Source: Hellea balneolensis DSM 19091
GTDB taxonomy: Bacteria > Pseudomonadota > Alphaproteobacteria > Caulobacterales > Maricaulaceae
Length of the DNA: 64,000 nucleotides
Direction: 5' to 3'
Assembly (NCBI RefSeq): GCF_000428525.1
Contig: NZ_KE386760.1
Location: 147,832-211,831 of the forward strand
Under the pieces are notes generated by a model. That model was given only the letters and a program-made list of their open reading frames with translations, had not been told where the DNA came from and did no database searches. The translations under genes and the position numbers were made by a program. Within the stretch, counting starts at the first letter, position 1. Each line of letters opens with the position of its first letter. Positions 1 to 64,000 of this stretch are shown here, piece by piece.

Positions 1-2
1 AA

Positions 3-254
3 CTGTCCGAAGCACTCTCTGTACCGATCCAATATTTCTATGAAGGCCTGTCTGAGAATGATCCGCTCATGCGCGGCACGCCCAATCCTGAAATTATTGC
101 GGCGGATGTATTATCGAAAAAAGAAACAATGGATCTTGTCCGGGCTTATTATTCCATGGGCGAAGGACCGCGGAAACATTTGCTTGATTTGGCCAAATCA
201 CTTGAAGCTAATTCAAAGCCTGCAACGGCAGGCTTGCGATTAGTGACGCCATAA
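3..254 (+). CDS. XRE-family HTH transcriptional regulator, C-terminal part
   Basis: Open reading frame entering from the left edge and stopping with TAA at 252-254. The first visible residues (LSEALSVPIQYFYEGL) match the end of the helix-turn-helix domain of alphaproteobacterial XRE/Cro-type regulators, where the HTH is followed by a Val-Pro-x-x-x-Phe-Phe/Tyr-Glu-Gly segment. The rest is a polar tail of about 60 residues containing a helical stretch (SKKETMDLVRAYYSM). The DNA-recognition helices lie outside the window, so the target is unknown. Family call is moderately sure; the gene is truncated by the window edge only. Confidence 0.7.
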   Translation: MSEALSVPIQYFYEGLSENDPLMRGTPNPEIIAADVLSKKETMDLVRAYYSMGEGPRKHLLDLAKSLEANSKPATAGLRLVTP

Positions 255-292
255 ATAACTGACATTGATAGAGCCGCGTGATATGCGGCCCT

Positions 293-1111
293 ATGACTGA
301 TTATTCCGAGACTGAGCTTAAATCCCGCCTCGCCCACATCGAGGTGCTCGCGAAAGCGGCGCGTGATATCACGTTGCCGCTTTTTGCGTCTGATATGGAC
401 GTTATCAATAAGGCCGAAGGGTCTGATTATGACCCCGTCACAGCGGCTGATGTTGAAGGTGAGCGGGCCATGCGGACGCTTATTACGACCGCTTTCCCCG
501 ATGACGGCATAGAGGGTGAAGAGCTGCCCGATATTCCGGGCCAAAATGACTGGCTCTGGACGCTCGACCCAATTGACGGTACGCGCGGATTTGTGGCGGG
601 CGTCCCTGTTTGGAGCACCTTGATTGCTGTTAGCTATAAAAACCAACCTGTTTTGGGCCTGATTGATGTCGCGGCGCAGGATAAACAGTTTTGGGGCGCA
701 CCGGGGCGTGCCTGGCTTGTTCATGGCGGCGAAACAAATCCGCTAAAGACAAAGAGCTGCGGGGGTGATCTGACAGCCGCTATTTTGGGCTGCACGGAAC
801 CCCTCGCTATGCTGACCGCGCGAGAGCTTAGCATTTATAATACAATTCGGCGCGACGTACGCTTCTCCCGCTTGGGGCTTGATGCTTATGGTTATGGCCA
901 AGTCGCGGCGGGGCGGATGGATATTATTATCGAGGCGCTTTTAAAGCCCTGTGATGTGCGCGCCTTGATGCCTGTGATAGAAGGCGCTGGCGGGAAGCTC
1001 ACGAATTGGGAAGGCGGCTCCGCTGTGGATGGAGGACGGGCTGTGGCTGTGGGCGATCCGGATTTACTGCCCGAGCTCTATAAGCGCCTTAAAGACGCGC
1101 CGCCAAATTAA
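293..1111 (+). CDS. hisN: Inositol monophosphatase family protein, probable histidinol-phosphatase
   Basis: Mg-dependent phosphatase of the inositol monophosphatase fold, 272 residues, the usual size. Metal-binding motifs are visible: GEE near residue 75, then LDPIDGTRGF at about 92-100, and a C-terminal KPCDVRAL aspartate near 222. The GTRGF variant is typical of HisN-type histidinol-phosphate phosphatases, which do the penultimate step of histidine synthesis in organisms lacking the HisB phosphatase domain. A GTG at 278 in frame is an alternative start; ATG 293 gives a more usual N-terminus. The gene converges on the hydrolase at 1108-2076 and the two overlap by 4 bases. Substrate could also be another sugar phosphate. 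Confidence 0.82.
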   Translation: MTDYSETELKSRLAHIEVLAKAARDITLPLFASDMDVINKAEGSDYDPVTAADVEGERAMRTLITTAFPDDGIEGEELPDIPGQNDWLWTLDPIDGTRGFVAGVPVWSTLIAVSYKNQPVLGLIDVAAQDKQFWGAPGRAWLVHGGETNPLKTKSCGGDLTAAILGCTEPLAMLTARELSIYNTIRRDVRFSRLGLDAYGYGQVAAGRMDIIIEALLKPCDVRALMPVIEGAGGKLTNWEGGSAVDGGRAVAVGDPDLLPELYKRLKDAPPN

Positions 1112-2076
1112 AGCGCATTTTTCTCTAGGAATGTTTCGAAAGTTTCAAAGAACTGGTCGCGGTAAACATCGCGTTCTAAAAACAACTCATGCAAGGCGCC
1201 GGGGACGACTTTAAAGCTCGCGCGGGCTTTGGCGGCAAATTCCTCATTGGAGGCCGGGTCCACAATCGGGTCAGCCCCTGCGGCCACAATGAGGCAGGGA
1301 ATATTCAGCTCACCCGCATTACGGTTGACCCAAGCCATGGATTTCAAGGCTTGTACAATCCAGCCATAGGTGGGCGGCCCGACGCGCAGACGCGGCGAGG
1401 TTTGAAAATAAGCGGCCCAATGACGATAACGATCTTTGTCAGAGGTCAGCTTGTTAATATTAAACGGAATAGGCAGACCGTTTCGCTGCTTTTGGAAAGG
1501 CAAGTTTTTGGCCTTCAAGCCAAGGGCAGAAAGACCCCTGATCGCCCATTTCATGATTGGTGTGTCCAAATCGTAAAGCCCCAGCATAGGCGCGGAGCAG
1601 ACCACAGCAGAAGGGTTGATAACGCCGCTTAAAACGGCTTGCAGGGCGATGGTGCCGCCCATGGAATGGCCCATAACAATATGAGGTTTAGGCAAAAGTG
1701 AGTTTAGCTCTTCGGCGACATAGGCCAGATCATCTGCATAATCTTGGAAGCTATCAACATAGCTTTTCATCTTATCTTCGAGAAGGCGATCTGACAGCCC
1801 TTGTCCGCGCGGGTCAACTATCAAGATATTAAAGCCGCGCTCGATAAAGTCTGTCGCGGTTTCAAGATATTTTTCGATAAATTCGGTGCGGCCCGGAGAG
1901 AAAATAATAGAGCCGCGGGGTTCATCCACGGCGGCGTTGGCTAGCATTATGCGCAGCCGGATGTCGCCATGTTGTATAAAATAAGTTCCCATACGCGGTT
2001 CAAGCGCTTCGGGTATAGGGCGCCCGCCAGGCTGAATAATATCAGCTTTTTCGTATGTAGGAGGTAATCCAGCCAT
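1108..2076 (-). CDS. Alpha/beta hydrolase, lysophospholipase/monoacylglycerol lipase-like
   Basis: Serine hydrolase of 322 residues (COG2267-like). The nucleophile elbow GHSMGG sits near residue 137, with a likely catalytic Asp in the AGADPIVD segment and His in GALHELFLE. An upstream strand followed by DPRGQGLSD is typical of lysophospholipase L2/monoglyceride lipase proteins. The frame extends to 2091, but those extra codons lie inside a hairpin terminator, so the ATG at 2076 just after it is preferred; a GGAGG-like element is not obvious. A second, related hydrolase is encoded at 32440-33264. Substrate is inferred only at family level. Confidence 0.8.
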   Translation of the reverse strand: MAGLPPTYEKADIIQPGGRPIPEALEPRMGTYFIQHGDIRLRIMLANAAVDEPRGSIIFSPGRTEFIEKYLETATDFIERGFNILIVDPRGQGLSDRLLEDKMKSYVDSFQDYADDLAYVAEELNSLLPKPHIVMGHSMGGTIALQAVLSGVINPSAVVCSAPMLGLYDLDTPIMKWAIRGLSALGLKAKNLPFQKQRNGLPIPFNINKLTSDKDRYRHWAAYFQTSPRLRVGPPTYGWIVQALKSMAWVNRNAGELNIPCLIVAAGADPIVDPASNEEFAAKARASFKVVPGALHELFLERDVYRDQFFETFETFLEKNAL

Positions 2077-2081
2077 ATATA

Positions 2082-2102
2082 AAGGGGGCAAGACGCCCCC
2101 TT
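2082..2102 (-). terminator. Rho-independent terminator after the SCP2 gene
   Basis: Perfect 8-bp stem AAGGGGGC/GCCCCCTT (2082-2089 with 2095-2102) and 5-base loop, followed on the minus strand by a T-rich run. It sits 23 bases past the stop of the SCP2 gene and just upstream of the hydrolase start, separating the two transcription units. Confidence 0.75.
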
Positions 2103-2124
2103 CATCAAACCCTATTGGGTCTGA

Positions 2125-2418
2125 TTACATATTTGAGAATATGCTCTGAAGGCCCATAGCGACAGACATGTCACCTGCGACTTTGAGTTTGCCTGACATA
2201 AAAGCCATCATCGGATCGAGATTGCCTTCTGCTAAGGCGATGAAGTCATCTTTGGAGACAGAAATGGTGCAATCCGCGTCATTGTCTTCCGTTGTCGCTT
2301 CCGTGCCAGAGGCGAAGACTTGACCGTCATCACCAAAATCGAATTTAACTGATTTATCTGTGCCGCCAGCTTTGCCGAGCGCTTCTGTCATCTTTGCGGC
2401 GATTTCTGCATTATCCAT
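2125..2418 (-). CDS. SCP2 sterol-binding domain protein
   Basis: Stand-alone SCP-2 fold of 97 residues, a small lipid-carrier domain found in many alphaproteobacteria. Typical features are the KFDFGDDGQVF strand, the acidic DADCTISVSKDDF turn, and the LAEGNLDPMMAFMSGKLKVAGDM segment, in which the dPMmAFmsGKlkv core is the family signature. Likely binds acyl-CoA or other lipids in the cytoplasm; a specific ligand cannot be inferred. It forms its own transcription unit with a hairpin terminator and has a palindromic TGCAAC-TT-GTTGCA site about 20 bases before the start. Confidence 0.88.
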   Translation of the reverse strand: MDNAEIAAKMTEALGKAGGTDKSVKFDFGDDGQVFASGTEATTEDNDADCTISVSKDDFIALAEGNLDPMMAFMSGKLKVAGDMSVAMGLQSIFSNM

Positions 2419-2434
2419 GATGTATTCCTTTCAG

Positions 2435-2452
2435 TATATGCAACTTGTTGCA
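2435..2452. promoter_or_regulatory. Palindromic operator candidate upstream of SCP2 gene
   Basis: TGCAACTTGTTGCA is a perfect 6+2+6 palindrome located 21 bases upstream of the SCP2 start codon. The 18-base stretch 2435-2452 matches 59038-59055, upstream of etfB, at 16 of 18 positions, in the same orientation. A shared lipid-metabolism regulator (TetR or GntR type) is an inference. Confidence 0.45.
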
Positions 2453-2500
2453 CACTATATGGGGCGGGAAGCTCCAAAGTGCTAGATTTATTTTCAGCTC

Positions 2501-3370
2501 TTAGAGCGGCTTCTGGAATTTAAGTGTTGCGCGGTCAGATTCACCAATATTTTTAAACAATTCAGCATCAAATCCTTCAGGAATCTCTTTTGCATCTTTG
2601 GGCACATAAGAGGCAGGCGGCAATGTCCAGACGCCAAAGGGGTGATCGGCTGTATCGCGTGGATTTGCATTGACTTCTGAACTTGCGATAAATTCAAAAC
2701 CTGCGCGTTTGGCCATATCTTTTATAAAGCTTTCCTGCACATAGCCCGCTCCGCCATCGGGGTCTTGAGTGGCAGATTCTGGCAAGCGGTGCTGAACAAT
2801 ACCCAGAGTGCCGCCAGGCTTAAGGGCTGCATAAAAATCAGCAAAGGCCTTATCGCCATATCCTCCGCGCATCCAACTATGAACATTGCGGAAGGAGAGC
2901 AAAACATCAAGATCGCCTGTCTCTAGGATTGGCGTATCTTCACTGCCAAATTTGCCAATCTCAATGGTACCAAAACCCTCAGCGCCAACATATTTATCCG
3001 TGAAAGCGGCATTACGCTCAAGGGTGCGCTCGCCAGTGCCTTGGCGTAGAATGGCGACATAGGTTCCGCCGTTTTCAGCCAAGTAAGGGGCAATAACAGG
3101 TGTGTACCAACCCGGCCAGACTTCACCGACTTTTTTGCCAGGCGCGACGCCGAAGAATTCTAACGTTTCTTTGGGATTACGGAATTGATCACGGGCTGTG
3201 TTTTCCGCGCGGCGGGGATGGGCGAGTACTTCTGCCAAAGTTGCGGGGGCCTGAACGACTTCGGCTTTTGGTGCTTCAGTTTTTGTTTCTGAGCCCGTTC
3301 CGCCGGAACAAGCGGTCAGGGCTATTAGCGACGCAGCGGCAGAGGCCGTAAATAAATGTTTTAAAGTCAT
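2501..3370 (-). CDS. Methyltransferase-like lipoprotein with degenerate SAM motif
   Basis: Exported lipoprotein of 289 residues: signal peptide ending in lipobox LTAC (Cys about residue 21), then a low-complexity linker and a class I methyltransferase-like domain (COG4798-type). It is a paralogue of the protein at 15292-16221; both share HPRR/HPKETLEFFG, a VQHR/VQHQ strand, NANP and a C-terminal GESxRxTLxFxKP. In the SAM-binding region this copy has GEVWPGWYTP where the paralogue has EALPGGGWYS, and AILRQGT where the paralogue has the acidic GVDYS. Those changes remove the glycine-rich loop and the ribose-binding acid, so catalysis is doubtful. Function unknown. Confidence 0.72.
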   Translation of the reverse strand: MTLKHLFTASAAASLIALTACSGGTGSETKTEAPKAEVVQAPATLAEVLAHPRRAENTARDQFRNPKETLEFFGVAPGKKVGEVWPGWYTPVIAPYLAENGGTYVAILRQGTGERTLERNAAFTDKYVGAEGFGTIEIGKFGSEDTPILETGDLDVLLSFRNVHSWMRGGYGDKAFADFYAALKPGGTLGIVQHRLPESATQDPDGGAGYVQESFIKDMAKRAGFEFIASSEVNANPRDTADHPFGVWTLPPASYVPKDAKEIPEGFDAELFKNIGESDRATLKFQKPL

Positions 3371-3441
3371 GATGTCTCTCTCAGTTATGAGCGAGTTTTG
3401 TAACTTATGGTCAACGGGGTCAATAATAATTACGAGTGAAC

Positions 3442-3487
3442 GTCCTCCTCCCAGCGTTTTTCAAGAACGCAGGAGCGGGGTGAGGAC
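3442..3487. repeat. Inverted repeat/hairpin upstream of the hsp20 promoter
   Basis: GTCCTC (3442-3447) pairs with GAGGAC (3482-3487) and GCGTT (3454-3458) with AACGC (3466-3470). It lies between the divergent lipoprotein gene and the hsp20 promoter. It could be a regulatory hairpin or a remnant of an intergenic repeat; it lacks a clean T-tail for a terminator. Confidence 0.4.
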
Positions 3488-3514
3488 TTTCATTCTGAAA
3501 TTTCAGTAAGGTGC

Positions 3515-3542
3515 CTTGAAACCCAAAAGCGGTTTCTTATCT
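3515..3542 (+). promoter_or_regulatory. Sigma32 (RpoH) heat-shock promoter of hsp20
   Basis: CTTGAA at 3515-3520 and CTTATCT at 3536-3542 give CTTG-N17-CYTATNT, the consensus reported for alphaproteobacterial RpoH promoters. Predicted transcription start is about 3549, giving a leader of roughly 86 bases that contains three hairpins. Start site is inferred. Confidence 0.72.
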
Positions 3543-3550
3543 GGGAGTGT

Positions 3551-3634
3551 GGGACGCTATTACGGGTCCCGTTTAAACCTAAAGGCCGCTCATGGTGAGG
3601 GCCTGAAACTAACATTGCTAAAAGGATGTTTAAC
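3551..3634 (+). promoter_or_regulatory. ROSE-type RNA thermometer in the hsp20 leader
   Basis: Three successive hairpins: GGGAC/GTCCC (3551-3555 with 3566-3570), AGGCC/GGCCT (3583-3587 with 3600-3604), and a terminal one covering 3611-3630. In the last, AACAUUGCU pairs with AGGAUGUU around an AAA loop, leaving a single bulged G. The UUGCU opposite the AGGA ribosome-binding site is the hallmark of ROSE elements, which melt at heat-shock temperature to free the Shine-Dalgarno. The AGGA (3623-3626) is 8 bases from the ATG at 3635. Structure was read by eye and not computed. Confidence 0.85.
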
Positions 3635-4108
3635 ATGAGAACTTATGATTTTTCACCGCTTTACCGTTCATTTGTAGGCTTTGACCGCATGGCCGGGTTG
3701 ATAGATGCTGCCAGCCAGCAAGCCGCCGCGGGTAACGCTTATCCCCCTTATAACGTCGCGCAACTTTCTGAAAATGCTTACCGCATTGAACTAGCGGTCG
3801 CTGGATTTTCCGAAGACGAGCTTGACCTTGAAAGCCATGAGAATGTGCTGACAATCTCAGGCCGTAAAGAAGCAAGCGCCGATAATGATGAGGCCGAATA
3901 CTTACATCGCGGTATTGCCGAGCGCGGTTTTGAGCGCCGTTTCCAACTGGCGGATCATGTCTTGGTCGAAGGCGCTGAGCTTAAAAACGGCCTTTTGGTG
4001 GTCTCACTAAAACGTGAACTCCCAGAAGCGCTGAAACCGCGTAAAATAAGCATTAATGACGGAAAATTAATTCAGGCGAAGCCTAGCGGTAAGGCTAAAG
4101 CTGCCTAA
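3635..4108 (+). CDS. Small heat-shock protein, Hsp20/IbpA family
   Basis: 157-residue alpha-crystallin-domain chaperone that binds unfolding proteins in the cytoplasm. The N-terminus MRTYDFSPLYRSFVGFDRM is the IbpA-type start, with PPYNV and the beta-strand series AYRIELAVAGFSEDEL, ENVLTISGRK and the GIAERGFERRFQLADHV segment of the crystallin core. An LVVSLKRELPE strand and a short basic tail follow. The ATG at 3626 overlaps the Shine-Dalgarno, so 3635 is chosen: it restores the IbpA N-terminus and has proper spacing. Expression is likely heat-induced at two levels, through a sigma32 promoter and a ROSE thermometer upstream. Confidence 0.95.
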   Translation: MRTYDFSPLYRSFVGFDRMAGLIDAASQQAAAGNAYPPYNVAQLSENAYRIELAVAGFSEDELDLESHENVLTISGRKEASADNDEAEYLHRGIAERGFERRFQLADHVLVEGAELKNGLLVVSLKRELPEALKPRKISINDGKLIQAKPSGKAKAA

Positions 4109-4177
4109 ATAGGATCTATGCAAAAGGGCGCCTCTTCCTTCCTCCCCTGAAGATTTGGCAATTACCCTGCATATGAC

Positions 4178-4230
4178 GCGGCGTCGTGAGAGCTCCTCCC
4201 TCCCAGCTCACATGGCGCCGCACTTTTATT
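4178..4230 (+). terminator. Terminator of hsp20
   Basis: GCGGCG (4178-4183) pairs with CGCCGC (4216-4221), and inside it GTGAG-A-GCT pairs with AGCTCAC across a CT-rich loop; a CTTTTATTT tail follows on the plus strand. It abuts the stop codon of panE on the other strand. Confidence 0.62.
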
Positions 4231-5256
4231 TCAGAGGACCTTCAAAAGTTTAAGAATATCCGCCCCGCTCATTTTCGGGGACACACCTCTTTTAAAGGCC
4301 GCCTGAACGGCTTCGTAAATCGCCGTATTATAAGGCGCGGTTAGCCCCGTGGACTTAGCAAGCCTGACGATTTCGCCTTGCAGATAATCAATTTCAGAGA
4401 CGCGGCCCATTTCCAAATCATCAAGCATGGATGAGCGGGCCGCTGCATCAATCTTGACGATTTTATTCATAATGATTTTATAGGCAAAATTGGGTAGGCG
4501 CAGGATTTTTATCATCTTTGCAGCGTCTGCTTTGCCAAAGGCGGCGGGCTCTATACCGCTACTTTTTACAACGTTTAAACCTTCCTCGACAACGAGTGCT
4601 AAGGCACGGCGATAATCGCGCTGCAGGAGGCCTTGTTTCAAAGTTCCGCCCGTTAGGGTGTTCAGGGCATTATTGAGATTAACCAGAAGTTTCCCCCATT
4701 GAACGGCCAAAATATCATGTGATAATGCGAGGCCCTCTCCGGCTTGGTAGAATAGAGTTTGTAATGTCTCCAAGCGGGCATCGCTTAAATGTTCAACGGT
4801 TAAGTCGCCTTCGGTCCCGCAATGAAAACGGCCCGGACCTGTTCCCGTAACATTAAAAGGCACAACAGCCCCAAGTACAGTTTGGGAGAGGTTTTCCCGC
4901 AGGATATCAGGATTGCTCACCCCGTTTTGAAAGCTAATTATAATCGCATCCGCTTTGGCATGGGGCGCAAGGGACTTTGCGGCTTTGGAGGTATCTTGGG
5001 ACTTGGTCGTCAGCAAAATAATATCTGCAGAGGCTATATCTTTGGGGGTCAAAGAGAATGTAAATTGATCCGCTGAGAGCGAGATCTCTTCGCGTTCAAA
5101 ATGGGTCAGGGTGAGGCCATGAGACTCGATATCAGATTTAAAGCGTTGCCGTCCAATAAAGGTAATATTTGCACCCGAATGGGCGAGTTGCCCGCCAAGA
5201 TAACATCCAATAGAGCCAGCCCCGAAAATGGCGACCCTTAGTCTTGAGGCTTTCAT
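4231..5256 (-). CDS. 2-dehydropantoate 2-reductase family (PanE/ApbA)
   Basis: NADPH-dependent ketopantoate reductase family, 341 residues. The N-terminal Rossmann motif GAGSIGCYLGGQLA starts near residue 12, followed by the LLTTKSQDT segment, the QNGVSN loop and the helical domain with the WGKLLVNLNNAL catalytic-lysine segment near residue 187. C-terminal SSMLDDLEMGRVSEIDYLQGEI is diagnostic (E-D/S contacts). Third gene of a three-gene operon: its ATG overlaps the stop of the isomerase gene by 4 bases. In that context it may reduce another 2-oxo acid rather than ketopantoate; pantothenate genes are not nearby. Confidence 0.82.
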   Translation of the reverse strand: MKASRLRVAIFGAGSIGCYLGGQLAHSGANITFIGRQRFKSDIESHGLTLTHFEREEISLSADQFTFSLTPKDIASADIILLTTKSQDTSKAAKSLAPHAKADAIIISFQNGVSNPDILRENLSQTVLGAVVPFNVTGTGPGRFHCGTEGDLTVEHLSDARLETLQTLFYQAGEGLALSHDILAVQWGKLLVNLNNALNTLTGGTLKQGLLQRDYRRALALVVEEGLNVVKSSGIEPAAFGKADAAKMIKILRLPNFAYKIIMNKIVKIDAAARSSMLDDLEMGRVSEIDYLQGEIVRLAKSTGLTAPYNTAIYEAVQAAFKRGVSPKMSGADILKLLKVL

Positions 5257-5867
5257 GCTGTTTTCAACGCCTGCTCAATTTGCCAGACGCGGTCTTTGCC
5301 GAAATACATCTCGTCGCCTAAGAAAAAAGTCGGCAAACCAAAGGCCCCGCGATCAACACAGGCTTGGGTGGCCTCCATCAAGCTTTGCTTAACAGTGGGA
5401 TCTTGGGTGGCGGCGACTAAGGCTTGTCCGTCAAGTCCGGCTTCGGTCAGTACCGCGGCTAAGATATCGGGCTGGCTGATATTTTTATCATCCTCCCAAA
5501 TGGCTTTGAAAATGGCGGGATAAAAAACCTCGTGAACACCGGCCTCTTGAGCGGCGATGGCCGCCCGCATTGATAGCAACGTATTAACTGGAAAGGCCGA
5601 ATTAAATTTAAAATTTGTCAGGTCATGGCCTTTGATAAAGCGTTGAATTTCCAGCTGCATATATTTCATTTTATTTGGCACATTGCCAAAGGCCTGCCAT
5701 GGGGGCTGATTGCCTGTGGATTTGAAGATGCCGCCAATCAGGACGGGATGCATAATGACATTCAGGCCCGTGCGTTCGCTCACGCCCTCCAAGGCTTTCC
5801 AGGCGAAATAGGCATTGGGACTGCCAAAGTCATAATAGAAATCCAGATCAAGGTTTTGGGTCACCAT
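5253..5867 (-). CDS. 2-hydroxychromene-2-carboxylate isomerase/DsbA-like thioredoxin-fold protein
   Basis: 204-residue protein of the GST-kappa/HCCA isomerase family, a thioredoxin fold with a helical insertion. The start DFYYDFGSPNAYFAWKAL carries the family's serine (FGSPNAY) in place of a redox CxxC. Other marks are VLIGGIFKSTGNQPP and the C-terminal GAFGLPTFFLGDEMYFGKDR, with the cis-proline in LPTFF. Members isomerise 2-hydroxychromene-2-carboxylate in naphthalene degradation, using glutathione, but many homologues have unknown substrates. Middle gene of the SDR-isomerase-PanE operon; overlaps both neighbours by 4-7 bases. Confidence 0.88.
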   Translation of the reverse strand: MVTQNLDLDFYYDFGSPNAYFAWKALEGVSERTGLNVIMHPVLIGGIFKSTGNQPPWQAFGNVPNKMKYMQLEIQRFIKGHDLTNFKFNSAFPVNTLLSMRAAIAAQEAGVHEVFYPAIFKAIWEDDKNISQPDILAAVLTEAGLDGQALVAATQDPTVKQSLMEATQACVDRGAFGLPTFFLGDEMYFGKDRVWQIEQALKTA

Positions 5868-6601
5868 TTTTCTCCGTAAGGGCGTAAGTCCAGCTCGAAT
5901 GTCCAGGCATCGCGCGGTTGGTGATGCAGCTGAACATAATTTTTTGCAATATGGTCAGGGTTGAGGATGAGGCTTTTCTCGCGCATCTCATCGACTTTGG
6001 GAAATATTTCGCGAATGAAATTTGAATCTATCGCGCCGTCAATAATAGTATGGGCGACGTGAATGCCTTTGGGCCCCAATTCTCGGGCGCAGCTTTGAGC
6101 GAGAGCGCGAAGACTGTGTTTCGCAGCGGCAAATGCGGAAAAACCCGCTGCGCCGCGCATAGAGGCCGTCGCGCCCGTAAATATCATCGTGCCGCGCCCA
6201 CGCGCCGCCATGTGAGGGGCCACATTATGGGCCATCAGAAATCCAGCAAAGCTCGCCATTTCCCAGACCTTGCGAAAGACGCGCGGCGTTGTGTCTGCGA
6301 TGTTAAACTTTACATTCGCGCCAATGTTGAAAACCGCGACATCTATCGGGCCGATTTGCGTTTCGATTTCAGTAATAAGCGCGGCCATGGCATCTTCATC
6401 ACGCGCATCCACACCATGCGGCGAGGCTGAGCCGCCTTCCGCCGTAATAGACTCCGCCAGAGCGGTAAGCTTATCCAGTCGTGCGGGCCGCCGCACCACA
6501 CAGACATGGTGGCCTTCACGAGCAAAGGCCCGCGCAATCGCGCTGCCGGTATCATCTCCTGCGCCAATGATCAGGGCTACATTTTTTTGAATTTCCATCA
6601 T
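5861..6601 (-). CDS. Short-chain dehydrogenase/reductase (SDR)
   Basis: 246-residue SDR. A cofactor motif of type GAGDDTGSAIARAFA (TGxxxGxG variant) starts near residue 13, with RR after beta-2 suggesting NADP. NIGANV corresponds to the NNAG motif. The usual Tyr-x-x-x-Lys catalytic pair appears altered: after FTGATASMRG the sequence reads FSAFAAAKHSLRAL, with Phe where Tyr is expected and the Lys retained. This is seen in some atypical SDR proteins, so activity is uncertain. First gene of an operon with the isomerase and PanE-like genes, transcribed away from the thioesterase at 6679. Confidence 0.8.
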   Translation of the reverse strand: MMEIQKNVALIIGAGDDTGSAIARAFAREGHHVCVVRRPARLDKLTALAESITAEGGSASPHGVDARDEDAMAALITEIETQIGPIDVAVFNIGANVKFNIADTTPRVFRKVWEMASFAGFLMAHNVAPHMAARGRGTMIFTGATASMRGAAGFSAFAAAKHSLRALAQSCARELGPKGIHVAHTIIDGAIDSNFIREIFPKVDEMREKSLILNPDHIAKNYVQLHHQPRDAWTFELDLRPYGEKW

Positions 6602-6678
6602 ACGAAGATAAAGCCTTATAATTATGCCGCTGGCAAGGCTATGACGCGTATACAGTTATGAATAATAGGAACGGCTCA

Positions 6679-7473
6679 ATGACCGGATTTAATGAGATAG
6701 CAAATAAGCTCACTGTTCAGGGCGAAGGCTATGCCGCGCACATACCCGAAGATTGGCGTCAGGGGCGGACCGCATATGGCGGCTTGACGGCGGGTCTATC
6801 GCTTGCCGCCGCGCAAAAGCAATTCCCTGACTTACCGCCGTTTAGAAGCGTCACGGTCAATTTTATTGGACCCGTTTCAGGCCCGCCTGTCTTCACCTCT
6901 CGCTTGCTCCGCCAAGGCCGTAATGTCACATCAATAGAAACAGAAGGCCGTGTTGAGGGTAAAGTGGTCTCGTCTTGCACCTTCATTTTTGCGGGCCTAC
7001 GCGACTCTAGCGTTAGCGTGGACTGCGCCGCTCCTGCGGCTCCCGCCCCGAAGGATTGCGAGCCTTTTACGCCGCCCGGCGCAGAAGGGTTCGTGCCAGC
7101 TTTTTTCAACCGCTTTGAGACAAAACTCATTGAGGGCGCCCGCCCAATGAGCGGTGCCGATAGGGGCTATATTCGGACATGGTCGCGCCATGCCGACCCA
7201 GCCTCACGCGAGGGGATAGCCAGTCTTTTAACCTTGGGGGATGTCCTGCCGCCTTCGGCTGCGCCGCTCTTTAAGCAACTTGGCGCTATCAGTTCAGTCA
7301 ATTGGATTTTCACTGTTCTTATGGATGACCCTAAGACAAATGACGGATGGTGGCAGGTTGAAACGGATTTAACGGCCGCTGCCGGAGGTTATTCCTCTCA
7401 AGTCATGCGAATTTGGAACACTGACGGAGAGTTAGCTGCCGAAGGGATGCAATGCGTTGCAATATTTATGTAG
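6679..7473 (+). CDS. Acyl-CoA thioesterase family protein (TesB-like double hotdog)
   Basis: 264-residue protein with two hotdog domains. The N-terminal half carries WRQGRTAYGGLTAGL, the TesB/4HBT_3 signature in which the (Y)GG precedes the long helix, and RSVTVNFIGPV. The C-terminal half contains RTWSRHADPA, LTLGDVLPPSA and NWIFTVLMDD. It likely cleaves acyl-CoA thioesters in the cytoplasm; chain-length preference is unknown. A frame-matched ATG occurs at 6658, but the ATG at 6679 has an AGGA element 9 bases upstream and is preferred. Divergent from the SDR operon. Confidence 0.8.
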   Translation: MTGFNEIANKLTVQGEGYAAHIPEDWRQGRTAYGGLTAGLSLAAAQKQFPDLPPFRSVTVNFIGPVSGPPVFTSRLLRQGRNVTSIETEGRVEGKVVSSCTFIFAGLRDSSVSVDCAAPAAPAPKDCEPFTPPGAEGFVPAFFNRFETKLIEGARPMSGADRGYIRTWSRHADPASREGIASLLTLGDVLPPSAAPLFKQLGAISSVNWIFTVLMDDPKTNDGWWQVETDLTAAAGGYSSQVMRIWNTDGELAAEGMQCVAIFM

Positions 7474-7593
7474 GCAACGGCTATCCAATGAGGTCTTGAA
7501 ATTGAGGCTTGGTAATACAGGCTCGGCAATAGGGTTTGGCCGCTTGCGGGTTTTTTAAATGCGCGGCATAAGCTGCCTTAACGGGAGAGATTT

Positions 7594-9132
7594 ATGCAGC
7601 TGATATTTGCCGCAGACGGCACGATGTCTGACACGATGGAAATGCTGACAGGCACAGCCGTACGCGGTCTAAACATTCTTGGTTCGTTGTTTTTGTTTGT
7701 GCTCGGCATTCTTGCAGCGGCCATCATCATTTTATTTATTATCGACGTAACCCAGACCAAAGATACGGTGCGCCGAAACTATCCTGTGCTCGGCCGCTTT
7801 CGGTCTATATTCTCTAAATTGGGTGAGTTTTTCCGCCAATACTTCTTTGCGATGGACCGTGAGGAAATGCCTTTTAACCGGGCGCAGCGCGACTATATCA
7901 ATGATATATGTGATGATGGGCATGAGACGGTGCCCTTTGGGTCAACCAAAGTTCTTGCCCCGGGCGAAGCGATTTTCGCCAATGGCATGTTCCCTAAATT
8001 AGAGGGTATGCATAGCCCCCATGCGCCTTATATTATAGGAGCAGACGCAAAGCGCCCTTATGCGCCGACCAGCCTGTTTAATATTTCCGCTATGAGTTAC
8101 GGCTCTTTGTCAAAACCCGCTGTGCAAGCCCTCTCCCACGGCGCGCAAATGGCGGGGTGTTGGCTCAATACAGGTGAGGGCGCAGTCTCGCCTTATCACC
8201 TTGAAGGAGAATGTGATATTGTCTGGCAGCTCGGCACAGGCAAATTCGGCGCGCGCAATGATGACGGCACACTTAATGCGGATAAATTACGCAAAACCTG
8301 TGAAGATAACCCTGATATTAAAATGATGGAAATTAAAATCTCCCAAGGGGCCAAGCCCGGTAAGGGCGGCATTTTGCCGGCTGAAAAAGTCACGGCTGAA
8401 ATTGCTGAAATTCGAGGTCTCAAAGAAGGGCAAGCCGCGATATCCCCTAACCGTCATGTCGATGCGGGGAGCCCTGCTGAATTATTGGATCTTATCCATG
8501 CGGTGCGCGAGGCCTCTGGGCTTCCAACAGGCATCAAATTTGTGGTCGGGAACATTGCGCCCATACATGATTTCGTCAAAGAGATAAAAAAGCGCGGCAA
8601 AGCTTCGGCCCCGGATTTCATCGCGGTGGATAGCGGCGACGGCGGGACAGGCGCGGCGCCGCTTCCGCTAATGGATAATATGGGCCTGTCTATTCGCGAA
8701 GGCTTGCCGCTTATGGATGATTTGCTTCGAGAAGAGGGCCTGAGAGATCGTATCGCGCTGATTGCGACAGGAAAGCTTATTACGCCCGCTGATGTGGCTT
8801 GGGCTTTTTGTGTCGGCGCTGATTTTGTCAATGCCGCGCGGGGGTTCATGTTTGCTTTGGGCTGCATTCAAGCGCTGAAGTGTGATGAAAACACATGCCC
8901 GACCGGCATTACGACCCACAACAAACGTCTACAACGCGGGCTAGACCCGACCAACAAAGCGGTGCGCGTTATGAATTATTGTAAGACTATTCAAAAAGAA
9001 GTCGAAATGATCGCCCATAGCTGCGGAGTCGATCATCCGCATGAATTGACCCGAGACCATGTCATGATTGTTCAAGCCAGCGGGCGCAGTAAGCCCTTTT
9101 CACAGACATGGGATATGTCGCGTTATATGTGA
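7594..9132 (+). CDS. FMN-binding glutamate synthase family protein
   Basis: 512-residue membrane-anchored relative of the FMN domain of glutamate synthase. Residues about 30-55 form one transmembrane helix (LFLFVLGILAAAIIILFII), followed by a short linker and the full (beta/alpha)8 barrel. Barrel motifs include ISQGAKPGKGGILP, SPNRHVDAGSP, AVDSGDGGTGAAPLP and IATGKLITPADVAWA. Cysteines spaced C-x5-C-x4-C (CIQALKCDENTCPTG) match the [3Fe-4S] motif of GltB. There is no glutaminase domain, so it is not a glutamate synthase by itself; the reaction is unknown. Start has a GGGAGAG ribosome-binding site. Confidence 0.9.
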   Translation: MQLIFAADGTMSDTMEMLTGTAVRGLNILGSLFLFVLGILAAAIIILFIIDVTQTKDTVRRNYPVLGRFRSIFSKLGEFFRQYFFAMDREEMPFNRAQRDYINDICDDGHETVPFGSTKVLAPGEAIFANGMFPKLEGMHSPHAPYIIGADAKRPYAPTSLFNISAMSYGSLSKPAVQALSHGAQMAGCWLNTGEGAVSPYHLEGECDIVWQLGTGKFGARNDDGTLNADKLRKTCEDNPDIKMMEIKISQGAKPGKGGILPAEKVTAEIAEIRGLKEGQAAISPNRHVDAGSPAELLDLIHAVREASGLPTGIKFVVGNIAPIHDFVKEIKKRGKASAPDFIAVDSGDGGTGAAPLPLMDNMGLSIREGLPLMDDLLREEGLRDRIALIATGKLITPADVAWAFCVGADFVNAARGFMFALGCIQALKCDENTCPTGITTHNKRLQRGLDPTNKAVRVMNYCKTIQKEVEMIAHSCGVDHPHELTRDHVMIVQASGRSKPFSQTWDMSRYM

Positions 9133-9336
9133 GATGTCTGAGGAAACGCGCAGACATTAGCTGAACGTCTCAAACGCCCCATATAAGAGCTCATTTCGCA
9201 GAGAGTCCTGCCTGATTTTATAGGGGGATAGGGTTGAGTGTTGTAAGTATTTAATGTGGCGATAAATCCTCATTGCAGACGTTATCTTAGCGGGTAATTC
9301 GCCGAGGATGTTTGATGTTCACATCATTAAACCAGC

Positions 9337-10572
9337 TTAGCGAATGTCTTTAATGTTTTTTTCTATAAAGTTTTTAAGCTCGAGGATTCTATTAGTGGCT
9401 TCCGTCACTAAGTGTTTGCGTTTTTCTTGATCAAATAAAAATTCTCTTTTATCAATCTTACTAAAATCAAATAAAGGTCCATAACATGGCCACCAAAGAT
9501 TAGATTCATAAAAAAATGTCTTGATTTCTTCGCCATTCTTTGAATGTAAAAGTTTAGTAAGTTCGATAACAGGCTTCTCGCTTTCGTCTAAGACAAGGCC
9601 AACAATTAAGTTACTTCTATGGATTTTTGGCTGGCCTTCAATCTTAATATAAAACTCATTGTCCAAATTTGTATGGCAAAGATACATCCCTGAGTAGTTT
9701 ATTGAAAGATCATCATCATATACAACTTCCCAGTCGTTTGTGGGGTTTTTAGATAGTTCTTTTTCTATCTCATTGAACATGAGTTTGACTGCTGATAATT
9801 CAGCTGCCTCGACTGAATTGGCGATAGTGAGTGCGGTGGGATAATTTTCTTTAATCTTAGCGAGTAAATCTTCATTCATTGTTTTGTCCGAGAGTTGATG
9901 CGTTAGTTTTTTGACTAGAATGATATATTGGCGAATGCTCTCTCTTAGAATCGAGGAATCATGAGCAATATTTTGGCATTCTACCAGCCATTCAATTACA
10001 TGTTCAGCATATGATATGCATTTAAAGTCTTTTCTTTCATCCAAATCTCCAGCACTTTCTTTTGAGGGGGATGAACCGAAAAGCGTTAGATAATACACAC
10101 TATTTTGATTTTGTTTTCGCTTATAATTTACATATCTTTCAATTTGATGTTTCTGGTCAGGGGCATATATCTTATTTTCAATTGAGATTGAGTTGCCCGC
10201 AAAATCAGTTATGAAAATGTCAATTCGCCCACCGGTCCGTTGCGAATAATTTACTGGACCAATATATTCTTCCGTATTGACAGTAGCATATTTGGCGTTT
10301 TTTCTTAGGCCTCCTTCATATTTAACTGTATCCAAAAATTTTTCTAAGAAAGCAGCTTCCATATTATGCGAACCTTTAGGGTTTAGAAGTTCCGCGATAA
10401 ACGCTGAATGGGTGGCATCCTCGCGGCTTTCCATCTTCAGAATTGAGAAGAGGTTAAAACTTTCCCCTGTTTCATTCTCTTGTTTTATTTGCTTACAGAT
10501 AATTTCGTTCGCATCACTAAGCAGACTTTCAATTTTCTTAAGGTTGCGAGAATTCAGATTATATGAAGTCAT
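9337..10572 (-). CDS. PD-(D/E)XK nuclease superfamily protein (PDDEXK_4-type)
   Basis: 411 residues. The N-terminal segment FNLFSILKMESREDATHSAFIAELLNP closely resembles the start of PDDEXK_4 (PF14281-like) proteins, with the conserved H-S-x-F-(I/L)-x-x-L-L-x-P-x-G-x-H run. The catalytic core is visible as GGRIDIFITD (Asp) and SIENKIYA (E-x-K) near residues 115-140, followed by a QIERYVNY helix. The C-terminal half is a mixed alpha/beta region without recognised motifs. The gene is strikingly AT-rich next to its neighbours and overlaps the upstream unknown gene by 14 bases, suggesting translational coupling and recent acquisition. A role in defence is inferred from family and context only. 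Confidence 0.8.
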   Translation of the reverse strand: MTSYNLNSRNLKKIESLLSDANEIICKQIKQENETGESFNLFSILKMESREDATHSAFIAELLNPKGSHNMEAAFLEKFLDTVKYEGGLRKNAKYATVNTEEYIGPVNYSQRTGGRIDIFITDFAGNSISIENKIYAPDQKHQIERYVNYKRKQNQNSVYYLTLFGSSPSKESAGDLDERKDFKCISYAEHVIEWLVECQNIAHDSSILRESIRQYIILVKKLTHQLSDKTMNEDLLAKIKENYPTALTIANSVEAAELSAVKLMFNEIEKELSKNPTNDWEVVYDDDLSINYSGMYLCHTNLDNEFYIKIEGQPKIHRSNLIVGLVLDESEKPVIELTKLLHSKNGEEIKTFFYESNLWWPCYGPLFDFSKIDKREFLFDQEKRKHLVTEATNRILELKNFIEKNIKDIR

Positions 10573-11311
10573 TATAGTCTTTCCATTTTCGACTTAAATT
10601 TAAGTATAGCGGCCATAACCCCATGATATGATCTGGTTGTAAAACTGCTTCTGCCGATTTAAGCTGAACGTCACATTCAGAGATTAAAGATATAGCCGAC
10701 TCAAGATTAGGAATATTGGGTAACCAAAGGCCATTCATTTCTATTGATTCAGGCTGATAGCCGTCTTGATTGGACAGACTCATCAATTGGGGCACCTTTG
10801 ACGGTTCCTTGAGGAAAAATACATTTTGGTTAAATTTTTTCGCTGCTTTAGCAAGTAGCGTTGAAAGACCTATATTTCTGTTCGATGTAAAATCTGCTAG
10901 CAGCAAATAGGATACGTAGGAACTTGACGATTTTTGAGTGGTATCTTTTAATAACGAGACACGCACTTTTACGACATATAAACCCATTTTGTGAGAATAA
11001 GCTAAGAGTAAACCCAAAGCCTTTTCGTTCTGAATTTTTGTTTTATCGGGCTGATAAGCTGAAATAATTCCAAGATCGTGTTCATCCATGATAAGTCGTG
11101 AATCTAACGCCTTGCTTTCTTCGTCCATTGTTTCCGACTCCCAGATTATTTGTTTCTTCGACTTAATGGATCTATATTTCGTATTCCACGGAAACTGGAA
11201 TCTGTCACTTGATGGTTCCCGAGTCGAGAATTCACCGAAACTGTAAAACACGTTACAGTTTTTTATGCCAAGATAAATAAAAAAGCACAACATTCTAAGG
11301 TGTGCTGCCAC
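10559..11311 (-). CDS. Unknown protein, partner of the nuclease gene
   Basis: Not recognised. The product is about 250 residues, soluble, rich in Ser, Lys and Leu, with no clear signal peptide or membrane helix. A short segment AYSHKMGLYVVKVRVSLL followed by SSSYVSYLLLADF suggests an alpha/beta core. The frame stays open to 11377, but that part runs through the yebC terminator; the GTG at 11311 is chosen because AAGG lies 8 bases before it (an ATG at 11293 is possible). Its end overlaps the nuclease start by 14 bases, so the two are one translationally coupled unit. Both genes are AT-rich. Confidence 0.65.
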   Translation of the reverse strand: MAAHLRMLCFFIYLGIKNCNVFYSFGEFSTREPSSDRFQFPWNTKYRSIKSKKQIIWESETMDEESKALDSRLIMDEHDLGIISAYQPDKTKIQNEKALGLLLAYSHKMGLYVVKVRVSLLKDTTQKSSSSYVSYLLLADFTSNRNIGLSTLLAKAAKKFNQNVFFLKEPSKVPQLMSLSNQDGYQPESIEMNGLWLPNIPNLESAISLISECDVQLKSAEAVLQPDHIMGLWPLYLNLSRKWKDYNDFI

Positions 11312-11341
11312 TGCCGTGGCCTTATCCGATTCAAGTAGCAC

Positions 11342-11365
11342 AAAAAAGGGAGCCGTTAGGCCCCC
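11342..11365 (-). terminator. Rho-independent terminator of yebC
   Basis: On the minus strand GGGGGCC-TAAC-GGCTCCC forms a 7-bp stem (one G-T pair) followed by six T. It lies 28 bases past the yebC stop and marks the left boundary of core sequence before the AT-rich cassette. Confidence 0.85.
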
Positions 11366-11392
11366 CAAATAATGCACTTAATTTGGTGTGAT

Positions 11393-12172
11393 TTACTCCT
11401 CACTCTCCAATGTCTCCATGGCGGCCTCGCTCATTTCGAAATTATGGAAGACGGTTGACACGTCATCGCAATCTTCAAGGGCATCCATAAGGCGTATTAC
11501 AGATGCAGCTTGGTCAGGATTGTCGATGTTATTTTGGGCTTTCCAGACAAGGTTTACGGATTTGGCTTCTCCAAATGTCTTTTCCAATTCTGCAGCGACC
11601 GTGCCCAAATCATCCCGCGCTGTCCAAATCGTGTGAACGGGTTCATATTCGTCCCATTGGTCATCGGCGGCGTCATCGGATTCGCAATCATCTGCGCCCG
11701 CCTCAATTGCCGCTTCCATCATGCCGTCTTCATCCGTCACGGCGAGAGGATATTCAATCTTGCCCGCTTGGTCGAACATAAAGGCGACAGACCCTGTTTC
11801 GCCAAGTGCGCCGCCATTTTTGGAAAAGGCTGTCCGCACAGCCATGGCCGCGCGGTTTTTATTATCTGTGCTGGCCTCTACGATGAAACCAATGCCGCCC
11901 GGGCCAAAGCCCTCATAGCGGATTTCTTCATAATCTTCTCCGTCGCCGCCCGCGCCTTTATCAACCGCACGCTGGATATTATCCTTGGGCATGGATTGGC
12001 CTTTGGCGTTTGCAATGGCGAGGCGCAGACGCGGGTTCATATCGGGGTCAGGGCCGCCCATCTTTGACGCAATCGCAATGTCTTTTGCGAGTTTAGAAAA
12101 AAGCTTAGAGCGGGCCTTATCCTGGCGACCTTTGCGGTGCTGGATATTGGCCCATTTGGAATGGCCTGCCAT
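11393..12172 (-). CDS. yebC: YebC/PmpR/TACO1 family protein
   Basis: Canonical 259-residue YebC family member, of the group variously described as transcription regulators or translation activators at polyproline stalls. The N-terminus [18 protein letters not shown] is invariant in the family, followed by [35 protein letters not shown] and the [13 protein letters not shown] core. The acidic EAGADD and WDEYEPVHT parts complete the three-domain layout. Its usual ruvC neighbour is absent. A hairpin terminator follows, then the AT-rich nuclease cassette. Confidence 0.96.
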
Positions 12173-12264
12173 GGGAATCCTCTATGTATTTTAATATGAC
12201 TTATCTAATTTGCTGTGCTCTTAAATGCTCGGAGAGCAAAGAGCAACATTTCAAAGACGCTCGG

Positions 12265-12888
12265 CTAGCTTAACCTTAGCTCATTCACATCGCGAAGATC
12301 GCCTAATTTTCCTTTGATAAAGCTGTTAAATGATACGGAATATCGCGTGTCTTTAGACATATTGGCCTGGACGAAATGCTGAAGACGAGAGGAGAACATA
12401 ATCAGTTCTCCTTTCTTAGGCGTCACCACATTCATCGTCGTGTTATAGATATTTTTCTTATCATTATCAGGCGTGAGCTGGAGCTGCTGATAGGTGGTGT
12501 GACGGTCAAAAATCATACTGGCAACAGGTTTAGGCATATCTGTATAATAAAGGGCACCTGATACAATCGAATTGGAATGGGAATGTCCGTGCATGCCCAT
12601 ATTTGGTTGATTAATCAAAGACCAAGATTGGGTTGGATAGAGCTTTTGCGAAATTCCCATCACTGTCTTGGCATAAATATCCAAAGCCTTTTGTACGGCA
12701 TTTTTAATGGATTTCAGCTCTTTGTGGTTGAAGATATACAAATCTTCGGAAATCAGATTAGACTTATTTTGAACCATTTTCAGGTTCTTGATAATCTCTA
12801 CTTGTTTGTCGCTAATCGCATGGCTGATATTCGCCCTGAAAAGTGGCTCCGCGAATAATGGATGCACCTCATACTCTATCTCTGCCAC
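12265..12888 (-). CDS. Putative 2OG-Fe(II) oxygenase (TIGR02466-type)
   Basis: 207-residue protein resembling the family typified by phage and marine bacterial 2-oxoglutarate/Fe(II) oxygenases. It begins EVHPLFAEPLFRANI, has SWSLINQPNMGMHGHSHSNS, which contains the first metal His (an HxH/HxD-like element), ALYYTDMP, and PKKGELIMFSSRLQHFVQAN with the distal His, then RYSVSFNSF with the 2OG-binding Arg. The GTG at 12888 is chosen because a strong AGGGGAG lies 5 bases before it; the frame upstream has no such site. Substrate unknown. Somewhat AT-richer than flanking genes. Confidence 0.78.
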   Translation of the reverse strand: MAEIEYEVHPLFAEPLFRANISHAISDKQVEIIKNLKMVQNKSNLISEDLYIFNHKELKSIKNAVQKALDIYAKTVMGISQKLYPTQSWSLINQPNMGMHGHSHSNSIVSGALYYTDMPKPVASMIFDRHTTYQQLQLTPDNDKKNIYNTTMNVVTPKKGELIMFSSRLQHFVQANMSKDTRYSVSFNSFIKGKLGDLRDVNELRLS

Positions 12889-12980
12889 AGTAACTCCCCT
12901 AACCATGTGCTTAATTTGGAATGAAATTACACCAATGAGGTTGCGGGGGCAAGTTGCCTGCAATATGCGGTTGGCAAGGC

Positions 12981-13691
12981 TTACACCTTCAAGACTTCAT
13001 CTACCCATTGCGGCACTAATGTCCCTGCAGCGCCTAAGCGGCTCTCATCAAAAAAGTGCGAGCCTTGAGAGCGTTCCAAATTAAGCTCTAATGTAGCTTT
13101 GCCTATAGAGCTTGCCATTTGCACAAAACCCGCAGCAGGATAAACAGCCCCGCTTGTTCCGATAGAGACAAAGAGATCGCAATCCGACAGGCGCTCTTCT
13201 ATCACATGCATGGCATAGGGCATTTCCCCGAACCAAACGATGTCAGGACGGGATGTGTTTTTGACATAACATTTTGGGCAAGACAGATGCGGTGAGGCGT
13301 CTTCTAAATACTCCCAACGATGCTCACACGTCCCGCAGAGCATAGAGGTTAAAATGCCATGCATATGGATGACCTCTTTTGTGCCGCCGCGCTCATGCAG
13401 ATCATCAACATTTTGCGTGACAAGGGTGAGCTGACCACCATTTTGTTTTAGCCCGTCTTCCAGCTTCGCCAGAGCGACATGGGCAGCATTCGGTTTCACA
13501 GTTTTTAAGGCGGCGCGGCGCAAATTATAAAATCGGTGTACAAGTTCGGGGTCTTTGGCAAAGCCTTCGGGCGTGGCGACATCTTCGACGCGGTGATTTT
13601 CCCATAACCCGCCCGCCGCGCGAAAGGTCTCAATCCCGCTTTCGGCGGAAATACCAGCCCCCGTCAGGATAACTATCTTTTTGCTTTTCAT
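12981..13691 (-). CDS. cobB: NAD-dependent protein deacylase, sirtuin
   Basis: 236-residue Sir2 family enzyme. GAGISAESGIETFRAAGG near residue 11 binds NAD, QNVDDLHERGG follows, with the catalytic His in IHMHG. A zinc finger is formed by CGTC and CPKC. FYNLRR matches the Y-x-x-R signature of class III sirtuins, which prefer succinyl/malonyl-lysine, so desuccinylase activity is likely as well as deacetylation. The enzyme removes acyl groups from lysines while consuming NAD in the cytoplasm. Divergent from the LMW phosphatase, with a 23-base gap. Confidence 0.93.
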   Translation of the reverse strand: MKSKKIVILTGAGISAESGIETFRAAGGLWENHRVEDVATPEGFAKDPELVHRFYNLRRAALKTVKPNAAHVALAKLEDGLKQNGGQLTLVTQNVDDLHERGGTKEVIHMHGILTSMLCGTCEHRWEYLEDASPHLSCPKCYVKNTSRPDIVWFGEMPYAMHVIEERLSDCDLFVSIGTSGAVYPAAGFVQMASSIGKATLELNLERSQGSHFFDESRLGAAGTLVPQWVDEVLKV

Positions 13692-13714
13692 ATCTTTCAG
13701 CCTAGAAGATAATC

Positions 13715-14191
13715 ATGATGCCGCCAATCCTTCCGCCAAAAGTATTATTTATTTGTTTGGGAAATATATGCCGCTCCCCCACGGCTGAGGCTGTGTTTCG
13801 GGCACGGGCCAAATCGGCGGGGCTTGACGTCATAATAGATAGTGCGGGCACAAGCGGTTGGCATATAGGCGAGCCGCCTGATCACCGCAGTATCGAAGCG
13901 GGCGAGATGCGCGGCTATAGCTTTGCAGGGCAAGCCTCCCGTAAGGTTATTCGAGCTGATTTTGCTAAGTTTGACTATATTCTCGCGATGGACCTGAAAA
14001 ATGCAGCCGCGCTGAAAAAGATATGTCCCGAGAATTATATTTCGCGTATTGGTTTGTTTCTGGATTATGTGCCTCAAGCAAAGATAAGCGAGGTGCCAGA
14101 CCCTTATTATGGCGACGGCGATGGATTTACAAAAGTCCTCGACCTCATAGAGCAAGCTAGCGACGGCTTGATTGCGGCTTTAAAGCAATAG
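13715..14191 (+). CDS. Low-molecular-weight protein-tyrosine phosphatase
   Basis: 158 residues. The active-site loop CLGNICRS (C-x5-R-S) is near residue 13, and the general-acid motif VPDPYYGDGDGF is near residue 128, both diagnostic of LMW-PTP. Roles range from signalling to polysaccharide regulation; here there are no exopolysaccharide genes next to it. Two adjacent ATG codons start the frame at 13715 and 13718. Divergent from the sirtuin gene. Confidence 0.94.
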   Translation: MMPPILPPKVLFICLGNICRSPTAEAVFRARAKSAGLDVIIDSAGTSGWHIGEPPDHRSIEAGEMRGYSFAGQASRKVIRADFAKFDYILAMDLKNAAALKKICPENYISRIGLFLDYVPQAKISEVPDPYYGDGDGFTKVLDLIEQASDGLIAALKQ

Positions 14192-14247
14192 ACACCACGC
14201 CTAAATCCCGCTAATCGGGCGGCAGAATAACAGCTAAGGTTTCGGCT

Positions 14248-15207
14248 ATGACTAAAGGTTTAATCACTGTTTTTGGCGGCTCCGGGTTTCTCGGAAAATA
14301 TGTGATCCGTGAGCTTGTGAAAGAAGGCTGGCGCGTGCGCGTACCCGTCCGCCGTCCGCATACGGCCCAAGAGCTAAAAGTCATTGGAAATGTTGGGCAA
14401 GTTCAGCTCGTTCAAGCTAATTTACGATTTAAAGACTCTGTAGAGCGGGCCGTCGCCGGTTCTGACGCGGTCATCAACTTGGTCGCGCTGCTCTTTGAAG
14501 AGGGCAAACAAAGCTTTGAAAATCTTCACGTCAAAGGGGCTGAGACGCTTGCCAAAGCAGCGGCGGCGCAGGGCGTTACGAATTTCGTTCAAGTCTCTGC
14601 TATTGGCGCTGATGCTGAAAGTGACAGTGATTATTCACGCACTAAAGCCGAAGGCGAGCGCGCCGTGCGGGACGCGGTGCCAACAGCAGATATTATGCGC
14701 CCGTCTATTATTTTTGGCGCTGAAGACCAGTTCTTTAACCGCTTTGCAGCCATGGCACAGCTTGCGCCTGCGCTCCCTCTGATGGGCGGCGGGGATACAA
14801 CATTCCAGCCTGTCTATGTCGGGGATGTCGCGCAAGCCATTGCCAAAGCTGTAGGACATGGCACGTCGGGTAAAACCTATGAGCTGGGCGGGCCGCGGCG
14901 CTATACTTTCAAAGAGCTTATGCAATTCATGCTCGAAACCATTGACCGTAAACGCTTCCTCGTGCCTGTGCCTTGGGCGGCCGCGAATTTCATGGGAGCT
15001 ATTGGTGAAATCTCTGGCATGGCGCCTTTTGTGAAGCCCTTCCTCACGCGCGATCAGGTCAAAAACCTAAAAGTCGATAATGTTGTCTCAGATGACGCGC
15101 TAGGCTTTGCGGATTTGGATATTCGCCTGGAAACCATCGAGGCGATTGTCCCGACCTATTTGGCCCGCTTTCGCAAATACGGACAATTTCACGAAAAACG
15201 GGTTTAG
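14248..15207 (+). CDS. Complex I NDUFA9-subunit-like NAD(P)-binding protein
   Basis: 319-residue extended SDR of the NDUFA9 (39-kDa complex I accessory subunit) family found in alphaproteobacteria. The N-terminal Rossmann motif VFGGSGFLGKYVIRELV is followed by VRRPHTAQELK, NLVALLFEEGKQSF, and the YSRTKAEGE segment. C-terminal GGGDTTFQPVYVGDVAQAI and LGGPRRYTFKELM are typical. Likely an accessory or assembly factor of respiratory complex I with a tightly bound NADPH; no nuo genes are in the window. Starts after an AAGG ribosome-binding site. Confidence 0.88.
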   Translation: MTKGLITVFGGSGFLGKYVIRELVKEGWRVRVPVRRPHTAQELKVIGNVGQVQLVQANLRFKDSVERAVAGSDAVINLVALLFEEGKQSFENLHVKGAETLAKAAAAQGVTNFVQVSAIGADAESDSDYSRTKAEGERAVRDAVPTADIMRPSIIFGAEDQFFNRFAAMAQLAPALPLMGGGDTTFQPVYVGDVAQAIAKAVGHGTSGKTYELGGPRRYTFKELMQFMLETIDRKRFLVPVPWAAANFMGAIGEISGMAPFVKPFLTRDQVKNLKVDNVVSDDALGFADLDIRLETIEAIVPTYLARFRKYGQFHEKRV

Positions 15208-15291
15208 AATTATCTGACCTCACAGAGACGCGATTTGCGGCTTTGTTAATTCTCCCCTAAACACCTTCTATATTTACAGGGAGATACGGAT

Positions 15292-16221
15292 ATGACTTTA
15301 AAAACATTATTTTTGGCCGGGGCGGCTTTAACGCTCGTGGCTTGCGGTAATAGCGCCAGTGACGTCAAAGACGCTGCGACTGAGGCAGCCTCTGATATGG
15401 TTGCTGAGGCGAAAACAGCGATGTCCTCACAAGTTGATAGCGCGCGTCTTGAGACGATATTGGCTGCGCAGCCGGATAAAGCCAAAGCCCGTTATGAGGC
15501 GCGTCATCCGAAGGAAACGCTTGAATTTTTTGGTATTGCGCCGGGCATGACAGTTGTCGAGGCTCTGCCGGGCGGCGGCTGGTATTCCAAAATCCTTATT
15601 CCTTATTTGGGCAATGAGGGGCATCTGGTCGGTGTGGATTATTCGATTAAGATGTGGCCTGAATTTGGCGGCTTCGCGACGCCTGAATTTGTTGAAAAGA
15701 GAAAGACATGGGCTGCCGAATGGACCGAAGGCGCGCAGGCCTGGCGCGTTGGGTCAGGTGGCGAGATTTCAGCGTTCACTTTCGGAGATCGTGACACGTC
15801 GATGGACGGTACAGTTGATGCCGTGCTTTTCGTGAGAGCCCTTCATAACCTTGCCCGTTTCGAAGATGAAGGCAGTTATTTAAGCGAAGCGATAGCGGAC
15901 GCCAAAGCCTTGCTGAAATCTGGCGGCATTGTTGGCGTGGTTCAGCATCAAGGCCCTGAAGCAAATGACGACGCATGGGCGGAGGGCGATAATGGCTATC
16001 TAAAAAAATCAGATGTCATCGCGAAATTCAAATCAGCGGGTTTTGAATTTGTCAAGGAGTCAGACGTCAATGCAAACCCCAAAGATATCCCGACAAATGA
16101 CGAGGTGGTTTGGCGATTGCCGCCGTCTTTGCGTGGTAGCCGTGATAATCCCGAATTAAGAGCTGAAATGGAAGCGATTGGTGAATCCAACCGCATGACA
16201 TTGTTGTTCAAAAAACCTTAA
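15292..16221 (+). CDS. Exported SAM-methyltransferase-like lipoprotein
   Basis: 309-residue lipoprotein: lipobox LVAC with Cys near residue 19, an alanine-rich linker, then a class I methyltransferase domain of COG4798 type. Motif I region EALPGGGWYSKIL with the acidic GVDYS strand is intact, unlike the paralogue at 2501-3370. FVRALHNLARF and VGVVQHQGPE are later core strands, and the end carries IGESNRMTLLFKKP. Lipidation implies periplasmic or envelope location, which is odd for a SAM enzyme, so the natural ligand is open. Strong GGGAG ribosome-binding site. Confidence 0.78.
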   Translation: MTLKTLFLAGAALTLVACGNSASDVKDAATEAASDMVAEAKTAMSSQVDSARLETILAAQPDKAKARYEARHPKETLEFFGIAPGMTVVEALPGGGWYSKILIPYLGNEGHLVGVDYSIKMWPEFGGFATPEFVEKRKTWAAEWTEGAQAWRVGSGGEISAFTFGDRDTSMDGTVDAVLFVRALHNLARFEDEGSYLSEAIADAKALLKSGGIVGVVQHQGPEANDDAWAEGDNGYLKKSDVIAKFKSAGFEFVKESDVNANPKDIPTNDEVVWRLPPSLRGSRDNPELRAEMEAIGESNRMTLLFKKP

Positions 16222-16246
16222 GGCGTTACAAAGCTATAAAGCTATC

Positions 16247-16275
16247 AAGCCGCTTTTCACGAAGCGGCTTTTTTA
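16247..16275. terminator. Bidirectional terminator between the lipoprotein gene and dnaA
   Basis: AAGCCGCTT (16247-16255) pairs with AAGCGGCTT (16262-16270); six T follow on the plus strand, and the minus strand also has a short T-rich stretch. Serves the convergent gene pair. Confidence 0.75.
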
Positions 16276-16282
16276 TGGGCGG

Positions 16283-17833
16283 TTATCGCTTAAGAGCCGC
16301 TTCAACCGCTTCGACTTGTGCGTTCAGGGCCGGGTCTTCTGCCCGTAAAGCATCAATGCGTTTTACCGCATGCATAACAGTCGTATGATCACGGCCCCCA
16401 AAGCGGCGGCCAATATCGGGCAGAGAACGTTTGGTGAGCTTTTTGGATAAATACATGGCGACTTGACGCGGGCGCGCAATGATGCGGGCGCGGCGTTTAG
16501 AGGTCATGTCTGTCAAGGTGACGCGAAATTCTTCACAGACTGCCTTTTGGATACGGTCCACGGTCAAGCGCTGCCCTGTGGTGTAGCGTGAGTCTGAGAG
16601 TGTTTCCTGCACCGTTTCAAGCGTAATGGGCGTACCCAGAAATTCACTTTGCGCTACGATCTGATTAAAGGCCCCTTCAAGGTCACGCGGCGTGGCATTC
16701 ATGCGGGCGGCCAAGTGATCACGGGCATTTTGAGGAATAGCGAGCGTATCATTTCCGCTGGCACGGCGGCGCGCAATTAAGCGGTCTAATATACGCAAAC
16801 GCAGCTCATAATCAGCAGAGCTGATTTTACAAACAAGTCCAGAGGAGAGGTAAGATTTTAGCCGCTCAGAGGCTTTTTCAATATGGTCGGGATGGCGGTC
16901 TGCCGCGATAAGGATTTGACGTCCCTGATCCACAAGGGAGACAAGTGTATGCAGTAGCTCTTCCTGGCTGCCGGGTTTGTCGGCGATGAAGTGGGCATCA
17001 TCTATGATGAGAAGGTCTACATCGCGTAGAGAAGATTTAAAGGCTTCAATCGCTTCGCGTCCGTTGCCGCCGCGCACTGAGCTGACAAAAGCGCTGACAA
17101 AAGCCTCAGATGAAATCAGTTTCACGCGGTGGTTCGGGTCAGTTTGTTTTACGGCATGTTCTATGGCGTAAAGCAAATGTGTTTTCCCCATGCCATTTGT
17201 GCCGTGTATAACTATGGGATTATATTGCGCCGCGCGGCAGCTCGCAATTTGGCGGGCGACGGCAAAGGCAAGCTCATTCGAAGCGCCGACAACAAAATTA
17301 TCAAATGTGAAGCGATCGCGCGGACTTTCTCCGCCTTTACGGCCTTCAGAGGCGCAGGCCGCATTATCAAACGGTGATGCAGCGGCTGCGGACGAGGCCT
17401 GTGCTATAGTGCGAGTTTTCGATACAGCCTGTTCTGCTGGCTTAAGACCTGTTTTAGCGTGTGGCTGACGCATAGGCGCATGTCCTGCCGCGGCAGAAAA
17501 CATAACGTCACGCGCCGGATCGACCATGTCATGCTTCTTCCACAGGCGCGTGACGGTGTCGGCGTAATTTGTCTCGATTTTGGAGGCGATAAACCGTGTT
17601 GGTGCGCTTAGCGTGACAATACGGTCTGTGGCGGAGCTGACGCGCAGCCGTCCTGTCCAAGACCGGTGAATATTTGCGCCAAGCGCATAAGCCAGGTCGT
17701 TGCGAACTTTGGCCCAAGTGTTGTGAGCGCTCTGCAGAGGGGGTTCACCCGTATAGAGATCAGGTGCTGGACGATCAATTTTAGTAGGAGCTTTGGAGGC
17801 AACTTCAGACACAATTTGATCATTCCCCGACAT
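16283..17833 (-). CDS. dnaA: Chromosomal replication initiator protein DnaA
   Basis: 516-residue AAA+ initiator. Domain I is near WAKVRNDLAYALG, then a linker, then Walker A GTNGMGKTH, Walker B LLIIDDAHF, and domain IV ending GGRDHTTVMHAVKRI, the DnaA-box-binding signature. ERLKSYLSSGL is the box VII region; E. coli has RLKSRFGWGL here, so the position equivalent to its Arg finger R285 is Tyr. ATG 17833 is chosen because CGGAG lies 8 bases before it; the frame extends 12 codons upstream. Transcribed downstream of rpsT, an order seen in relatives of Caulobacter. Confidence 0.97.
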   Translation of the reverse strand: MSGNDQIVSEVASKAPTKIDRPAPDLYTGEPPLQSAHNTWAKVRNDLAYALGANIHRSWTGRLRVSSATDRIVTLSAPTRFIASKIETNYADTVTRLWKKHDMVDPARDVMFSAAAGHAPMRQPHAKTGLKPAEQAVSKTRTIAQASSAAAASPFDNAACASEGRKGGESPRDRFTFDNFVVGASNELAFAVARQIASCRAAQYNPIVIHGTNGMGKTHLLYAIEHAVKQTDPNHRVKLISSEAFVSAFVSSVRGGNGREAIEAFKSSLRDVDLLIIDDAHFIADKPGSQEELLHTLVSLVDQGRQILIAADRHPDHIEKASERLKSYLSSGLVCKISSADYELRLRILDRLIARRRASGNDTLAIPQNARDHLAARMNATPRDLEGAFNQIVAQSEFLGTPITLETVQETLSDSRYTTGQRLTVDRIQKAVCEEFRVTLTDMTSKRRARIIARPRQVAMYLSKKLTKRSLPDIGRRFGGRDHTTVMHAVKRIDALRAEDPALNAQVEAVEAALKR

Positions 17834-18250
17834 TGCAAATACTCCGCATGCTCTCATGTGCCTTACCAAGGTAAGTCATTGTTATATAATAATAATTTAC
17901 GAATTGAAGCCCTGCGAGGGTGTCGCATAGCTTCGTTTCCCAATGTAGGACGAGCGCCCCGTCAGCCCTGTCTACACCTCTTATAAACCGACTCTTTTCG
18001 CCTCCGTCAACCGCAATGAATCGTAAAATTCACATCATTTTCGGTTGACAGAAAAAAACCTAAGAATCGCAAAGAACTAGCTGTCAAAAAAAGTTCACAC
18101 TTTTTTAACTTTTTTTTCGGCTTTCTCTTTAACCCCCATAAAGATGCATATTTGGGCGTAATTTTACAGATTACGCTCAACGAATTTTAGAGTGTCAGCT
18201 TCTCTAGAATAACGAAGTTTTGTTATATCATTTCGCGCGCAGATGCTCCG
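17834..18250 (-). promoter_or_regulatory. dnaA upstream region with three GANTC sites
   Basis: About 420 bases without a gene, AT-rich with long A/T runs near 18086-18119. GANTC methylation sites (CcrM target in alphaproteobacteria) occur at 17990-17994, 18018-18022 and 18064-18068. TTGACAG (18045-18051) and CTGTCAA (18081-18087) form an inverted repeat and provide candidate -35 boxes on each strand. No clear DnaA-box cluster was seen, so it is not called an origin. Confidence 0.5.
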
Positions 18251-18252
18251 CG

Positions 18253-18281
18253 CAAAAAAAAGGCCGCTAAAAGCGGCCTTA
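18253..18281 (-). terminator. Rho-independent terminator of rpsT
   Basis: AAGGCCGCT (18260-18268) pairs with AGCGGCCTT (18272-18280) around a 3-base loop, followed on the minus strand by seven T. Sits 24 bases past the rpsT stop. Confidence 0.9.
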
Positions 18282-18304
18282 ATTTTAATAATGTCAGCTT
18301 AGGC

Positions 18305-18568
18305 CTAGCCGATAGCTTTCACGCGTTTTGAGAGGCGCGAAATTTTACGCGCCGCTGTATTTTTGTGAAACACGCCTTTAGAGACTGCGCGCATGATTGC
18401 GGGTTCAGCAGCTTTAAGAGCGTCTGCTGCAGCGGCCTTGTCGCCTTTTGTGATCGCATCTTCGACGCGACGAAGATTTGTTTTCACCATTGTGCGGCGA
18501 TTACGGTTTACGTCTGTCTTGCGCGCTTGTGAGCGAACGGCTTTTTTGGCGGATGCAGTATTTGCCAT
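18305..18568 (-). CDS. rpsT: 30S ribosomal protein S20
   Basis: 87-residue primary 16S rRNA-binding protein. The N-terminus [17 protein letters not shown] and the helices [16 protein letters not shown] and [17 protein letters not shown] are characteristic. The frame continues to 18592, but the ATG at 18568 gives the conserved MANTxSAKK start. Followed by a strong terminator, then the dnaA upstream region. Confidence 0.97.
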
Positions 18569-18688
18569 GTAGTCCTCAGATTTTATGCCCAAATTGGCAG
18601 ATTAGAATTTTGAAAGCGGCCTATAGACGCGCGAGCATTGCGCGTCAACAGGCGTTTTTCATATAAGCTTTTAACTGTAAAGAGCGAT

Positions 18689-18826
18689 CTCCTTTCCCCC
18701 GTTCACGGGCGAAGTACCGCGAAGCGGGGATGGGGGGAGCCCCAAGCGCCACTCTAAATTTGGGGGTGGTTCTGCTTTGCTCCCCCCTCCGCCCTTCGGG
18801 CACCTCCCCCGTGAACGGGGGAGGAG
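18689..18826. repeat. Nested palindromic intergenic element
   Basis: CCCCCGTTCAC (18696-18706) is the perfect inverse of GTGAACGGGGG (18811-18821), and inside it GGGGGGAGC (18732-18740) pairs with GCTCCCCCC (18779-18787). No coding content. Shares the CCCGTTCACGGG core and a GGGCGAAG motif with the repeat at 57181-57252, suggesting a dispersed family. Confidence 0.6.
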
Positions 18827-18832
18827 TCTCTA

Positions 18833-19606
18833 CTACTTATTTTTAAAGTGTGGCTTACGCTTTTCGCTAAAGGCGGCCATGCCTTCTTTTTGATCTTCTG
18901 TCGTGAACATAGACTGGAACACGCGGCGTTCTAGGCGGATGCCTTGGGCCAAACTCATCTCAAATGAGGCGTTGATTGTCTCTTTTGTCATCATGGCGAT
19001 AGGCTGACTTTGCGCGGCAATCTTGGCCGCCGCCTCTTGCGCCGTTTCCATAAGATTATCCAAAGGCACAACGCGGGATACTAAATTAGATGTCAGCGCT
19101 TCCTGCGCATCCATCATGCGGCCCGTAAGGCACATATCCATGGCTTTGGATTTGCCAACCGCGCGAATGAGGCGCTGCGTGCCGCCAATACCCGGCATTA
19201 CGCCCAAATTGATCTCAGGCTGTCCAAATTTTGCGTTATCTGCCGCGATGATGAAATCACACATCATGGCAATTTCACAGCCGCCGCCCAGCGCGTACCC
19301 TGCGACGGCCGCAATAATAGGCTTGCGGAAACGGTCAATGGCTTCGTGATTGGCGAATATATCGCCTTTATATATGTCCAGATATTCAAGCTCGGCCATT
19401 TCCTTAATGTCTGCGCCTGCCGCAAAGGCTTTTTCGGAGCCCGTCAGGATAACACAGCCAATGGAGTCATCTTTTTCCAGCTTGGTCAGGGCCTTGGCCA
19501 TTTCAGCCATCATATCGCTGCGCAGCGCGTTTAGCGCTTTGGGACGGTCCAGCTTAATCGTCGCGACTGCGCCATCCGTCGTCAATTCAATCATGTCATA
19601 GCCCAT
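18833..19606 (-). CDS. Enoyl-CoA hydratase
   Basis: 257-residue crotonase. Hydrates 2-trans-enoyl-CoA to 3-hydroxyacyl-CoA in beta-oxidation. Oxyanion-hole segments FAAGADIKEM (about 65) and ALGGGCEIAMMCD (about 110) and the catalytic region PEINLGVMPGIGGTQRL with the Glu before NLG are all present. C-terminal AFSEKRKPHFKNK is typical of EchA8/PaaF-like short-chain enzymes. The ATG at 19606 follows a GGAG; upstream frame codons are not conserved. Stands alone between a palindromic element and mutM. Confidence 0.94.
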   Translation of the reverse strand: MGYDMIELTTDGAVATIKLDRPKALNALRSDMMAEMAKALTKLEKDDSIGCVILTGSEKAFAAGADIKEMAELEYLDIYKGDIFANHEAIDRFRKPIIAAVAGYALGGGCEIAMMCDFIIAADNAKFGQPEINLGVMPGIGGTQRLIRAVGKSKAMDMCLTGRMMDAQEALTSNLVSRVVPLDNLMETAQEAAAKIAAQSQPIAMMTKETINASFEMSLAQGIRLERRVFQSMFTTEDQKEGMAAFSEKRKPHFKNK

Positions 19607-19668
19607 GTGGGACTCCGTGTTTGTTTGAAGGCGGCATTTACACCTCGCCCATAGACAGCGCAACCGTG

Positions 19669-20505
19669 TTATTTTTGGCAAGCCTTACAATAAAAACTGC
19701 TGCGCCCGCTTTGAACTATACGCATAATAGAAGCTTCGCAGGCGCCGCACGCTTCCCCCTCGCGTCCGTAAACGTCAAAGCTATGTTGAAAATAGCCCAA
19801 ATCGCCCTCTGTATTGGCGAAATCTTTGAGGGATGAGCCGCCCGCCTCAATGGCTTGGGCGATAACGTCTTTGATATGACCGACGAGGTTTTCTGTTTCC
19901 GCCACCGTCAATCGGCCTGCGGTGCGTTTGGGCGAGATTCGGGCGCGGTAAAGCGCTTCGCAGACATATATATTACCAAGCCCTGCGATAATGCGTTGGT
20001 CGAGCAGTGCGGCTTTAATCTTGCTCTTTTTCCCCTTGAGTTTTGCGCGGAGGCCCGGTGCATTAAAACCATTCCCCATCGGTTCAGGGCCGAGGTCGTC
20101 GAGGCGGTAAGGCTCGCCCTCACCAATCAGTTCCATAAAACCAAAACGGCGCGGATCATTAAATGTGACGCGCGCACCGCTGCTCATTTCGAAAATGACG
20201 TGGTCATGTTTGGGATTAGTGTTGTGCTCATGCACAAATTCGGCTGTGGGATGGGCGTCGATGGTGAAGCGTCCGCTCATGCCCAGATGCATAAAGAGCC
20301 GCTCGCCCGAAGACAGTTCAGCTTGGAGAAATTTCGCGCGGCGGGTCAGGCGGGTGAGGGTCTTGCCTTGGATGCGGTCAACAAACCCCTCCGCAAACGG
20401 AAAGCGCAGGTCAGGGCGGTTGAGCTGGACGCTAGTAAATTCAAAGCCCTCCATAACGGGGCTAAGACCACGGCGAACAGTTTCAACTTCGGGGAGTTCT
20501 GGCAT
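19669..20505 (-). CDS. mutM: Formamidopyrimidine-DNA glycosylase
   Basis: 278-residue Fpg/MutM removing 8-oxoguanine and other oxidised purines, with AP-lyase activity. N-terminal MPELPEVETVRRGL provides the catalytic Pro and Glu. Also visible: the KFLQAEL strand with a conserved Lys, LLDQRIIAGLGNIYVCEAL (H2TH region), and a C-terminal zinc finger with CGAC and CKAC. The frame runs to 20577, but upstream codons read through a palindromic repeat; ATG 20505 restores the required MPELPE terminus. Confidence 0.97.
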   Translation of the reverse strand: MPELPEVETVRRGLSPVMEGFEFTSVQLNRPDLRFPFAEGFVDRIQGKTLTRLTRRAKFLQAELSSGERLFMHLGMSGRFTIDAHPTAEFVHEHNTNPKHDHVIFEMSSGARVTFNDPRRFGFMELIGEGEPYRLDDLGPEPMGNGFNAPGLRAKLKGKKSKIKAALLDQRIIAGLGNIYVCEALYRARISPKRTAGRLTVAETENLVGHIKDVIAQAIEAGGSSLKDFANTEGDLGYFQHSFDVYGREGEACGACEASIMRIVQSGRSSFYCKACQK

Positions 20506-20516
20506 GTCTAAACTAT

Positions 20517-20618
20517 CCCTGTCATCCCGCACAAAACGCGTAGTGTTGCTGATGCGGGACCTAACGATAGAGTGCAAGATTTGAGGTTAGGTCCCACATC
20601 GAGCGCGGGATGACAGGG
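20517..20618. repeat. Imperfect palindromic intergenic element
   Basis: Outer arms CCCTGTCATCCCGC (20517-20530) and GCGGGATGACAGGG (20605-20618) are perfect inverses. Inner arms 20551-20565 and 20586-20600 pair over 15 bases with one mismatch. Located between mutM and grpE. GTCATCCCGC palindromes of this sort are dispersed in many alphaproteobacterial genomes; no ORF. Confidence 0.75.
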
Positions 20619-20632
20619 TTTGATTAAAGCCC

Positions 20633-21286
20633 TTAGGATTTAGCCGGCCCTGTACTGACAGCGACCATGGCCGCGCGTAATGTCCGCTCACCCAGTTTAA
20701 AGCCTGTTTGCATCACAGTCGCGACATTTCCCTTGTCCTCATCGCTCGGGATTTGCGCGACAGCTTGATGCACATTCGGGTCAAATTTACTACCAACGCC
20801 CGGCACAGCTTTCACGCCATGGCGGGAGAGGGTCAGAATGAGGTCTTTCTCGGTCAGTTCAATGCCTTCTAGCAGGTTTTTAGCATTCTGGCCCATATCC
20901 TCTTTGGCTTTACCGTCCAGATTTAGAAGGGCGCGAGAGAGGTTGTCATGCACAGAGAGCATATCCACGGCAAAGCGTTCTATGCCATAAGTCTTGGCGG
21001 CGGCCACTTCGCGCTCGGCGCGTTTCTTGACATTATCAGCATCGGCCATGGCGCGCAGGGCTTTGTCTTTTAGCGCGGCGAGCTCAGCTTCGAGCTCTTC
21101 GATACGCTTAGCATCGCTATCATCATCGGCTTCGCTGGCCTCCGCGGCGGCTTCGCGTTGAGCCATGCCGTCCATTTCCATATCAATGGCCCGTTGCAGA
21201 GCGTCCAGATCCTCTTCAGAGGGGAGGCCGTCTTCACCAAGGTCCATATGCTTCATGTCGATATCTTTGTTTTTCTTACCGGCCAT
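20633..21286 (-). CDS. grpE: Nucleotide exchange factor GrpE
   Basis: 217-residue co-chaperone that releases ADP from DnaK. The N-terminal part is acidic and coiled-coil (IEELEAELAALKDKALRAMADADN), then KKRAEREVAAAKTYGIERFAVDMLSVHDNLSRAL and the C-terminal beta domain with GSKFDPNVHQAVAQIPSDED, then KLGERTLRAAMVAVS. Second gene of an hrcA-grpE operon, 17 bases after hrcA. Ribosome-binding site GAGGT. dnaK and dnaJ are not in the window. Confidence 0.97.
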   Translation of the reverse strand: MAGKKNKDIDMKHMDLGEDGLPSEEDLDALQRAIDMEMDGMAQREAAAEASEADDDSDAKRIEELEAELAALKDKALRAMADADNVKKRAEREVAAAKTYGIERFAVDMLSVHDNLSRALLNLDGKAKEDMGQNAKNLLEGIELTEKDLILTLSRHGVKAVPGVGSKFDPNVHQAVAQIPSDEDKGNVATVMQTGFKLGERTLRAAMVAVSTGPAKS

Positions 21287-21303
21287 AGTGTCTACCTCTG
21301 GGT

Positions 21304-22404
21304 TTATTTACTTGCGCCGAGCATTCGCCCGACCAATTGCGCGGTGTAATCCACCATGGGAATAACCCGCGCATAATTTATACGTGTGGGGCCAATCACA
21401 CCGACCGCCCCGATGATATTTTGCTGTGTATCGCGATAAGGCGCGACCACAACGCTACTGCCCGACAAAGAGAATAAGGGGTTCTCTGTGCCGATAAAAA
21501 TCTTTACGCCATCTGCTGTTTCGGCTCTGTCAAGCAAGGCAATAAGCTCTTCCTTGCGTTCCAAATCCTCAAACAAGAGACGTATGCGCTCCAAATCGGT
21601 CTGCGCTTCCAAATTGTCAAGGAGTTGCGCGCGCCCGCGGACGATTAAAGAACGATTTGCTGTGTTTTTTTCTGATTTGCTCTCAGGCCCGGACCAACTC
21701 GCCAGACCTTGGGTGATGAGTTTCGTAGCTGCGGCATCGATCTGAGCTTGCCCAGCCTCTATCTCAGCCAAAATATCCGCTCGCGCTTCATCCAGACGTC
21801 GTCCTTTAAGTCGGGCCGATAAGAAGTTCCCAGCCCGTTCCAGCGAAGATGGCAGCAGCCCATCAGGGCGCGGCATCAGGCGGTTTTCGACGTGGCCATC
21901 GGCATAGACCATGACCACGAGCGCTTGCCCATCATCCAGATTGACAAATTCGACATGTTTAAGTGGCCCCGCCGTTTTAGAGGCTGCAGCAGGTGTTAGT
22001 ACCAGCCCCGCCCCGCCCGCTAAGCCTGCGAGCAAACCTGAAGCCTGCTCGAGCATAAGCTCAGGCGTCCCGCCGTTCGCGGCGAGTTTGGCTTCCAATG
22101 AACGCTGCTCTGTTTTGGATAAGTCCCCGATTTCCAAGAGGCCGTCTACAAAGAGCCGCAAGCCCGCTTGTGTCGGAATGCGTCCGGCGCTGACATGGGG
22201 CGAGGCGAGAAGGCCGTAGCGCGTGAGATCCGCCATCGTATTGCGAATGGTCGCGGGCGATAAGGACCGTCCGCCCGAGAGCGCTAATGTGCGCGAGCCC
22301 ACAGGTTGACCTGATGTCAGGTAGCTTTCTACGATATCACGAAATATATCCCGCGCACGGGTATCAAGATCGGTGAGCGATAATGTCTGAGGTAAAAAAC
22401 TCAT
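21304..22404 (-). CDS. hrcA: Heat-inducible transcription repressor HrcA
   Basis: 366-residue repressor that binds CIRCE operators. Winged-helix start with DIFRDIVESYLTSGQPVGSRTL and SPATIRNTMADLTRYGLLASPHVSAGRIPTQAGLRLFVDGLL is the family signature. GAF-like centre and C-terminal GAVGVIGPTRINYARVIPMVDYTAQLVGRML complete it. No CIRCE (TTAGCACTC-N9-GAGTGCTAA) was found in front of hrcA or grpE, or anywhere noticed in the window, so its targets are elsewhere. Confidence 0.97.
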   Translation of the reverse strand: MSFLPQTLSLTDLDTRARDIFRDIVESYLTSGQPVGSRTLALSGGRSLSPATIRNTMADLTRYGLLASPHVSAGRIPTQAGLRLFVDGLLEIGDLSKTEQRSLEAKLAANGGTPELMLEQASGLLAGLAGGAGLVLTPAAASKTAGPLKHVEFVNLDDGQALVVMVYADGHVENRLMPRPDGLLPSSLERAGNFLSARLKGRRLDEARADILAEIEAGQAQIDAAATKLITQGLASWSGPESKSEKNTANRSLIVRGRAQLLDNLEAQTDLERIRLLFEDLERKEELIALLDRAETADGVKIFIGTENPLFSLSGSSVVVAPYRDTQQNIIGAVGVIGPTRINYARVIPMVDYTAQLVGRMLGASK

Positions 22405-22414
22405 AGCTACCGAT

Positions 22415-22443
22415 ATTTGGGGTAAGGGGCGCGGCTGCGCAAG
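22415..22443 (-). promoter_or_regulatory. Candidate RpoH-type promoter of hrcA-grpE
   Basis: On the minus strand CTTG (22443-22440), then 17 bases, then CCCCAAAT (22422-22415) resembles a sigma32 promoter. The predicted start leaves only a few bases before the ATG at 22404, so it is tentative. Confidence 0.35.
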
Positions 22444-22466
22444 AGGTGATTCAAGGTCCTAAGAGT

Positions 22467-23084
22467 TTAGCCCTTTGAGAGGACGCGCCCAAGAAAAATA
22501 AAGGCAAGGGCGCCAATGCCGTAAAACAAGGCAAAGCCGAGCATGTTAAGAGAAACAGCCCCAATGCCTATTTTTGAAATATCCAAAAAGGGGTAAGGAT
22601 AAAATCCTGTCATATGCCCTCGAACGAGATTAAAAACGCCATAAGCTATAGGATAAAGCGTCCAATAGGGCGCGGACTTAAAGGCTATCTTATCTTTTGC
22701 CGCAATGACGGCCCAATCTAAGAGGTAAAGAACGGGCATTACAAAATGCAGCCCAACATTCATCAACGCAGATATACCCTCGGGATTATGGTCTTTGGCT
22801 AAAAGGCCGTAATAAACAATTGCAACAACCAAGATATAAAGTGCAATAGCCGCGCGGACAGATTGCCGTTCAAAGAAACGCCCTATGCGCGTGTCCAGTT
22901 TAAGCAAAGGGACTGAAAATGCCAGAGCGACTAGAATATTTGTTGTAACAGTGAAGAACCCAAAATAAGCCAAGCTTGTTCCCGCGACCCCGCCATAAGT
23001 ACCTTCGCTGAGCAGAACGATATATTGCCCAAGAATTGTTGCCCACCCTAAGAGCGCACAGATTATCCGAAATTTGTCTTTCAT
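22467..23084 (-). CDS. Pr6Pr family integral membrane protein
   Basis: 205-residue membrane protein with about six hydrophobic helices. It matches Pr6Pr (FAR-17a/AIG1-like) proteins: YFGFFTVTTNILVAL, LHFVMPVLYLLDWAV, WTLYPIAYGVFNLVRG, and FYPYPFLD are characteristic. Function unknown. A TTG at 23105 precedes the ATG 23084 in frame; the ATG is taken as the start. Confidence 0.85.
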   Translation of the reverse strand: MKDKFRIICALLGWATILGQYIVLLSEGTYGGVAGTSLAYFGFFTVTTNILVALAFSVPLLKLDTRIGRFFERQSVRAAIALYILVVAIVYYGLLAKDHNPEGISALMNVGLHFVMPVLYLLDWAVIAAKDKIAFKSAPYWTLYPIAYGVFNLVRGHMTGFYPYPFLDISKIGIGAVSLNMLGFALFYGIGALAFIFLGRVLSKG

Positions 23085-23217
23085 GGATATGGGCGTAATC
23101 AGCAAACCTTATCAGAGCAAGTGCCTTCTGTTTACGGACCCATTATAGTTTAGCGGAACTAACGTAATGGCTTGGCGTTGGTTTTGTCAGAATTAAAAGG
23201 AATATAAAGGACACATT

Positions 23218-23439
23218 ATGACAAAATCATATAGCCAAGGCACCAAAGTTGAGTGGGATTGGGGTAATGGCACCGGAACCGGTAAAGTCGAGACAGTTTA
23301 TACGAAAAAAGTTACCCGCAAAATTAAAGGCAAAGAGGTCACCCGCGATGCCGATGAAGACAGTCCAGCTTATTACATAAAGCAAGATGACGGTGACGCG
23401 GCTTTGAAATCTCATTCGGAAGTTCGCAAAGCGTCCTAG
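23218..23439 (+). CDS. DUF2945 (HVA1/TUDOR-like) small protein
   Basis: 73-residue protein: YSQGTKVEWDWGNGTGTGKV, TRKIKGKEVTRDADEDSPAY and KSHSEVRK match the DUF2945/hypervirulence-associated TUDOR domain, an SH3-like fold. Cytoplasmic; function unknown. A candidate ribosome-binding site AAAGGA lies 9-14 bases upstream. Confidence 0.9.
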   Translation: MTKSYSQGTKVEWDWGNGTGTGKVETVYTKKVTRKIKGKEVTRDADEDSPAYYIKQDDGDAALKSHSEVRKAS

Positions 23440-23517
23440 ACGTCAAAAATACATAAAATTTTCTGGATATAGTGAGAGGGCTCCGCTACCCACGCGCTAT
23501 AACAATAAGGAAATTTT

Positions 23518-24231
23518 ATGCGCCCTGAAAACCGCTCCCGTGAGTCTTTACGCCCTGTCACATTTGAGGCGGGTGTCTCCCGCTATGCTGAAGGCTCCTG
23601 CCTTGTGAAATTTGGCGGCACCCATGTGCTGTGTACGGCCTCTGTTGACGAGAATGTGCCGCGCTGGATGAAGGGCAAAGGCAAAGGTTGGGTCACGGCG
23701 GAATATGGCATGCTGCCCCGCGCGACCCATACGCGAAATTCTCGTGAAGCAGCACGCGGCAAGCAAGGCGGCCGCACCGTTGAGATTCAGCGCCTGATTG
23801 GACGTTCCCTGCGGGCGGTTGTTGACCTTGAAAAATTGGGCGAGCGCCAAGTCATTATTGATTGCGATGTGATGCAAGCTGATGGCGGCACCCGCACAGC
23901 CTCTATTACGGGCGCGTGGGTTGCGCTGTCACAAGCTTGCGCAGGATTGGTGGAACAAGGTCTTATCGCTGAAAACCCCATTACAGACAAGATGGCGGCG
24001 GTGAGTTGCGGGATTGTGGACGGTGAATGCCGCCTCGATTTAGAATATGTCGAGGACAGCGCCGCGCAGGCAGATGCCAATTTCGTGCTGACAGAAAATG
24101 GCGGCGTTATCGAAGTGCAAGCTAGCGCCGAGGACACACCCTTTACCGCAGATGAAATGGCAGAGCTGATGCGCCTTGCGGGTGTCGGTATTGGCCAGCT
24201 TTGTGAGATGCAAGCGCAGACCCTTAAATAA
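23518..24231 (+). CDS. rph: Ribonuclease PH
   Basis: 237-residue phosphorolytic 3'-to-5' exoribonuclease that trims tRNA 3' ends. Begins [18 protein letters not shown], with the [15 protein letters not shown] loop and [33 protein letters not shown], and the C-terminal [17 protein letters not shown]. All catalytic segments are intact. In many alphaproteobacteria rph lies with hrcA and rdgB; here rdgB is 1.8 kb downstream after an inserted MBL/YozG/DUF2975 block. The stop overlaps the next start (TAATG). Confidence 0.97.
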
Positions 24232-25193
24232 TGAGACGCGCCGCGCTGAAATTTGTTTCTGGCGCAGCACTCATTTGCGGGCTTTCAGCCTGTAACGGCG
24301 AGGACGTTATTCAGAACTGCGAGGTAGAATTTATTATTCTCGGCACGGCCCAAGACGCAGGCTCGCCGCAAATTGGAAATAATGATGACCCCGCTTGGAA
24401 GGACCGATTTCTAAAAAGCCATGCGACTTCGGCGGCTTTGGTCAATCATCAAAGCGGAGCACGGTACTTATTTGAAGCCACGCCGGATATGCGTGAGCAG
24501 CTTTACACCTTGGATATGCTTGCGCCGCCCAAGACGGATGTCGCCTTAGGGATATCAGGCATTTTCCTCACCCATGCCCATATCGGCCATTATGCTGGCC
24601 TGATGTTTTTGGGACATGAATCTGCGGGTACGAAAGATTTGCCTGTTTATGCGATGCCGCGCATGGCGGGTTACCTTACTCAAAATGGTCCTTGGTCACA
24701 GCTCGTGGACTTTGGGAATATATCGCTACAGCCCTTATCGGCAAGCAAAGCGGCAGAGCTTGGTGGCAGCCTCAGCGTAACGCCCTATCAAGTTCCACAT
24801 CGTGACGAGTTTTCTGAAACTGTAGGCTTTGAAATCGCTTCGAGTCATAAAGCCGTTCTCTTCCTGCCCGATATTGATAGTTGGGATGAATGGGAAAATT
24901 ATGGTCAGACAATCGAAACGCGATTAGCAGAGGTCGATTATGCCTTTCTGGATGCAACTTTTTATGATGATAAAGAATTGCCCGGGCGGGACATGTCGGC
25001 CATTCCGCATCCGCGCTTAAAAGATTCAATGGACCGATTTGATAAACTCCCAAAATTAGAGCGGGATAAGGTTCGGTTTATCCATCTGAACCACACCAAT
25101 CCTGCGCGGTTTGAAAATTCGGATATATCGAAAGAGATTGCGCGGCGCGGTTATAAATTGGCCAAAGCCGGTCAGCGTTATTGTTTGGATTAG
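24231..25193 (+). CDS. PqqB-like metallo-beta-lactamase-fold lipoprotein
   Basis: 320 residues. Lipobox LSAC near residue 21. IILGTAQDAGSPQIG is the N-terminal signature of PqqB-like MBL proteins. The metal motif reads THAHIGHYAGL: HxHxGH rather than HxHxDH, usual for this branch. VPHRDEFSETVGF, FLPDIDSWDEW and FIHLNHTNPARF continue the fold. It is not part of a pqq cluster, so PQQ synthesis is unlikely; an envelope hydrolase is inferred. Start ATG overlaps the rph stop by one base. Confidence 0.85.
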   Translation: MRRAALKFVSGAALICGLSACNGEDVIQNCEVEFIILGTAQDAGSPQIGNNDDPAWKDRFLKSHATSAALVNHQSGARYLFEATPDMREQLYTLDMLAPPKTDVALGISGIFLTHAHIGHYAGLMFLGHESAGTKDLPVYAMPRMAGYLTQNGPWSQLVDFGNISLQPLSASKAAELGGSLSVTPYQVPHRDEFSETVGFEIASSHKAVLFLPDIDSWDEWENYGQTIETRLAEVDYAFLDATFYDDKELPGRDMSAIPHPRLKDSMDRFDKLPKLERDKVRFIHLNHTNPARFENSDISKEIARRGYKLAKAGQRYCLD

Positions 25194-25197
25194 GCGT

Positions 25198-25437
25198 TTA
25201 CTCTGCTGCCGCCTTAACGTCGTTTTCGCCTTCATCGGGTTCATAGACGAGGATATCTGCGGGTTGGCAGTTGAGTTCCCGGCAGAGGGCGTCGAGCGTT
25301 GAAAAACGCACAGCGCGGGCTTTACCTGTTTTCAAAATGGACAAGTTCGCTAGCGTAATGCCAACGCGCTCTGCCAATTCGGTGAGGGACATGCGGCGAT
25401 CCAGTAGCACGCGGTCAAGATTTACGCGAATAGCCAT
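25198..25437 (-). CDS. YozG-like small XRE helix-turn-helix regulator
   Basis: 79-residue Cro/C1-type regulator: VNLDRVLLDRRMSLTELAERVGITLANLSILKTGKARAVRFSTLDALCRELNCQPADIL, with the HTH in the TELAERVGIT-LANLSILKTG segment. Small proteins of this type pair with DUF2975 membrane proteins (yoaS-yozG arrangement). Here it overlaps the DUF2975 stop by one base in a translationally coupled operon. It probably regulates its own operon; a palindrome upstream of the DUF2975 start is a candidate target. Confidence 0.92.
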   Translation of the reverse strand: MAIRVNLDRVLLDRRMSLTELAERVGITLANLSILKTGKARAVRFSTLDALCRELNCQPADILVYEPDEGENDVKAAAE

Positions 25438-25952
25438 TAAATTGTTAGCTCCGCATCGCGCCGAAGCTCGGCTCCATGGCGGAAAACTTCAGCGAGTGCC
25501 GCCATAACGAACACGGCGAACCATGTGCCGGGACGGATATCCAAGACGATTTCATTCTGCATAGAAATATTCATGAATACCATTCTGACAATCTCGGAAA
25601 GGGCCACGAGAATCCACATCAATCTGACGCGAGATATATTCTCTACCACAAATGGATCGCCTTCTAATAATGTGCGGACAATCTTCTTCAGTATAAATAA
25701 GACAAAGAGCCAAATAGCTGCGACGATTGCGCTTCCCAAGCAGATGATGGCGCTGCTCATGGCGGTTGCGCTGCTGCCTGTTTCAGAAATTTTCTCAATA
25801 AGGCTTTGACTGATAGAGTTATCTGTCATGAGTGTTAGCGCGCTACCCAACAATAAAATGACAGCCATAATCACAAAGACAATCGCGATTTTTAAAATAA
25901 CAGCAAGTCTGCGCGCAACTTGCGTTCCTTTATTGTCGTTCAAAGCATTCAT
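25437..25952 (-). CDS. DUF2975 membrane protein
   Basis: 171-residue protein with four predicted membrane helices (IAIVFVIMAVILLLGSALT, AIICLGSAIVAAIWLFVLF, RLMWILVALSEIVRMVF, and the terminal WFAVFVMAALAEVF). The segment VRTLLEGDPFVVENISRVR matches DUF2975. First gene of the pair with the YozG-like regulator. ATG 25952 is chosen because the frame upstream is basic and unlike the family. Role unknown. Confidence 0.88.
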   Translation of the reverse strand: MNALNDNKGTQVARRLAVILKIAIVFVIMAVILLLGSALTLMTDNSISQSLIEKISETGSSATAMSSAIICLGSAIVAAIWLFVLFILKKIVRTLLEGDPFVVENISRVRLMWILVALSEIVRMVFMNISMQNEIVLDIRPGTWFAVFVMAALAEVFRHGAELRRDAELTI

Positions 25953-25972
25953 GACTGTCTTTCCGTAGGACC

Positions 25973-26000
25973 ATATTGATAAACAATAATTGTTATATTG
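25973..26000. promoter_or_regulatory. Palindrome in the DUF2975/rdgB divergent promoter
   Basis: AACAAT-A-ATTGTT (25982-25994) is a perfect 6+1+6 palindrome flanked by ATATTG direct repeats at 25973-25978 and 25995-26000. It lies in the 80-base gap between the divergent genes and could be the operator of the YozG-like regulator. Confidence 0.4.
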
Positions 26001-26032
26001 CAAGCTGCGATAACACAGCGTAAGTCGAGCGC

Positions 26033-26644
26033 ATGAAAAACATAAGCAAAATTGTTGTCGCGTCGCATAATGAAGGCAAGGTGCGGGAGATACGGGATTT
26101 GCTCGCACCTTTCGGCATTGAGACCGTCAGTGCCGGTGAATTGGGCTTAGCTGAGCCTGATGAGACTGAAACAACATTTGCAGGAAATGCGGAATTAAAA
26201 GCGCGTGCGGCGGCGAATGCGTCGGGCCTTCCCGCGTTGTCAGACGATAGCGGTCTGGCGGTGGATGCGTTGAACGGAGACCCTGGTATCTATGCAGCGC
26301 GTTGGGCCGAGAAGCCCTCATGTGAGGGCGGGGGCCGCGATTTTGATATGGCGATGTGGCATGTGAATGACGGCATTGGCGAGAACCCAGACCGCCGCGC
26401 CCGCTTTATCTGTGCGCTCTGCTTGGCCTATCCAAATGGCGAGGCGTACACTTATGAAGGTAAAGTTGAAGGCGACATTATCTGGCCGCCGCGCGGGGAT
26501 AAAGGCTTTGGTTATGATCCGATTTTCCGCGCAATCGGCGACAGTAAAACCTTCGCCGAAATCGACCCCGCAGAAAAACACGCCAAGAGCCATCGCGCCG
26601 ATGCTTTTGCTAAGTTTTTAAAAGACCAATTTCCTGATGGATGA
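26033..26644 (+). CDS. rdgB: XTP/dITP diphosphatase (RdgB/HAM1)
   Basis: 203 residues. Begins [18 protein letters not shown], with the substrate loop [38 protein letters not shown], and the C-terminal [11 protein letters not shown] and [10 protein letters not shown]. Removes house-cleaning substrates (deaminated purine NTPs). Overlaps hemW by 8 bases, an arrangement common to alphaproteobacteria. Confidence 0.97.
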
Positions 26645-27785
26645 CACCCCCGATGAACCCTTGGCGGTTTACATCCACTGGCCCTATTGCGTCCGTATCT
26701 GCCCCTATTGTGATTTCAATGTATATAAGCAGAAGACGGATGCGGGACTAACGCCGTCTATTTTATCTGATCTACAGGGATGGCGAGATTGGAGCGGGCC
26801 GAGGGAAGTTAGCTCTATTCATTTTGGCGGCGGTACGCCTTCATTGATGAGCGCTGAGGATATTTCGAAAACAATTTCACAAGTTAAAACTCTATGGGGC
26901 TTAAGTGAGGTTTGTGAAATCGCGATAGAAGCCAATCCGCATGATGCGGATGAAGGCAAATGGAGAGCTTATCGCGAGGCGGGTATAAACCGCCTATCTC
27001 TGGGCGTGCAGAGCTTTCATGACCCTGCGCTTAAGCTTTTGGGCCGTGATCATGATGCGGCGCAGGCGCGGAAGGCTTTAAAGCTCGCCGTAGATATCTT
27101 CCCATCTGTCTCGCTCGATATTATTTTTGGCTGGGCGGGTCAGAGCGAAACGTTATTAAATGCGGATTTAGACATCGCGCTCTCTAGCGGGGCGCAGCAT
27201 ATCTCCACCTATCAACTTACCATTGAAGACGGCACCGCCTTTGCGAAGGCCGAAGCGCGGGGTGATATAAAAGCGGTGGATAGCGATAAGAGCGCGGATT
27301 TTTATGAGGGGGTACGGGAGCGATTAATGGCGGAAGGCTTTGAGCATTACGAAGTCTCGAACTTCGCAAAGCTGGGCCACCGTTCAAAACACAATCTCGC
27401 CTATTGGAAAGGCCGTGACTATGTCGGCGTCGGCCCCGGCGCCCATGGGCGATTGACGGTGGAAGGGACGCGATATGCGACTGTAGCGGAAATGCGGCCT
27501 CAGGATTATCAGGGGAAGGTCTCGGTATCGGGATTGGGTCTTGCCGAAAAAGAGGCACTATCCCAAACAGCCTGGGCAGAGGAATATTTGCTGATGGGCC
27601 TTCGGATAGAGGAGGGGATATCACTTAAACGGTTTGAGGAGATCGCGGGGGTAGCCTCGCGTAAAAAGATTATGCAAGAATTAATTCAAAATGGTCTTTT
27701 GCGTCGTGATTGTGATAAATTAAAGGCGACCTCAGAAGGTCGCCTTTTGTTAGATTATGTGATTGAAAATTTATTGATCTGGTAA
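26637..27785 (+). CDS. hemW: HemW, radical SAM heme chaperone
   Basis: 382 residues. The radical SAM motif [11 protein letters not shown] gives CxxxCxxC without the fourth Cys of HemN, which favours the heme-chaperone HemW over coproporphyrinogen dehydrogenase. [31 protein letters not shown] and a HemN_C part ([14 protein letters not shown]) follow. Overlaps rdgB; a perfect hairpin terminator lies inside its last 21 codons (27722-27748). Confidence 0.95.
27722..27748. terminator. Bidirectional hairpin terminator inside the hemW end
   Basis: AAAGGCGACC pairs with GGTCGCCTTT over 10 bases around a 6-base loop, with T-rich sequence on both sides. Lies 43 bases past the DUF2750 stop on the minus strand and within hemW coding sequence on the plus strand. 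Confidence 0.6.
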
Positions 27786-27789
27786 TGGA

Positions 27790-28263
27790 CTAAGCTGGCG
27801 CTTTGTATTGTTCAAAAATTTCTCGAGCAAGCTTTTCGAATTCATTTTGATCTTGATATTTTGAAAAATTCAGAGTTTTTTCGACATTGTTTATTTCGTC
27901 AAAGAGTTCGATTATAAGATTTAAGGGTAGAGCCTCAAACCCAAATAAATTCCAGTCAAAATTGGTTCCGGCGATAGAGCCGTCTTGATCCATGCCTGTC
28001 AGCCAATTCTCCATAAAACTAGATAATATAATTTCTTGAGGGGCGTAATTAGGCCAATATTTCTTTTGACATACACGAGCCCGTTTCCCGTCGGACCAAA
28101 AGCAAATTATATTTTCAGGCTCTCCATTTTCATTCTCATAACTATTTGAAGAACTGCTAGCCCATCCTTCATCAGATTGCAGACCCGAAACAATTCCTGA
28201 TTTAACAACATCGCATACGAATCGTTTATGTTGTTTTTTGATATCTGAAGAATTTTTTAGCAT
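27790..28263 (-). CDS. DUF2750 domain protein
   Basis: 157-residue cytoplasmic protein. FVCDVVKSGIVSGLQSDEGWASSSSNSYE, ENIICFWSDGKRARVCQKKYW and FMENWLTGMDQDGSIAGTNFD match DUF2750 proteins (immunity-like, SMI1/KNR4-adjacent in some contexts). Function unknown. The frame runs upstream into the neighbour; ATG 28263 gives MLKNSSDIKKQHKRF and lies 11 bases past the LpoA-like stop. AT-rich compared with neighbours, suggesting acquisition. Confidence 0.8.
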   Translation of the reverse strand: MLKNSSDIKKQHKRFVCDVVKSGIVSGLQSDEGWASSSSNSYENENGEPENIICFWSDGKRARVCQKKYWPNYAPQEIILSSFMENWLTGMDQDGSIAGTNFDWNLFGFEALPLNLIIELFDEINNVEKTLNFSKYQDQNEFEKLAREIFEQYKAPA

Positions 28264-28273
28264 TTTGCCTAAA

Positions 28274-29650
28274 TCAACTAGGCCCCACAACAGTCTTCGG
28301 GGCAGGATCAATAATCACGAAACGTCCGTTCTTGATTTGATAGACAGCTAAGCCTCTATTCGGTGTGCCGTCCGCGTTGAATTGCACCAACCCGTCCACA
28401 CCATAAAAGCCCATAGGTTCTTCGGCGCGGGCTTGACGTCCGCGTGGGTCTCCATCGGCCACATAGGCTCCGACAGCGATGGCGTCATAGGCCAGCGAGG
28501 CGAGGCGTGAGGCTTCGTCCCCGTAAGTGCGGTCATAATTATCTAGAAATGGCCGCTTGGCGTCTTGGTCAGCTGCGGCGAATATTCCGCCGTTCAGCGC
28601 AGGTTCGCGCACAGTCTCATCATTCTTCCAAAGTCCTGTCCCGAGGAACTGAACTTTTGCCGGGTCCACATCATAATAGGGAAAAAGCGGCGCTAATGAG
28701 CGCAAAGCCGTTCCGCCTTCGGGCAGCAGAATAGCTTCATATGACATCGGTGTTGTGCCGCCATTTTCTTTGGCCATAATCTCGCCTTGGCGGTGATATT
28801 CGGCAAGGCGTTTGGCCGGTTCTTGCATAACGGAAATATCATTACCGTCATAAATTTCAGAGGCTGTCACTTCGCCGCGATTAGCGCGGACGGCGCCATC
28901 AAATTCGCCTTTGACGCGGCGGCCATATTCACTTTGCGGCCCGATATAGGCAAAACGTGTCGCCCCTGTCGTGGCAACATAATCGACGATGCGCTTGACT
29001 TCGGCTTCCGGCGGGAATGAGAGCAAATATGTTCCGTTACCTGCAACGGTCTGATCAGTTGAAAAGGCGATAAGAGGTGTCTTGCTGCGGCGGGCTTCAG
29101 AGGCGCTGGCCTTGACGGAACCAGCTAAGATCGGCCCAAGAATTACATCCGCGCCGGATTGAATGGCAGAGCGCGTGGCACTCCGTGCCCCGCTAGATGA
29201 GCCTTTTGTGTCCAGCGCCATGAGCAAAACATCTGCGTCGCTGCGATTAAACACGGCAAGCTCGGCGGCTTTGAGCATTGAATCCGCCTCTTCGCGCAGA
29301 CGTGCAGACTTTGCCGAGAAGGGCAGAAGCAGAGCCATGCGTTTAATATCCCGTCCGGCCATATGGGGCGGTGTCAGCCCGCCGCGATTATTGACATAAT
29401 TGCCGGTGTCATAGCCGGGCTCGGTCGTGGGTTCGGGCTGTTTTGTTTCAACTTCTTTTTCCGCCGTGGGCTGTTCTGTTGGATCTTGCGTTGGTGTTGG
29501 AACAGGGTCAACAGGCGGACGTTCGACAACAGGGCGGCGCGGCGGATATTCACCCTGCGGGACAGGCACCGTCTCGCAAGCGCTCATGAAAAGCGCAGCC
29601 AGTGACAGTGTTGCAATTCCAAGATGGCCAAAGCCGTTTAATTTCGCCAT
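28274..29650 (-). CDS. LpoA/LppC-type penicillin-binding protein activator
   Basis: 458-residue lipoprotein: signal peptide with lipobox MSAC, a proline/threonine/glutamate-rich linker, then a periplasmic-binding-protein fold. The core carries KRMALLLPFSAKSARLREEADSML, a branched-chain amino acid receptor-like RSKTPLIAFSTDQTVAGNGTYLL, and RIVDYVATTGATRFAYIGP. Likely outer-membrane factor that activates peptidoglycan synthases. Divergent from rsmI, the arrangement found across Gram-negatives, which supports the call. Confidence 0.88.
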   Translation of the reverse strand: MAKLNGFGHLGIATLSLAALFMSACETVPVPQGEYPPRRPVVERPPVDPVPTPTQDPTEQPTAEKEVETKQPEPTTEPGYDTGNYVNNRGGLTPPHMAGRDIKRMALLLPFSAKSARLREEADSMLKAAELAVFNRSDADVLLMALDTKGSSSGARSATRSAIQSGADVILGPILAGSVKASASEARRSKTPLIAFSTDQTVAGNGTYLLSFPPEAEVKRIVDYVATTGATRFAYIGPQSEYGRRVKGEFDGAVRANRGEVTASEIYDGNDISVMQEPAKRLAEYHRQGEIMAKENGGTTPMSYEAILLPEGGTALRSLAPLFPYYDVDPAKVQFLGTGLWKNDETVREPALNGGIFAAADQDAKRPFLDNYDRTYGDEASRLASLAYDAIAVGAYVADGDPRGRQARAEEPMGFYGVDGLVQFNADGTPNRGLAVYQIKNGRFVIIDPAPKTVVGPS

Positions 29651-29681
29651 AACAGCTCTTTCAATAGTAATCGGCCACAGC

Positions 29682-30593
29682 GTGACTCACCCTAACTCTA
29701 TAAGCGACACAAATGCTTCGCAACACTTAACAGGCGAAGAATTACAGTCCTTGTCCATCAAAGCCGCGTCTTTGGAGCCCGGGCTTTATGTTGTCGCGAC
29801 GCCAATTGGCAATCTGCGTGATATCACATTACGGGCTCTGGATGTGCTGAGCGCAGCAGATATGATCTTGGCCGAAGATACACGCCAAACCCGCAAATTG
29901 CTGAGTGCCTATGATATTACAACGCCTCTAAGTCCTTATCATGACCATAATGCGGCAAAGCGTGTGTCGGGCGTGATGAAAGACCTTCAAGACGGTAAAG
30001 TTATAGCGCTCGTTTCCGATGCCGGAACTCCGCTTGTGTCCGATCCGGGGTTTAAGCTTGTGCGTGCGGCAGTCGCGGCGGGTATAAATGTCTTTCCCTT
30101 GCCGGGCGCTTCGGCCGTCTTGGCGGGGTTGGTTAAATCCGGACTGCCTTCTGACCGGTTTATGTTTGCGGGATTTCTTCCGCCCAAATCTGCGGCGCGT
30201 AGGACGGCGCTTAATGATTTTATATCCGTCCAAGCGACATTGGTGTTTTTTGAGTCGGGGCCGCGTATTGCGGCTTGCCTTAAAGACATGAAGGACGTCT
30301 TGGGCGAGAGGGAAGTTGTCTTAACGCGAGAGCTGACCAAGCGCTATGAAGAGGCGCGGCATGGCAGTTTTGATAGCCTTATAGATTCGGTAAAGGCGGA
30401 TGCGCCCCGCGGCGAACTTGTGCTCTTGGTCGGGCCGCCGCAGATAAGTGAGCGCTGGAGCGAAGACGAAGTGGTCTCTGCCTTAAATGTTCAAATTGGA
30501 GATCTTGGTGTAAAGCGTGCCAGCGCGGAAATTGCAGCGCAATGCGGCTGGCCCAAGCGGGATGTTTATCAATTGGCGCTAAAGCTTAAATGA
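29682..30593 (+). CDS. rsmI: 16S rRNA (cytidine1402-2'-O)-methyltransferase
   Basis: 303-residue SAM methyltransferase of tetrapyrrole fold. LYVVATPIGNLRDITLRALDVLSAADMILAEDTR, LVSDAGTPLVSDPGFKLV and LPGASAVLAGLVKSGLPSDRFMFAGFLP are the family signatures; the end, RASAEIAAQCGWPKRDVYQLALKL, is typical. The frame is open far upstream on the opposite side of the LpoA-like gene; GTG 29682 is chosen because it lies after the divergent start and gives the usual length. Followed by yraN with 4 bases of overlap. Confidence 0.95.
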   Translation: MTHPNSISDTNASQHLTGEELQSLSIKAASLEPGLYVVATPIGNLRDITLRALDVLSAADMILAEDTRQTRKLLSAYDITTPLSPYHDHNAAKRVSGVMKDLQDGKVIALVSDAGTPLVSDPGFKLVRAAVAAGINVFPLPGASAVLAGLVKSGLPSDRFMFAGFLPPKSAARRTALNDFISVQATLVFFESGPRIAACLKDMKDVLGEREVVLTRELTKRYEEARHGSFDSLIDSVKADAPRGELVLLVGPPQISERWSEDEVVSALNVQIGDLGVKRASAEIAAQCGWPKRDVYQLALKLK

Positions 30594-30976
30594 AGACCGG
30601 TTTGAAAACAAAAACTCAGAAACAAGCTTATGAAAAAGCGGGCCGCCGCGCTGAAAACCTGGCCTGTTTTTATTTACGTCTTAAAGGCTACCGCATTTTA
30701 GAGCGCCGCTTTAAGGTCAGGCAAGGCGAGGTCGATATTATTGCACGAAAAGGCAAGGTCATCGCCATGGTCGAAGTCAAACAACGCGCGACAGCTTTAG
30801 CAGCTGAAAACAGCGTGACATTTGAAAACCAATCCCGCCTCATGGACGCCGCTGAAATCTATATAAATCGCCAACGTGATTTTCAGCATGTGGATTTTGA
30901 TCTGCGCTTTGATTTTCTCTATGTGATTGGGCGTTGGAAGATCACACACATTACAGGCGCCTTTCAGGGGTATTAA
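30590..30976 (+). CDS. yraN: YraN/UPF0102 family endonuclease-like protein
   Basis: 128 residues. GRRAENLACFYLRLKGYRILERRFKVRQGEVDIIARKGKVIAMVEVKQR has the conserved E-D-ExK arrangement of Holliday-junction-resolvase-like folds. Function unproven. Co-translated with rsmI (overlap of 4), the usual neighbourhood. Confidence 0.95.
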   Translation: MKTGLKTKTQKQAYEKAGRRAENLACFYLRLKGYRILERRFKVRQGEVDIIARKGKVIAMVEVKQRATALAAENSVTFENQSRLMDAAEIYINRQRDFQHVDFDLRFDFLYVIGRWKITHITGAFQGY

Positions 30977-31041
30977 AAGCGCGTCAGATTACAGTTTTGG
31001 TAACTATTGGTTCACCACTCACGGGTAAAGCTATCGGCATT

Positions 31042-32061
31042 ATGAAAAGCTTAACCATATTTTCCGCAGCTATTCTTTCGCTCTCACTAGTAGGCTGTAC
31101 AACCATTACAACGGCCGGCGTAACGAAAGGGGACGAACGAAACTTCGCCCGTTCTGTCAATGACGTCAGCGCCGAACGGGTTATTAAAGCGCGTATGAAA
31201 CGGGCTGAGGGATTTGAGCTAAAAGGTATCAATGTCGATGTACGAGAAGGCATCGTTCTTTTAGCAGGGAACGCCCCTCGCCAAGAAGACCGTATTGAGG
31301 CTGAGCGCATTGCCTGGTCTGCGCCGCGCGTGAATAAGGTCGGCAACGAAGTTATGATCAAAGATAAAAAAGGTTTTGTCCGCGATACCAAAGATCGTTT
31401 GCTCACGACCTCGGTTAAAACACGGCTGACGGCTGATAAATATGTCAAAAGCAGAAATCTAAATGTCGAGTCTCATGATGGCATCGTATATCTCTTAGGC
31501 GTCGCTAGAAACCAGGCCGAGCTTGAGCGCGCTGCCCAAATTGCGAGCCAAACCAAAGGCGCCCGCGAGATTGTCTCTTATGTCACTGTGGCAGGGATTG
31601 AGTCCTCAATTAGTGAAATGAGCCGTGCGGCAAGCGTACAGCCGCCTGTTCAATATGCGCCGGCGCCGTCCCAGCTGCAATATTCAGCGCCTAACCCTGT
31701 CGTTCCTCAAAGAGAGCTTCCAGGCTTTTTAACGACGGCGCCCAGCCCAGCTCCCTCGCCCTATAGCGCAACTCCGGGTATCGCTGCGCCGAGTGGAAAG
31801 GTAACATCAGGCTCTTTGTCACAGCCTATGCCTTTTTCTTCACCGCCTTTATCAAGCGCCCCTGCGCAAATTGCCAATATGGGAGATCGCCTCAATAAAG
31901 AATTCCCGAGCGAGGAAGAATTAGGCAAATACCGTACAGGTGCAGCAGGTGAGGCCGTGTCAATAATTGAAAGTGAGCCTTATTATATTGATCCGGAAAC
32001 AGGCAAAGAGATCCCTGTTATCTTTAGAGACGGTCAATTTGTGCCCAGAGTTATTAAGTAA
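31042..32061 (+). CDS. BON-domain lipoprotein
   Basis: 339 residues. Signal peptide and lipobox LVGC at residues near 20; two BON domains, VDVREGIVLLAGNAPRQEDRIEAERIAW and VESHDGIVYLLGVARNQAELERAAQIA (about 65-190), then a proline/serine-rich tail of roughly 120 residues. Likely outer-membrane-associated phospholipid-binding protein that guards the envelope. The frame extends to 30934, but the start at ATG 31042 gives a proper signal peptide. C-terminal FRDGQFVPRVIK is unusual for BON-only proteins. Confidence 0.85.
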   Translation: MKSLTIFSAAILSLSLVGCTTITTAGVTKGDERNFARSVNDVSAERVIKARMKRAEGFELKGINVDVREGIVLLAGNAPRQEDRIEAERIAWSAPRVNKVGNEVMIKDKKGFVRDTKDRLLTTSVKTRLTADKYVKSRNLNVESHDGIVYLLGVARNQAELERAAQIASQTKGAREIVSYVTVAGIESSISEMSRAASVQPPVQYAPAPSQLQYSAPNPVVPQRELPGFLTTAPSPAPSPYSATPGIAAPSGKVTSGSLSQPMPFSSPPLSSAPAQIANMGDRLNKEFPSEEELGKYRTGAAGEAVSIIESEPYYIDPETGKEIPVIFRDGQFVPRVIK

Positions 32062-32089
32062 TTTAGCTTTAGAGACTCAAACGGGGTCA

Positions 32090-32440
32090 TTATAATTCGA
32101 ACCCGGCTTGGACGTCTTTAGTCCAGCCAACAGTAACCAAAGCGTCCTGCCTCTCGATTACGGGACGTTTAATCAATGTGGGATGCTGCGCCATTAAGGC
32201 CACGGCTTTCGTCGCGTTCATATCGGCTTTGTCAGCGTCATCCAATCCGCGCCATGTTGTTGAGCGCGTATTGAGAAGTTTCTCCCAGCCCACAGCCTTT
32301 GCAAATCGTTCTAAATCCTGAGCCTGTACACCGTCTGCGCGGACATCAACCAGGCTCAATTCATGTTCCGCGCCTTGCAAAGCCTTAATCGCCTTGCGGC
32401 ATGTGTCACATGTTTTGAGGTGATAGACAGTCAAGGTCAT
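32090..32440 (-). CDS. ArsC/Spx-family reductase (YffB-like)
   Basis: 116 residues. LKTCDTCRKAIKAL contains the Cys-x-x-Cys of the thioredoxin-fold ArsC/YffB group; TRSTTWRGLDDADK, LIKRPVIE with the cis-Pro and TVGWTKD follow. Arsenate reductase is one option, but YffB-type proteins of this length are GSH-dependent thiol reductases of uncertain substrate; no ars genes are near. Overlaps the lipase start by one base. Confidence 0.85.
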   Translation of the reverse strand: MTLTVYHLKTCDTCRKAIKALQGAEHELSLVDVRADGVQAQDLERFAKAVGWEKLLNTRSTTWRGLDDADKADMNATKAVALMAQHPTLIKRPVIERQDALVTVGWTKDVQAGFEL

Positions 32441-33264
32441 TAAATATGGCTTTCGATAAAATCAGCGGTGGTTTTGTAAACATCCGCGCGGTGACAATCA
32501 TTGTGAATTTCATGCTCACAATCTTCATAGGGTTTAAAAGTGCAATTGGGCGCTTTGGCAGCAAAAGCTTCGCTTGCTGCAAACGCGGTCAATTGGTCTT
32601 CGCGGGCATGAACAATCAGAAGCGGCTTAGGAAAACGCTCCGCATTGTCCCTGACCCACTCACCGCCTTCGACCATTCCAATGGCAAGCCCTACGCCAAG
32701 CTTTCCATGATTAAGCGGATCAGACAGATAGGCCTCTTGCTCGGCGGGAAGCCGCGAGATTTTACTGCCGTCAATTTTATTCCCAAGCGTCATTTTAGGC
32801 GCGATCTTACCGAGCATTTTAACAATGGTTCTTTGCACACCCGAAATTCTCTCCGCAGGCGCGATGAAAGGGGCTGAGGCGATCACGCAAGCCATATTTG
32901 ATTGCAGCGCTTTTAATTGATGATTGAGCACAAGTCCGCCGCCCATGGAATGTCCATAAAGGCATTGCGGGAGGCTTGGCGATAGCTCCCGCCCTTTGGC
33001 TAGCAAAGCGTCAACATCGCCGAGCATCATATTATAATTCGGACAATAGCCTCGCGCGCCATCACTGCGCCCATGACCGCGTAAATCAAGCGTTACGACC
33101 GAGATGTTACGGCTGTTTAGATAGGCGGCCATATCGGCATAACGCCCGCTATGTTCGCCAAATCCGTGTACAAGATTTAGCATGGCTTTTGGGCTCTCAG
33201 CCTCCCATATGTGTCCGCGAAGGAGAGTGCCATCAGAGGTGTTTTGCGTTTCAAAGGATGTCAT
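32440..33264 (-). CDS. Alpha/beta hydrolase, monoacylglycerol lipase-like
   Basis: 274 residues of serine aminopeptidase S33 type. NLVHGFGEHSGRY, TLDLRGHGRSDGARG and the elbow YGHSMGGGLVL (Ser near 107), then REDQLTA (Asp) and CEHEIHND (His) give a complete catalytic triad. Likely releases fatty acid from monoacylglycerol or lysophospholipid. Middle of a YbjQ-YbjQ-lipase-ArsC operon on the minus strand. Confidence 0.88.
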   Translation of the reverse strand: MTSFETQNTSDGTLLRGHIWEAESPKAMLNLVHGFGEHSGRYADMAAYLNSRNISVVTLDLRGHGRSDGARGYCPNYNMMLGDVDALLAKGRELSPSLPQCLYGHSMGGGLVLNHQLKALQSNMACVIASAPFIAPAERISGVQRTIVKMLGKIAPKMTLGNKIDGSKISRLPAEQEAYLSDPLNHGKLGVGLAIGMVEGGEWVRDNAERFPKPLLIVHAREDQLTAFAASEAFAAKAPNCTFKPYEDCEHEIHNDCHRADVYKTTADFIESHI

Positions 33265-33704
33265 GATTTTATCTTTACGGCAGTGCCGTAAGCCAAAAGT
33301 TCGGCCCCGCCTATTTTTTGCGGCTGCTGCCCGATGGCTGAAAACTCCAACCTTGCATTATAAATCGCATCTGCGCCCAACGCCTCGGCCTCTCTTTGCA
33401 TGCGGACAACCGCTTCGCGGCGTCCCCGTTCCATAAGGCTTTCAAAACTTCTGAGTTGTCCGCCGAAAACCATCTTAAAGAATGCCGCGATAACTTTGAA
33501 ATAATCAACCGCAACAACGACATTGCCTGACACCAAGGCTCCACCAGTTTCCAGATTATCTGGCAGAGTCTTGATATTAAAGACTTTGATATGAGAAAGT
33601 TCTTCTTCGGCAATGCGCAGCCTTTTAAAGTGATTGCGTTCATTCATGCTGCCAAAAATCAGGCCGATCAGCAGCAGAACGAAAAATGTTATCAGGCCAC
33701 CCAT
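33261..33704 (-). CDS. Membrane-anchored YbjQ/UPF0145 family protein
   Basis: 147 residues. An N-terminal helix ITFFVLLLIGLIFGSMN anchors it; the rest, VFNIKTLPDNLETGGALVSGNVVVAVDYFKV and MERGRREAVVRMQREAEALGADAIYNARLEF then LAYGTAVKI, is a YbjQ (DUF74) domain. Tandem duplicate of the soluble gene just upstream, with a one-base overlap. Function unknown. Confidence 0.85.
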   Translation of the reverse strand: MGGLITFFVLLLIGLIFGSMNERNHFKRLRIAEEELSHIKVFNIKTLPDNLETGGALVSGNVVVAVDYFKVIAAFFKMVFGGQLRSFESLMERGRREAVVRMQREAEALGADAIYNARLEFSAIGQQPQKIGGAELLAYGTAVKIKS

Positions 33705-34027
33705 TATTCAACAACCACAGCCGTGCCATAGGCATAGAGCTCTGATGCTCCTGCGGTGATGGAGCTGGTAGAGAATCTCACATTTAAAACGGCATTTGCG
33801 CCTTTATCCAAGGCTTCTCCCATCATGCGCTGCGTGGCTTCTTCGCGAGCATCGGTCAGAAGTTCGGTGTAACCGCGCAGCCCTCCGCCGACGATATTCT
33901 TAAGCCCTGCCATGATATCTCGCCCGACATGTTTGGCGCGAACCGTATTGCCTTGCACAATGCCTAGATGCTTTATAATTTGCCGTCCTGGCACGGTTTC
34001 CAGATTTGTAACGATGATATCGGTCAT
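33704..34027 (-). CDS. YbjQ/UPF0145 family protein
   Basis: 107-residue soluble YbjQ: IVTNLETVPGRQIIKHLGIVQGNTVRAKHVGRDIMAGLKNIVGGGLRGYTELLTDAREEA and ANAVLNVRFSTSS plus AYGTAVVV. Pentameric family of unknown role. ATG 34027 is chosen because it gives the conserved MTDIIVTNLE start; upstream frame codons are extra. Head gene of the operon that runs to the ArsC-like gene. Confidence 0.92.
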   Translation of the reverse strand: MTDIIVTNLETVPGRQIIKHLGIVQGNTVRAKHVGRDIMAGLKNIVGGGLRGYTELLTDAREEATQRMMGEALDKGANAVLNVRFSTSSITAGASELYAYGTAVVVE

Positions 34028-34131
34028 AGGGGCTCCTTTTGAATATACATAGATGTGATGTGACCTGTGTTGCAAGAGGCTTGCGAAAGGTTGGCGGCTA
34101 CGGCAAAAGCGCGGCTTAAACGGAGACTGCC

Positions 34132-35076
34132 ATGACCTTACGCGTTGCTTTTCAAATGGACCCGATGGAGACGGTTGATATTGACGCCGATACGACCTTT
34201 GCCTTGGCAGAGGTCGCAGCTGAGCGCGGTTATGAGTTATTTGAATATGCGCCTGAACATCTGGCTTATAATCAAGGCGCTGTTCAAGCGCGGGTGCGCC
34301 CTATGACGATACAGCGCGAACGTGGGAACCATGTTCATTTTGGACCGCGCCAAGTGCTTGATCTGGCCAAAGATATTGATGTAGTCTGGATGCGCCAAGA
34401 CCCGCCTTTTGATATGGCCTATATTACGGCGGCGCATTTACTCGAGCGCTTGAAAGGCGAGACTCTTGTCGTGAATGATCCCGAGTGGGTGCGCTCGTGC
34501 CCTGAGAAAATTCTGCCGCTCGATTATCCGCACCTCATGCCTGAGACACTGATAACGCGTGACCGCCAAGCTATTGATGATTTTCGGGAAGAACATGGTG
34601 ATATCATTCTAAAGCCGTTATTTGGAAATGGCGGAGCCGGGGTCTTCCTCGTTAAAGCGGGTGACAGTAATTATTCATCCCTCATGGAAATGTTTATGGA
34701 AAGCTCCCGCGAACCCGTCATCGCGCAGGCTTTCCTAAAAGATGTTTCCAAAGGCGATAAGCGTATTATCATTATTGATGGAGAAGCCGTAGGCGCCATT
34801 AACCGCATTCCGCAAAAAGGAGAAACGCGCTCCAATATGCATGTCGGCGGCGAAGCCGTCCCGACGGAATTGACCGCGGATGATTTGAAGATATGCGATG
34901 CCATTGGCCCAACGCTCAAAGAGAGGGGTCAAATACTGGTCGGTATCGACGTGATTGGCGATAAAATGACAGAGATTAATATCACCAGCCCCACAGGTGT
35001 TCAGGAGCTAAAACGCTTTAGTGGCGTCGACGCTGCGGCGCTGTCATGGGACGCGATTGAACGGAAATTGGGGTAA
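34132..35076 (+). CDS. gshB: Glutathione synthetase
   Basis: 314-residue ATP-grasp enzyme joining gamma-glutamylcysteine to glycine. LRVAFQMDPMETVDIDADTTFALA, MRQDPPFDMAYITAAHLLE, LKPLFGNGGAGVF (ATP loop) and INITSPTGVQELKRF are diagnostic. Length and motifs are complete. Supplies glutathione for the thiol proteins nearby; gshA is not in the window. Confidence 0.97.
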   Translation: MTLRVAFQMDPMETVDIDADTTFALAEVAAERGYELFEYAPEHLAYNQGAVQARVRPMTIQRERGNHVHFGPRQVLDLAKDIDVVWMRQDPPFDMAYITAAHLLERLKGETLVVNDPEWVRSCPEKILPLDYPHLMPETLITRDRQAIDDFREEHGDIILKPLFGNGGAGVFLVKAGDSNYSSLMEMFMESSREPVIAQAFLKDVSKGDKRIIIIDGEAVGAINRIPQKGETRSNMHVGGEAVPTELTADDLKICDAIGPTLKERGQILVGIDVIGDKMTEINITSPTGVQELKRFSGVDAAALSWDAIERKLG

Positions 35077-35254
35077 TTTGTTCTTTTTTTGTGCTGTTTG
35101 TCAAATGTTCGTCAAATAAATTTAAGAAAAAAGTAACGCTTTTCACCCTCAAAACGCATAATTTTAGTTAAAAGCAAAGGCTTTTTCGATAAAATGTTTC
35201 TATTTTGTTCTTATTTTGTATTTATAATCAAATCTTCATCAAATCTTTTGAGTT
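35077..35254. other. AT-rich intergenic region
   Basis: 178 bases between gshB and the broken AlbA_2 gene. Very AT-rich with repeated TTTTGTT and TCAAAT-type runs and no ORF or clear terminator. It marks a change from core to accessory composition. Confidence 0.5.
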
Positions 35255-36714
35255 TCAAACGTAAAATGGAACATATCCAGATTTTGGGTTTTCCATATCT
35301 GCCAGTTTAATCAAGTTCCGTTCAACTGCAGAGGCAAAGATTCGTGAGATGCTTGACGCATTCTGGTCTTCTACTCCCAGTCGGCGCCTTAAAGATTTAT
35401 TGGTCATCTTCTTGCCTTGAGTGTTAAGAAGAGCTGCATGTTGAAAGCAGGCACGTAATTTTTCATCAGTCGACAAATTAGAAAACTTCTTTTGACTCCA
35501 ATTTTTCACAACTGTATTTTGACTGTTATCCAAAAACTCAGGTGCGGGAAGCTGCCAAAGTTCAGCAGCCCGGACGACTTTATCAATTCCTGTTCCCCCT
35601 TCTTCGCAAACTCCGAAACGTCGCATAAGGGCTGCAAGTTCTTCATTCCGGGATTTTGGAGGAAAGTCGATAAAGCGGATGACTGGGTTTAATGGTTGTC
35701 CCGCGTTAGTGAATTCAATTCTGTGATCAAAAATATCTATACTTGGGTTCATTCCCGTTACGCTGAAGTCTTGATGAATTATCGTATTTGCTACAAGCTC
35801 TCGAATTGCTTCAATCGGAAATTCAGCTCTTTGCTGTCTAATGCCTCCAACCAATATTTCGGAGCTAGGCAAAAGGTTTTCTATTAACTCTAAGGTTCTA
35901 TCAAATGCTATTGCGTAACCCTCTAAAACATCAATTCGGTTGGTTACTTGGGCTGTACGGTCAACTCCATCGTATTTAGTAATTCGTATCTGCTTACGAG
36001 AAATTTTAGTCCCGAATTCTTTCAGTCTTTTGCCGATCAATATCGCTCCGAGGTTTAAAATATTCCACTTGTTTCCATAATCCTCCTCTATAAAACCTTC
36101 TCTCATTAACAGTTCTAAAATATTTACTCTACTGCTTGGTGGACTCAGGCCCAACAGCATAAAATATTTATCATAGTCTAACAGCCTGAAGACATCATCT
36201 TCTTCTACGCTGTGTATCGCGGCTTCATGTTCCCAAACGTAAGCGCGCAGGTTGGACCACAGCTTTGCTTGTCTGCTAGTGTGGTCAGCAAGCCTTGGGG
36301 TGGCTTCACCTATCCTTATATATGCCGTCCTTGCGAATTCTGTTGGGGCTATTGTTGCGCTGGAAATTTCTAAGAATACTATTCTGATTTTTCTTGCGAC
36401 AGTAACTTCTCTAAATTCAAATAATACCGAAGGATTTAATCTCTGTGAAAGCCATAATTGAAGCGGCTGTCCGTCCGCTTTCTCGTGTAAGGGTTAAACT
36501 TTGTGCCTAGTAAATCGAGACTTTCGTTTTCTACTCCCCAGATTAAGAAAGCTGTATTTTTTCCATTAAGGGCCGCTGCGTTTGAAAGAGCCGAAATGTA
36601 TTTACCGATCATGTGGGGATCAGATTGATTGACTTTAAATTCGAACCATTCTTGTTCTGAACCAATTGATCTTAAATCATTCAGGATGTCCAGATATCGG
36701 TCTTGATCATTCAT
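35255..36714 (-). pseudogene. AlbA_2/ATP-binding regulator split by one frameshift
   Basis: Two frames make one protein. 36714 to about 36480 encodes an AlbA_2 domain (EWFEFKVN, IGKYISALSNAAALNGK, FLIWGVEN, TKFNPYTRK), then the frame shifts and ends at 36436. Reading one base later from about 36480, QPLQLWLSQRLNPSVLFEFREV, PTEFARTAYIRIGEATP and LWSNLRAYVWEH continue, and the frame runs to 35255 with a C-terminal HATPase_c_4-like region (IREALVANTIIHQDF-like: IRELVANTIIHQDFS) and a winged-helix tail. An extra A in the AGAAAGC run would restore one ORF of about 487 codons. It resembles the putative ATP-dependent DNA-binding regulators (RecG-like annotated). AT-rich. Possible sequencing error. 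Confidence 0.82.
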
Positions 36715-36788
36715 AATTAGTTGATAGGTCAGGAATAGACACCCATCAAATCATTTTGGAATAAAATGTAGAAGCTACCACAAACAAG

Positions 36789-38285
36789 TTAAAACGGATC
36801 TGATAGTTTTTCGTCTGTATAGACATTTGCCCCTGTCAGCGTTTCTAGGAAGGCGACCATTTGAGCCTTTTGCGTGTCTGTCAGGTTCAGGTCCTGTAAA
36901 TTCCCATTAAAGTTCAAAAAATTATCAATCGTGTTTTGAAATTGGGTGCTGGAGGGATTGGATGTTGTGGCAATGATTTCGTCATAGTGATTAATTACGT
37001 CCAGCAAGGTCTCCAGTGACCCATCATGCATGAAGGGGCCATTGGGAGAGCCATCCGGTTTTGAGAGGTCTCGCAAGCTTGGCGCTTTTGTATTGGTGAG
37101 ATCAAATTCAGTGACAGAATTTGCAACGCCAACTATGCCGTTATGGCGGCTATTAGGCCTGATATCAAATTCGGGAGCACGGTGACAGGTGTGGCATCCG
37201 GCTCCGCCTATGCCTGGTTCATCCATAAAGAGCCTTTTGCCGGCATTTTCATCTGCTGTAAAATTCGGAAAATTCTGACGGTTATTTGCGACTTGAGCGC
37301 GGCCAACATCATATTTAGCGTCAAAAGATTGGATGCTTTTAACGAACTGCCCCAAGGCCAGTTGAAGCCGATCTTCTGTGATATTGGCATCACCAAAGGC
37401 ATAGGTGAAAAGCTCTTGATAATAATCTAGCCCTTCGAGTTTTAGAATAAGGTCGTTTAAATCCTCACCTCCATTCATCCCGCTAAAGCCATGCTCATTT
37501 TCATCTTGGATAGGCTGCGTAGTTTGCGCTTCAAGGCTTGGCGCGCGTTCATCCCAGAAGAAATTTTGTTCATCGGCAAAGGCCGTATTGATAAGGCGCA
37601 TAGAATGGCGCCCCGTCATGCCGCCTTCAACGCCGCCGCTCACAAGGCGCGGATCACTAAAGCCATGATCTTGTCTGTGGCAACTCGAACATGAGATAGT
37701 GTCATCAATTGAGAGGGCGGGATCGTAAAATAGAACGCGGCCCAATGTAGCGCCTTCATCTGTAATAGGGTTCCCGTTTAAGACGGGAGGCGCAATGTAA
37801 GCTGGCACAGCTTGGTTCGCGTAATTTGCCAGATTGTTCATGTCGATTTGACCAGAAAACTTTGCTTGTATGGCAGATTGTCCCGTTGTTGCGGTTGAAA
37901 CCGTGATGTTGAAGACGTCAATGGCTTCGAGTCCGTTGCCGTCATTCACTCTGACGGTGGTTTCAATTGTCCCCGCCATTGACGGGGTTCCACTGATGAC
38001 CCCTGCGCTATCCGTTAAACCTTGAGGTCCCGGATCATACTCAACACTATAAGTCAGCGTGTCGCCATCAGCGTCCGAAAAAGTTGTGCCTGATTGCGTC
38101 GCGTCATAGTTAAATGCAATGCCAACAATGGCTGTTTGATCTTCATTTGGCGTAATTACAGACGGGCCGCGATTGGTCGGGGGCGTTGTGCTTGTCGGTG
38201 GAGTCGTCTGCAGCGGAGAGTCTGAGCTTCCACCGCAAGCGACAAGTAAGGGAACTGTAAGGCAGGTGATGAGTAAATTTTTCAT
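36789..38285 (-). CDS. Di-haem cytochrome c peroxidase-family lipoprotein with Ig-like domain
   Basis: 498 residues. Lipobox LVAC; a putative cadherin/He_PIG-like domain at about 40-130 (FSDADGDTLTYSVEYDP, VISGTPSMAGTIETTVRVND), then a MauG/CCP domain. Two haem motifs, CSSCH (about 200) and CHTCH (about 365), with the YDPALSIDDT, RHSMRLINTAF and PSLRDLS, FMHDGSLETL segments. Periplasmic H2O2 reduction or MauG-like oxidation is likely. The N-terminal adhesion-like domain is an unusual addition. Confidence 0.88.
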   Translation of the reverse strand: MKNLLITCLTVPLLVACGGSSDSPLQTTPPTSTTPPTNRGPSVITPNEDQTAIVGIAFNYDATQSGTTFSDADGDTLTYSVEYDPGPQGLTDSAGVISGTPSMAGTIETTVRVNDGNGLEAIDVFNITVSTATTGQSAIQAKFSGQIDMNNLANYANQAVPAYIAPPVLNGNPITDEGATLGRVLFYDPALSIDDTISCSSCHRQDHGFSDPRLVSGGVEGGMTGRHSMRLINTAFADEQNFFWDERAPSLEAQTTQPIQDENEHGFSGMNGGEDLNDLILKLEGLDYYQELFTYAFGDANITEDRLQLALGQFVKSIQSFDAKYDVGRAQVANNRQNFPNFTADENAGKRLFMDEPGIGGAGCHTCHRAPEFDIRPNSRHNGIVGVANSVTEFDLTNTKAPSLRDLSKPDGSPNGPFMHDGSLETLLDVINHYDEIIATTSNPSSTQFQNTIDNFLNFNGNLQDLNLTDTQKAQMVAFLETLTGANVYTDEKLSDPF

Positions 38286-38443
38286 AACCTCTTAAACGCT
38301 TTAATGGTTTATATTGGCTTAAAGTAGCTGCTTAAGCTGATGCCATAATTTCAAGCTCGCTTGCCAGAATTGCTCCGGAGATTTAAGGTAAAAACGAATA
38401 TCACCTCTTTCCCCTTAAGCCATTCCCGTCTAAACCCCGCCTC

Positions 38444-39922
38444 ATGTCTAAGAAGAACAAACCCTTTCGTCCGAAGGCGCGGCGTCCGCGCGGATTTGAA
38501 GATAAACCGGCTGAGCTGTTGCGGGCGGAACGCCGCCTGATTGAGGCCGCTTTTTCTGTGTATGACCTACACGGCTTTGAACCTCTGCAAACACCTGCCT
38601 TTGAATATGCGGATGCGCTAGGCAAGTTTTTGCCTGATGAAGATCGTCCCAATGTGGGAGTTTTTGCCTTGCAGGATGATGATGAGCAGTGGCTCTCTTT
38701 GCGCTATGATCTGACGGCGCCGCTCGCCCGTTTTGTGGCCGAGAATTATGATGCGCTTGCCAAGCCTTATCGCCGTTATCAAGCAGGTTCTGTTTACCGT
38801 AATGAAAAGCCCGGTCCGGGCCGTTTCAGAGAATTTGTGCAATGTGACGCGGATAGTGTTGGCGCGGCTGGCCCCGCGGCGGATGCGGAAATGATAATGC
38901 TCGCTGCTGACGTCATGCGAGCGGCAGGTTTGAAAGACGGACAATATGCTATTCGTGTGAATAACCGTAAATTATTGGACGGTATTCTGGAGTCCTCAGG
39001 CGTGCCCAATACAGATGAGGGGGCTGTTCAACGGCTGCAGGTTTTACGGGCCATTGATAAATTAGACCGCCTTGGCGCCGAGGGGGTGGAAGCTTTGCTC
39101 GGTGAGGGCCGCGAAGATGAAAGCGGGGACTATACCAAGGGCGCAGGTCTTAATGCGGCAGGTATTAAAGCCGTCCTCGGGTTCACAACGGCTTCGGACA
39201 CGGATCGCGGCCAAACAATTGCGGCGCTTGAAACCCTCGTCGGCACATCCGAGCGCGGTATGGATGGCGTGAAAGAGCTCTCAATGATTGATAGTATTTT
39301 GACGTCAACAGGATTTGGGCCGGATCGGGTCAGTTTTGACACCTCTATCGTGCGCGGTCTTGGCTATTATACAGGCCCAGTTTTTGAGGCCGAGTTATTA
39401 GCCGATATTCGTGATAAAAAAGGCCGTCCAGTGCGCATTGGCTCTATTGGCGGGGGCGGGCGTTATGATGATTTGGTTTCGCGTTTTCGCGGCCAAGCGG
39501 TTCCCGCCACAGGCTTCAGCTTTGGCGTGTCACGTTTCTTGACGGCGCTTGAACGTATGGACGCGCTTGAACAATCTGTGAAACCGCCAGTCATAATCTG
39601 TGCTTTTGACCGCTCGCTAATGGGGCAATATTTTAAAATGGCTGAAGAGCTTCGCGCAGACGGTATTCGCGCTGAAGTCTTTGTCGGCTCAGGGAATGTA
39701 ACTAAGCAGATGAAATATGCAGATCGCCGAAATGCTCAAGTGGCTGTATTGATGGGTGAGGATGAATTGGCCAAAGGTGAAGTCACGCTTAAAGATCTCT
39801 ATTTGGGCGCTGAGATGGCCAAAGCCATTGCTTCAAATGAGGAATGGAAAGAGTCGCGTCCCGCACAAGAAACAGTCTCGCGGGACCATTTTGTGGCGGC
39901 TGTGAAAGCGATGCTAACGTGA
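38444..39922 (+). CDS. hisS: Histidyl-tRNA synthetase, divergent alphaproteobacterial type
   Basis: 492-residue class II synthetase charging tRNA-His. N-terminal RPRGFEDKPAELLRAERRLIEAAFSVYDLHGFEPLQTPAFEY, LRYDLTAPLARFVA, RRYQAGSVYRNEKPGPGRFREFVQCDADSVG and GLGYYTGPVFEAE are HisRS motifs 1-3 with the histidine A loop. The motif-2 loop VYRNEKPGPGRFREFVQCDAD is unlike typical bacterial HisRS (FRHERPQKGRYRQF) and matches the alphaproteobacterial form that serves tRNA-His lacking G-1. C-terminal anticodon domain complete. Confidence 0.93.
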   Translation: MSKKNKPFRPKARRPRGFEDKPAELLRAERRLIEAAFSVYDLHGFEPLQTPAFEYADALGKFLPDEDRPNVGVFALQDDDEQWLSLRYDLTAPLARFVAENYDALAKPYRRYQAGSVYRNEKPGPGRFREFVQCDADSVGAAGPAADAEMIMLAADVMRAAGLKDGQYAIRVNNRKLLDGILESSGVPNTDEGAVQRLQVLRAIDKLDRLGAEGVEALLGEGREDESGDYTKGAGLNAAGIKAVLGFTTASDTDRGQTIAALETLVGTSERGMDGVKELSMIDSILTSTGFGPDRVSFDTSIVRGLGYYTGPVFEAELLADIRDKKGRPVRIGSIGGGGRYDDLVSRFRGQAVPATGFSFGVSRFLTALERMDALEQSVKPPVIICAFDRSLMGQYFKMAEELRADGIRAEVFVGSGNVTKQMKYADRRNAQVAVLMGEDELAKGEVTLKDLYLGAEMAKAIASNEEWKESRPAQETVSRDHFVAAVKAMLT

Positions 39923-40022
39923 ATTTGCGACTCTTTGTCTAAGCCGTAATTTTACCTTTTAATTTGGAACAAATACCCTATCTCCCCGTTGCAAAATTGT
40001 GCAATCCAAGGAGATTTTATTT

Positions 40023-40568
40023 ATGCGTAATACAGTTCCAAATGTCACTTTCAAAACGCGAGTGCGCGACGAAAACGTTGAAGGCCCGAACAAATTTGAC
40101 TGGAAAGATCTGACAACGGACGAGATATTTAAAGGTAAAAAGGTTGTGTTTTTTGCGTTGCCTGGCGCTTTCACGCCCACCTGTTCCACAACACATCTGC
40201 CGCGTTATGAAGCGCTATATGCAGATTTTAAAGCAGAAGGCATCGATGAGGTCATCTGCCTGTCTGTAAATGATGCCTTTGTCATGTATCAGTGGGGCCT
40301 TCACCAGGGGCGCGAAAATGTCTTCCTGCTCCCAGATGGGTCAGGCGAGTTTTCTCGCAAAATGGGTATGCTTGTGGACAAAGATAATCTTGGGTTTGGA
40401 TATCGGAGTTGGCGCTACTCTATGCTCGTAAATGACGGGAATATTGAGAAGATGTTCATTGAGCCAGATTTTGGAGATAATTGCCCAACAGACCCATTTG
40501 AAGTTTCAGATGCAGACACAATGCTCGCTTATATTCGCGGATCCGTGAAAGCGGCTAATGCGGCGTAA
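40023..40568 (+). CDS. Peroxiredoxin, Prx5/AhpE-type
   Basis: 181 residues. [17 protein letters not shown] has the peroxidatic Cys; [11 protein letters not shown] and FSRKMGML follow, and the SW/RS patterns fit Prx5-like (hybrid) peroxidases. Reduces H2O2 and organic hydroperoxides using glutathione/thioredoxin-type electron donors. ATG 40023 has AAGGAG 9 bases upstream; the longer frame is not conserved. Near-palindrome TTGCAAAATTGTGCAA lies 20 bases before the start. Confidence 0.9.
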
Positions 40569-40599
40569 GCGAATAAATTTAAATTATTAATCGCTTAAG

Positions 40600-40626
40600 A
40601 CGCTCGGTTTTGCCGGGCGTTTTTTG
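40600..40626 (+). terminator. Rho-independent terminator after the peroxiredoxin gene
   Basis: ACGCTCGG (40600-40607) and CCGGGCGT (40613-40620) form an 8-bp stem with one G-T pair, followed by six T. Confidence 0.85.
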
Positions 40627-40649
40627 TTTCGATAAGGATAAATATTTTT

Positions 40650-40780
40650 TGCAAAGAAAAAGGGTTGGCATTGTTTCATACCAACCCTTTTTACAAGTAA
40701 CAGGTTTTGTCTGGGCTGGGGGTAAGACCAACCTGTTTCAATATAGAGAAATTTGTTGAGGGTCAGCCAAATTTCTCGAG
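40650..40780 (-). ncRNA. Candidate small RNA with three hairpins
   Basis: Three consecutive perfect inverted repeats: GAGAAATTTG/CAAATTTCTC (40746-40755 with 40768-40777), AACAGGTT/AACCTGTT (40699-40706 with 40730-40737), and AAAAAGGGTTGG/CCAACCCTTTTT (40657-40668 with 40681-40692). Read on the minus strand the last is a 12-bp rho-independent terminator with a T5 tail. The middle loop exposes a C-rich stretch. No convincing promoter was found. Could be a bidirectional terminator array instead. Confidence 0.5.
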
Positions 40781-41184
40781 ACTTTTGTTTAACGCTATTG
40801 AATCTAACAGGAGCCATACTGTTTTGTTACAAAAAAGTAAGTCATTGAGAAAAGGCCGAAAAAGGGCGGCAAGCCCAATGGCCGCCGCCAGTTCGAAGGG
40901 GAATCCAATGAATTGGATGATTGTCTTATACATGGCGCAACATGACTGTAGTATGAAGCTTTGCTAACAATTTTGTTATGATTGGGGAGCGTAGCGTTAC
41001 ATAGTCGTTATGTTCAGACCGCAGATAAAGAAAACCCTGCCCGCAGGGACAGGGTAAGTTTAAAAGAGAGACAACTCATCAAAAGAGAGAGTGATAAGTT
41101 GATACCCGTATAGGAATTCGCCCCTGAATGTTTGCTGAACGGTTTTACTTGACGCTATGGCCCCGATTGGGCGACATAGAATTC
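40781..41184. other. Intergenic region before the MBL hydrolase
   Basis: About 400 bases with no convincing gene; short open frames here are not conserved-looking. CCCTG(41035-41039) can pair with either of two CAGGG copies (41044-41048 or 41050-41054), giving alternative hairpins just upstream of the gene. A TCAAAAGAGAGAG-type repeat follows at 41080-41100. Possible 5' leader of the downstream gene. Confidence 0.4.
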
Positions 41185-41871
41185 ATGGCCCAACTTGATC
41201 TTAGACTTATCCCTGTCACCCCATTTCAACAGAATTGTAGTTTACTGTGGGATACAAACTCCATGGAGGGCGTGCTTGTCGACCCCGGCGGGGAGGCTGA
41301 TAAGTTGATGGAGGCCGCGAAAGAGCTTGGCGTTACGTTAAAAGAAATATGGCTGACACATGGGCATCTGGATCATGCCGGTGGGGCCGAAGATATTCGT
41401 GCCAAGCTCGGTGTTCCTGTGATTGGACCTCATAAAGACGATCAATTTTGGATGGATACGATTGAACAGGCATGGTCGCAATATGGTCATGCCGGGATGG
41501 GCAAGAATGTTGTTCCGGACAGATATCTCGAAGATGGTGAGACCCTTGAGCTTGGCGGCGTAAAATTTGGTGTTGTTCACACCCCAGGCCATACACCGGG
41601 TCATGTAGTGATATATAATCAGGATATAAAAATTGCATTTGTTGGAGATGTCTTATTTAGAGGCTCTGTCGGACGAACAGATTTCCCGAAAAGCAATCCG
41701 CAAGACCTAATAGACTCTATTCGCACAAAGCTTTGGCCCTTGGGCGGAGATATGCGTTTCGTGCCGGGTCACGGCCCGATGAGCACTTTTGGGGCAGAGC
41801 GTGCAGATAACCCTTTTGTCGGGGATCGCGTGATTGGAACTGTGGGCGGAAATAGCTCTGGCGTCATGTAA
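41185..41871 (+). CDS. MBL-fold hydrolase, glyoxalase II/YcbL-like
   Basis: 228 residues. THGHLDHAGGAEDI carries the canonical HxHxDH metal motif near residue 60; TPGHTPGHVVIYN, GDVLFRGSVGRTDFP and VPGHGPMSTFG contribute the remaining His and Asp ligands. Likely a hydroxyacylglutathione hydrolase or related thioester hydrolase. The frame extends to 41128; ATG 41185 gives MAQLDLRLIPVTPFQQN, the usual YcbL start. Confidence 0.93.
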   Translation: MAQLDLRLIPVTPFQQNCSLLWDTNSMEGVLVDPGGEADKLMEAAKELGVTLKEIWLTHGHLDHAGGAEDIRAKLGVPVIGPHKDDQFWMDTIEQAWSQYGHAGMGKNVVPDRYLEDGETLELGGVKFGVVHTPGHTPGHVVIYNQDIKIAFVGDVLFRGSVGRTDFPKSNPQDLIDSIRTKLWPLGGDMRFVPGHGPMSTFGAERADNPFVGDRVIGTVGGNSSGVM

Positions 41872-41935
41872 GGTGAATTTCACCTTTTCAAGCCTTAGCA
41901 AATCATATTAAAAGCCCTCCATATCGGAGGAATTC

Positions 41936-42925
41936 ATGGCTGAACTATTAACGCTCGAAGCGCTATTTACACTCTTTATGCTAATCTTGCTGCAGGCCGT
42001 ATTGGGCTTTGACAATCTGCTCTATATTGCGATTGAGAGTAATAAGGTCGGCGATGAAAATGACGCCAGAAAAGTTCGTAAATGGGGCATTGGTATTGCT
42101 GTCTTATTACGGATTGTATTGCTTTTCCTCATTGTCAATTTGTTTAGCCTTCTTGCGGAGCCTCTTTTTGGGATTCATCTTGAGAAAATATTAGAAGGCG
42201 AATTTACCGCGCAAGCCCTGATCACGCTCGTTGGCGGCGGCTTTATTATTTATACCGCTATCAAAGAGATCCATCACCTTTTGCAAGTTGATCATATTGA
42301 ACATTCTGAAGGCGGCGGTACGCGAACAGTCATGGGTGCGATTGCATTAATTGTGGCGATGAACCTTGTTTTTTCGGTTGATTCAATCCTATCCGCCATG
42401 GCAATTGCCAGTGTGGACGCTGCAAATATCGTTGATGATGCAGGCGCAATTTTGGGACAATTCACTGGCACAATTGTTGATTGTAAAGCCGCGCTGATTG
42501 CTGACCCTATTGCGGGGGCAGTTGGGTGCGAGCCGACTAAGACCTATCAAGTGCCGCTTATGGTCATTGCTATTTTACTCTCAGGCCTTGCCATGATCTT
42601 GCTAGCGGACCGGGTCACAGAATTTTTGAAAAAGAACCGCATGTATCAGGTGCTCGGTCTCTTCATCTTATTCCTTGTGGGTGTGTTGCTTGTCACCGAA
42701 GGTGCGCATCTTGCGCATCTGAAGATATTTGGCTTTGCGATTGCGGCTATGAGTAAGTCGAGCTTCTACCTCGTTGTGTTCGTGTTGATTGTTACGGACG
42801 TCCTATCCAACCGCTATCAGAAACGTCTCTGGGCTCAGAAAGAGGCGGAGATTCGCGGCAATAGCGAGGTAGCGGGCCGCGAAGCTGTGGACGCGTTTAA
42901 AGCGGGTGACAGGCCGTCACATTAG
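41936..42925 (+). CDS. TerC family integral membrane protein
   Basis: 329 residues with about seven to nine hydrophobic helices. LQAVLGFDNLLYIAIESNKV carries the conserved D-N (FDN) of TerC proteins, and AMNLVFSVDSILSAMAIA the second acidic motif. A soluble loop between helices near VDCKAALIADPIAGAVGCEP is longer than usual. The family supports metal handling (Mn2+ efflux in some relatives). Ribosome-binding site GGAGG. Confidence 0.9.
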   Translation: MAELLTLEALFTLFMLILLQAVLGFDNLLYIAIESNKVGDENDARKVRKWGIGIAVLLRIVLLFLIVNLFSLLAEPLFGIHLEKILEGEFTAQALITLVGGGFIIYTAIKEIHHLLQVDHIEHSEGGGTRTVMGAIALIVAMNLVFSVDSILSAMAIASVDAANIVDDAGAILGQFTGTIVDCKAALIADPIAGAVGCEPTKTYQVPLMVIAILLSGLAMILLADRVTEFLKKNRMYQVLGLFILFLVGVLLVTEGAHLAHLKIFGFAIAAMSKSSFYLVVFVLIVTDVLSNRYQKRLWAQKEAEIRGNSEVAGREAVDAFKAGDRPSH

Positions 42926-42932
42926 GTTTGAA

Positions 42933-43232
42933 ATGAGGCAGATTACACTTACACGTAATAAAGGTTGGTTCGGTAGAGCTCGCACATTGAAGCTCTATGT
43001 TGATGGCAAAGAGGTGGGCGCGATTAAAGCTGGCAAAACAGTCTCATTGAATATTCCAGATGGCGCACAGGAGCTTTATGGAAAAATGGATTGGGGAAAG
43101 ACTAATAAATATTCATTAACCTTTTTAGAAGATGGGGATGCATTATTTGCTAATGGGCGATTTACATTCAATCCGCTTAGAAATTTTGCCCTCATTGAGG
43201 TTCCTATTCAAATTCAAAACGAAGCGAAATAA
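42933..43232 (+). CDS. Small hypothetical protein following terC
   Basis: 99 residues, soluble, beta-rich, basic start MRQITLTRNKGWFGRARTLK then KEVGAIKAGKTVSLNI and KMDWGKTNKYSLTFLEDGDALF. No family recognised with confidence; sequences of this length resemble small beta-sandwich domains. It lies 7 bases past terC on the same strand, so the two are probably co-transcribed. Confidence 0.7.
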   Translation: MRQITLTRNKGWFGRARTLKLYVDGKEVGAIKAGKTVSLNIPDGAQELYGKMDWGKTNKYSLTFLEDGDALFANGRFTFNPLRNFALIEVPIQIQNEAK

Positions 43233-43233
43233 T

Positions 43234-44061
43234 TTAGTCCCGCAGCAACTCATTTACGCCCGTTTTGCTGCGTGTTTTGGCATCCACAGTTTTGACGATA
43301 ACGGCGCAAGCCAAGCTGTGAGTGCCGTCCTTACTCGGTAAGGTTCCCGGAACAACCACAGAAAAGGCGGGGACTTCACCGTAGCTAATTTCGCCTGTGG
43401 CGCGGTTAAGAATTTTTGTCGATTGGCTGATAAAGACGCCCATAGCCAGAACCGCGCCTTCGCGGATAATAACGCCTTCGACAACTTCGGAACGTGCGCC
43501 AATAAAGCAGTTATCTTCAATAATGGTCGGGTTCGCTTGTAGGGGTTCTAACACACCGCCAATGCCGACACCGCCCGAGAGATGAACATCCTTACCGATC
43601 TGTGCGCAGGATCCAACTGTAGCCCATGTGTCGACCATTGTGCCTTCGCCGACATTCGCGCCAATATTGACATAGCTGGGCATGAGCACCGCATTTGGTG
43701 CTATATATGAACCGCGGCGGACTGTGGCGGGCGGTACAACACGGAAGGCTGCTTTTTGGAAATCAGCTTCGGTCCAACCTTCAAACTTGCTGGGCACTTT
43801 ATCATAAAAATGACCATCTTGTGGGCCGCCTGTCATGACGGCATTAGGATGAATTCGAAAGCCCAGAAGCACGGCTTTTTTGAGCCATTGATGCACGACC
43901 CAATCGCCATTTCCTGCTTTGGAGGCCACGCGCATTTCGCCTGAGTCCAGCGCCATGATCGCTGCTTCAATAGCGTCCCGTGTTTCGCCTTTGATTTCAG
44001 GCGAAAGGGAGGCGCGGTCCTCCCAAGCGGCATTGATAAGGGTTTCGAGTTGGCGTGTCAT
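43234..44061 (-). CDS. dapD: Tetrahydrodipicolinate N-succinyltransferase
   Basis: 275-residue DapD for the succinylase branch of lysine/meso-DAP synthesis. Left-handed beta-helix with hexapeptide repeats ([66 protein letters not shown]) and the [32 protein letters not shown] coenzyme A side. Complete, standard length. Convergent with the small gene at 42933. Confidence 0.97.
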
Positions 44062-44116
44062 TGAGCTGTCCTTTTATAAGTCGTCGGCAACATAGAGCCG
44101 GCATGTCTGGCGTCAA

Positions 44117-44581
44117 TTAAGAATTTTGGCGTTTTAATTTTTCAAGCGTGACATGAAGCGATTCCAAAAATTTTGAACGGTCTTTATGTGTGAAAGGCGG
44201 CGGCCCGCCCATATTAGGCATATCCGCTCCAGCGCGAAGGTCTGCCATAATGGCCCGCGTCGCAATTGCGCCGCCTATAGAATCCTTGGTGAAGGCTTTG
44301 CCATTTGGCGCTAGGACTGCGGCGTCTTGCTTTAAACACCTTTCAGCCAACAATATATCAGAGGTTACAACAACCGAGCGCGCATTGGCCCGCTCCGCAA
44401 TATAATCATCAGCGGTGTCAAATCCGTCTGAGACGGCTATAAATGTAATGAGCGGCTCGCGCGGTACGCGCAGGAAAGAATTGCTAACGACAATAACGGG
44501 TACTTCATGCCGCCTTGCGACTTTGTAACATTCCTCGCGCACGGGACAGGCATCAGCGTCAATATAAAGGGTAAGCGTCAT
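44117..44581 (-). CDS. UPF0178/YaiI family protein
   Basis: 154 residues. YIDADACPVREECYKVARRHEVPVIVVSN and DIAERANARS VVVTSDILLAERCL-type strands of a PIN-like fold, plus NGKAFTKDSIGGAIATRAIMADLR are the DUF188 signature (acidic D-D-x-D layout seen). Role unknown. The ATG 44581 gives MTLTLYIDAD. Confidence 0.94.
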   Translation of the reverse strand: MTLTLYIDADACPVREECYKVARRHEVPVIVVSNSFLRVPREPLITFIAVSDGFDTADDYIAERANARSVVVTSDILLAERCLKQDAAVLAPNGKAFTKDSIGGAIATRAIMADLRAGADMPNMGGPPPFTHKDRSKFLESLHVTLEKLKRQNS

Positions 44582-44756
44582 AATATGTGCATAAGGCAAG
44601 TCTGTTGGGCTGTTAAGCCGTTAAGAGTTAACACATTCTTTAGGCCCCGCTGTGATAGACTCCTCACAAGAGCGTGACAGCCTTAACTGTGAAAGAGAAT
44701 TGACATTTCAGGTTCGAAAACCGCACACTTACATCTGTAATTTCCGGAGACCTATT

Positions 44757-46733
44757 GTGGCTTTGAAAAGATTATTGACGACAACAGCGCTTGTGCTTTC
44801 TACGGCCTTGTTAGTCTCTTGTGGAGGCGGCGGCAGCAGCAATAGTACGGGCGGCGGAGGCTCCGCTGTCGTGCCACCACCACCACCGCCACCTCCTCCT
44901 CCAACCGTTTTCGGAGATATTATACCGCCTGTTGTCAGCTTCAGTCCTTCGACATTGACTGTTGCGTCGGGCGATACAGGAAGCGCGTCGCCTTCTGCTA
45001 CTGACAATATAGGTGTCACATCTGGGCCAACGGTCACATGTACGAAAGGTGGAAGTTTTTCAAACGGGACCTTCACAGCTCCTCAATCACGATGCTTTGA
45101 TGTTACGAGCGTGTGCACGGCAACGGCGCGTGATGCAGCCGGGAATACTGGGTCTGCGACTTTAACCGTAACAACCCCTAAGCGCTCTTTACCTGTCGGT
45201 GACCGCAAAATTTCGGGCCGTTTAACATTTGATCTTGTCCCGCTCAATACATCCACAAATGGTTTGAATTATTCGGCGATTTCGCAAGAACCAGCGCGGG
45301 GCATAACCATTGAGGCGCTTGATGCATCAAACGCGTTATTGTCTTGCGGTGTTACGGATGCAAATGGGAATTATGAAGTTTCTGTAAATTCAAACACGGA
45401 TGTTCGTATTCGGGCGAGAGCCGAAATGATGCAGACCACAGGGCCTAAATGGGATGTCAGCGTTATTGATAATACAAGCAGCAATGCGCTCTATGCGCTT
45501 AATGGAAGCCTTGCCTCTTCTGGAACAGTTGATTCTACCCGTAACCTTAATGCGGCCTCGGGTTGGGGAGGTAGCAGCTATACGGGGACACGTGCTGCAG
45601 CCCCATTTGCTATCTTAAATCCGATTTATGATGCGCTTCAACAAATCTCGGTGATTGATCCGGATGTGGTCTTCCCGCCTAATGAATTTGGCTGGAGCGT
45701 TAATAATCGCCCTGCCAATGGTAATGTTGCTAATGGCGAAATTTCGACGTCTTCCTATGTTGGCAATGGGCGCGTGAATATTCTAGGCGCGGCCGATAAT
45801 GATACGGATGAGTATGATGATCATGTCGTCATCCATGAGTGGGGGCACTATTTCGAAGACCAACTCTCGCGTTCAGATTCTCTTGGCGGACCTCACTCAG
45901 GGAGTGACCGCTTAGACCCTCGCGTTGCCTTAGGCGAAGGCTTTGGGAATGCTCTTTCGGGTATGATTACGGACGACCCGTTCTACCGGGACAGTAGCGG
46001 CAGCCAACAAGCGAATGGGTTTTCTATTGATGTTGAGAGTAATTCAGCCTCTCCTGAGGGGTGGTTCAACGAATTTTCTGTGCAATCTATTCTCTATGAC
46101 CTTTATGATAGCGCCGATGAGGGGGCTGACACGATTACATTGGGGCTGGGCCCGATTTATAATGTCCTGACGGATCCTGATTATACAGGCCAATCTTTGT
46201 TTACGACGATTTTCAGTTTTTTAGATGAGGTTCGGAGTGCAGAACCCGGAAACGTAACGGCCATAAATGCATTAGCGGCGGCGCAAAGCATAGACGGCAC
46301 AGGTAAAGATGGTGCAGGCGAGAGCAATAACGGTTCGACGGCGAATTCATTGCCCGTTTACAAAACCGCCTCAGTAAACGGGGCGGCTGTGCAAGTCTGC
46401 TCAGCGGGCACAAACTCCCCTGCAACTAATCCAGTGCTATTTAATAAGCTTCGTAATCGTAATTATGTAAGATTTACCATTACAAATGCTGGAACGCATA
46501 CGGTGAGCATGACACGAACTTCGGGGTCAACCTCCCGCGATCCTGACTTCATTATCTATAGAGATGGCGTGCCAGTGTTGCGGGCTGAAAGTGCTCCTGG
46601 CGAAAGAGAGGCTGTGACGGTTTCCCTGACCGCGGGTGACTATGTTGTTGATGCTTATGATTTCTTCAATTTGGGCCAAGGCGGCTCAGGCACTCCGGGT
46701 AATGCGTGCTACGATTTCACAATCACTCAGTAG
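44757..46733 (+). CDS. Large HEXXH metallopeptidase-like lipoprotein
   Basis: 658 residues. Lipobox LVSC near 22, then a Gly/Ser run and a poly-proline stretch (ten Pro), an HYR-like domain (about 60-140), a carboxypeptidase-regulatory-like domain (ISGRLTF..., ANGNYEV), then a region with HEWGHYFE (HEXXH) and downstream ALGEGFGNALSG offering a third Glu ligand, and a C-terminal PPC-like sandwich (TNAGTHTVSMTRTSG, VSLTAGDYVVDAYD). Zinc peptidase on the cell surface is inferred; no known family. GTG start has GGAG upstream. Co-transcribed with the gene at 46740. Confidence 0.7.
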   Translation: MALKRLLTTTALVLSTALLVSCGGGGSSNSTGGGGSAVVPPPPPPPPPPTVFGDIIPPVVSFSPSTLTVASGDTGSASPSATDNIGVTSGPTVTCTKGGSFSNGTFTAPQSRCFDVTSVCTATARDAAGNTGSATLTVTTPKRSLPVGDRKISGRLTFDLVPLNTSTNGLNYSAISQEPARGITIEALDASNALLSCGVTDANGNYEVSVNSNTDVRIRARAEMMQTTGPKWDVSVIDNTSSNALYALNGSLASSGTVDSTRNLNAASGWGGSSYTGTRAAAPFAILNPIYDALQQISVIDPDVVFPPNEFGWSVNNRPANGNVANGEISTSSYVGNGRVNILGAADNDTDEYDDHVVIHEWGHYFEDQLSRSDSLGGPHSGSDRLDPRVALGEGFGNALSGMITDDPFYRDSSGSQQANGFSIDVESNSASPEGWFNEFSVQSILYDLYDSADEGADTITLGLGPIYNVLTDPDYTGQSLFTTIFSFLDEVRSAEPGNVTAINALAAAQSIDGTGKDGAGESNNGSTANSLPVYKTASVNGAAVQVCSAGTNSPATNPVLFNKLRNRNYVRFTITNAGTHTVSMTRTSGSTSRDPDFIIYRDGVPVLRAESAPGEREAVTVSLTAGDYVVDAYDFFNLGQGGSGTPGNACYDFTITQ

Positions 46734-46739
46734 GAGATA

Positions 46740-47276
46740 ATGATGTATAAATTGATATTAATCGCGCCTGCGATAATGGCTTTGACTATAGCGTCAGCCT
46801 GTGCTGCGAAGCCAAATGTTCCACATAAAAATGTTCAAAAATCAGCTATGGCGTCTCAAAATTACATTAAGCCCGGGGCGGGGATTGGCTACGCGCACAA
46901 TTTGAAATCACAATATAATGTAGGTGAAACCACGACTTTTAAGCTTTATTTGGGCGAATCCTACGATAGCGGCGTAATGCGCGTGACTGTAACGGCAACA
47001 GGCGTTCAGCTTTTGGCGGCAGACCCGAAAGACTTTGATATGAGTATAGGCGGGGATCACGAGATGACAGTATCCTTCACTGCGAATTTCAATGGGCGTC
47101 ATTATATAAATGTTCAAGCGCTGGCCGACATAGGTGATGGAAATTCTATGAGCCGTGTGTTCTCAATACCCGTTCAAGTCGGGCCGGTCACTACACAGAA
47201 ACCCAACCCTGACATGAAGACGATGGCTGACGGCGAAAATATTATCGAAATGACCGCCGAAGAAGAGATTAAGTAA
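46740..47276 (+). CDS. Small exported protein, partner of the HEXXH lipoprotein
   Basis: 178 residues with a signal peptide ending SACAA, probably lipidated, and a beta-rich mature part (VGETTTFKLYLGE, GVMRVTVTATGVQLLA, HEMTVSFTANFNGRHYINVQAL). Function unknown. It follows the HEXXH lipoprotein by 6 bases with its own GGAG ribosome-binding site, so the pair is likely one operon. Resembles small accessory proteins of secreted factors, but no family was recognised. Confidence 0.65.
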   Translation: MMYKLILIAPAIMALTIASACAAKPNVPHKNVQKSAMASQNYIKPGAGIGYAHNLKSQYNVGETTTFKLYLGESYDSGVMRVTVTATGVQLLAADPKDFDMSIGGDHEMTVSFTANFNGRHYINVQALADIGDGNSMSRVFSIPVQVGPVTTQKPNPDMKTMADGENIIEMTAEEEIK

Positions 47277-47285
47277 ACCTCACAT

Positions 47286-47324
47286 CGTGTCATGACATTA
47301 AAGACAATGGCCATGACACGTTTT
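47286..47324 (+). terminator. Hairpin terminator candidate after the HEXXH operon
   Basis: CGTGTCATG (47286-47294) pairs with CATGACACG (47312-47320); an inner CATT/AATG pair extends the stem. Followed by TTTTC, a weak T-tail. Confidence 0.5.
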
Positions 47325-47353
47325 CATTTGCTTTCATGATTTTTTGCGTCCTA

Positions 47354-47370
47354 CCGTATAACTAATACGG
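47354..47370. promoter_or_regulatory. Inverted repeat at the RHH-gene promoter
   Basis: CCGTAT-AACTA-ATACGG is a perfect 6+5+6 inverted repeat ending 11 bases before the start of the RHH-TM gene. Position and length suit a ribbon-helix-helix autoregulatory operator; this is inference. Confidence 0.5.
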
Positions 47371-47381
47371 AAGGGATTCCC

Positions 47382-47948
47382 ATGAAGAAAACTGAGAAAA
47401 TAGAAGTGCGTCTGTCGCATGAAGAGAAAACAGCGCTCACGAATTTGGCGGAACAAGAAGGCCGAAGCGTGAGTGATCTCGTGCGCGGCCTTATTGAGCG
47501 CTACATGTCCATCAATACAACGCGCTTACCGCGTAAGATGCCGTGGCTCTTACTGATGGCGATAGGTATAGCGGGGTTTTTTGTAGGCCACATTGCGACC
47601 TATTTGATAGCCAAATCCCACCATCATACACCCATTTATGATATGCGGGTTGAGCTTGGCGGTGACGGCATAAGCTTTCCGCTCTTGGCTAAACCCGGAC
47701 AGGGTTCAGTATTTACGATTCCGGCAAAAAGCGGAGATATCCTCATCAAGCCCAATATCGAGAGCGTCCCTGAAAACCTGACGAGCGTGACGGTGTCCCT
47801 TTGCCGTCAATCAGGAACAAGCTGCGAGTTTATTGCTGCGCCTAAGCTTCAATTTAATCCAAATCGGCAAAGCGCTATCTCCTTCAAAGAAGATAGCGGA
47901 CAGGAGGTTTATATCTATCTGCATAAAACGCGGCAGCCCGGCAAATAA
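47382..47948 (+). CDS. Ribbon-helix-helix protein with transmembrane and periplasmic domains
   Basis: 188 residues. The first ~45 (KTEKIEVRLSHEEKTALTNLAEQEGRSVSDLVRGLIERYM) look like a CopG/RHH DNA-binding domain. A basic linker precedes a single membrane helix (WLLLMAIGIAGFFVGHIATYLIA) and then about 115 residues outside with two Cys (LCRQSGTSC). A DNA-binding domain tied to the membrane by one helix suggests a one-component sensor. No known family recognised. The gene ends 1 base before the stop of gltB on the other strand. Confidence 0.75.
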   Translation: MKKTEKIEVRLSHEEKTALTNLAEQEGRSVSDLVRGLIERYMSINTTRLPRKMPWLLLMAIGIAGFFVGHIATYLIAKSHHHTPIYDMRVELGGDGISFPLLAKPGQGSVFTIPAKSGDILIKPNIESVPENLTSVTVSLCRQSGTSCEFIAAPKLQFNPNRQSAISFKEDSGQEVYIYLHKTRQPGK

Positions 47949-47949
47949 A

Positions 47950-50900
47950 TTACTCTGCGGCAGCCTGGGTTAAAGGTATTTTCAATCGGCTCAACATTTC
48001 CTTTGGTATGACTTGCCAGAACTTACCCCGTTCTAGGTCCCATTCTGTCAGTAATTTCTTGGAAAATTCGGACCCAGTCAGCGCCACATGTCGGCGAATG
48101 AGGTCTAGACACTCTTCCTCATAATGCTCCGCATCAAAGCGCTGCCAGACGACGCTGTCAGGGTTCACAGCCTTTTCAAAGGTGTTATCCTCATCATAAA
48201 TATAGGCCATGCCTCCCGTCATACCTGCACCGAAATTATCACCGACTTTGCCAAGGATAACGGCAGTGCCGCCTGTCATATATTCGCAGCCATTCGTGCC
48301 GCAGCCTTCAATCACTGTAATAGCGCCTGAGTTTCGGACGGCAAAACGCTCACCAGCGCGGCCCGAGACCATAAGTGTGCCGCTCGTCGCGCCGTATAGG
48401 CAGGTATTGCCGATAATGGCACTCTCGTGATGCTCAATAGGTGTACTGCCCTGCGGGGCGACAATGATCTCGGCGCCTGAGAGGCCCTTTCCGACATAAT
48501 CATTGGCGTCTCCATCGACGATAAGGCGAAGGCCTTTCATGCCAAATGCGCCAAGGGACTGTCCGGCTGAGCCGCGAAGGCGGACGGTTAATTGCCCGTC
48601 GGGCAAGCCTTCTGCGCCAAAGCTTTGGTAGATATGTGAACTTGTGCGCGTCCCGACAGCGCGGTGCGTATTTTCAACGGCATAGGTTAGATAAGTTTTC
48701 TCCCGCCGTTCAAAGAGCTGACGCGAATCTGCGATAATATTTGTGTCCAGTGTTTCTGGCACCTCGATACGCTCTCTGCGCGTATCTTTGATTCTGGAAT
48801 TATCAACACGGGCGAGAATGGGGTTGAGGTCTAAATCGTCAAGGTTTTCCGACCCGCGAGAAACCTGGGCCAATAAATCCGTGCGGCCAATAATTTCATC
48901 AAGTGTTTCAACACCGAGTTCTGCCAGTATTTCGCGCACGTCTTCGGCGATAAAGGTCATTAGGTTAATAACTTTCTCAGGCGTGCCTGTGAATTTTTCG
49001 CGAAGACGCGGGTCTTGAACGCAGACGCCAACGGGGCAAGTATTAGAATGGCACTGACGCACCATGATGCAGCCCATAGCCACAAGGCTAAGCGTGCCAA
49101 TGCCATATTCCTCTGCGCCTAAGAGAGCTGCGATTACAATATCGCGGCCTGTTTTCAGCCCGCCATCTGTCCGCAATGTCACGGAATTACGCAGATTATT
49201 CAGCTTTAACACCTGATGCGCTTCTGACAGGCCAAGCTCCCAAGGAATACCCGCATATTTAAGGGATGTATTGGGCGAGGCTCCTGTACCACCATTATGT
49301 CCTGCAATAAGGATGGTGTCGGCTTTCGCTTTCGCAACACCTGCCGCAATGGTTCCAACCCCGGAAGAGGCCACAAGCTTTACCGCCACACGGGCCGTGG
49401 GATTGATTTGCTTGAGGTCGTAAATCAGCTGCGCCAAATCTTCGATAGAATAAATATCGTGATGCGGCGGCGGCGAGATAAGCGTCACGCCAGGCGTCGC
49501 ATTTCTGAACTTGGCAATCATTTCCGTGACTTTAAATCCAGGCAGCTGCCCACCTTCGCCCGGTTTAGCGCCTTGCGCGACTTTAATCTCAATTTCGCGG
49601 CATTGATTTAAATATTCCGCCGTTACGCCAAAACGTCCTGACGCTATTTGTTTCACGGCAGAGTTTGGATTATCACCATTGGGCAAGGGGACATATCGCG
49701 CGCGATCTTCTCCGCCTTCGCCAGACACGGATTTTGCACCAATACGGTTCATGGCAATGTTGAGCGTGCCATGGGCTTCGGGCGACAGAGCGCCGAGCGA
49801 CATGCCGGGCGTACAGAAACGGCGGCGAATTTCATTGACACTTTGCACGCGGCGTAGAGGCAGGGGTTTCCCGGCCGCTCTTATATCGAGCAGGTCTCTG
49901 ATTTGAATGGGCTTTTCATTATTCACAACATGAGCATATTTTTTGTAAAGCTCATAATCTTCAGACCCGACGGCTTCTTGTAGCATGTGGATCATTTCAG
50001 CTTTGTAAGCATGGCGTTCGCCCTTGGCGCGAACCCGGTAAAGCCCGCCAACAGGAAGGCGGACAACTGAGGGCTCATAAGCCCGCTCATGAGCTTCGAG
50101 TGCTTTGGCCTCAAGACCCGCAAGTCCGATGCCGGATATACGGGATGTCATGCCCGGAAAATTTTCTCCAACCAAAGCCCGCGATAGGCCCAACGCTTCA
50201 AAATTATTACCACCTCGATAGGACGAAATAACCGAAATACCCATCTTGGAAATAATTTTCAGCAGGCCGCCTTCAATAGCTTTCTTATATTGAGCTGTGG
50301 CTTCATCAACGCTCATATCCAGAAGGCCGCGATTCACGCGATCAGCAAGACTATCTTGCGCCATATAAGCATTAACCGCAGTCGCCCCGGCGCCAATCAA
50401 TACAGCAAAATAATGGGTGTCCAAGCATTCCGCTGAACGGACGATAATAGAACAGGAGGAGCGCAGACCATGGGAGACAAGATGTGTTTGCACGGCACCC
50501 GTACAGAGGATAATGGGCGCGGCCACATTATCATCATCTGTATATTCATCCGTGAGAATGATATTCTCAACGCCGCGCTTTACGGCTTCCTCGGCTTCGG
50601 CTTTAACGCGCTGCAGTACAGCTTTAAGCGCCGCGCCTTTATCGGAGGACACATCAGAGACAGCGAATGTGCAATCAATGATGTGGGCTTTCTTAGGCCC
50701 AGCCAATTTCTTAAATTTCGTGAGCATACCTGTCGTCATGACAGGGCTTTCGAGAACCAGCATTTCAGTGGTTTGGGAGCTGTCTTCCGCCAGGATGTTC
50801 CGCAGATTCTTAAAGCGGGTTTTTAACCCCATAACGCGTGTTTCGCGTAACGGGTCAATAGGCGGGTTCGTGACTTGGCTAAAGTTTTGGCGGAAGTAAT

Positions 50901-52470
50901 GTGATAAAGGTCTGTAAATATCAGAGAGTACGGCAAGGGGCGTATCATCACCCATGGATCCGACAGTTTCTTTGCCCATCTCGGCCATAGGCCCAAGGAT
51001 AAGTTCTAAATCTTCGAGGGTCTGGCCACAGGACACTTGCCGCCTTGCAAGGCTTTCGCCTGTTAGGGCGGGGGCCGGTTCTTTGCCTTCTAGTTTTTCG
51101 TCCAGACTAACAACCTTTTTAAGCCATTTTTTATAAGGCCGCTTTTCAGAAAGTTCATTCAGGATCTCAGTGGAGTCGTAAAACTTGCCGTCCTCCAAAT
51201 CGACAGCGATCATACGGCCGGGTTTTAACGCACCTTTTTGAACAATCGTTTTCTCTTCCATAGGGCACATGCCGGCTTCGGAGCCAACGGCTAAAACTCC
51301 GTCATTTGATATAGAGTAGCGCAAAGGACGAAGGCCGTTTCGGTCCAAACCTGCCATGACCCAGCGCCCGTCATAGGCGGCCAAGGCCGCAGGGCCGTCC
51401 CATGGCTCCATCACGCCATTACAATATTCATAGAGGGCGCGCCAACTTTCGGGCATAAGGTCACCCCGTTTAGAGTAAGCTTCGGGGATTAGCAATGTCT
51501 TCGCCATAGGCGCAGTTCGTCCGGCGCGTACCAATAATTCAAATACAGAGTCGAGCGCAGCAGAGTCAGAGCTGCCCTTTTGAATTACGGGTTTCACGTC
51601 ATCCGCGCGCTCACCAAAGGCGGCGCTAGCCATTTTAATCTCATGACTTTTCATGTGATTGGCATTGGCCTTGAGCGTATTGATCTCGCCGTTATGGGCC
51701 AACATACGAAAAGGCTGTGCAAGCCACCATTGCGGGAAGGTATTGGTGGAATAGCGCTGATGATAAATTGCGGCGCGGGAAATGAATCGCTCATCCTTCA
51801 AGTCAGGAAAGAAATTATCAATATCCTCGGCCAGGAACATGCCTTTATAAATAATTGTCTGAACGGAAAGAGAGCAGGCATAGAAGCTTGGGATCGCGGC
51901 TTCAATGGCGCGTTTTTCAATGCGGCGGCGAATGATGTAAAGCTCACGCTCTAACGTATTGCCTTTGCGGCCTTGCGGATCGCGGAACATGACTTGCTCA
52001 ATGGCGGGGCGGGTCGCTTTGGCTTTCTCTCCAATAACGGAGATATCAATCGGGACTTGCCTCCAACCATAAATATAAAAGCCCTCTTTTAGCAGCTCTG
52101 TTTCGACAATGGTTCGGGCGGCTTCTTGGCTATTGAAATCAGTACGCGGCAGAAAGAACATGCCGACCGCGATTTTCGCGGCGGTGGGTTTATGGCCTGT
52201 GTCCTCGACTTGGGCCCGGAAAAACCCTTGGGGGATATCAAGCCGGATACCCGCCCCGTCGCCCGTCTTGCCGTCAGCATCAACTGCGCCGCGATGCCAA
52301 ACATTTTTCAGCGCTTGCAAAGACATTTCAACAACGTCCCTGCGCGGTGTCCCGTCAATAGAGGCCACAAGACCGACACCGCAATTGGCGTGCTCGTCCT
52401 CAGGATTATAGGCATGAGCCGCGATTAATTTTTCACGGTCTGTTTCGTATTTTTTAAGCCAATCAGACAT
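47950..52470 (-). CDS. gltB: Glutamate synthase large subunit
   Basis: 1506 residues, full-length NADPH-GltB. The mature N-terminus is probably Cys30 (ANCGVGLVASI) after propeptide cleavage, forming the class II glutaminase. FMN region: SPPPHHDIYSIEDLAQLIYDL, HNGGTGASPNTSLKYAG and MGCIMVRQCHSNTCPVG, whose C-x5-C-x4-C is the [3Fe-4S] motif. C-terminal GXGXG domain with ANVY-like GANDYVGKGLSGAEIIV and GATSGTLMVSGRAGERFAVRNSG. Third in the gltD-gfa-gltB order on the minus strand. Confidence 0.98.
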   Translation of the reverse strand: MSDWLKKYETDREKLIAAHAYNPEDEHANCGVGLVASIDGTPRRDVVEMSLQALKNVWHRGAVDADGKTGDGAGIRLDIPQGFFRAQVEDTGHKPTAAKIAVGMFFLPRTDFNSQEAARTIVETELLKEGFYIYGWRQVPIDISVIGEKAKATRPAIEQVMFRDPQGRKGNTLERELYIIRRRIEKRAIEAAIPSFYACSLSVQTIIYKGMFLAEDIDNFFPDLKDERFISRAAIYHQRYSTNTFPQWWLAQPFRMLAHNGEINTLKANANHMKSHEIKMASAAFGERADDVKPVIQKGSSDSAALDSVFELLVRAGRTAPMAKTLLIPEAYSKRGDLMPESWRALYEYCNGVMEPWDGPAALAAYDGRWVMAGLDRNGLRPLRYSISNDGVLAVGSEAGMCPMEEKTIVQKGALKPGRMIAVDLEDGKFYDSTEILNELSEKRPYKKWLKKVVSLDEKLEGKEPAPALTGESLARRQVSCGQTLEDLELILGPMAEMGKETVGSMGDDTPLAVLSDIYRPLSHYFRQNFSQVTNPPIDPLRETRVMGLKTRFKNLRNILAEDSSQTTEMLVLESPVMTTGMLTKFKKLAGPKKAHIIDCTFAVSDVSSDKGAALKAVLQRVKAEAEEAVKRGVENIILTDEYTDDDNVAAPIILCTGAVQTHLVSHGLRSSCSIIVRSAECLDTHYFAVLIGAGATAVNAYMAQDSLADRVNRGLLDMSVDEATAQYKKAIEGGLLKIISKMGISVISSYRGGNNFEALGLSRALVGENFPGMTSRISGIGLAGLEAKALEAHERAYEPSVVRLPVGGLYRVRAKGERHAYKAEMIHMLQEAVGSEDYELYKKYAHVVNNEKPIQIRDLLDIRAAGKPLPLRRVQSVNEIRRRFCTPGMSLGALSPEAHGTLNIAMNRIGAKSVSGEGGEDRARYVPLPNGDNPNSAVKQIASGRFGVTAEYLNQCREIEIKVAQGAKPGEGGQLPGFKVTEMIAKFRNATPGVTLISPPPHHDIYSIEDLAQLIYDLKQINPTARVAVKLVASSGVGTIAAGVAKAKADTILIAGHNGGTGASPNTSLKYAGIPWELGLSEAHQVLKLNNLRNSVTLRTDGGLKTGRDIVIAALLGAEEYGIGTLSLVAMGCIMVRQCHSNTCPVGVCVQDPRLREKFTGTPEKVINLMTFIAEDVREILAELGVETLDEIIGRTDLLAQVSRGSENLDDLDLNPILARVDNSRIKDTRRERIEVPETLDTNIIADSRQLFERREKTYLTYAVENTHRAVGTRTSSHIYQSFGAEGLPDGQLTVRLRGSAGQSLGAFGMKGLRLIVDGDANDYVGKGLSGAEIIVAPQGSTPIEHHESAIIGNTCLYGATSGTLMVSGRAGERFAVRNSGAITVIEGCGTNGCEYMTGGTAVILGKVGDNFGAGMTGGMAYIYDEDNTFEKAVNPDSVVWQRFDAEHYEEECLDLIRRHVALTGSEFSKKLLTEWDLERGKFWQVIPKEMLSRLKIPLTQAAAE

Positions 52471-52479
52471 ACTTAATTC

Positions 52480-52893
52480 CTATTCTGCGCCGTAAAGTGC
52501 AAAGACCTCAGCGCCAGTAAGTTTTTCGCGCTCGCCTTCGAGATTATAAAAGCCGGGTTTTTCTTCGATGAAAAACTCTTTGGTAATTTTGACGTCATCC
52601 GAGATACCTTGGACCGCGCCTACGCAGACGGACATTTTTGATAGGTCTTCAACGAGGCGGTAAAAAAGGCTGCTGCCGCAGGTGCTGCAAAAACCACGTT
52701 CGGCCCATTCTGAACTACGATACCATTTCAGGCCTTTTCTGTTTTCAAATTCCACCATGGTGAAGTCGAGGCTCATATTAACACTACCGCTCCATGTACG
52801 GCACTGGCCGCAATGACAAGAATCCAGATGAGCAGGTTCCTCAACCTTAAACGCGACCTCGCCACAGAGACATTTTCCGTTGAGTTTTGTCAT
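52480..52893 (-). CDS. GFA-family zinc protein
   Basis: 137 residues. GKCLCGEVAF, CHCGQCRTW and GFCSTCGSSLFY give the Cys pattern of glutathione-dependent formaldehyde-activating (GFA/CENP-V) proteins. SVNMSLDF and FYNLEGE follow. Inserted between gltD and gltB, an arrangement not seen in the classic gltBD operon. Substrate unknown; formaldehyde/S-hydroxymethylglutathione for some relatives. Confidence 0.88.
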   Translation of the reverse strand: MTKLNGKCLCGEVAFKVEEPAHLDSCHCGQCRTWSGSVNMSLDFTMVEFENRKGLKWYRSSEWAERGFCSTCGSSLFYRLVEDLSKMSVCVGAVQGISDDVKITKEFFIEEKPGFYNLEGEREKLTGAEVFALYGAE

Positions 52894-52896
52894 AAT

Positions 52897-54336
52897 TTAT
52901 TCCGCCGCGATCTTGGCATCCGCCGCCATTTGAGCTTTCAGATATTTATGCATGTGGGCGGCAGCGTCGCGGCCTTCGCGGATCGCCCAGACCACGAGGC
53001 TCGCCCCGCGCACGATGTCACCTGCGGCGTAAACGCCAGGTAAGTTTGTTTCAAAGGTGAGCGGATTGACCCGTAATGTGCCCCAGCGCGTCACCGTAAT
53101 ATCATCGGTCAGGTTTTTCATATTTTCAGGGCTGAAACCAAGGGCTTTGATGACAAGGTCGGCTTTGACATCAAAGTCCGCGCCTTCAATGGGTTCAACA
53201 CTTTCGCGGCCTGAGGCCTCTTTTTTACCCAAGCGCATTTTATCGGCGCGGACAGCTGAGACTGTGCCGCCATCATCATGAATAGATTTCGGTGCGGCGA
53301 GCCACTCAAACGTCACGCCCTCCTCCTGCGCATTGGCTGTTTCACGGCGAGAGCCAGGCATGTTGGCGTGGTCGCGGCGGTAAAGGCAGGTTACAGATTT
53401 CGCGCCTTGACGAACCGCCGTGCGAACGCAATCCATCGCTGTGTCGCCTCCGCCTATCACAACAACATTTTTACCTTCAGCTGTTTCAACGGGAATTTTA
53501 TCGCCGAGGCCGCGCTTATTGGAATTGATAAGGTAGGGCAGGGCAGGGGTCACGCCATTCGCGCCTGCGCCCGGACAATCCAAATCGCGCGCTTTGTAAA
53601 CGCCTGTCGCAATAAGAACGGCTTGATGCTTTTCGCGTAGTTTATCAAAGGTAATGTCGGCGCCAACATCACAGTTTAGCACAAATTTAATCCCGCCCTC
53701 TTCGAGCCGTTTTGTGCGGCGCTGAACAATTTCTTTATCAAGCTTAAAGTTAGGGATGCCGTAAATCAGCAAGCCGCCCGCGCGGTCATGGCGATCATAT
53801 ACGGTGACTTGCCAGCCCAATTCGCGAAGTTGTTCTGCGGCGGCGAGACCTGCAGGGCCAGCGCCGATAATGCCGACGGAAAGCGGACGCTCCTGGCGGG
53901 GTTTAAGTGGTGGAACCCAACCTTCTTTCCACGCGGTGTCGGTGAGGTAACGCTCGACGGAACCAATAGTAACTGTGCCGTGGCCGGATTGCTCGATAAC
54001 ACATGAGCCCTCGCAAAGACGATCTTGAGGACAGATACGGCCGCAAATTTCAGGCATATTATTGGTCGCAGAAGAGACGTGATAAGCTTCTTCAATGCGG
54101 CCTTCTGCAGTGAGTTTAAGCCAATCAGGGATATTATTATCAAGCGGGCAGTGGTTTTGGCAAAAGGGAACACCGCATTGCGAGCATCGAGAGGCCTGTT
54201 CTTCGGCCTTTGCATCAATATAATCACCGTAAATCTCAAGAAAGTCGTCCTTGCGGAGGCTCGAGTCCCGCTTTTCGGGCATATCCCGTTCGGTCTCGAC
54301 GAATTGCAGCATCTGTCCTGTTGATGTCTTGGCCAT
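52897..54336 (-). CDS. gltD: Glutamate synthase small subunit
   Basis: 479 residues. N-terminal 4Fe-4S region with CSQCGVPFCQNHCPLDNNIPDWLKL and CGRICPQDRLCEGSCV, then FAD-binding GAGPAGLAAAEQLRELGW and NADPH-binding VVIGGGDTAMDCVRTAVRQGAK, and C-terminal GVYAAGDIVRGASLVVWAIREGRDAA. Supplies electrons from NADPH to GltB. First gene of gltD-gfa-gltB, in the reverse of the common gltB-gltD order. Confidence 0.97.
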   Translation of the reverse strand: MAKTSTGQMLQFVETERDMPEKRDSSLRKDDFLEIYGDYIDAKAEEQASRCSQCGVPFCQNHCPLDNNIPDWLKLTAEGRIEEAYHVSSATNNMPEICGRICPQDRLCEGSCVIEQSGHGTVTIGSVERYLTDTAWKEGWVPPLKPRQERPLSVGIIGAGPAGLAAAEQLRELGWQVTVYDRHDRAGGLLIYGIPNFKLDKEIVQRRTKRLEEGGIKFVLNCDVGADITFDKLREKHQAVLIATGVYKARDLDCPGAGANGVTPALPYLINSNKRGLGDKIPVETAEGKNVVVIGGGDTAMDCVRTAVRQGAKSVTCLYRRDHANMPGSRRETANAQEEGVTFEWLAAPKSIHDDGGTVSAVRADKMRLGKKEASGRESVEPIEGADFDVKADLVIKALGFSPENMKNLTDDITVTRWGTLRVNPLTFETNLPGVYAAGDIVRGASLVVWAIREGRDAAAHMHKYLKAQMAADAKIAAE

Positions 54337-54651
54337 GGTTCTTCCAGTGAAGCTTGAATGAAGTGCGCCTTATACGGCTCTCTCCATACCAAAGTGAGTC
54401 CTAAAATACAAGATGCGACAATTTGTCAAAAAAGGATAAAATATATAAAATCTTTTATGCTTTAATCAGCGCTAATACATTGTTATTTATAGACATTATT
54501 ATAACTTTAAAAACAATATTGAGCTATCATGCTATTTTTAGGTTAGATAAATTAGTGCAATCCAATAGAGTTATGGTGTTTTTCGAGGCTAAATTCATAG
54601 AAGGTGGCCTGACGTAAAGGTACGTTAACCCTGTCTGCTTAGACCTGTAAC
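54337..54651. other. AT-rich intergenic region upstream of uppP
   Basis: 315 bases, strongly AT-rich (polyA/T, TATAAAATC). A 64-codon frame (54423-54617) has no conserved features and is not called. No hairpins or repeats of note. It separates the gltD promoter side from uppP. Confidence 0.5.
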
Positions 54652-55464
54652 ATGTCATGGCTTGAGCTTATTATTTTGTCCCTTATTCAAGGGCTTACTG
54701 AATTTCTTCCAATTTCCAGTTCTGCGCATCTGGTTTTGGCGCCGCAGCTTTTAGGATGGGAGACTGATCAGGGCCCATTAATCGATGTGATGGCGCATTT
54801 TGGCTCGCTTTTTGCCGTGATGGCTTACTTCCACAAGGATGTTGGCGGGATTATAAGCGGGTTTTTTGACCTTTTAAGGCGTAAGCTGAACACAAATTCG
54901 GCTCTGGCTTTAAACCTTATCATCGCTTCGCCGCCCGCTTTGGCGCTTGGATTTTTCTTTAGCGCCTTTGGCTATGATGTTTTGCTGCGCTCGCCGCTGA
55001 TTATTGCCTTTACCACCATTGTTTTCGGTATCCTGCTTTGGATCTCTGACATTAGGGGCCGTGAAGAGAAAACAACAGAAGAGCTGACGTGGAAAGGAGC
55101 GGCGCTCATGGGTCTTGCCCAAGCTCTGGCGCTTATCCCGGGTACGTCGCGATCCGGTATTACGATGACGGCGGCGAGATTTATGCATATGACGCGAGAG
55201 GAAAGCGCCCGTTTTTCCATGTTGATGAGCCTACCGATTATTGGCGCAGGCGGTTTATATGCGCTGCTCAAATTGATTACAGAACCCGGCGGCACGACGG
55301 GTCTGTCTGAGGGTCTTATTGTGGCGGTCCTGTCTTTTGCGGCGGCTTATGCCTGTATCGCGCTTTTCATGAAGTGGGTGTCCAAGATCGGGTTCTTCCC
55401 TTTCATGGTGTATCGCCTTCTCTTGGGGGCCGGCTTACTTCTATGGATATTTACGGGCGCTTGA
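54652..55464 (+). CDS. uppP: Undecaprenyl-diphosphate phosphatase
   Basis: 270-residue membrane enzyme (BacA family) recycling the lipid carrier for cell-wall synthesis. IILSLIQGLTEFLPISSSAHL contains the conserved E and PISSSAH, and LIPGTSRSGITMTAARF the second catalytic motif with Arg; about seven to eight helices. A serine-hydrolase gene follows after 20 bases. Confidence 0.97.
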   Translation: MSWLELIILSLIQGLTEFLPISSSAHLVLAPQLLGWETDQGPLIDVMAHFGSLFAVMAYFHKDVGGIISGFFDLLRRKLNTNSALALNLIIASPPALALGFFFSAFGYDVLLRSPLIIAFTTIVFGILLWISDIRGREEKTTEELTWKGAALMGLAQALALIPGTSRSGITMTAARFMHMTREESARFSMLMSLPIIGAGGLYALLKLITEPGGTTGLSEGLIVAVLSFAAAYACIALFMKWVSKIGFFPFMVYRLLLGAGLLLWIFTGA

Positions 55465-55484
55465 GCAAAACTGAGGATGATTTA

Positions 55485-56702
55485 ATGCGCCCAACTGCAC
55501 AGTTCACTGGACAGCAAGATGGGGCGTCTTTTACAGGCGTGACTATGATATCGCGCCTCATAATCTCTTTCATTATCAGCCTCTCATTTGTCTTCACAGC
55601 CGCGGCAAATGTCTCCTCCCAAGTGCGCACTCCCGGTATTGATATTCAAGAGCTTGATAAGCGCGCCGATCAGCTTATGCATCAGCTTGAAATGGTTGGC
55701 TTGTCCGTGGCAGTGGTCGAAGACGGGAAAATGACATGGGCGAAAGGCTATGGCGAAACGCTGCGCAATTCAAACAGCCCGGTTACAGCTGATACTGTGT
55801 TTCGCTGGGCCTCTGTTTCCAAGGGCGTAGCTGCCGCCACCGTATTATCCCTTGAAGAAGAAGGGCATTTCTCACTGGCTGAACCCGCTAAATTTCATGC
55901 CAGCTCGCTTGAACTTCCGGCCTCTGATAAACCCATTACAATCGAAGACTTGCTCTCGCACCGCGTCGGTATTGTCCGTAATGCTTATGATAATCGTATT
56001 GAAGGCGGTAAAGGGGCCAAGACGGTCCGGCGCGCCTTGAAAGAGCTGAAATATTTATGCGAGCCCGGTACGTGTCATACCTATCAAAATGCAGCTTATG
56101 ATGCCTCGTCTGAGATCATAGAGAGCGTCACAGGCTTGCCCTATAAGGCGGTTGTCCAAGACCGTATTTTTGGCCCGCTCGGCATGGATACGGCGAGCAC
56201 AACATTAGAGGGTTTGCAACGGTCCAAGTCTTGGGCGAAGCCACATGGACGATTTGGAAATCGTATTAACCGTGTTAAAGAGACTTATTACCGCGTTCCT
56301 GCAGCGGCAGGGGTAAATAGTTCGGTTAAAGATTTAGCGAAATGGATGATGGCTCAAATGCCGGCGGAGCAGAAACTACCGGAAACAATTCTGGTCGACA
56401 TGCAAACGCCTCGTATTATTACGCCGCGTGAACAGCGCTTTATGCGCCGTAAGTATCGCGCTCTCGAAAATGCCCATTACGGATTAGGGTGGCGCGTCTA
56501 TGATTATACAGGACATAAAGTCATCGGACATCGCGGCGGTGTTCAGGGCTACCGTGCTTTGGTTCTCTTCGATCCCGAAAAGCGGTCTGGTATAGCTATG
56601 ATGTGGAACAGCCCGCATTCCCGCCCCATAGGGCTGCAACTTGAATTTATGGACCAGCTATACGGCCTTCCGAAACGTGATTGGTTACGGTTGAATAAAT
56701 GA
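55485..56702 (+). CDS. Serine hydrolase, class C beta-lactamase/EstB family
   Basis: About 405 residues (385 from ATG 55545). A signal peptide (MISRLIISFIISLSFVFTAAANVS) precedes a beta-lactamase fold: RWASVSKGV with SxxK, YQNAAYDASSEII with the Tyr-x-Asn motif, LLSHRVGIV and HRGGVQGYRAL, the His/KTG-like loop. A periplasmic peptidase or esterase rather than an antibiotic resistance enzyme is likely. ATG 55485 has GAGGA upstream; ATG 55545 gives a cleaner signal peptide. Both lie after uppP. Confidence 0.82.
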   Translation: MRPTAQFTGQQDGASFTGVTMISRLIISFIISLSFVFTAAANVSSQVRTPGIDIQELDKRADQLMHQLEMVGLSVAVVEDGKMTWAKGYGETLRNSNSPVTADTVFRWASVSKGVAAATVLSLEEEGHFSLAEPAKFHASSLELPASDKPITIEDLLSHRVGIVRNAYDNRIEGGKGAKTVRRALKELKYLCEPGTCHTYQNAAYDASSEIIESVTGLPYKAVVQDRIFGPLGMDTASTTLEGLQRSKSWAKPHGRFGNRINRVKETYYRVPAAAGVNSSVKDLAKWMMAQMPAEQKLPETILVDMQTPRIITPREQRFMRRKYRALENAHYGLGWRVYDYTGHKVIGHRGGVQGYRALVLFDPEKRSGIAMMWNSPHSRPIGLQLEFMDQLYGLPKRDWLRLNK

Positions 56703-56757
56703 CAATTCACGCGCCTTGCTAAATGTGATATAAGCGAGTCTCCATGGAGGTGTTGAT

Positions 56758-57108
56758 ATGAGTTATATTCAAGGGTTTGTTGTGCCTGTCCCTAAGGCCA
56801 AGAAAGAGACCTATATAAAATTAGCGGCGGCCTCGGCGCCGATTTTCATGGAATATGGCGCGGTGCGTGTTGTTGAAAATTGGAGTGAAAATACACCTGA
56901 TGGAAAGGTTACGGATTATAAGAAAGCTGTCCAAGCAACAGCAGATGAAGCCGTTGTCTTTTCTTGGATTGAATGGCCGGATCAAAAGACCTGTGACGGG
57001 GCGGCGCAGAAAATGGAAAGCGACCCACGTTGGGGCGAGATGGGCGAAATGCCTTTTGATGGGAAGCGCCTGATATATGCTGGGTTTGAGACGATTTTTG
57101 AGACATAA
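56758..57108 (+). CDS. DUF1428 family protein
   Basis: 116 residues: YIQGFVVPVPKAKKETYIKLAA, FMEYGAVRVVENWSENTP, VFSWIEWPDQKTCD and DPRWGEMGEMPFDGKRLIYAGFE fit the DUF1428 (dimeric alpha/beta barrel) family. Enzyme or stress function unknown. Ribosome-binding site GGAGG at 6-7 bases. A bidirectional terminator follows. Confidence 0.9.
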   Translation: MSYIQGFVVPVPKAKKETYIKLAAASAPIFMEYGAVRVVENWSENTPDGKVTDYKKAVQATADEAVVFSWIEWPDQKTCDGAAQKMESDPRWGEMGEMPFDGKRLIYAGFETIFET

Positions 57109-57126
57109 GTTTTAAAGAGCCAATAA

Positions 57127-57152
57127 AAAACCCGCCTCATTGGGCGGGTTTT
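57127..57152. terminator. Bidirectional terminator between DUF1428 and etfA
   Basis: AAAACCCGCC (57127-57136) pairs with GGCGGGTTTT (57143-57152), with T runs on both strands. It lies between two convergent genes. Confidence 0.8.
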
Positions 57153-57180
57153 AAAATCTTAGAATCGGTGCTTAGGCGGG

Positions 57181-57252
57181 CATTCCCGTGAACGGGCTTC
57201 GCCCGCAGACCGGTCCCTGTGTTTGCTTGCAAACACTAGGGTCACGTGAATG
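57181..57252. repeat. Nested palindromic intergenic element
   Basis: CATTCCCGTG (57181-57190) pairs with CACGTGAATG (57243-57252) with one mismatch; inside are CGGGCTTCGCCCG and TGTTTGCTTGCAAACA. Ends at the etfA stop. Shares CCCGTGAACGGG with the repeat at 18689-18826. Confidence 0.6.
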
Positions 57253-58194
57253 TTAATATCCAGCTTTCTCCAATTCTGCTTCAAATTCCGGAAGCGCTTT
57301 AAAGAGGTCCGCAACTAAGCCGTAATCCGCGACTTGGAAAATCGGCGCGTCTTCGTCTTTATTGATAGCGGCGATGACCTTGGAGTCTTTCATGCCTGCC
57401 AAATGTTGGATCGCGCCTGAAATACCGACGGCAATGTAAAGAGCTGGCGCAACGGCTTTACCCGTTTGGCCGACTTGCCAATCATTAGGCACAAAGCCCG
57501 CATCGACGGCCGCGCGAGATGCGCCCATAGCTGCGCCGAGCTTATCTGCGATACCTTCGAGCAGTTTAAAGTTCTCGCCATTACCCATGCCGCGTCCGCC
57601 AGAAATAACGACTTTCGCTGCAGTGAGCTCAGGGCGGTCTGATTTGGACAGCTCTTCACCGACATATTCGGATTTGAAAGGCCCTGCCGGATCAGCAAGC
57701 ATTTTATCAGCGGCTGAGCCGCCTTCGCTCGCCGCGGCAAAAGCTGTTGTCCGTACGGTGACGACTTTCTTGGCGTCTGTGGATTGCACAGTGGCCATAG
57801 CATTACCCGCATAGATCGGACGCACAAATGTATCTGCGCTCTCAACGCCTGTGACAGACGAGATCTGCTGAACGTCAAGCTTAGCGGCAACGCGCGGCAT
57901 GTAGTTTTTATGCGTGGTCGTATCAGGCGCAAGTATAGCATCATAATCGCTCATGAGCGGGACAATGACAGCTTCCATAGACTCGGCGAGCTGACGCTCA
58001 AGAGAGACATGGTCAACACCCAAGACATGACGCACGCCGTTGATTTTGGCGGCTTGGCCCATAACGTCTTTGACGCCTTTACCTGCGACAAGCACATCAA
58101 CATCTACGCCCATCGCCGCTGCGGCTGTAACAGTTTTATGGGTCGCGTCTTTAAGGTCTGAATTATCGTGTTCAGCAACGACAAGAATAGCCAT
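57253..58194 (-). CDS. etfA: Electron transfer flavoprotein, alpha subunit
   Basis: 313 residues (FixB). N-terminal [23 protein letters not shown], then C-terminal FAD domain with [89 protein letters not shown]. With EtfB, passes electrons from acyl-CoA dehydrogenases to ETF:ubiquinone oxidoreductase. Start overlaps the etfB stop by one base. Confidence 0.97.
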
Positions 58195-58943
58195 TAGATA
58201 ACTCCTGCTTCGTTTTTAAGTTTATCAACTAATTGCGCGGCATCTTCGACTTTAATACCGGCTTTGCGCGCTTCTGGTTCAGTGACCTTAAGCGTTTTAA
58301 GGCGCGGCGCTGTATCGACGCCGTAATCGGCAGGGGTCTTAGCATCGATCGGCTTTTTCTTGGCCTTCATAATATTGGGAAGAGAAGCATAACGCGGCTC
58401 ATTCAGGCGAAGGTCAGTTGTAACGATAGCTGGCATTTGTAGCTTTACAGTCTGCAATCCACCGTCAACTTCTTTCACAACTGTAAGCTCACTCCCTGCT
58501 TGCTCCATAGAGTTAGCGGCTGACCCGATAGGCCAATCCATAAGTGCTGCAAGCATACCGCCTGTTGAGCCATAATCATTATCAATGGCTTGCTTGCCAA
58601 GAATAACGAGCTCAGGGCCTTCTTCGTCGCAAATCGCTTTGAGGATTTTAGCCACCGCCAAGGGCTCTAAATCTTCATCTGTTGTGACGTGGATACCGCG
58701 GTCCATACCCATAGCAAGGCCTGTACGAATAGTTTCTTGCGCTTTAGCTGGGCCGATTGAGACGACTATGGCTTCGCTCGCCGCGCCGCTTTCTTTCATC
58801 TTAACGGCTTGCTCGACAGAAATTTCGTCAAAAGGATTCATAGACATTTTGACATTGGCAAGATCAATGCCGGATTGGTCCGATTTAACGCGGGCCTTTA
58901 CGTTGTAATCAAGCACGCGCTTGACAGGAACAAGGACTTTCAT
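58194..58943 (-). CDS. etfB: Electron transfer flavoprotein, beta subunit
   Basis: 249 residues (FixA). [18 protein letters not shown] and [22 protein letters not shown] at the start; [25 protein letters not shown] in the AMP-binding region. Pairs with EtfA. ATG 58943 gives the usual [11 protein letters not shown] palindromic site (59038-59055) similar to that before the SCP2 gene lies about 95 bases upstream. Confidence 0.97.
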
Positions 58944-59037
58944 ATGGGTCTCCAAAATTTGCGGGAGGTCTAAATCATTATACGCGAGATGCATATGCGA
59001 TAGATGGGCGCAGAAAACAAGGGAGAGCCCTCAGATT

Positions 59038-59055
59038 TATATGCACTTTGTTGCA
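59038..59055. promoter_or_regulatory. Palindromic operator candidate upstream of etfBA
   Basis: ATATGCA-CTTTGT-TGCATAT (59039-59058) is a perfect 7-bp inverted repeat. The 18 bases 59038-59055 match the site upstream of the SCP2 gene at 16 of 18 positions, same strand direction. About 95 bases before etfB. Confidence 0.45.
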
Positions 59056-59061
59056 TATGCG

Positions 59062-59183
59062 CGGAGTGTCCGTAATCGATGCAGGGCATCGATTACAATG
59101 TAGCGCTCTCATCGCTGGCGATGAAGGTTACTAACGGCTGGCACCTGGCATAAATCGATATTCTATCAATTCCGGACACTCCG
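59062..59183. repeat. MITE-like inverted-repeat element
   Basis: Perfect 11-bp terminal repeats CGGAGTGTCCG (59062-59072) and CGGACACTCCG (59173-59183), with an inner perfect GTAATCGATG-CAGGG-CATCGATTAC (59072-59096) and a CATCGC/GCGATG pair. No ORF, no clear target-site duplication. About 122 bp. Confidence 0.65.
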
Positions 59184-59249
59184 TAACCGACACGTCAACA
59201 ATTTAAATATGATCCGAAAGAGGGAATTAGAGTTGATTAATAAACCATA

Positions 59250-59534
59250 TCAGAATGACCTCTTTGAAAGTAAGTCCACCAATTCAGCAACTTTTTCTTC
59301 TCGTGCAGAGATATCGTCACTCGCGATAGCGGCGGCCAAACAGTGGTCAACATGGTCTTTCAGAAGTTCACCCTCAACGCGCCGCAATGCGGCTGTAACG
59401 GCTTTGACTTGCACAAGGATATCTACGCAATAGCGATCTTCATTTATCATCTTTTGTAAGCCCCGCACTTGGCCTTCTATACGGGAGAGCCGCTTGAGAC
59501 TGGCACTGCGGCGTGCTTTTCTGTCTTTTTGCAT
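59250..59534 (-). CDS. CsoR/RcnR-family metal-sensing repressor
   Basis: 94 residues, all-helical. SLKRLSRIEGQVRGLQKMI is the family start, and the ligand set looks like CsoR: Cys in RYCVDIL, His and Cys in DHVDHCLAAAI (H-x3-C). CsoR-type proteins bind Cu(I) and release DNA. Divergent from the metal operon starting at 59588, with a 53-base gap that holds the operator. Ni/Co (RcnR) is less likely because the Cys-His-Cys set is present. Confidence 0.9.
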   Translation of the reverse strand: MQKDRKARRSASLKRLSRIEGQVRGLQKMINEDRYCVDILVQVKAVTAALRRVEGELLKDHVDHCLAAAIASDDISAREEKVAELVDLLSKRSF

Positions 59535-59572
59535 ATCATGACCATTTTGTGACTTGAGATATCGAATTATTT

Positions 59573-59589
59573 ATACCATAGGGGGGTAT
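59573..59589. promoter_or_regulatory. CsoR-type operator overlapping a start codon
   Basis: ATACC-ATAGGGG-GGTAT is a pseudopalindrome with the G-rich core typical of CsoR/RcnR operators (ATACC...GGTAT flanks). It overlaps the ATG of the next gene (59588) and the predicted -10 (TATACC 59572-59577 or TTTATA 59570-59575) of a promoter with TTGTGA at 59547-59552. Confidence 0.72.
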
Positions 59590-60241
59590 GCGTTGTGTTA
59601 CAACATTATTCGCCAGTCTAGCCCTTGTGTCAGGCATAGCTGAGGCCCGTCCCGTCTCTTATCCCGATGCGTGGACCGTGATGCTGCGCAATGACGTCTA
59701 TCAAAACAGCGCCCATATTCATTATACGCTTGATACACAGCATAGCTTGGGGTTGCGTCTTAGATATGATCGGGAAGGTGATTTTGTCTTTACAGGCGCA
59801 CAGCTGAACCGTCTCTTTAAACGTTGGAACAAAGTGGATAGCCAGGCCAATCTATATGGCCGCATCGCGATAGGACAGGTCACGGATAATCTAGATGAGA
59901 CTGAACTTCGCCTGACACGCGGCAATGACGAGGGTCTGTTTTTGGGCATATCGGGGGATTGGGAAACACGGCGCTATTTTGTTTCGGCTGCTGCGGAGCA
60001 TTGGGAAAGTGGCCGTTTTGGAGAATTTTCCAGTTTTCATGGCCGGCTAGGCGTTGCCCCCTACGTTGCCAATACAGGCGCGCTCCATAGTTGGATTATG
60101 GTGGAAGGGCATCACCGCCCCGAAAGCAATGATAAAGTTGCGGCAACGGCTTTGCTGCGTTTTTTTAAAGGTCCATCTTTACTGGAAGTCGGTGTTGACG
60201 ACAAAGGTGAGCCCCTGCTTAATTATATTCATAGGTTTTAG
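59588..60241 (+). CDS. Outer-membrane-like protein of the CsoR operon
   Basis: 217 residues with a signal peptide (MRCVTTLFASLALVSGIAEA) and a mature part of alternating hydrophobic/polar strands (HIHYTLDTQHSLGLRLRYD, QANLYGRIAIGQV, RYFVSAAAEHWES, LHSWIMVEGHHRP, TALLRFFKG) ending in Phe (YIHRF), as in small outer-membrane beta-barrels. Family not recognised. First gene of the metal operon; its start overlaps the operator, so the mRNA may be leaderless. Probable role in metal passage or sensing at the outer membrane. Confidence 0.68.
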   Translation: MRCVTTLFASLALVSGIAEARPVSYPDAWTVMLRNDVYQNSAHIHYTLDTQHSLGLRLRYDREGDFVFTGAQLNRLFKRWNKVDSQANLYGRIAIGQVTDNLDETELRLTRGNDEGLFLGISGDWETRRYFVSAAAEHWESGRFGEFSSFHGRLGVAPYVANTGALHSWIMVEGHHRPESNDKVAATALLRFFKGPSLLEVGVDDKGEPLLNYIHRF

Positions 60242-60251
60242 GAGACGGATT

Positions 60252-60611
60252 ATGAGATTACTGATTACACTTATAACGGCTGCGACGCTCAGCCTTGCCC
60301 CTACGGCAGGTTTTGCCAAAGACAAGAAAATGAACGGCCCAGAGGTGGTTGAGATGGCCGATATTTCGGTTGGCCTGAGCGGGCTTGTCTGTGATTTTTG
60401 CTCTATCGCGCTCAATAAAACATTTAAAAAACGTGATGAAGTGCGCGGTACTTATGTTGATTTGGACACAAAGCTTCTCTCTGTCGCGCTGAATGAAGGG
60501 GAAACCCTCGCGAATGAAGAGATTGTAAAGCTGGTTAAAAAAGCCGGTTATTCGACAACCAAAATCACGCGCAAAGACGGCAGTGAATTTATACCGCCTG
60601 CTAAATCCTAG
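60252..60611 (+). CDS. Periplasmic HMA/MerP-like metal-binding protein
   Basis: 119 residues. Signal peptide (MRLLITLITAATLSLAPTAGFA) then a heavy-metal-associated-like fold: SVGLSGLVCDFCSIALNKTF with CDFC in the position of the MerP CxxC, TYVDLDTKLLSVAL and IVKLVKKAGYSTTKI. Binds a soft metal in the periplasm by inference. ATG 60252 has AGGAG 8 bases upstream; the longer frame overlaps the previous gene. Second in the CsoR operon, 2 bases before the MerT-like gene. Confidence 0.85.
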   Translation: MRLLITLITAATLSLAPTAGFAKDKKMNGPEVVEMADISVGLSGLVCDFCSIALNKTFKKRDEVRGTYVDLDTKLLSVALNEGETLANEEIVKLVKKAGYSTTKITRKDGSEFIPPAKS

Positions 60612-60613
60612 AG

Positions 60614-61003
60614 ATGAGCAAAGCGAAACTCGCTTTTCGGGAAACAGCTGCGCCAACTGTTGCGCTAGTCACAAGCCTCTCAACGCTTATTTGTTGTACC
60701 TTGCCAGCAGTGATGATCACTTTGGGCATGGGCGCCGCTTTGTCATCCCTAACATCAAATGTGCCGCAGCTCATTTGGCTGTCAGAAAGAAAACCCCTCG
60801 TCTTTGGCGGCTCATTTATTTTGCTTTGTTTGGCCTGGTGGGTCCGGTATTTGACCCGAAATATGCCGTGCCCTGCTGATCCTGCCCAAGCTAAAGCCTG
60901 CGCCCGCTTACGCGCTCTTGGCGGATGGGTGCTTTATATTGGATTTGGCGTTTGGGCGGTCGGCGCGTTTTCGGCTTTTGTTCTACCGAAGCTTCTCGCT
61001 TAG
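60614..61003 (+). CDS. MerT-like membrane transporter
   Basis: 129 residues with three predicted helices. The first, SLSTLICCTLPAVMITLGMG, carries vicinal Cys-Cys as in MerT; the loop between helices 2 and 3 has a second pair (CPADPAQAKAC). The third helix is GWVLYIGFGVWAVGAFSAF. MerT imports Hg(II) handed over by MerP; the CsoR regulator points instead to copper or a related soft metal. No merA or merR in the window. Its end overlaps the small membrane gene by 4 bases on the other strand. Confidence 0.8.
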   Translation: MSKAKLAFRETAAPTVALVTSLSTLICCTLPAVMITLGMGAALSSLTSNVPQLIWLSERKPLVFGGSFILLCLAWWVRYLTRNMPCPADPAQAKACARLRALGGWVLYIGFGVWAVGAFSAFVLPKLLA

Positions 61004-61218
61004 GCGGCGCTTAAATATCCAATAAGCAGGGACAAAAAAGCACCGACGTGAACAACCATAATGGCTTTGTCTTTCCACATAATCCCAACAACAAACCAAA
61101 GAATGATTCCAACGAGGAAAAAATAGACATTCCAAGGGGTATAGTTAAGTCCCGTCAGTCCATAGCCGATGAGCTGTATGGCGGTCGCAATCCATTTAAC
61201 GATATCAACTTTTTTCAT
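61000..61218 (-). CDS. Small membrane protein
   Basis: 72 residues, two or three helices (WIATAIQLIGYGLTG, VYFFLVGIILWFVVGIMW, HVGAFLSLLIGYL). Resembles the DUF6552-type small membrane proteins. ATG 61218 with a GAGGG ribosome-binding site is chosen. Function unknown. Convergent with the MerT-like gene. Confidence 0.78.
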   Translation of the reverse strand: MKKVDIVKWIATAIQLIGYGLTGLNYTPWNVYFFLVGIILWFVVGIMWKDKAIMVVHVGAFLSLLIGYLSAA

Positions 61219-61365
61219 AATAGCCCTCAGTGTTAGCGGCATAGCCGTAGCATAAATAAAAATGGCCTTAGCCGTATGGCGAAATTAAAGTTCCTAATTT
61301 TGCGTTTTCAGGGGCAATGACGTTCATTCATTTGATGAGAAGCTTATCCAATAGCATGATAGCTA

Positions 61366-62949
61366 TCACCCTCGATCCGCCGCCATAACAAGTTTGCGGT
61401 AATCTTTTAAATCCCCATCATAGCGCTTTGCCTTGCCATTATTAACTAGCCATAATCGGTCGGCCGTAGCTTCTGCAAGGTAAACGTCATGGGTAATGAG
61501 AAGGACGGCTCCGGGAAAATCATTTAGCGCGTAAATGAGGGCTTCGCGGCTATCTATGTCCAAATGGGATGTGGGTTCGTCAAGAATAAGCACATGCGGC
61601 TTTTCAATCGACATTAGGCCTAGCAAGAGGCGTACTTTTTCGCCGCCTGAAAGTTTTTCAACATGGGTGCTGACCTTTTCATAGGCAAAGCCCATTGCGG
61701 CGGCAGTGGCGCGGACTTTTGACTCTGACGTATCCTTGGGTAAAGCACGAGCCACGTGATTGAGGACGCTCTCACCTTCGGTAAGCTCGTCAAGTTGGTC
61801 TTGGGAGAAATAGCCAATGCGAATGGCTTTGGGCGCTTTGCGTTCACCGCTCATAAGAGGCAGGCGTTCGGCAATAGATTTAACAAGTGTTGTTTTGCCT
61901 TGGCCGTTTGCGCCAATAATGGCGATGCGATCATCTGGATCGAGGCGTAATGTGACGTCTTTAAGGATCACCGCCTCCTCACCATAGCCGAGATTGGCTT
62001 TCTCTATTTCCAGCATCGGCGGGGCTAGTTTTTCCTTTGGCCCGGGGAATTTGAAAGGGGTTGTGCGCTCGGCCAATGGGATAGTGATTTCCTGCATTTT
62101 CTCCAGCATTTTGACCCGTGATTGCGCTTGGCGGGCTTTGGAAGCTTTGGCTTTGAAACGATCCACAAAAGCTTGCAAATGGGCGCGATCAGCATCTTGC
62201 TTGGCCTTTTGCGCTTCGAGCTGCGCATTCTTAATAGCCTGCATCTTCATCCAGTCATCATATCCGCCAGAGGTTATGGTCAGTTTTTGATGTTCAAGGG
62301 CCAATGTATGCGTAACGCTCCGATTAAGCATTTCGCGGTCATGAGACACCATAATGACTGTATGCGGATATTTGCGTAAGTAACCTTCGAGCCAAACAGC
62401 ACCTTCGAGATCGAGATAGTTAGTCGGTTCATCCAGCAACAAAACATCCGGTTCGGAAACAAGCACACCCGCGATTGCGGCGCGCATGCGCCAACCACCT
62501 GAAAACTCTTTCGTCGCACGGTAAAAATCCTCATCTGAGAAGCCAAGGCCATTTAGGACTTTTGCCGCGCGCGTATCGGCATTCCACGCATCAATATCAA
62601 TCAGGCGCGCGTGAATATCTCCCAAGCGATCCGGATCTGTCTCAGTCTCAGAGTCTTTCATCAATTGATGGCGTTCTGTGTCGGCGGCGAGCACGACATC
62701 CATAATCGTATCATCTGTAGCTTCGACTTCTTGTGCGACCCAGCCAAGTTTGGCACCTTTATTCATACGAATGGAGTCATCCCCGCTTGGTTCTGTCACC
62801 TCTTCTCGGATGAGCCGGAGCAGAGTAGATTTGCCTGTCCCGTTTCGCCCAATCAGCCCAACTTTCCAGCCCGCTGCTATTTGTGCAGACGCACCTTGAA
62901 AGAGTGACCGGCCTTGAATGCGGTAGTCTAAATTTGAAATCGTCAACAT
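61366..62949 (-). CDS. ABC-F family ATPase (Uup/ABCF3-like)
   Basis: 527 residues with two ABC cassettes and no membrane helices. Cassette 1: GLIGRNGTGKSTLL, EFSGGWRMRAAIAG, LLLDEPTNYLDL; cassette 2: AIIGANGQGKTTLV, KLSGGEKVRLLLGLM, LILDEPTSHLD. The linker (about 235-310) is a charged coiled coil. Acts on ribosomes in translation. The frame reaches 63015, but ATG 62949 gives MLTISNLDYRIQG. Confidence 0.95.
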   Translation of the reverse strand: MLTISNLDYRIQGRSLFQGASAQIAAGWKVGLIGRNGTGKSTLLRLIREEVTEPSGDDSIRMNKGAKLGWVAQEVEATDDTIMDVVLAADTERHQLMKDSETETDPDRLGDIHARLIDIDAWNADTRAAKVLNGLGFSDEDFYRATKEFSGGWRMRAAIAGVLVSEPDVLLLDEPTNYLDLEGAVWLEGYLRKYPHTVIMVSHDREMLNRSVTHTLALEHQKLTITSGGYDDWMKMQAIKNAQLEAQKAKQDADRAHLQAFVDRFKAKASKARQAQSRVKMLEKMQEITIPLAERTTPFKFPGPKEKLAPPMLEIEKANLGYGEEAVILKDVTLRLDPDDRIAIIGANGQGKTTLVKSIAERLPLMSGERKAPKAIRIGYFSQDQLDELTEGESVLNHVARALPKDTSESKVRATAAAMGFAYEKVSTHVEKLSGGEKVRLLLGLMSIEKPHVLILDEPTSHLDIDSREALIYALNDFPGAVLLITHDVYLAEATADRLWLVNNGKAKRYDGDLKDYRKLVMAADRG

Positions 62950-63136
62950 GGGCGGGGCTTTAACCCTGTGAGGGTTGAATGCAAGTAGCAATGAGGATTT
63001 TCGCTTTGTAAGCATAATTCGAGGCGCAGAGGGAAACTCTATTATAATAAAATACTATAGCAAAAATAGAAATTTTATATTTAAACTATGCAATAAACTT
63101 TATTATGGGGTCGTCATAACATATGGAACCAAATCG

Positions 63137-63148
63137 CGCCTTAAGGCG
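63137..63148. repeat. Perfect 12-bp palindrome before the carbonic anhydrase gene
   Basis: CGCCTTAAGGCG lies 33 bases before the ATG at 63182. Possible operator or chance. Confidence 0.35.
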
Positions 63149-63181
63149 TATAGAAATCATAAAACTAAAAGGGTCATTCTT

Positions 63182-64000
63182 ATGCAAAAATTACTACTTA
63201 CATTACCAGTATTTGCTGTTGCGCTTGCGGGTTGCGTTACGGATACATCACCTGTCAAAACTGAAGACGCGATGACAGAAAAAGTCATGAAGACGACTGC
63301 ACCTGAGCTATGTACAGATATGGGGCCGCAAACGCCGCGCGATATTGCAAGCCTGTCGGGTAAAAACCTTATGGAATTTGCCATAGCTCCAGCATCAACA
63401 GAGATGAATCTGTGTAACATTCACACCCATACAAATGCCGAGCATAAAGGTCCTGGCTTTAGTGTCTTCGTGAATAATACGGATAGTGGCGGTTATGCGT
63501 GTAATGATGCAGATAGTCTTTCAGATTTAGAGCTCTTCGACCCCTATCAAGGCAAAGGCGCTTATAAAGGCGTGAAGCCGGGCGACACAATCGAAGTTCA
63601 TTGGGTCCATACATCCTGTGACATTGAGCCAGGTGAAGGCCTTGGGTCATGCTTGACAGATACATGTACCGACCCGCTGCTCCGCGTTGAGGCGCAAGTA
63701 TTCTTGGTCGTTAACGATCCTGAAAACGCCCTTGATTTCACTAAAATGGATTATGAAGGAAAATCAGATGCAGGTTTTCATCAAGCCGGTATGATCCCGT
63801 CAGATACAGGCACGCCAGTTGTCTTCCGCGGCTCCACAACAGGACCGAGCTATGACCAATCCACATGCTCACCCATGAAAGTAACATGGAGCGTGCGCCC
63901 GAATTGTGCACGTGTCGATATCAGCTCGCTGCACCGCTGGGCTGAGCAGGGCAATGTCTTTAACGAGAAAAAGTCCCATGGCGTAAGGCAGCTCGTAACA
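63182..64000 (+). CDS. Delta-class carbonic anhydrase lipoprotein, 5' part
   Basis: 273 codons from the ATG, running off the right edge. Signal peptide with lipobox LAGC near residue 18. NIHTHTNAEHKGPGF, EVHWVHTSC and TCSPMKVTWSVRPNC are the characteristic His- and Cys-rich segments of delta-class enzymes, and the Zn-binding histidines sit in NIHTHTNAEH and VHWVH. The end, WAEQGNVFNEKKSHGVRQLV, also fits. Hydrates CO2 in the periplasm or at the surface. Ribosome-binding site AAAGGG. Cysteines suggest disulfides. Confidence 0.85.
   Translation, partial: MQKLLLTLPVFAVALAGCVTDTSPVKTEDAMTEKVMKTTAPELCTDMGPQTPRDIASLSGKNLMEFAIAPASTEMNLCNIHTHTNAEHKGPGFSVFVNNTDSGGYACNDADSLSDLELFDPYQGKGAYKGVKPGDTIEVHWVHTSCDIEPGEGLGSCLTDTCTDPLLRVEAQVFLVVNDPENALDFTKMDYEGKSDAGFHQAGMIPSDTGTPVVFRGSTTGPSYDQSTCSPMKVTWSVRPNCARVDISSLHRWAEQGNVFNEKKSHGVRQLVT

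Follow-up and report, generated by a model that had tools for sequence, protein, structure and literature searches.

A CsoR-linked gene set for a predicted outer-membrane barrel, an HMA-like protein and a remotely MerT-like protein in Hellea balneolensis and its relatives, apparently part of copper homeostasis

Which metal is handled by an operon in which a CsoR-family repressor faces genes for one protein of each envelope layer, and does this metal move inward or outward? The question is raised by a locus of Hellea balneolensis DSM 19091, located in a stretch of 64,000 nucleotides of contig NZ_KE386760.1 that was analysed as a whole and is called the window here. Gene calling recovered all four genes where a preliminary description had placed them, with csoR opposite three consecutive open reading frames (Table 1). 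These are closely spaced and encode the barrel, the HMA-like protein and the MerT-like protein, in this order and divergently from csoR. The operon genes are under purifying selection in the six of 12 gene-by-genome comparisons with unsaturated dS (dN/dS = 0.04-0.11; three for the barrel, two for the MerT-like and one for the HMA-like gene), csoR being saturated in all three of its own. A DUF6552 gene (61000-61242) was rejected as a fourth member of the operon, since it adjoins the set at only two of the 20 loci L001-L020. On the other flank, the inverted pair CGGAGTGTCCG / CGGACACTCCG is present at 59061-59072 and 59172-59184, between csoR and a flavoprotein-type gene ending at 58994.

Table 1. 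Features of the csoR-barrel locus, in window positions.
Feature	Position	Strand	Basis
csoR, CsoR-family repressor, 94 aa	59250..59534	-	PF02583 match; ligands C36, H61, C65
Putative CsoR-type operator, ATACCATAGGGGGGTAT	59573..59589	.	Sole match in the window with ≤3 mismatches
Predicted outer-membrane 12-strand beta-barrel, 217 aa	59588..60241	+	Structure model; signal peptide to ~ARPVSY
Periplasmic HMA-like metal-binding protein, 119 aa, CDFC	60252..60611	+	PF00403 below cut-off; apparent signal peptide
Three-helix inner-membrane protein, remotely MerT-like, 129 aa	60614..61003	+	Helix model; Cys pairs

The 217-residue protein has no match to a Pfam family at E ≤ 1. It carries a signal peptide and an aromatic C-terminal end (RF), and its structure model, calculated from an alignment of the window protein with those of 78 of 80 loci (the best 80 of 311, see below), is a confident one (mean pLDDT 92.3, pTM 0.80) and shows 12 strands closed into an up-down barrel. 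A comparison with solved folds gave outer-membrane barrels as neighbours, e.g., an autotransporter domain (Z 16.9) and KdgM (Z 14.2), with PcoB (7pge; Z 11.0, rmsd 4.2, 162 aligned residues) at rank 28 among many such barrels; Foldseek alone gave only three matches at E ≤ 0.001. The model and its neighbours agree with the barrel that had been suspected in this beta-rich protein, which we predict to be located in the outer membrane. Spread of the barrel by plasmids was rejected, no match being present among 72,556 plasmid records.

Barrel positions at most five residues from the periplasmic strand ends are better conserved than those further away (3.36 vs 2.39 bits, p = 5e-8). Strand alternation in the model would turn M32, H43 and H45, together with H167, W169 and M171, towards the lumen at these ends. 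H45, H167, W169 and M171 are invariant in 19 rows found without peptide patterns; in the 11 credible rows of a sample of the class (see below), H45, H167 and W169 are invariant and M171 is present in ten. This pattern is suggestive of a conserved His/Met/Trp mouth on the periplasmic side, and should be read with caution because the orientation was taken from the usual barrel rule and because periplasmic strand ends are often conserved in barrels generally.

The 119-residue protein scores just below the cut-off of the HMA family (PF00403, 22.4 vs 24.8 bits) and below that of the NCBIfam MerP model (20.3 vs 92.55 bits), and its matches with solved structures are to MerP and to the HMA domains of copper ATPases. 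It is the single HMA match in the genome. Both Cys of its CxxC motif, CDFC in the window, are present in 54 of 54 aligned rows, one being the window's and 53 coming from 49 of the 80 loci retained as the best of 311; four rows are second HMA copies. A variant arrangement, HMA-barrel-HMA-CsoR without MerT-like gene, was observed at L062 (4545-6209), L074 (4631-6185) and L129; its first HMA protein resembles a lipoprotein, with a Cys after the signal stretch.

The 129-residue protein is modelled as three helices (residues 3-36, 60-81 and 90-128; pLDDT 78.8), and this model has no relative among solved structures at E ≤ 0.001. Helix 1 contains the pair C27-C28, and a second pair, C86/C96, is located at the loop between helices 2 and 3. 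All 63 aligned rows retain the four Cys; one row is the window's, and the others come from 62 of the 70 loci with the gene (from the best 80 of 311). The window protein stays below the MerT cut-offs of Pfam (15.0 vs 32.9 bits) and NCBIfam (17.0 vs 150 bits); 20 of the 63 family members match PF02411 at E ≤ 0.1 (best 6.5e-05), and comparison of the family profile with annotated MerTP gave a probability of 56.9 over 59 columns. The spacing of its second pair (C-x9-C) differs from that of the loop Cys of MerT. The label 'Mer-like' given to these proteins is thus adequate for a remote resemblance and for the Cys pairs, which are as claimed, but not for family membership, as the MerT and MerP scores lie far below the cut-offs. 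The reported lack of a mercury reductase and of MerR was confirmed: no open reading frame of the genome exceeds the MerA cut-off (TIGR02053, 454.45 bits), four of them reaching 295-367 bits, as general flavoprotein reductases would, and there is no MerR among the four operon genes.

MerT-like proteins were also detected on plasmids, with 10 records at E ≤ 1 and strong matches in four from Variovorax and two from Vibrio. On the Vibrio alginolyticus plasmid, an HMA gene adjoins the MerT-like gene, and the annotation within 7 kb includes a P-type ATPase, a copper multicopper oxidase and copper resistance protein B; the MerT-like stretch and the HMA gene form part of a copper-resistance island there, next to a GDCCVxC gene (L154, 6736-8116). 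On the Variovorax plasmids, an HMA-like open reading frame lies 5′ of the MerT-like one, with no annotated copper genes nearby. A related arrangement in one genome (G014; L149, 3544-5684) has a MerR-type regulator opposite a MerT-like gene and an HMA gene; next comes a gene for a different protein of 295 residues without Pfam match, which hints that the outer-membrane member of the set may be exchangeable.

Linkage of the three genes was examined in several samples. In named genomes, a relative is encoded by 311 stretches, of which the best 80 were retained; the nearest named genomes are those of Hellea and other Hyphomonadaceae/Caulobacterales, and the gene set is found in both alpha- and gammaproteobacterial genomes. 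The barrel and HMA genes adjoin at all of these 80 best loci, with the MerT-like gene alongside at 70; among the ten loci without it, L021 corresponds to a gap of N's and L043 to a contig end. As the 80 loci had been found by two short peptides, one containing LHTWxM, a second linkage test used a whole-protein barrel profile and covered 289 genomes of the class, partly the same as those of the 80 loci. This gave 13 matches including the window's own. Ten of the 12 others have the three genes together, one is the HMA-barrel-HMA-CsoR variant L129, and the last (G178, L160) is a weak match without the triad neighbours, in which most key residues differ. The set survived, in these samples and in the 61 relatives described next, the possibility raised in the preliminary description that the 217-residue protein might not be conserved beside its two partners.

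Among 61 relatives, the window's genome counted, 20 have a barrel match. One of these (G052) is weak and partial, contains an in-frame stop and was dropped from the linkage count; in 18 of the 19 remaining genomes the three genes are together, with CsoR within the fetched stretch in 12. The exception, L002, corresponds to L021, where the HMA gene runs into N's and a MerT-like fragment lies just 3′. A MerT-like match is present in all 20 barrel-positive genomes (as a fragment in G003 and at another place in G052), vs one strong (G014) and two marginal matches (G012 and G015) in the 41 barrel-negative ones, so that the co-occurrence of both genes across the 61 relatives is near-perfect. A gene for a glutaredoxin-MauE fusion adjoins the set at seven loci (L063, 6347-7093; L042; L047; L049; L027, 3839-4597; L007; L012). 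Two separate barrel loci are present in each of two genomes (G353, with L042 and L087; G371, with L049 and L070), and one of the two in G353 is without MerT-like gene.

The regulator of the window belongs to the CsoR family (102.3 bits on PF02583, Pfam cut-off 22.8), and its closest solved-structure relatives are CsoR proteins. Its Cys-His-Cys ligands, already recognised as Cu-type in the preliminary description, are kept in 12 of 12 aligned rows. ATACCATAGGGGGGTAT is the only CsoR-type site in the window when up to three mismatches are allowed (0.03 expected), and it ends within the barrel start codon, on the second base of the ATG. The sequence TACCATAGGGGGGTATG is identical in all 14 loci L021-L034, where its last three bases are the barrel ATG, and L100 has an operator variant with the same start-codon overlap; altogether, the overlap is present in the window and in 15 of 15 other loci with divergent csoR, 14 of them identical. 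A consensus scan found no sigma-70 promoter at the operator. We infer that the operator overlaps the barrel promoter and that the barrel gene may be read from a leaderless mRNA. Within the best 80 of 311 loci, a CsoR-type site is located near csoR or the barrel gene at 24 of the 25 CsoR loci (the exception is L090), and an operator match is present somewhere at seven of the 55 that lack CsoR.

The regulators at the same 80 loci (best 80 of 311) are CsoR at 25, a CueR-like protein at four and a CopL/CutF-like open reading frame at 44. At least one of these copper-type regulators is present at 70 loci; none was detected by the tests used at nine, and one more is at a contig edge. The four CueR-like genes are divergent to the barrel set, and two of their products were scored against the NCBI cut-off of 147.4 bits, one being over it (149.8) and the other under (137.8). 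The CopL/CutF-like open reading frame is short, rich in Cys, His and Met, has a C-terminal PP motif and lies just 5′ of the barrel gene; 19 of 2266 background open reading frames satisfy the same test. Seven were scored, of which four match the CopL model, all below its cut-off, and none passes DUF2946. The C-H-C ligands of CsoR, the operator over the barrel start codon and the CueR-like and CopL/CutF-like genes at other loci make copper, as far as sequence can tell, the most likely metal of the system.

The genome of the window, which is 99.81% complete, has no match to E1-E2 (P-type) ATPases. Heavy-metal RND, CusF-like and CopD-like proteins are over their cut-offs and a CopC-like one is just under; a Cus-like RND operon lies on contig C2 (L148), where it includes CusF, CopD-like and CopC-like genes and has a Cys-rich CopL-like open reading frame at its edge. 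Could the MerT-like protein take the place of the copper ATPase CopA, scored here by a match to TIGR01511? Such a match is absent from 12 of the 20 barrel-positive relatives vs eight of the 41 barrel-negative ones (Fisher p = 0.003, with the doubtful barrel of G052 included, G029, with weak fragments only, counted as lacking and G025 and G030, with fragments, as having CopA), and from seven of 14 vs seven of 40 in genomes at least 90% complete (p = 0.03), in tests that ignore the shared history of related species. In the class sample, the corresponding values are six of 12 vs 22 of 68 (p = 0.33; this covers 68 of the 276 genomes without barrel, takes weak matches as presence and has the doubtful G178 among the 12). 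In 69 further carrier genomes, some of which overlap the class sample (nine of the best 80 of 311 loci were omitted, their genomes having been searched already), the match is absent from 31, in a count made without completeness figures. Among nine genomes with a MerT-less locus, CopA is present in three (G346, G347 and G351), four have neither CopA nor a MerT-like gene (G348, whose locus ends with the contig, G349, G350 and G352), one has a MerT-like gene elsewhere (G353) and one lacks CopA and has a single marginal MerT-like match (G354). Barrel, MerT-like gene and CopA are all absent from G001. These counts lend weak support to a MerT-like protein in place of CopA. The idea suits the window's genome but does not hold up as a general rule, in view of the class-sample value and of the MerT-less carriers that also lack CopA.

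We propose that the operon is induced by Cu(I) and handles copper across the envelope, most likely for detoxification, a reading that we hold with somewhat more belief than doubt. Linkage, copper regulators, a fixed operator, invariant Cys, the barrel model with its conserved periplasmic strand ends and a genome with one HMA match and no detectable P-type ATPase all argue for it. CsoR would occupy the operator over the barrel start codon and be released by Cu(I) bound at Cys36/His61/Cys65, a control step that sequence comparison strongly supports. The HMA-like protein would bind Cu(I) through CDFC, given its invariant ligands, and would exchange it with the three-helix protein, which may relay Cu(I) over the inner membrane between its loop and helix-1 Cys pairs. 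The loaded HMA-like protein could then dock at the periplasmic mouth of the barrel, with its lumen His, Met and Trp, and copper would cross the outer membrane. Net flow is likelier outward because CsoR turns the genes on at high cytosolic Cu(I), which makes detoxification more likely than uptake. Against this reading count the other copper system of the genome (Cus-like RND, CusF, CopD), the carriers lacking both the MerT-like gene and CopA, and the nine of 80 loci (best 80 of 311) without copper-type regulator. As the MerT-like gene is missing at ten of these 80 loci, the inner-membrane step would not always be included; what had been presented as a complete three-layer path stands as a CsoR-controlled three-layer set, but its inner-membrane member is missing at some loci. 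A stronger version, in which an outward MerT-type protein, an HMA shuttle and the barrel mouth form a copper export free of P-type ATPases and the main cytosolic copper exit in ATPase-less bacteria, appears unlikely to us.

The same proteins could instead serve uptake, the barrel admitting copper, the HMA-like protein catching it and the MerT-like protein carrying it inward for storage or cuproenzymes, in the way mercury is moved by MerP and MerT. The two small proteins remotely resemble MerT and MerP, their nearest named relatives, which transport inward. In addition, the 12-strand-like copper barrel PcoB, possibly of similar fold, is reported (PMC9210255) to let copper enter as part of a defence operon, and both points count against an outward flow. 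Control by CsoR, CueR-like and CopL/CutF-like elements, however, implies expression at high copper, where inward transport would be self-reinforcing, and the genome of the window has no detectable P-type ATPase; we regard uptake as possible and rather improbable.

Periplasmic buffering or delivery, with the HMA-like protein and the barrel as the working pair and the three-helix protein as an accessory, e.g., a thiol-redox or docking partner, would explain why the pair is more constant than the MerT-like gene (80 vs 70 of the best 80 of 311 loci), and would agree with the MerT-less variant at L062, L074 and L129 and with the glutaredoxin-MauE gene next to the set at a few loci. However, four invariant Cys, two of them a membrane pair as in MerT, suit a metal relay, and we consider buffering quite unlikely. 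A system for another metal, above all mercury, could be suspected since MerT and MerP rank among the best named models of both small proteins; with regulators of copper types (C-H-C CsoR, CueR-like, CopL/CutF-like), no MerA above cut-off in the genome and no MerR in the operon, it seems very improbable.

The gene set is real, widely conserved and apparently undescribed, and probably belongs with copper-homeostasis systems rather than with mer. The preliminary description had not recognised it as a described system, and we found no account of a barrel/HMA-like/MerT-like set in the accessible part of the open-licence literature; MerT, MerP and HMA are absent from the main text, as accessible, of a review on copper signalling in marine bacteria (PMC10141476). 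We would thus be dealing with a conserved copper-linked set that seems nameless and whose barrel has no Pfam family. If our reading is correct, the set would show how cytosolic copper is handled by bacteria that have no P-type ATPase at all, the host of the window among them, would put a MerT-type protein into copper traffic instead of mercury traffic, and would offer a small, testable pair of barrel and carrier for the question of how copper passes the outer membrane.

Several known systems share parts of this organization. Mer transport (MerT, MerP) likewise combines a three-helix protein with helix-1 and loop Cys pairs and a periplasmic HMA-like protein, whereas the operon proteins described here score far below MerT and MerP cut-offs, have the loop spacing C-x9-C, are under CsoR instead of MerR, lack MerA and include an outer-membrane barrel. 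The Pco/Cop systems (PcoB/CopB) are copper-linked operons with an outer-membrane barrel, PcoB aligning with the present one at Z 11.0 over 162 residues, but PcoB ranks behind other barrels in the structural comparison, the present barrel matches no Pfam family, and the operon includes no multicopper oxidase, CopC or CopD. CusCFBA also handles copper across the envelope with a periplasmic metal carrier; the barrel, HMA-like and three-helix proteins are, however, unrelated to RND parts, and the genome has its separate Cus-like operon. The copper-sensing upstream open reading frames CutF/CopL, as described in PMC9973294, fit the short Cys/His/Met-rich frame preceding the barrel gene at 44 of the relatives' best 80 of 311 loci, although the members tested do not reach the CopL and DUF2946 cut-offs, the genes that follow are those of the barrel set, and the window has none before its barrel, the regulator there being CsoR. 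Finally, operons of the CsoR copZA type have in common with the window a C-H-C CsoR and a G-tract pseudopalindromic operator; here, in contrast, the putative operator lies over a start codon and the targets are a barrel, an HMA-like and a MerT-like protein instead of a P-type ATPase.
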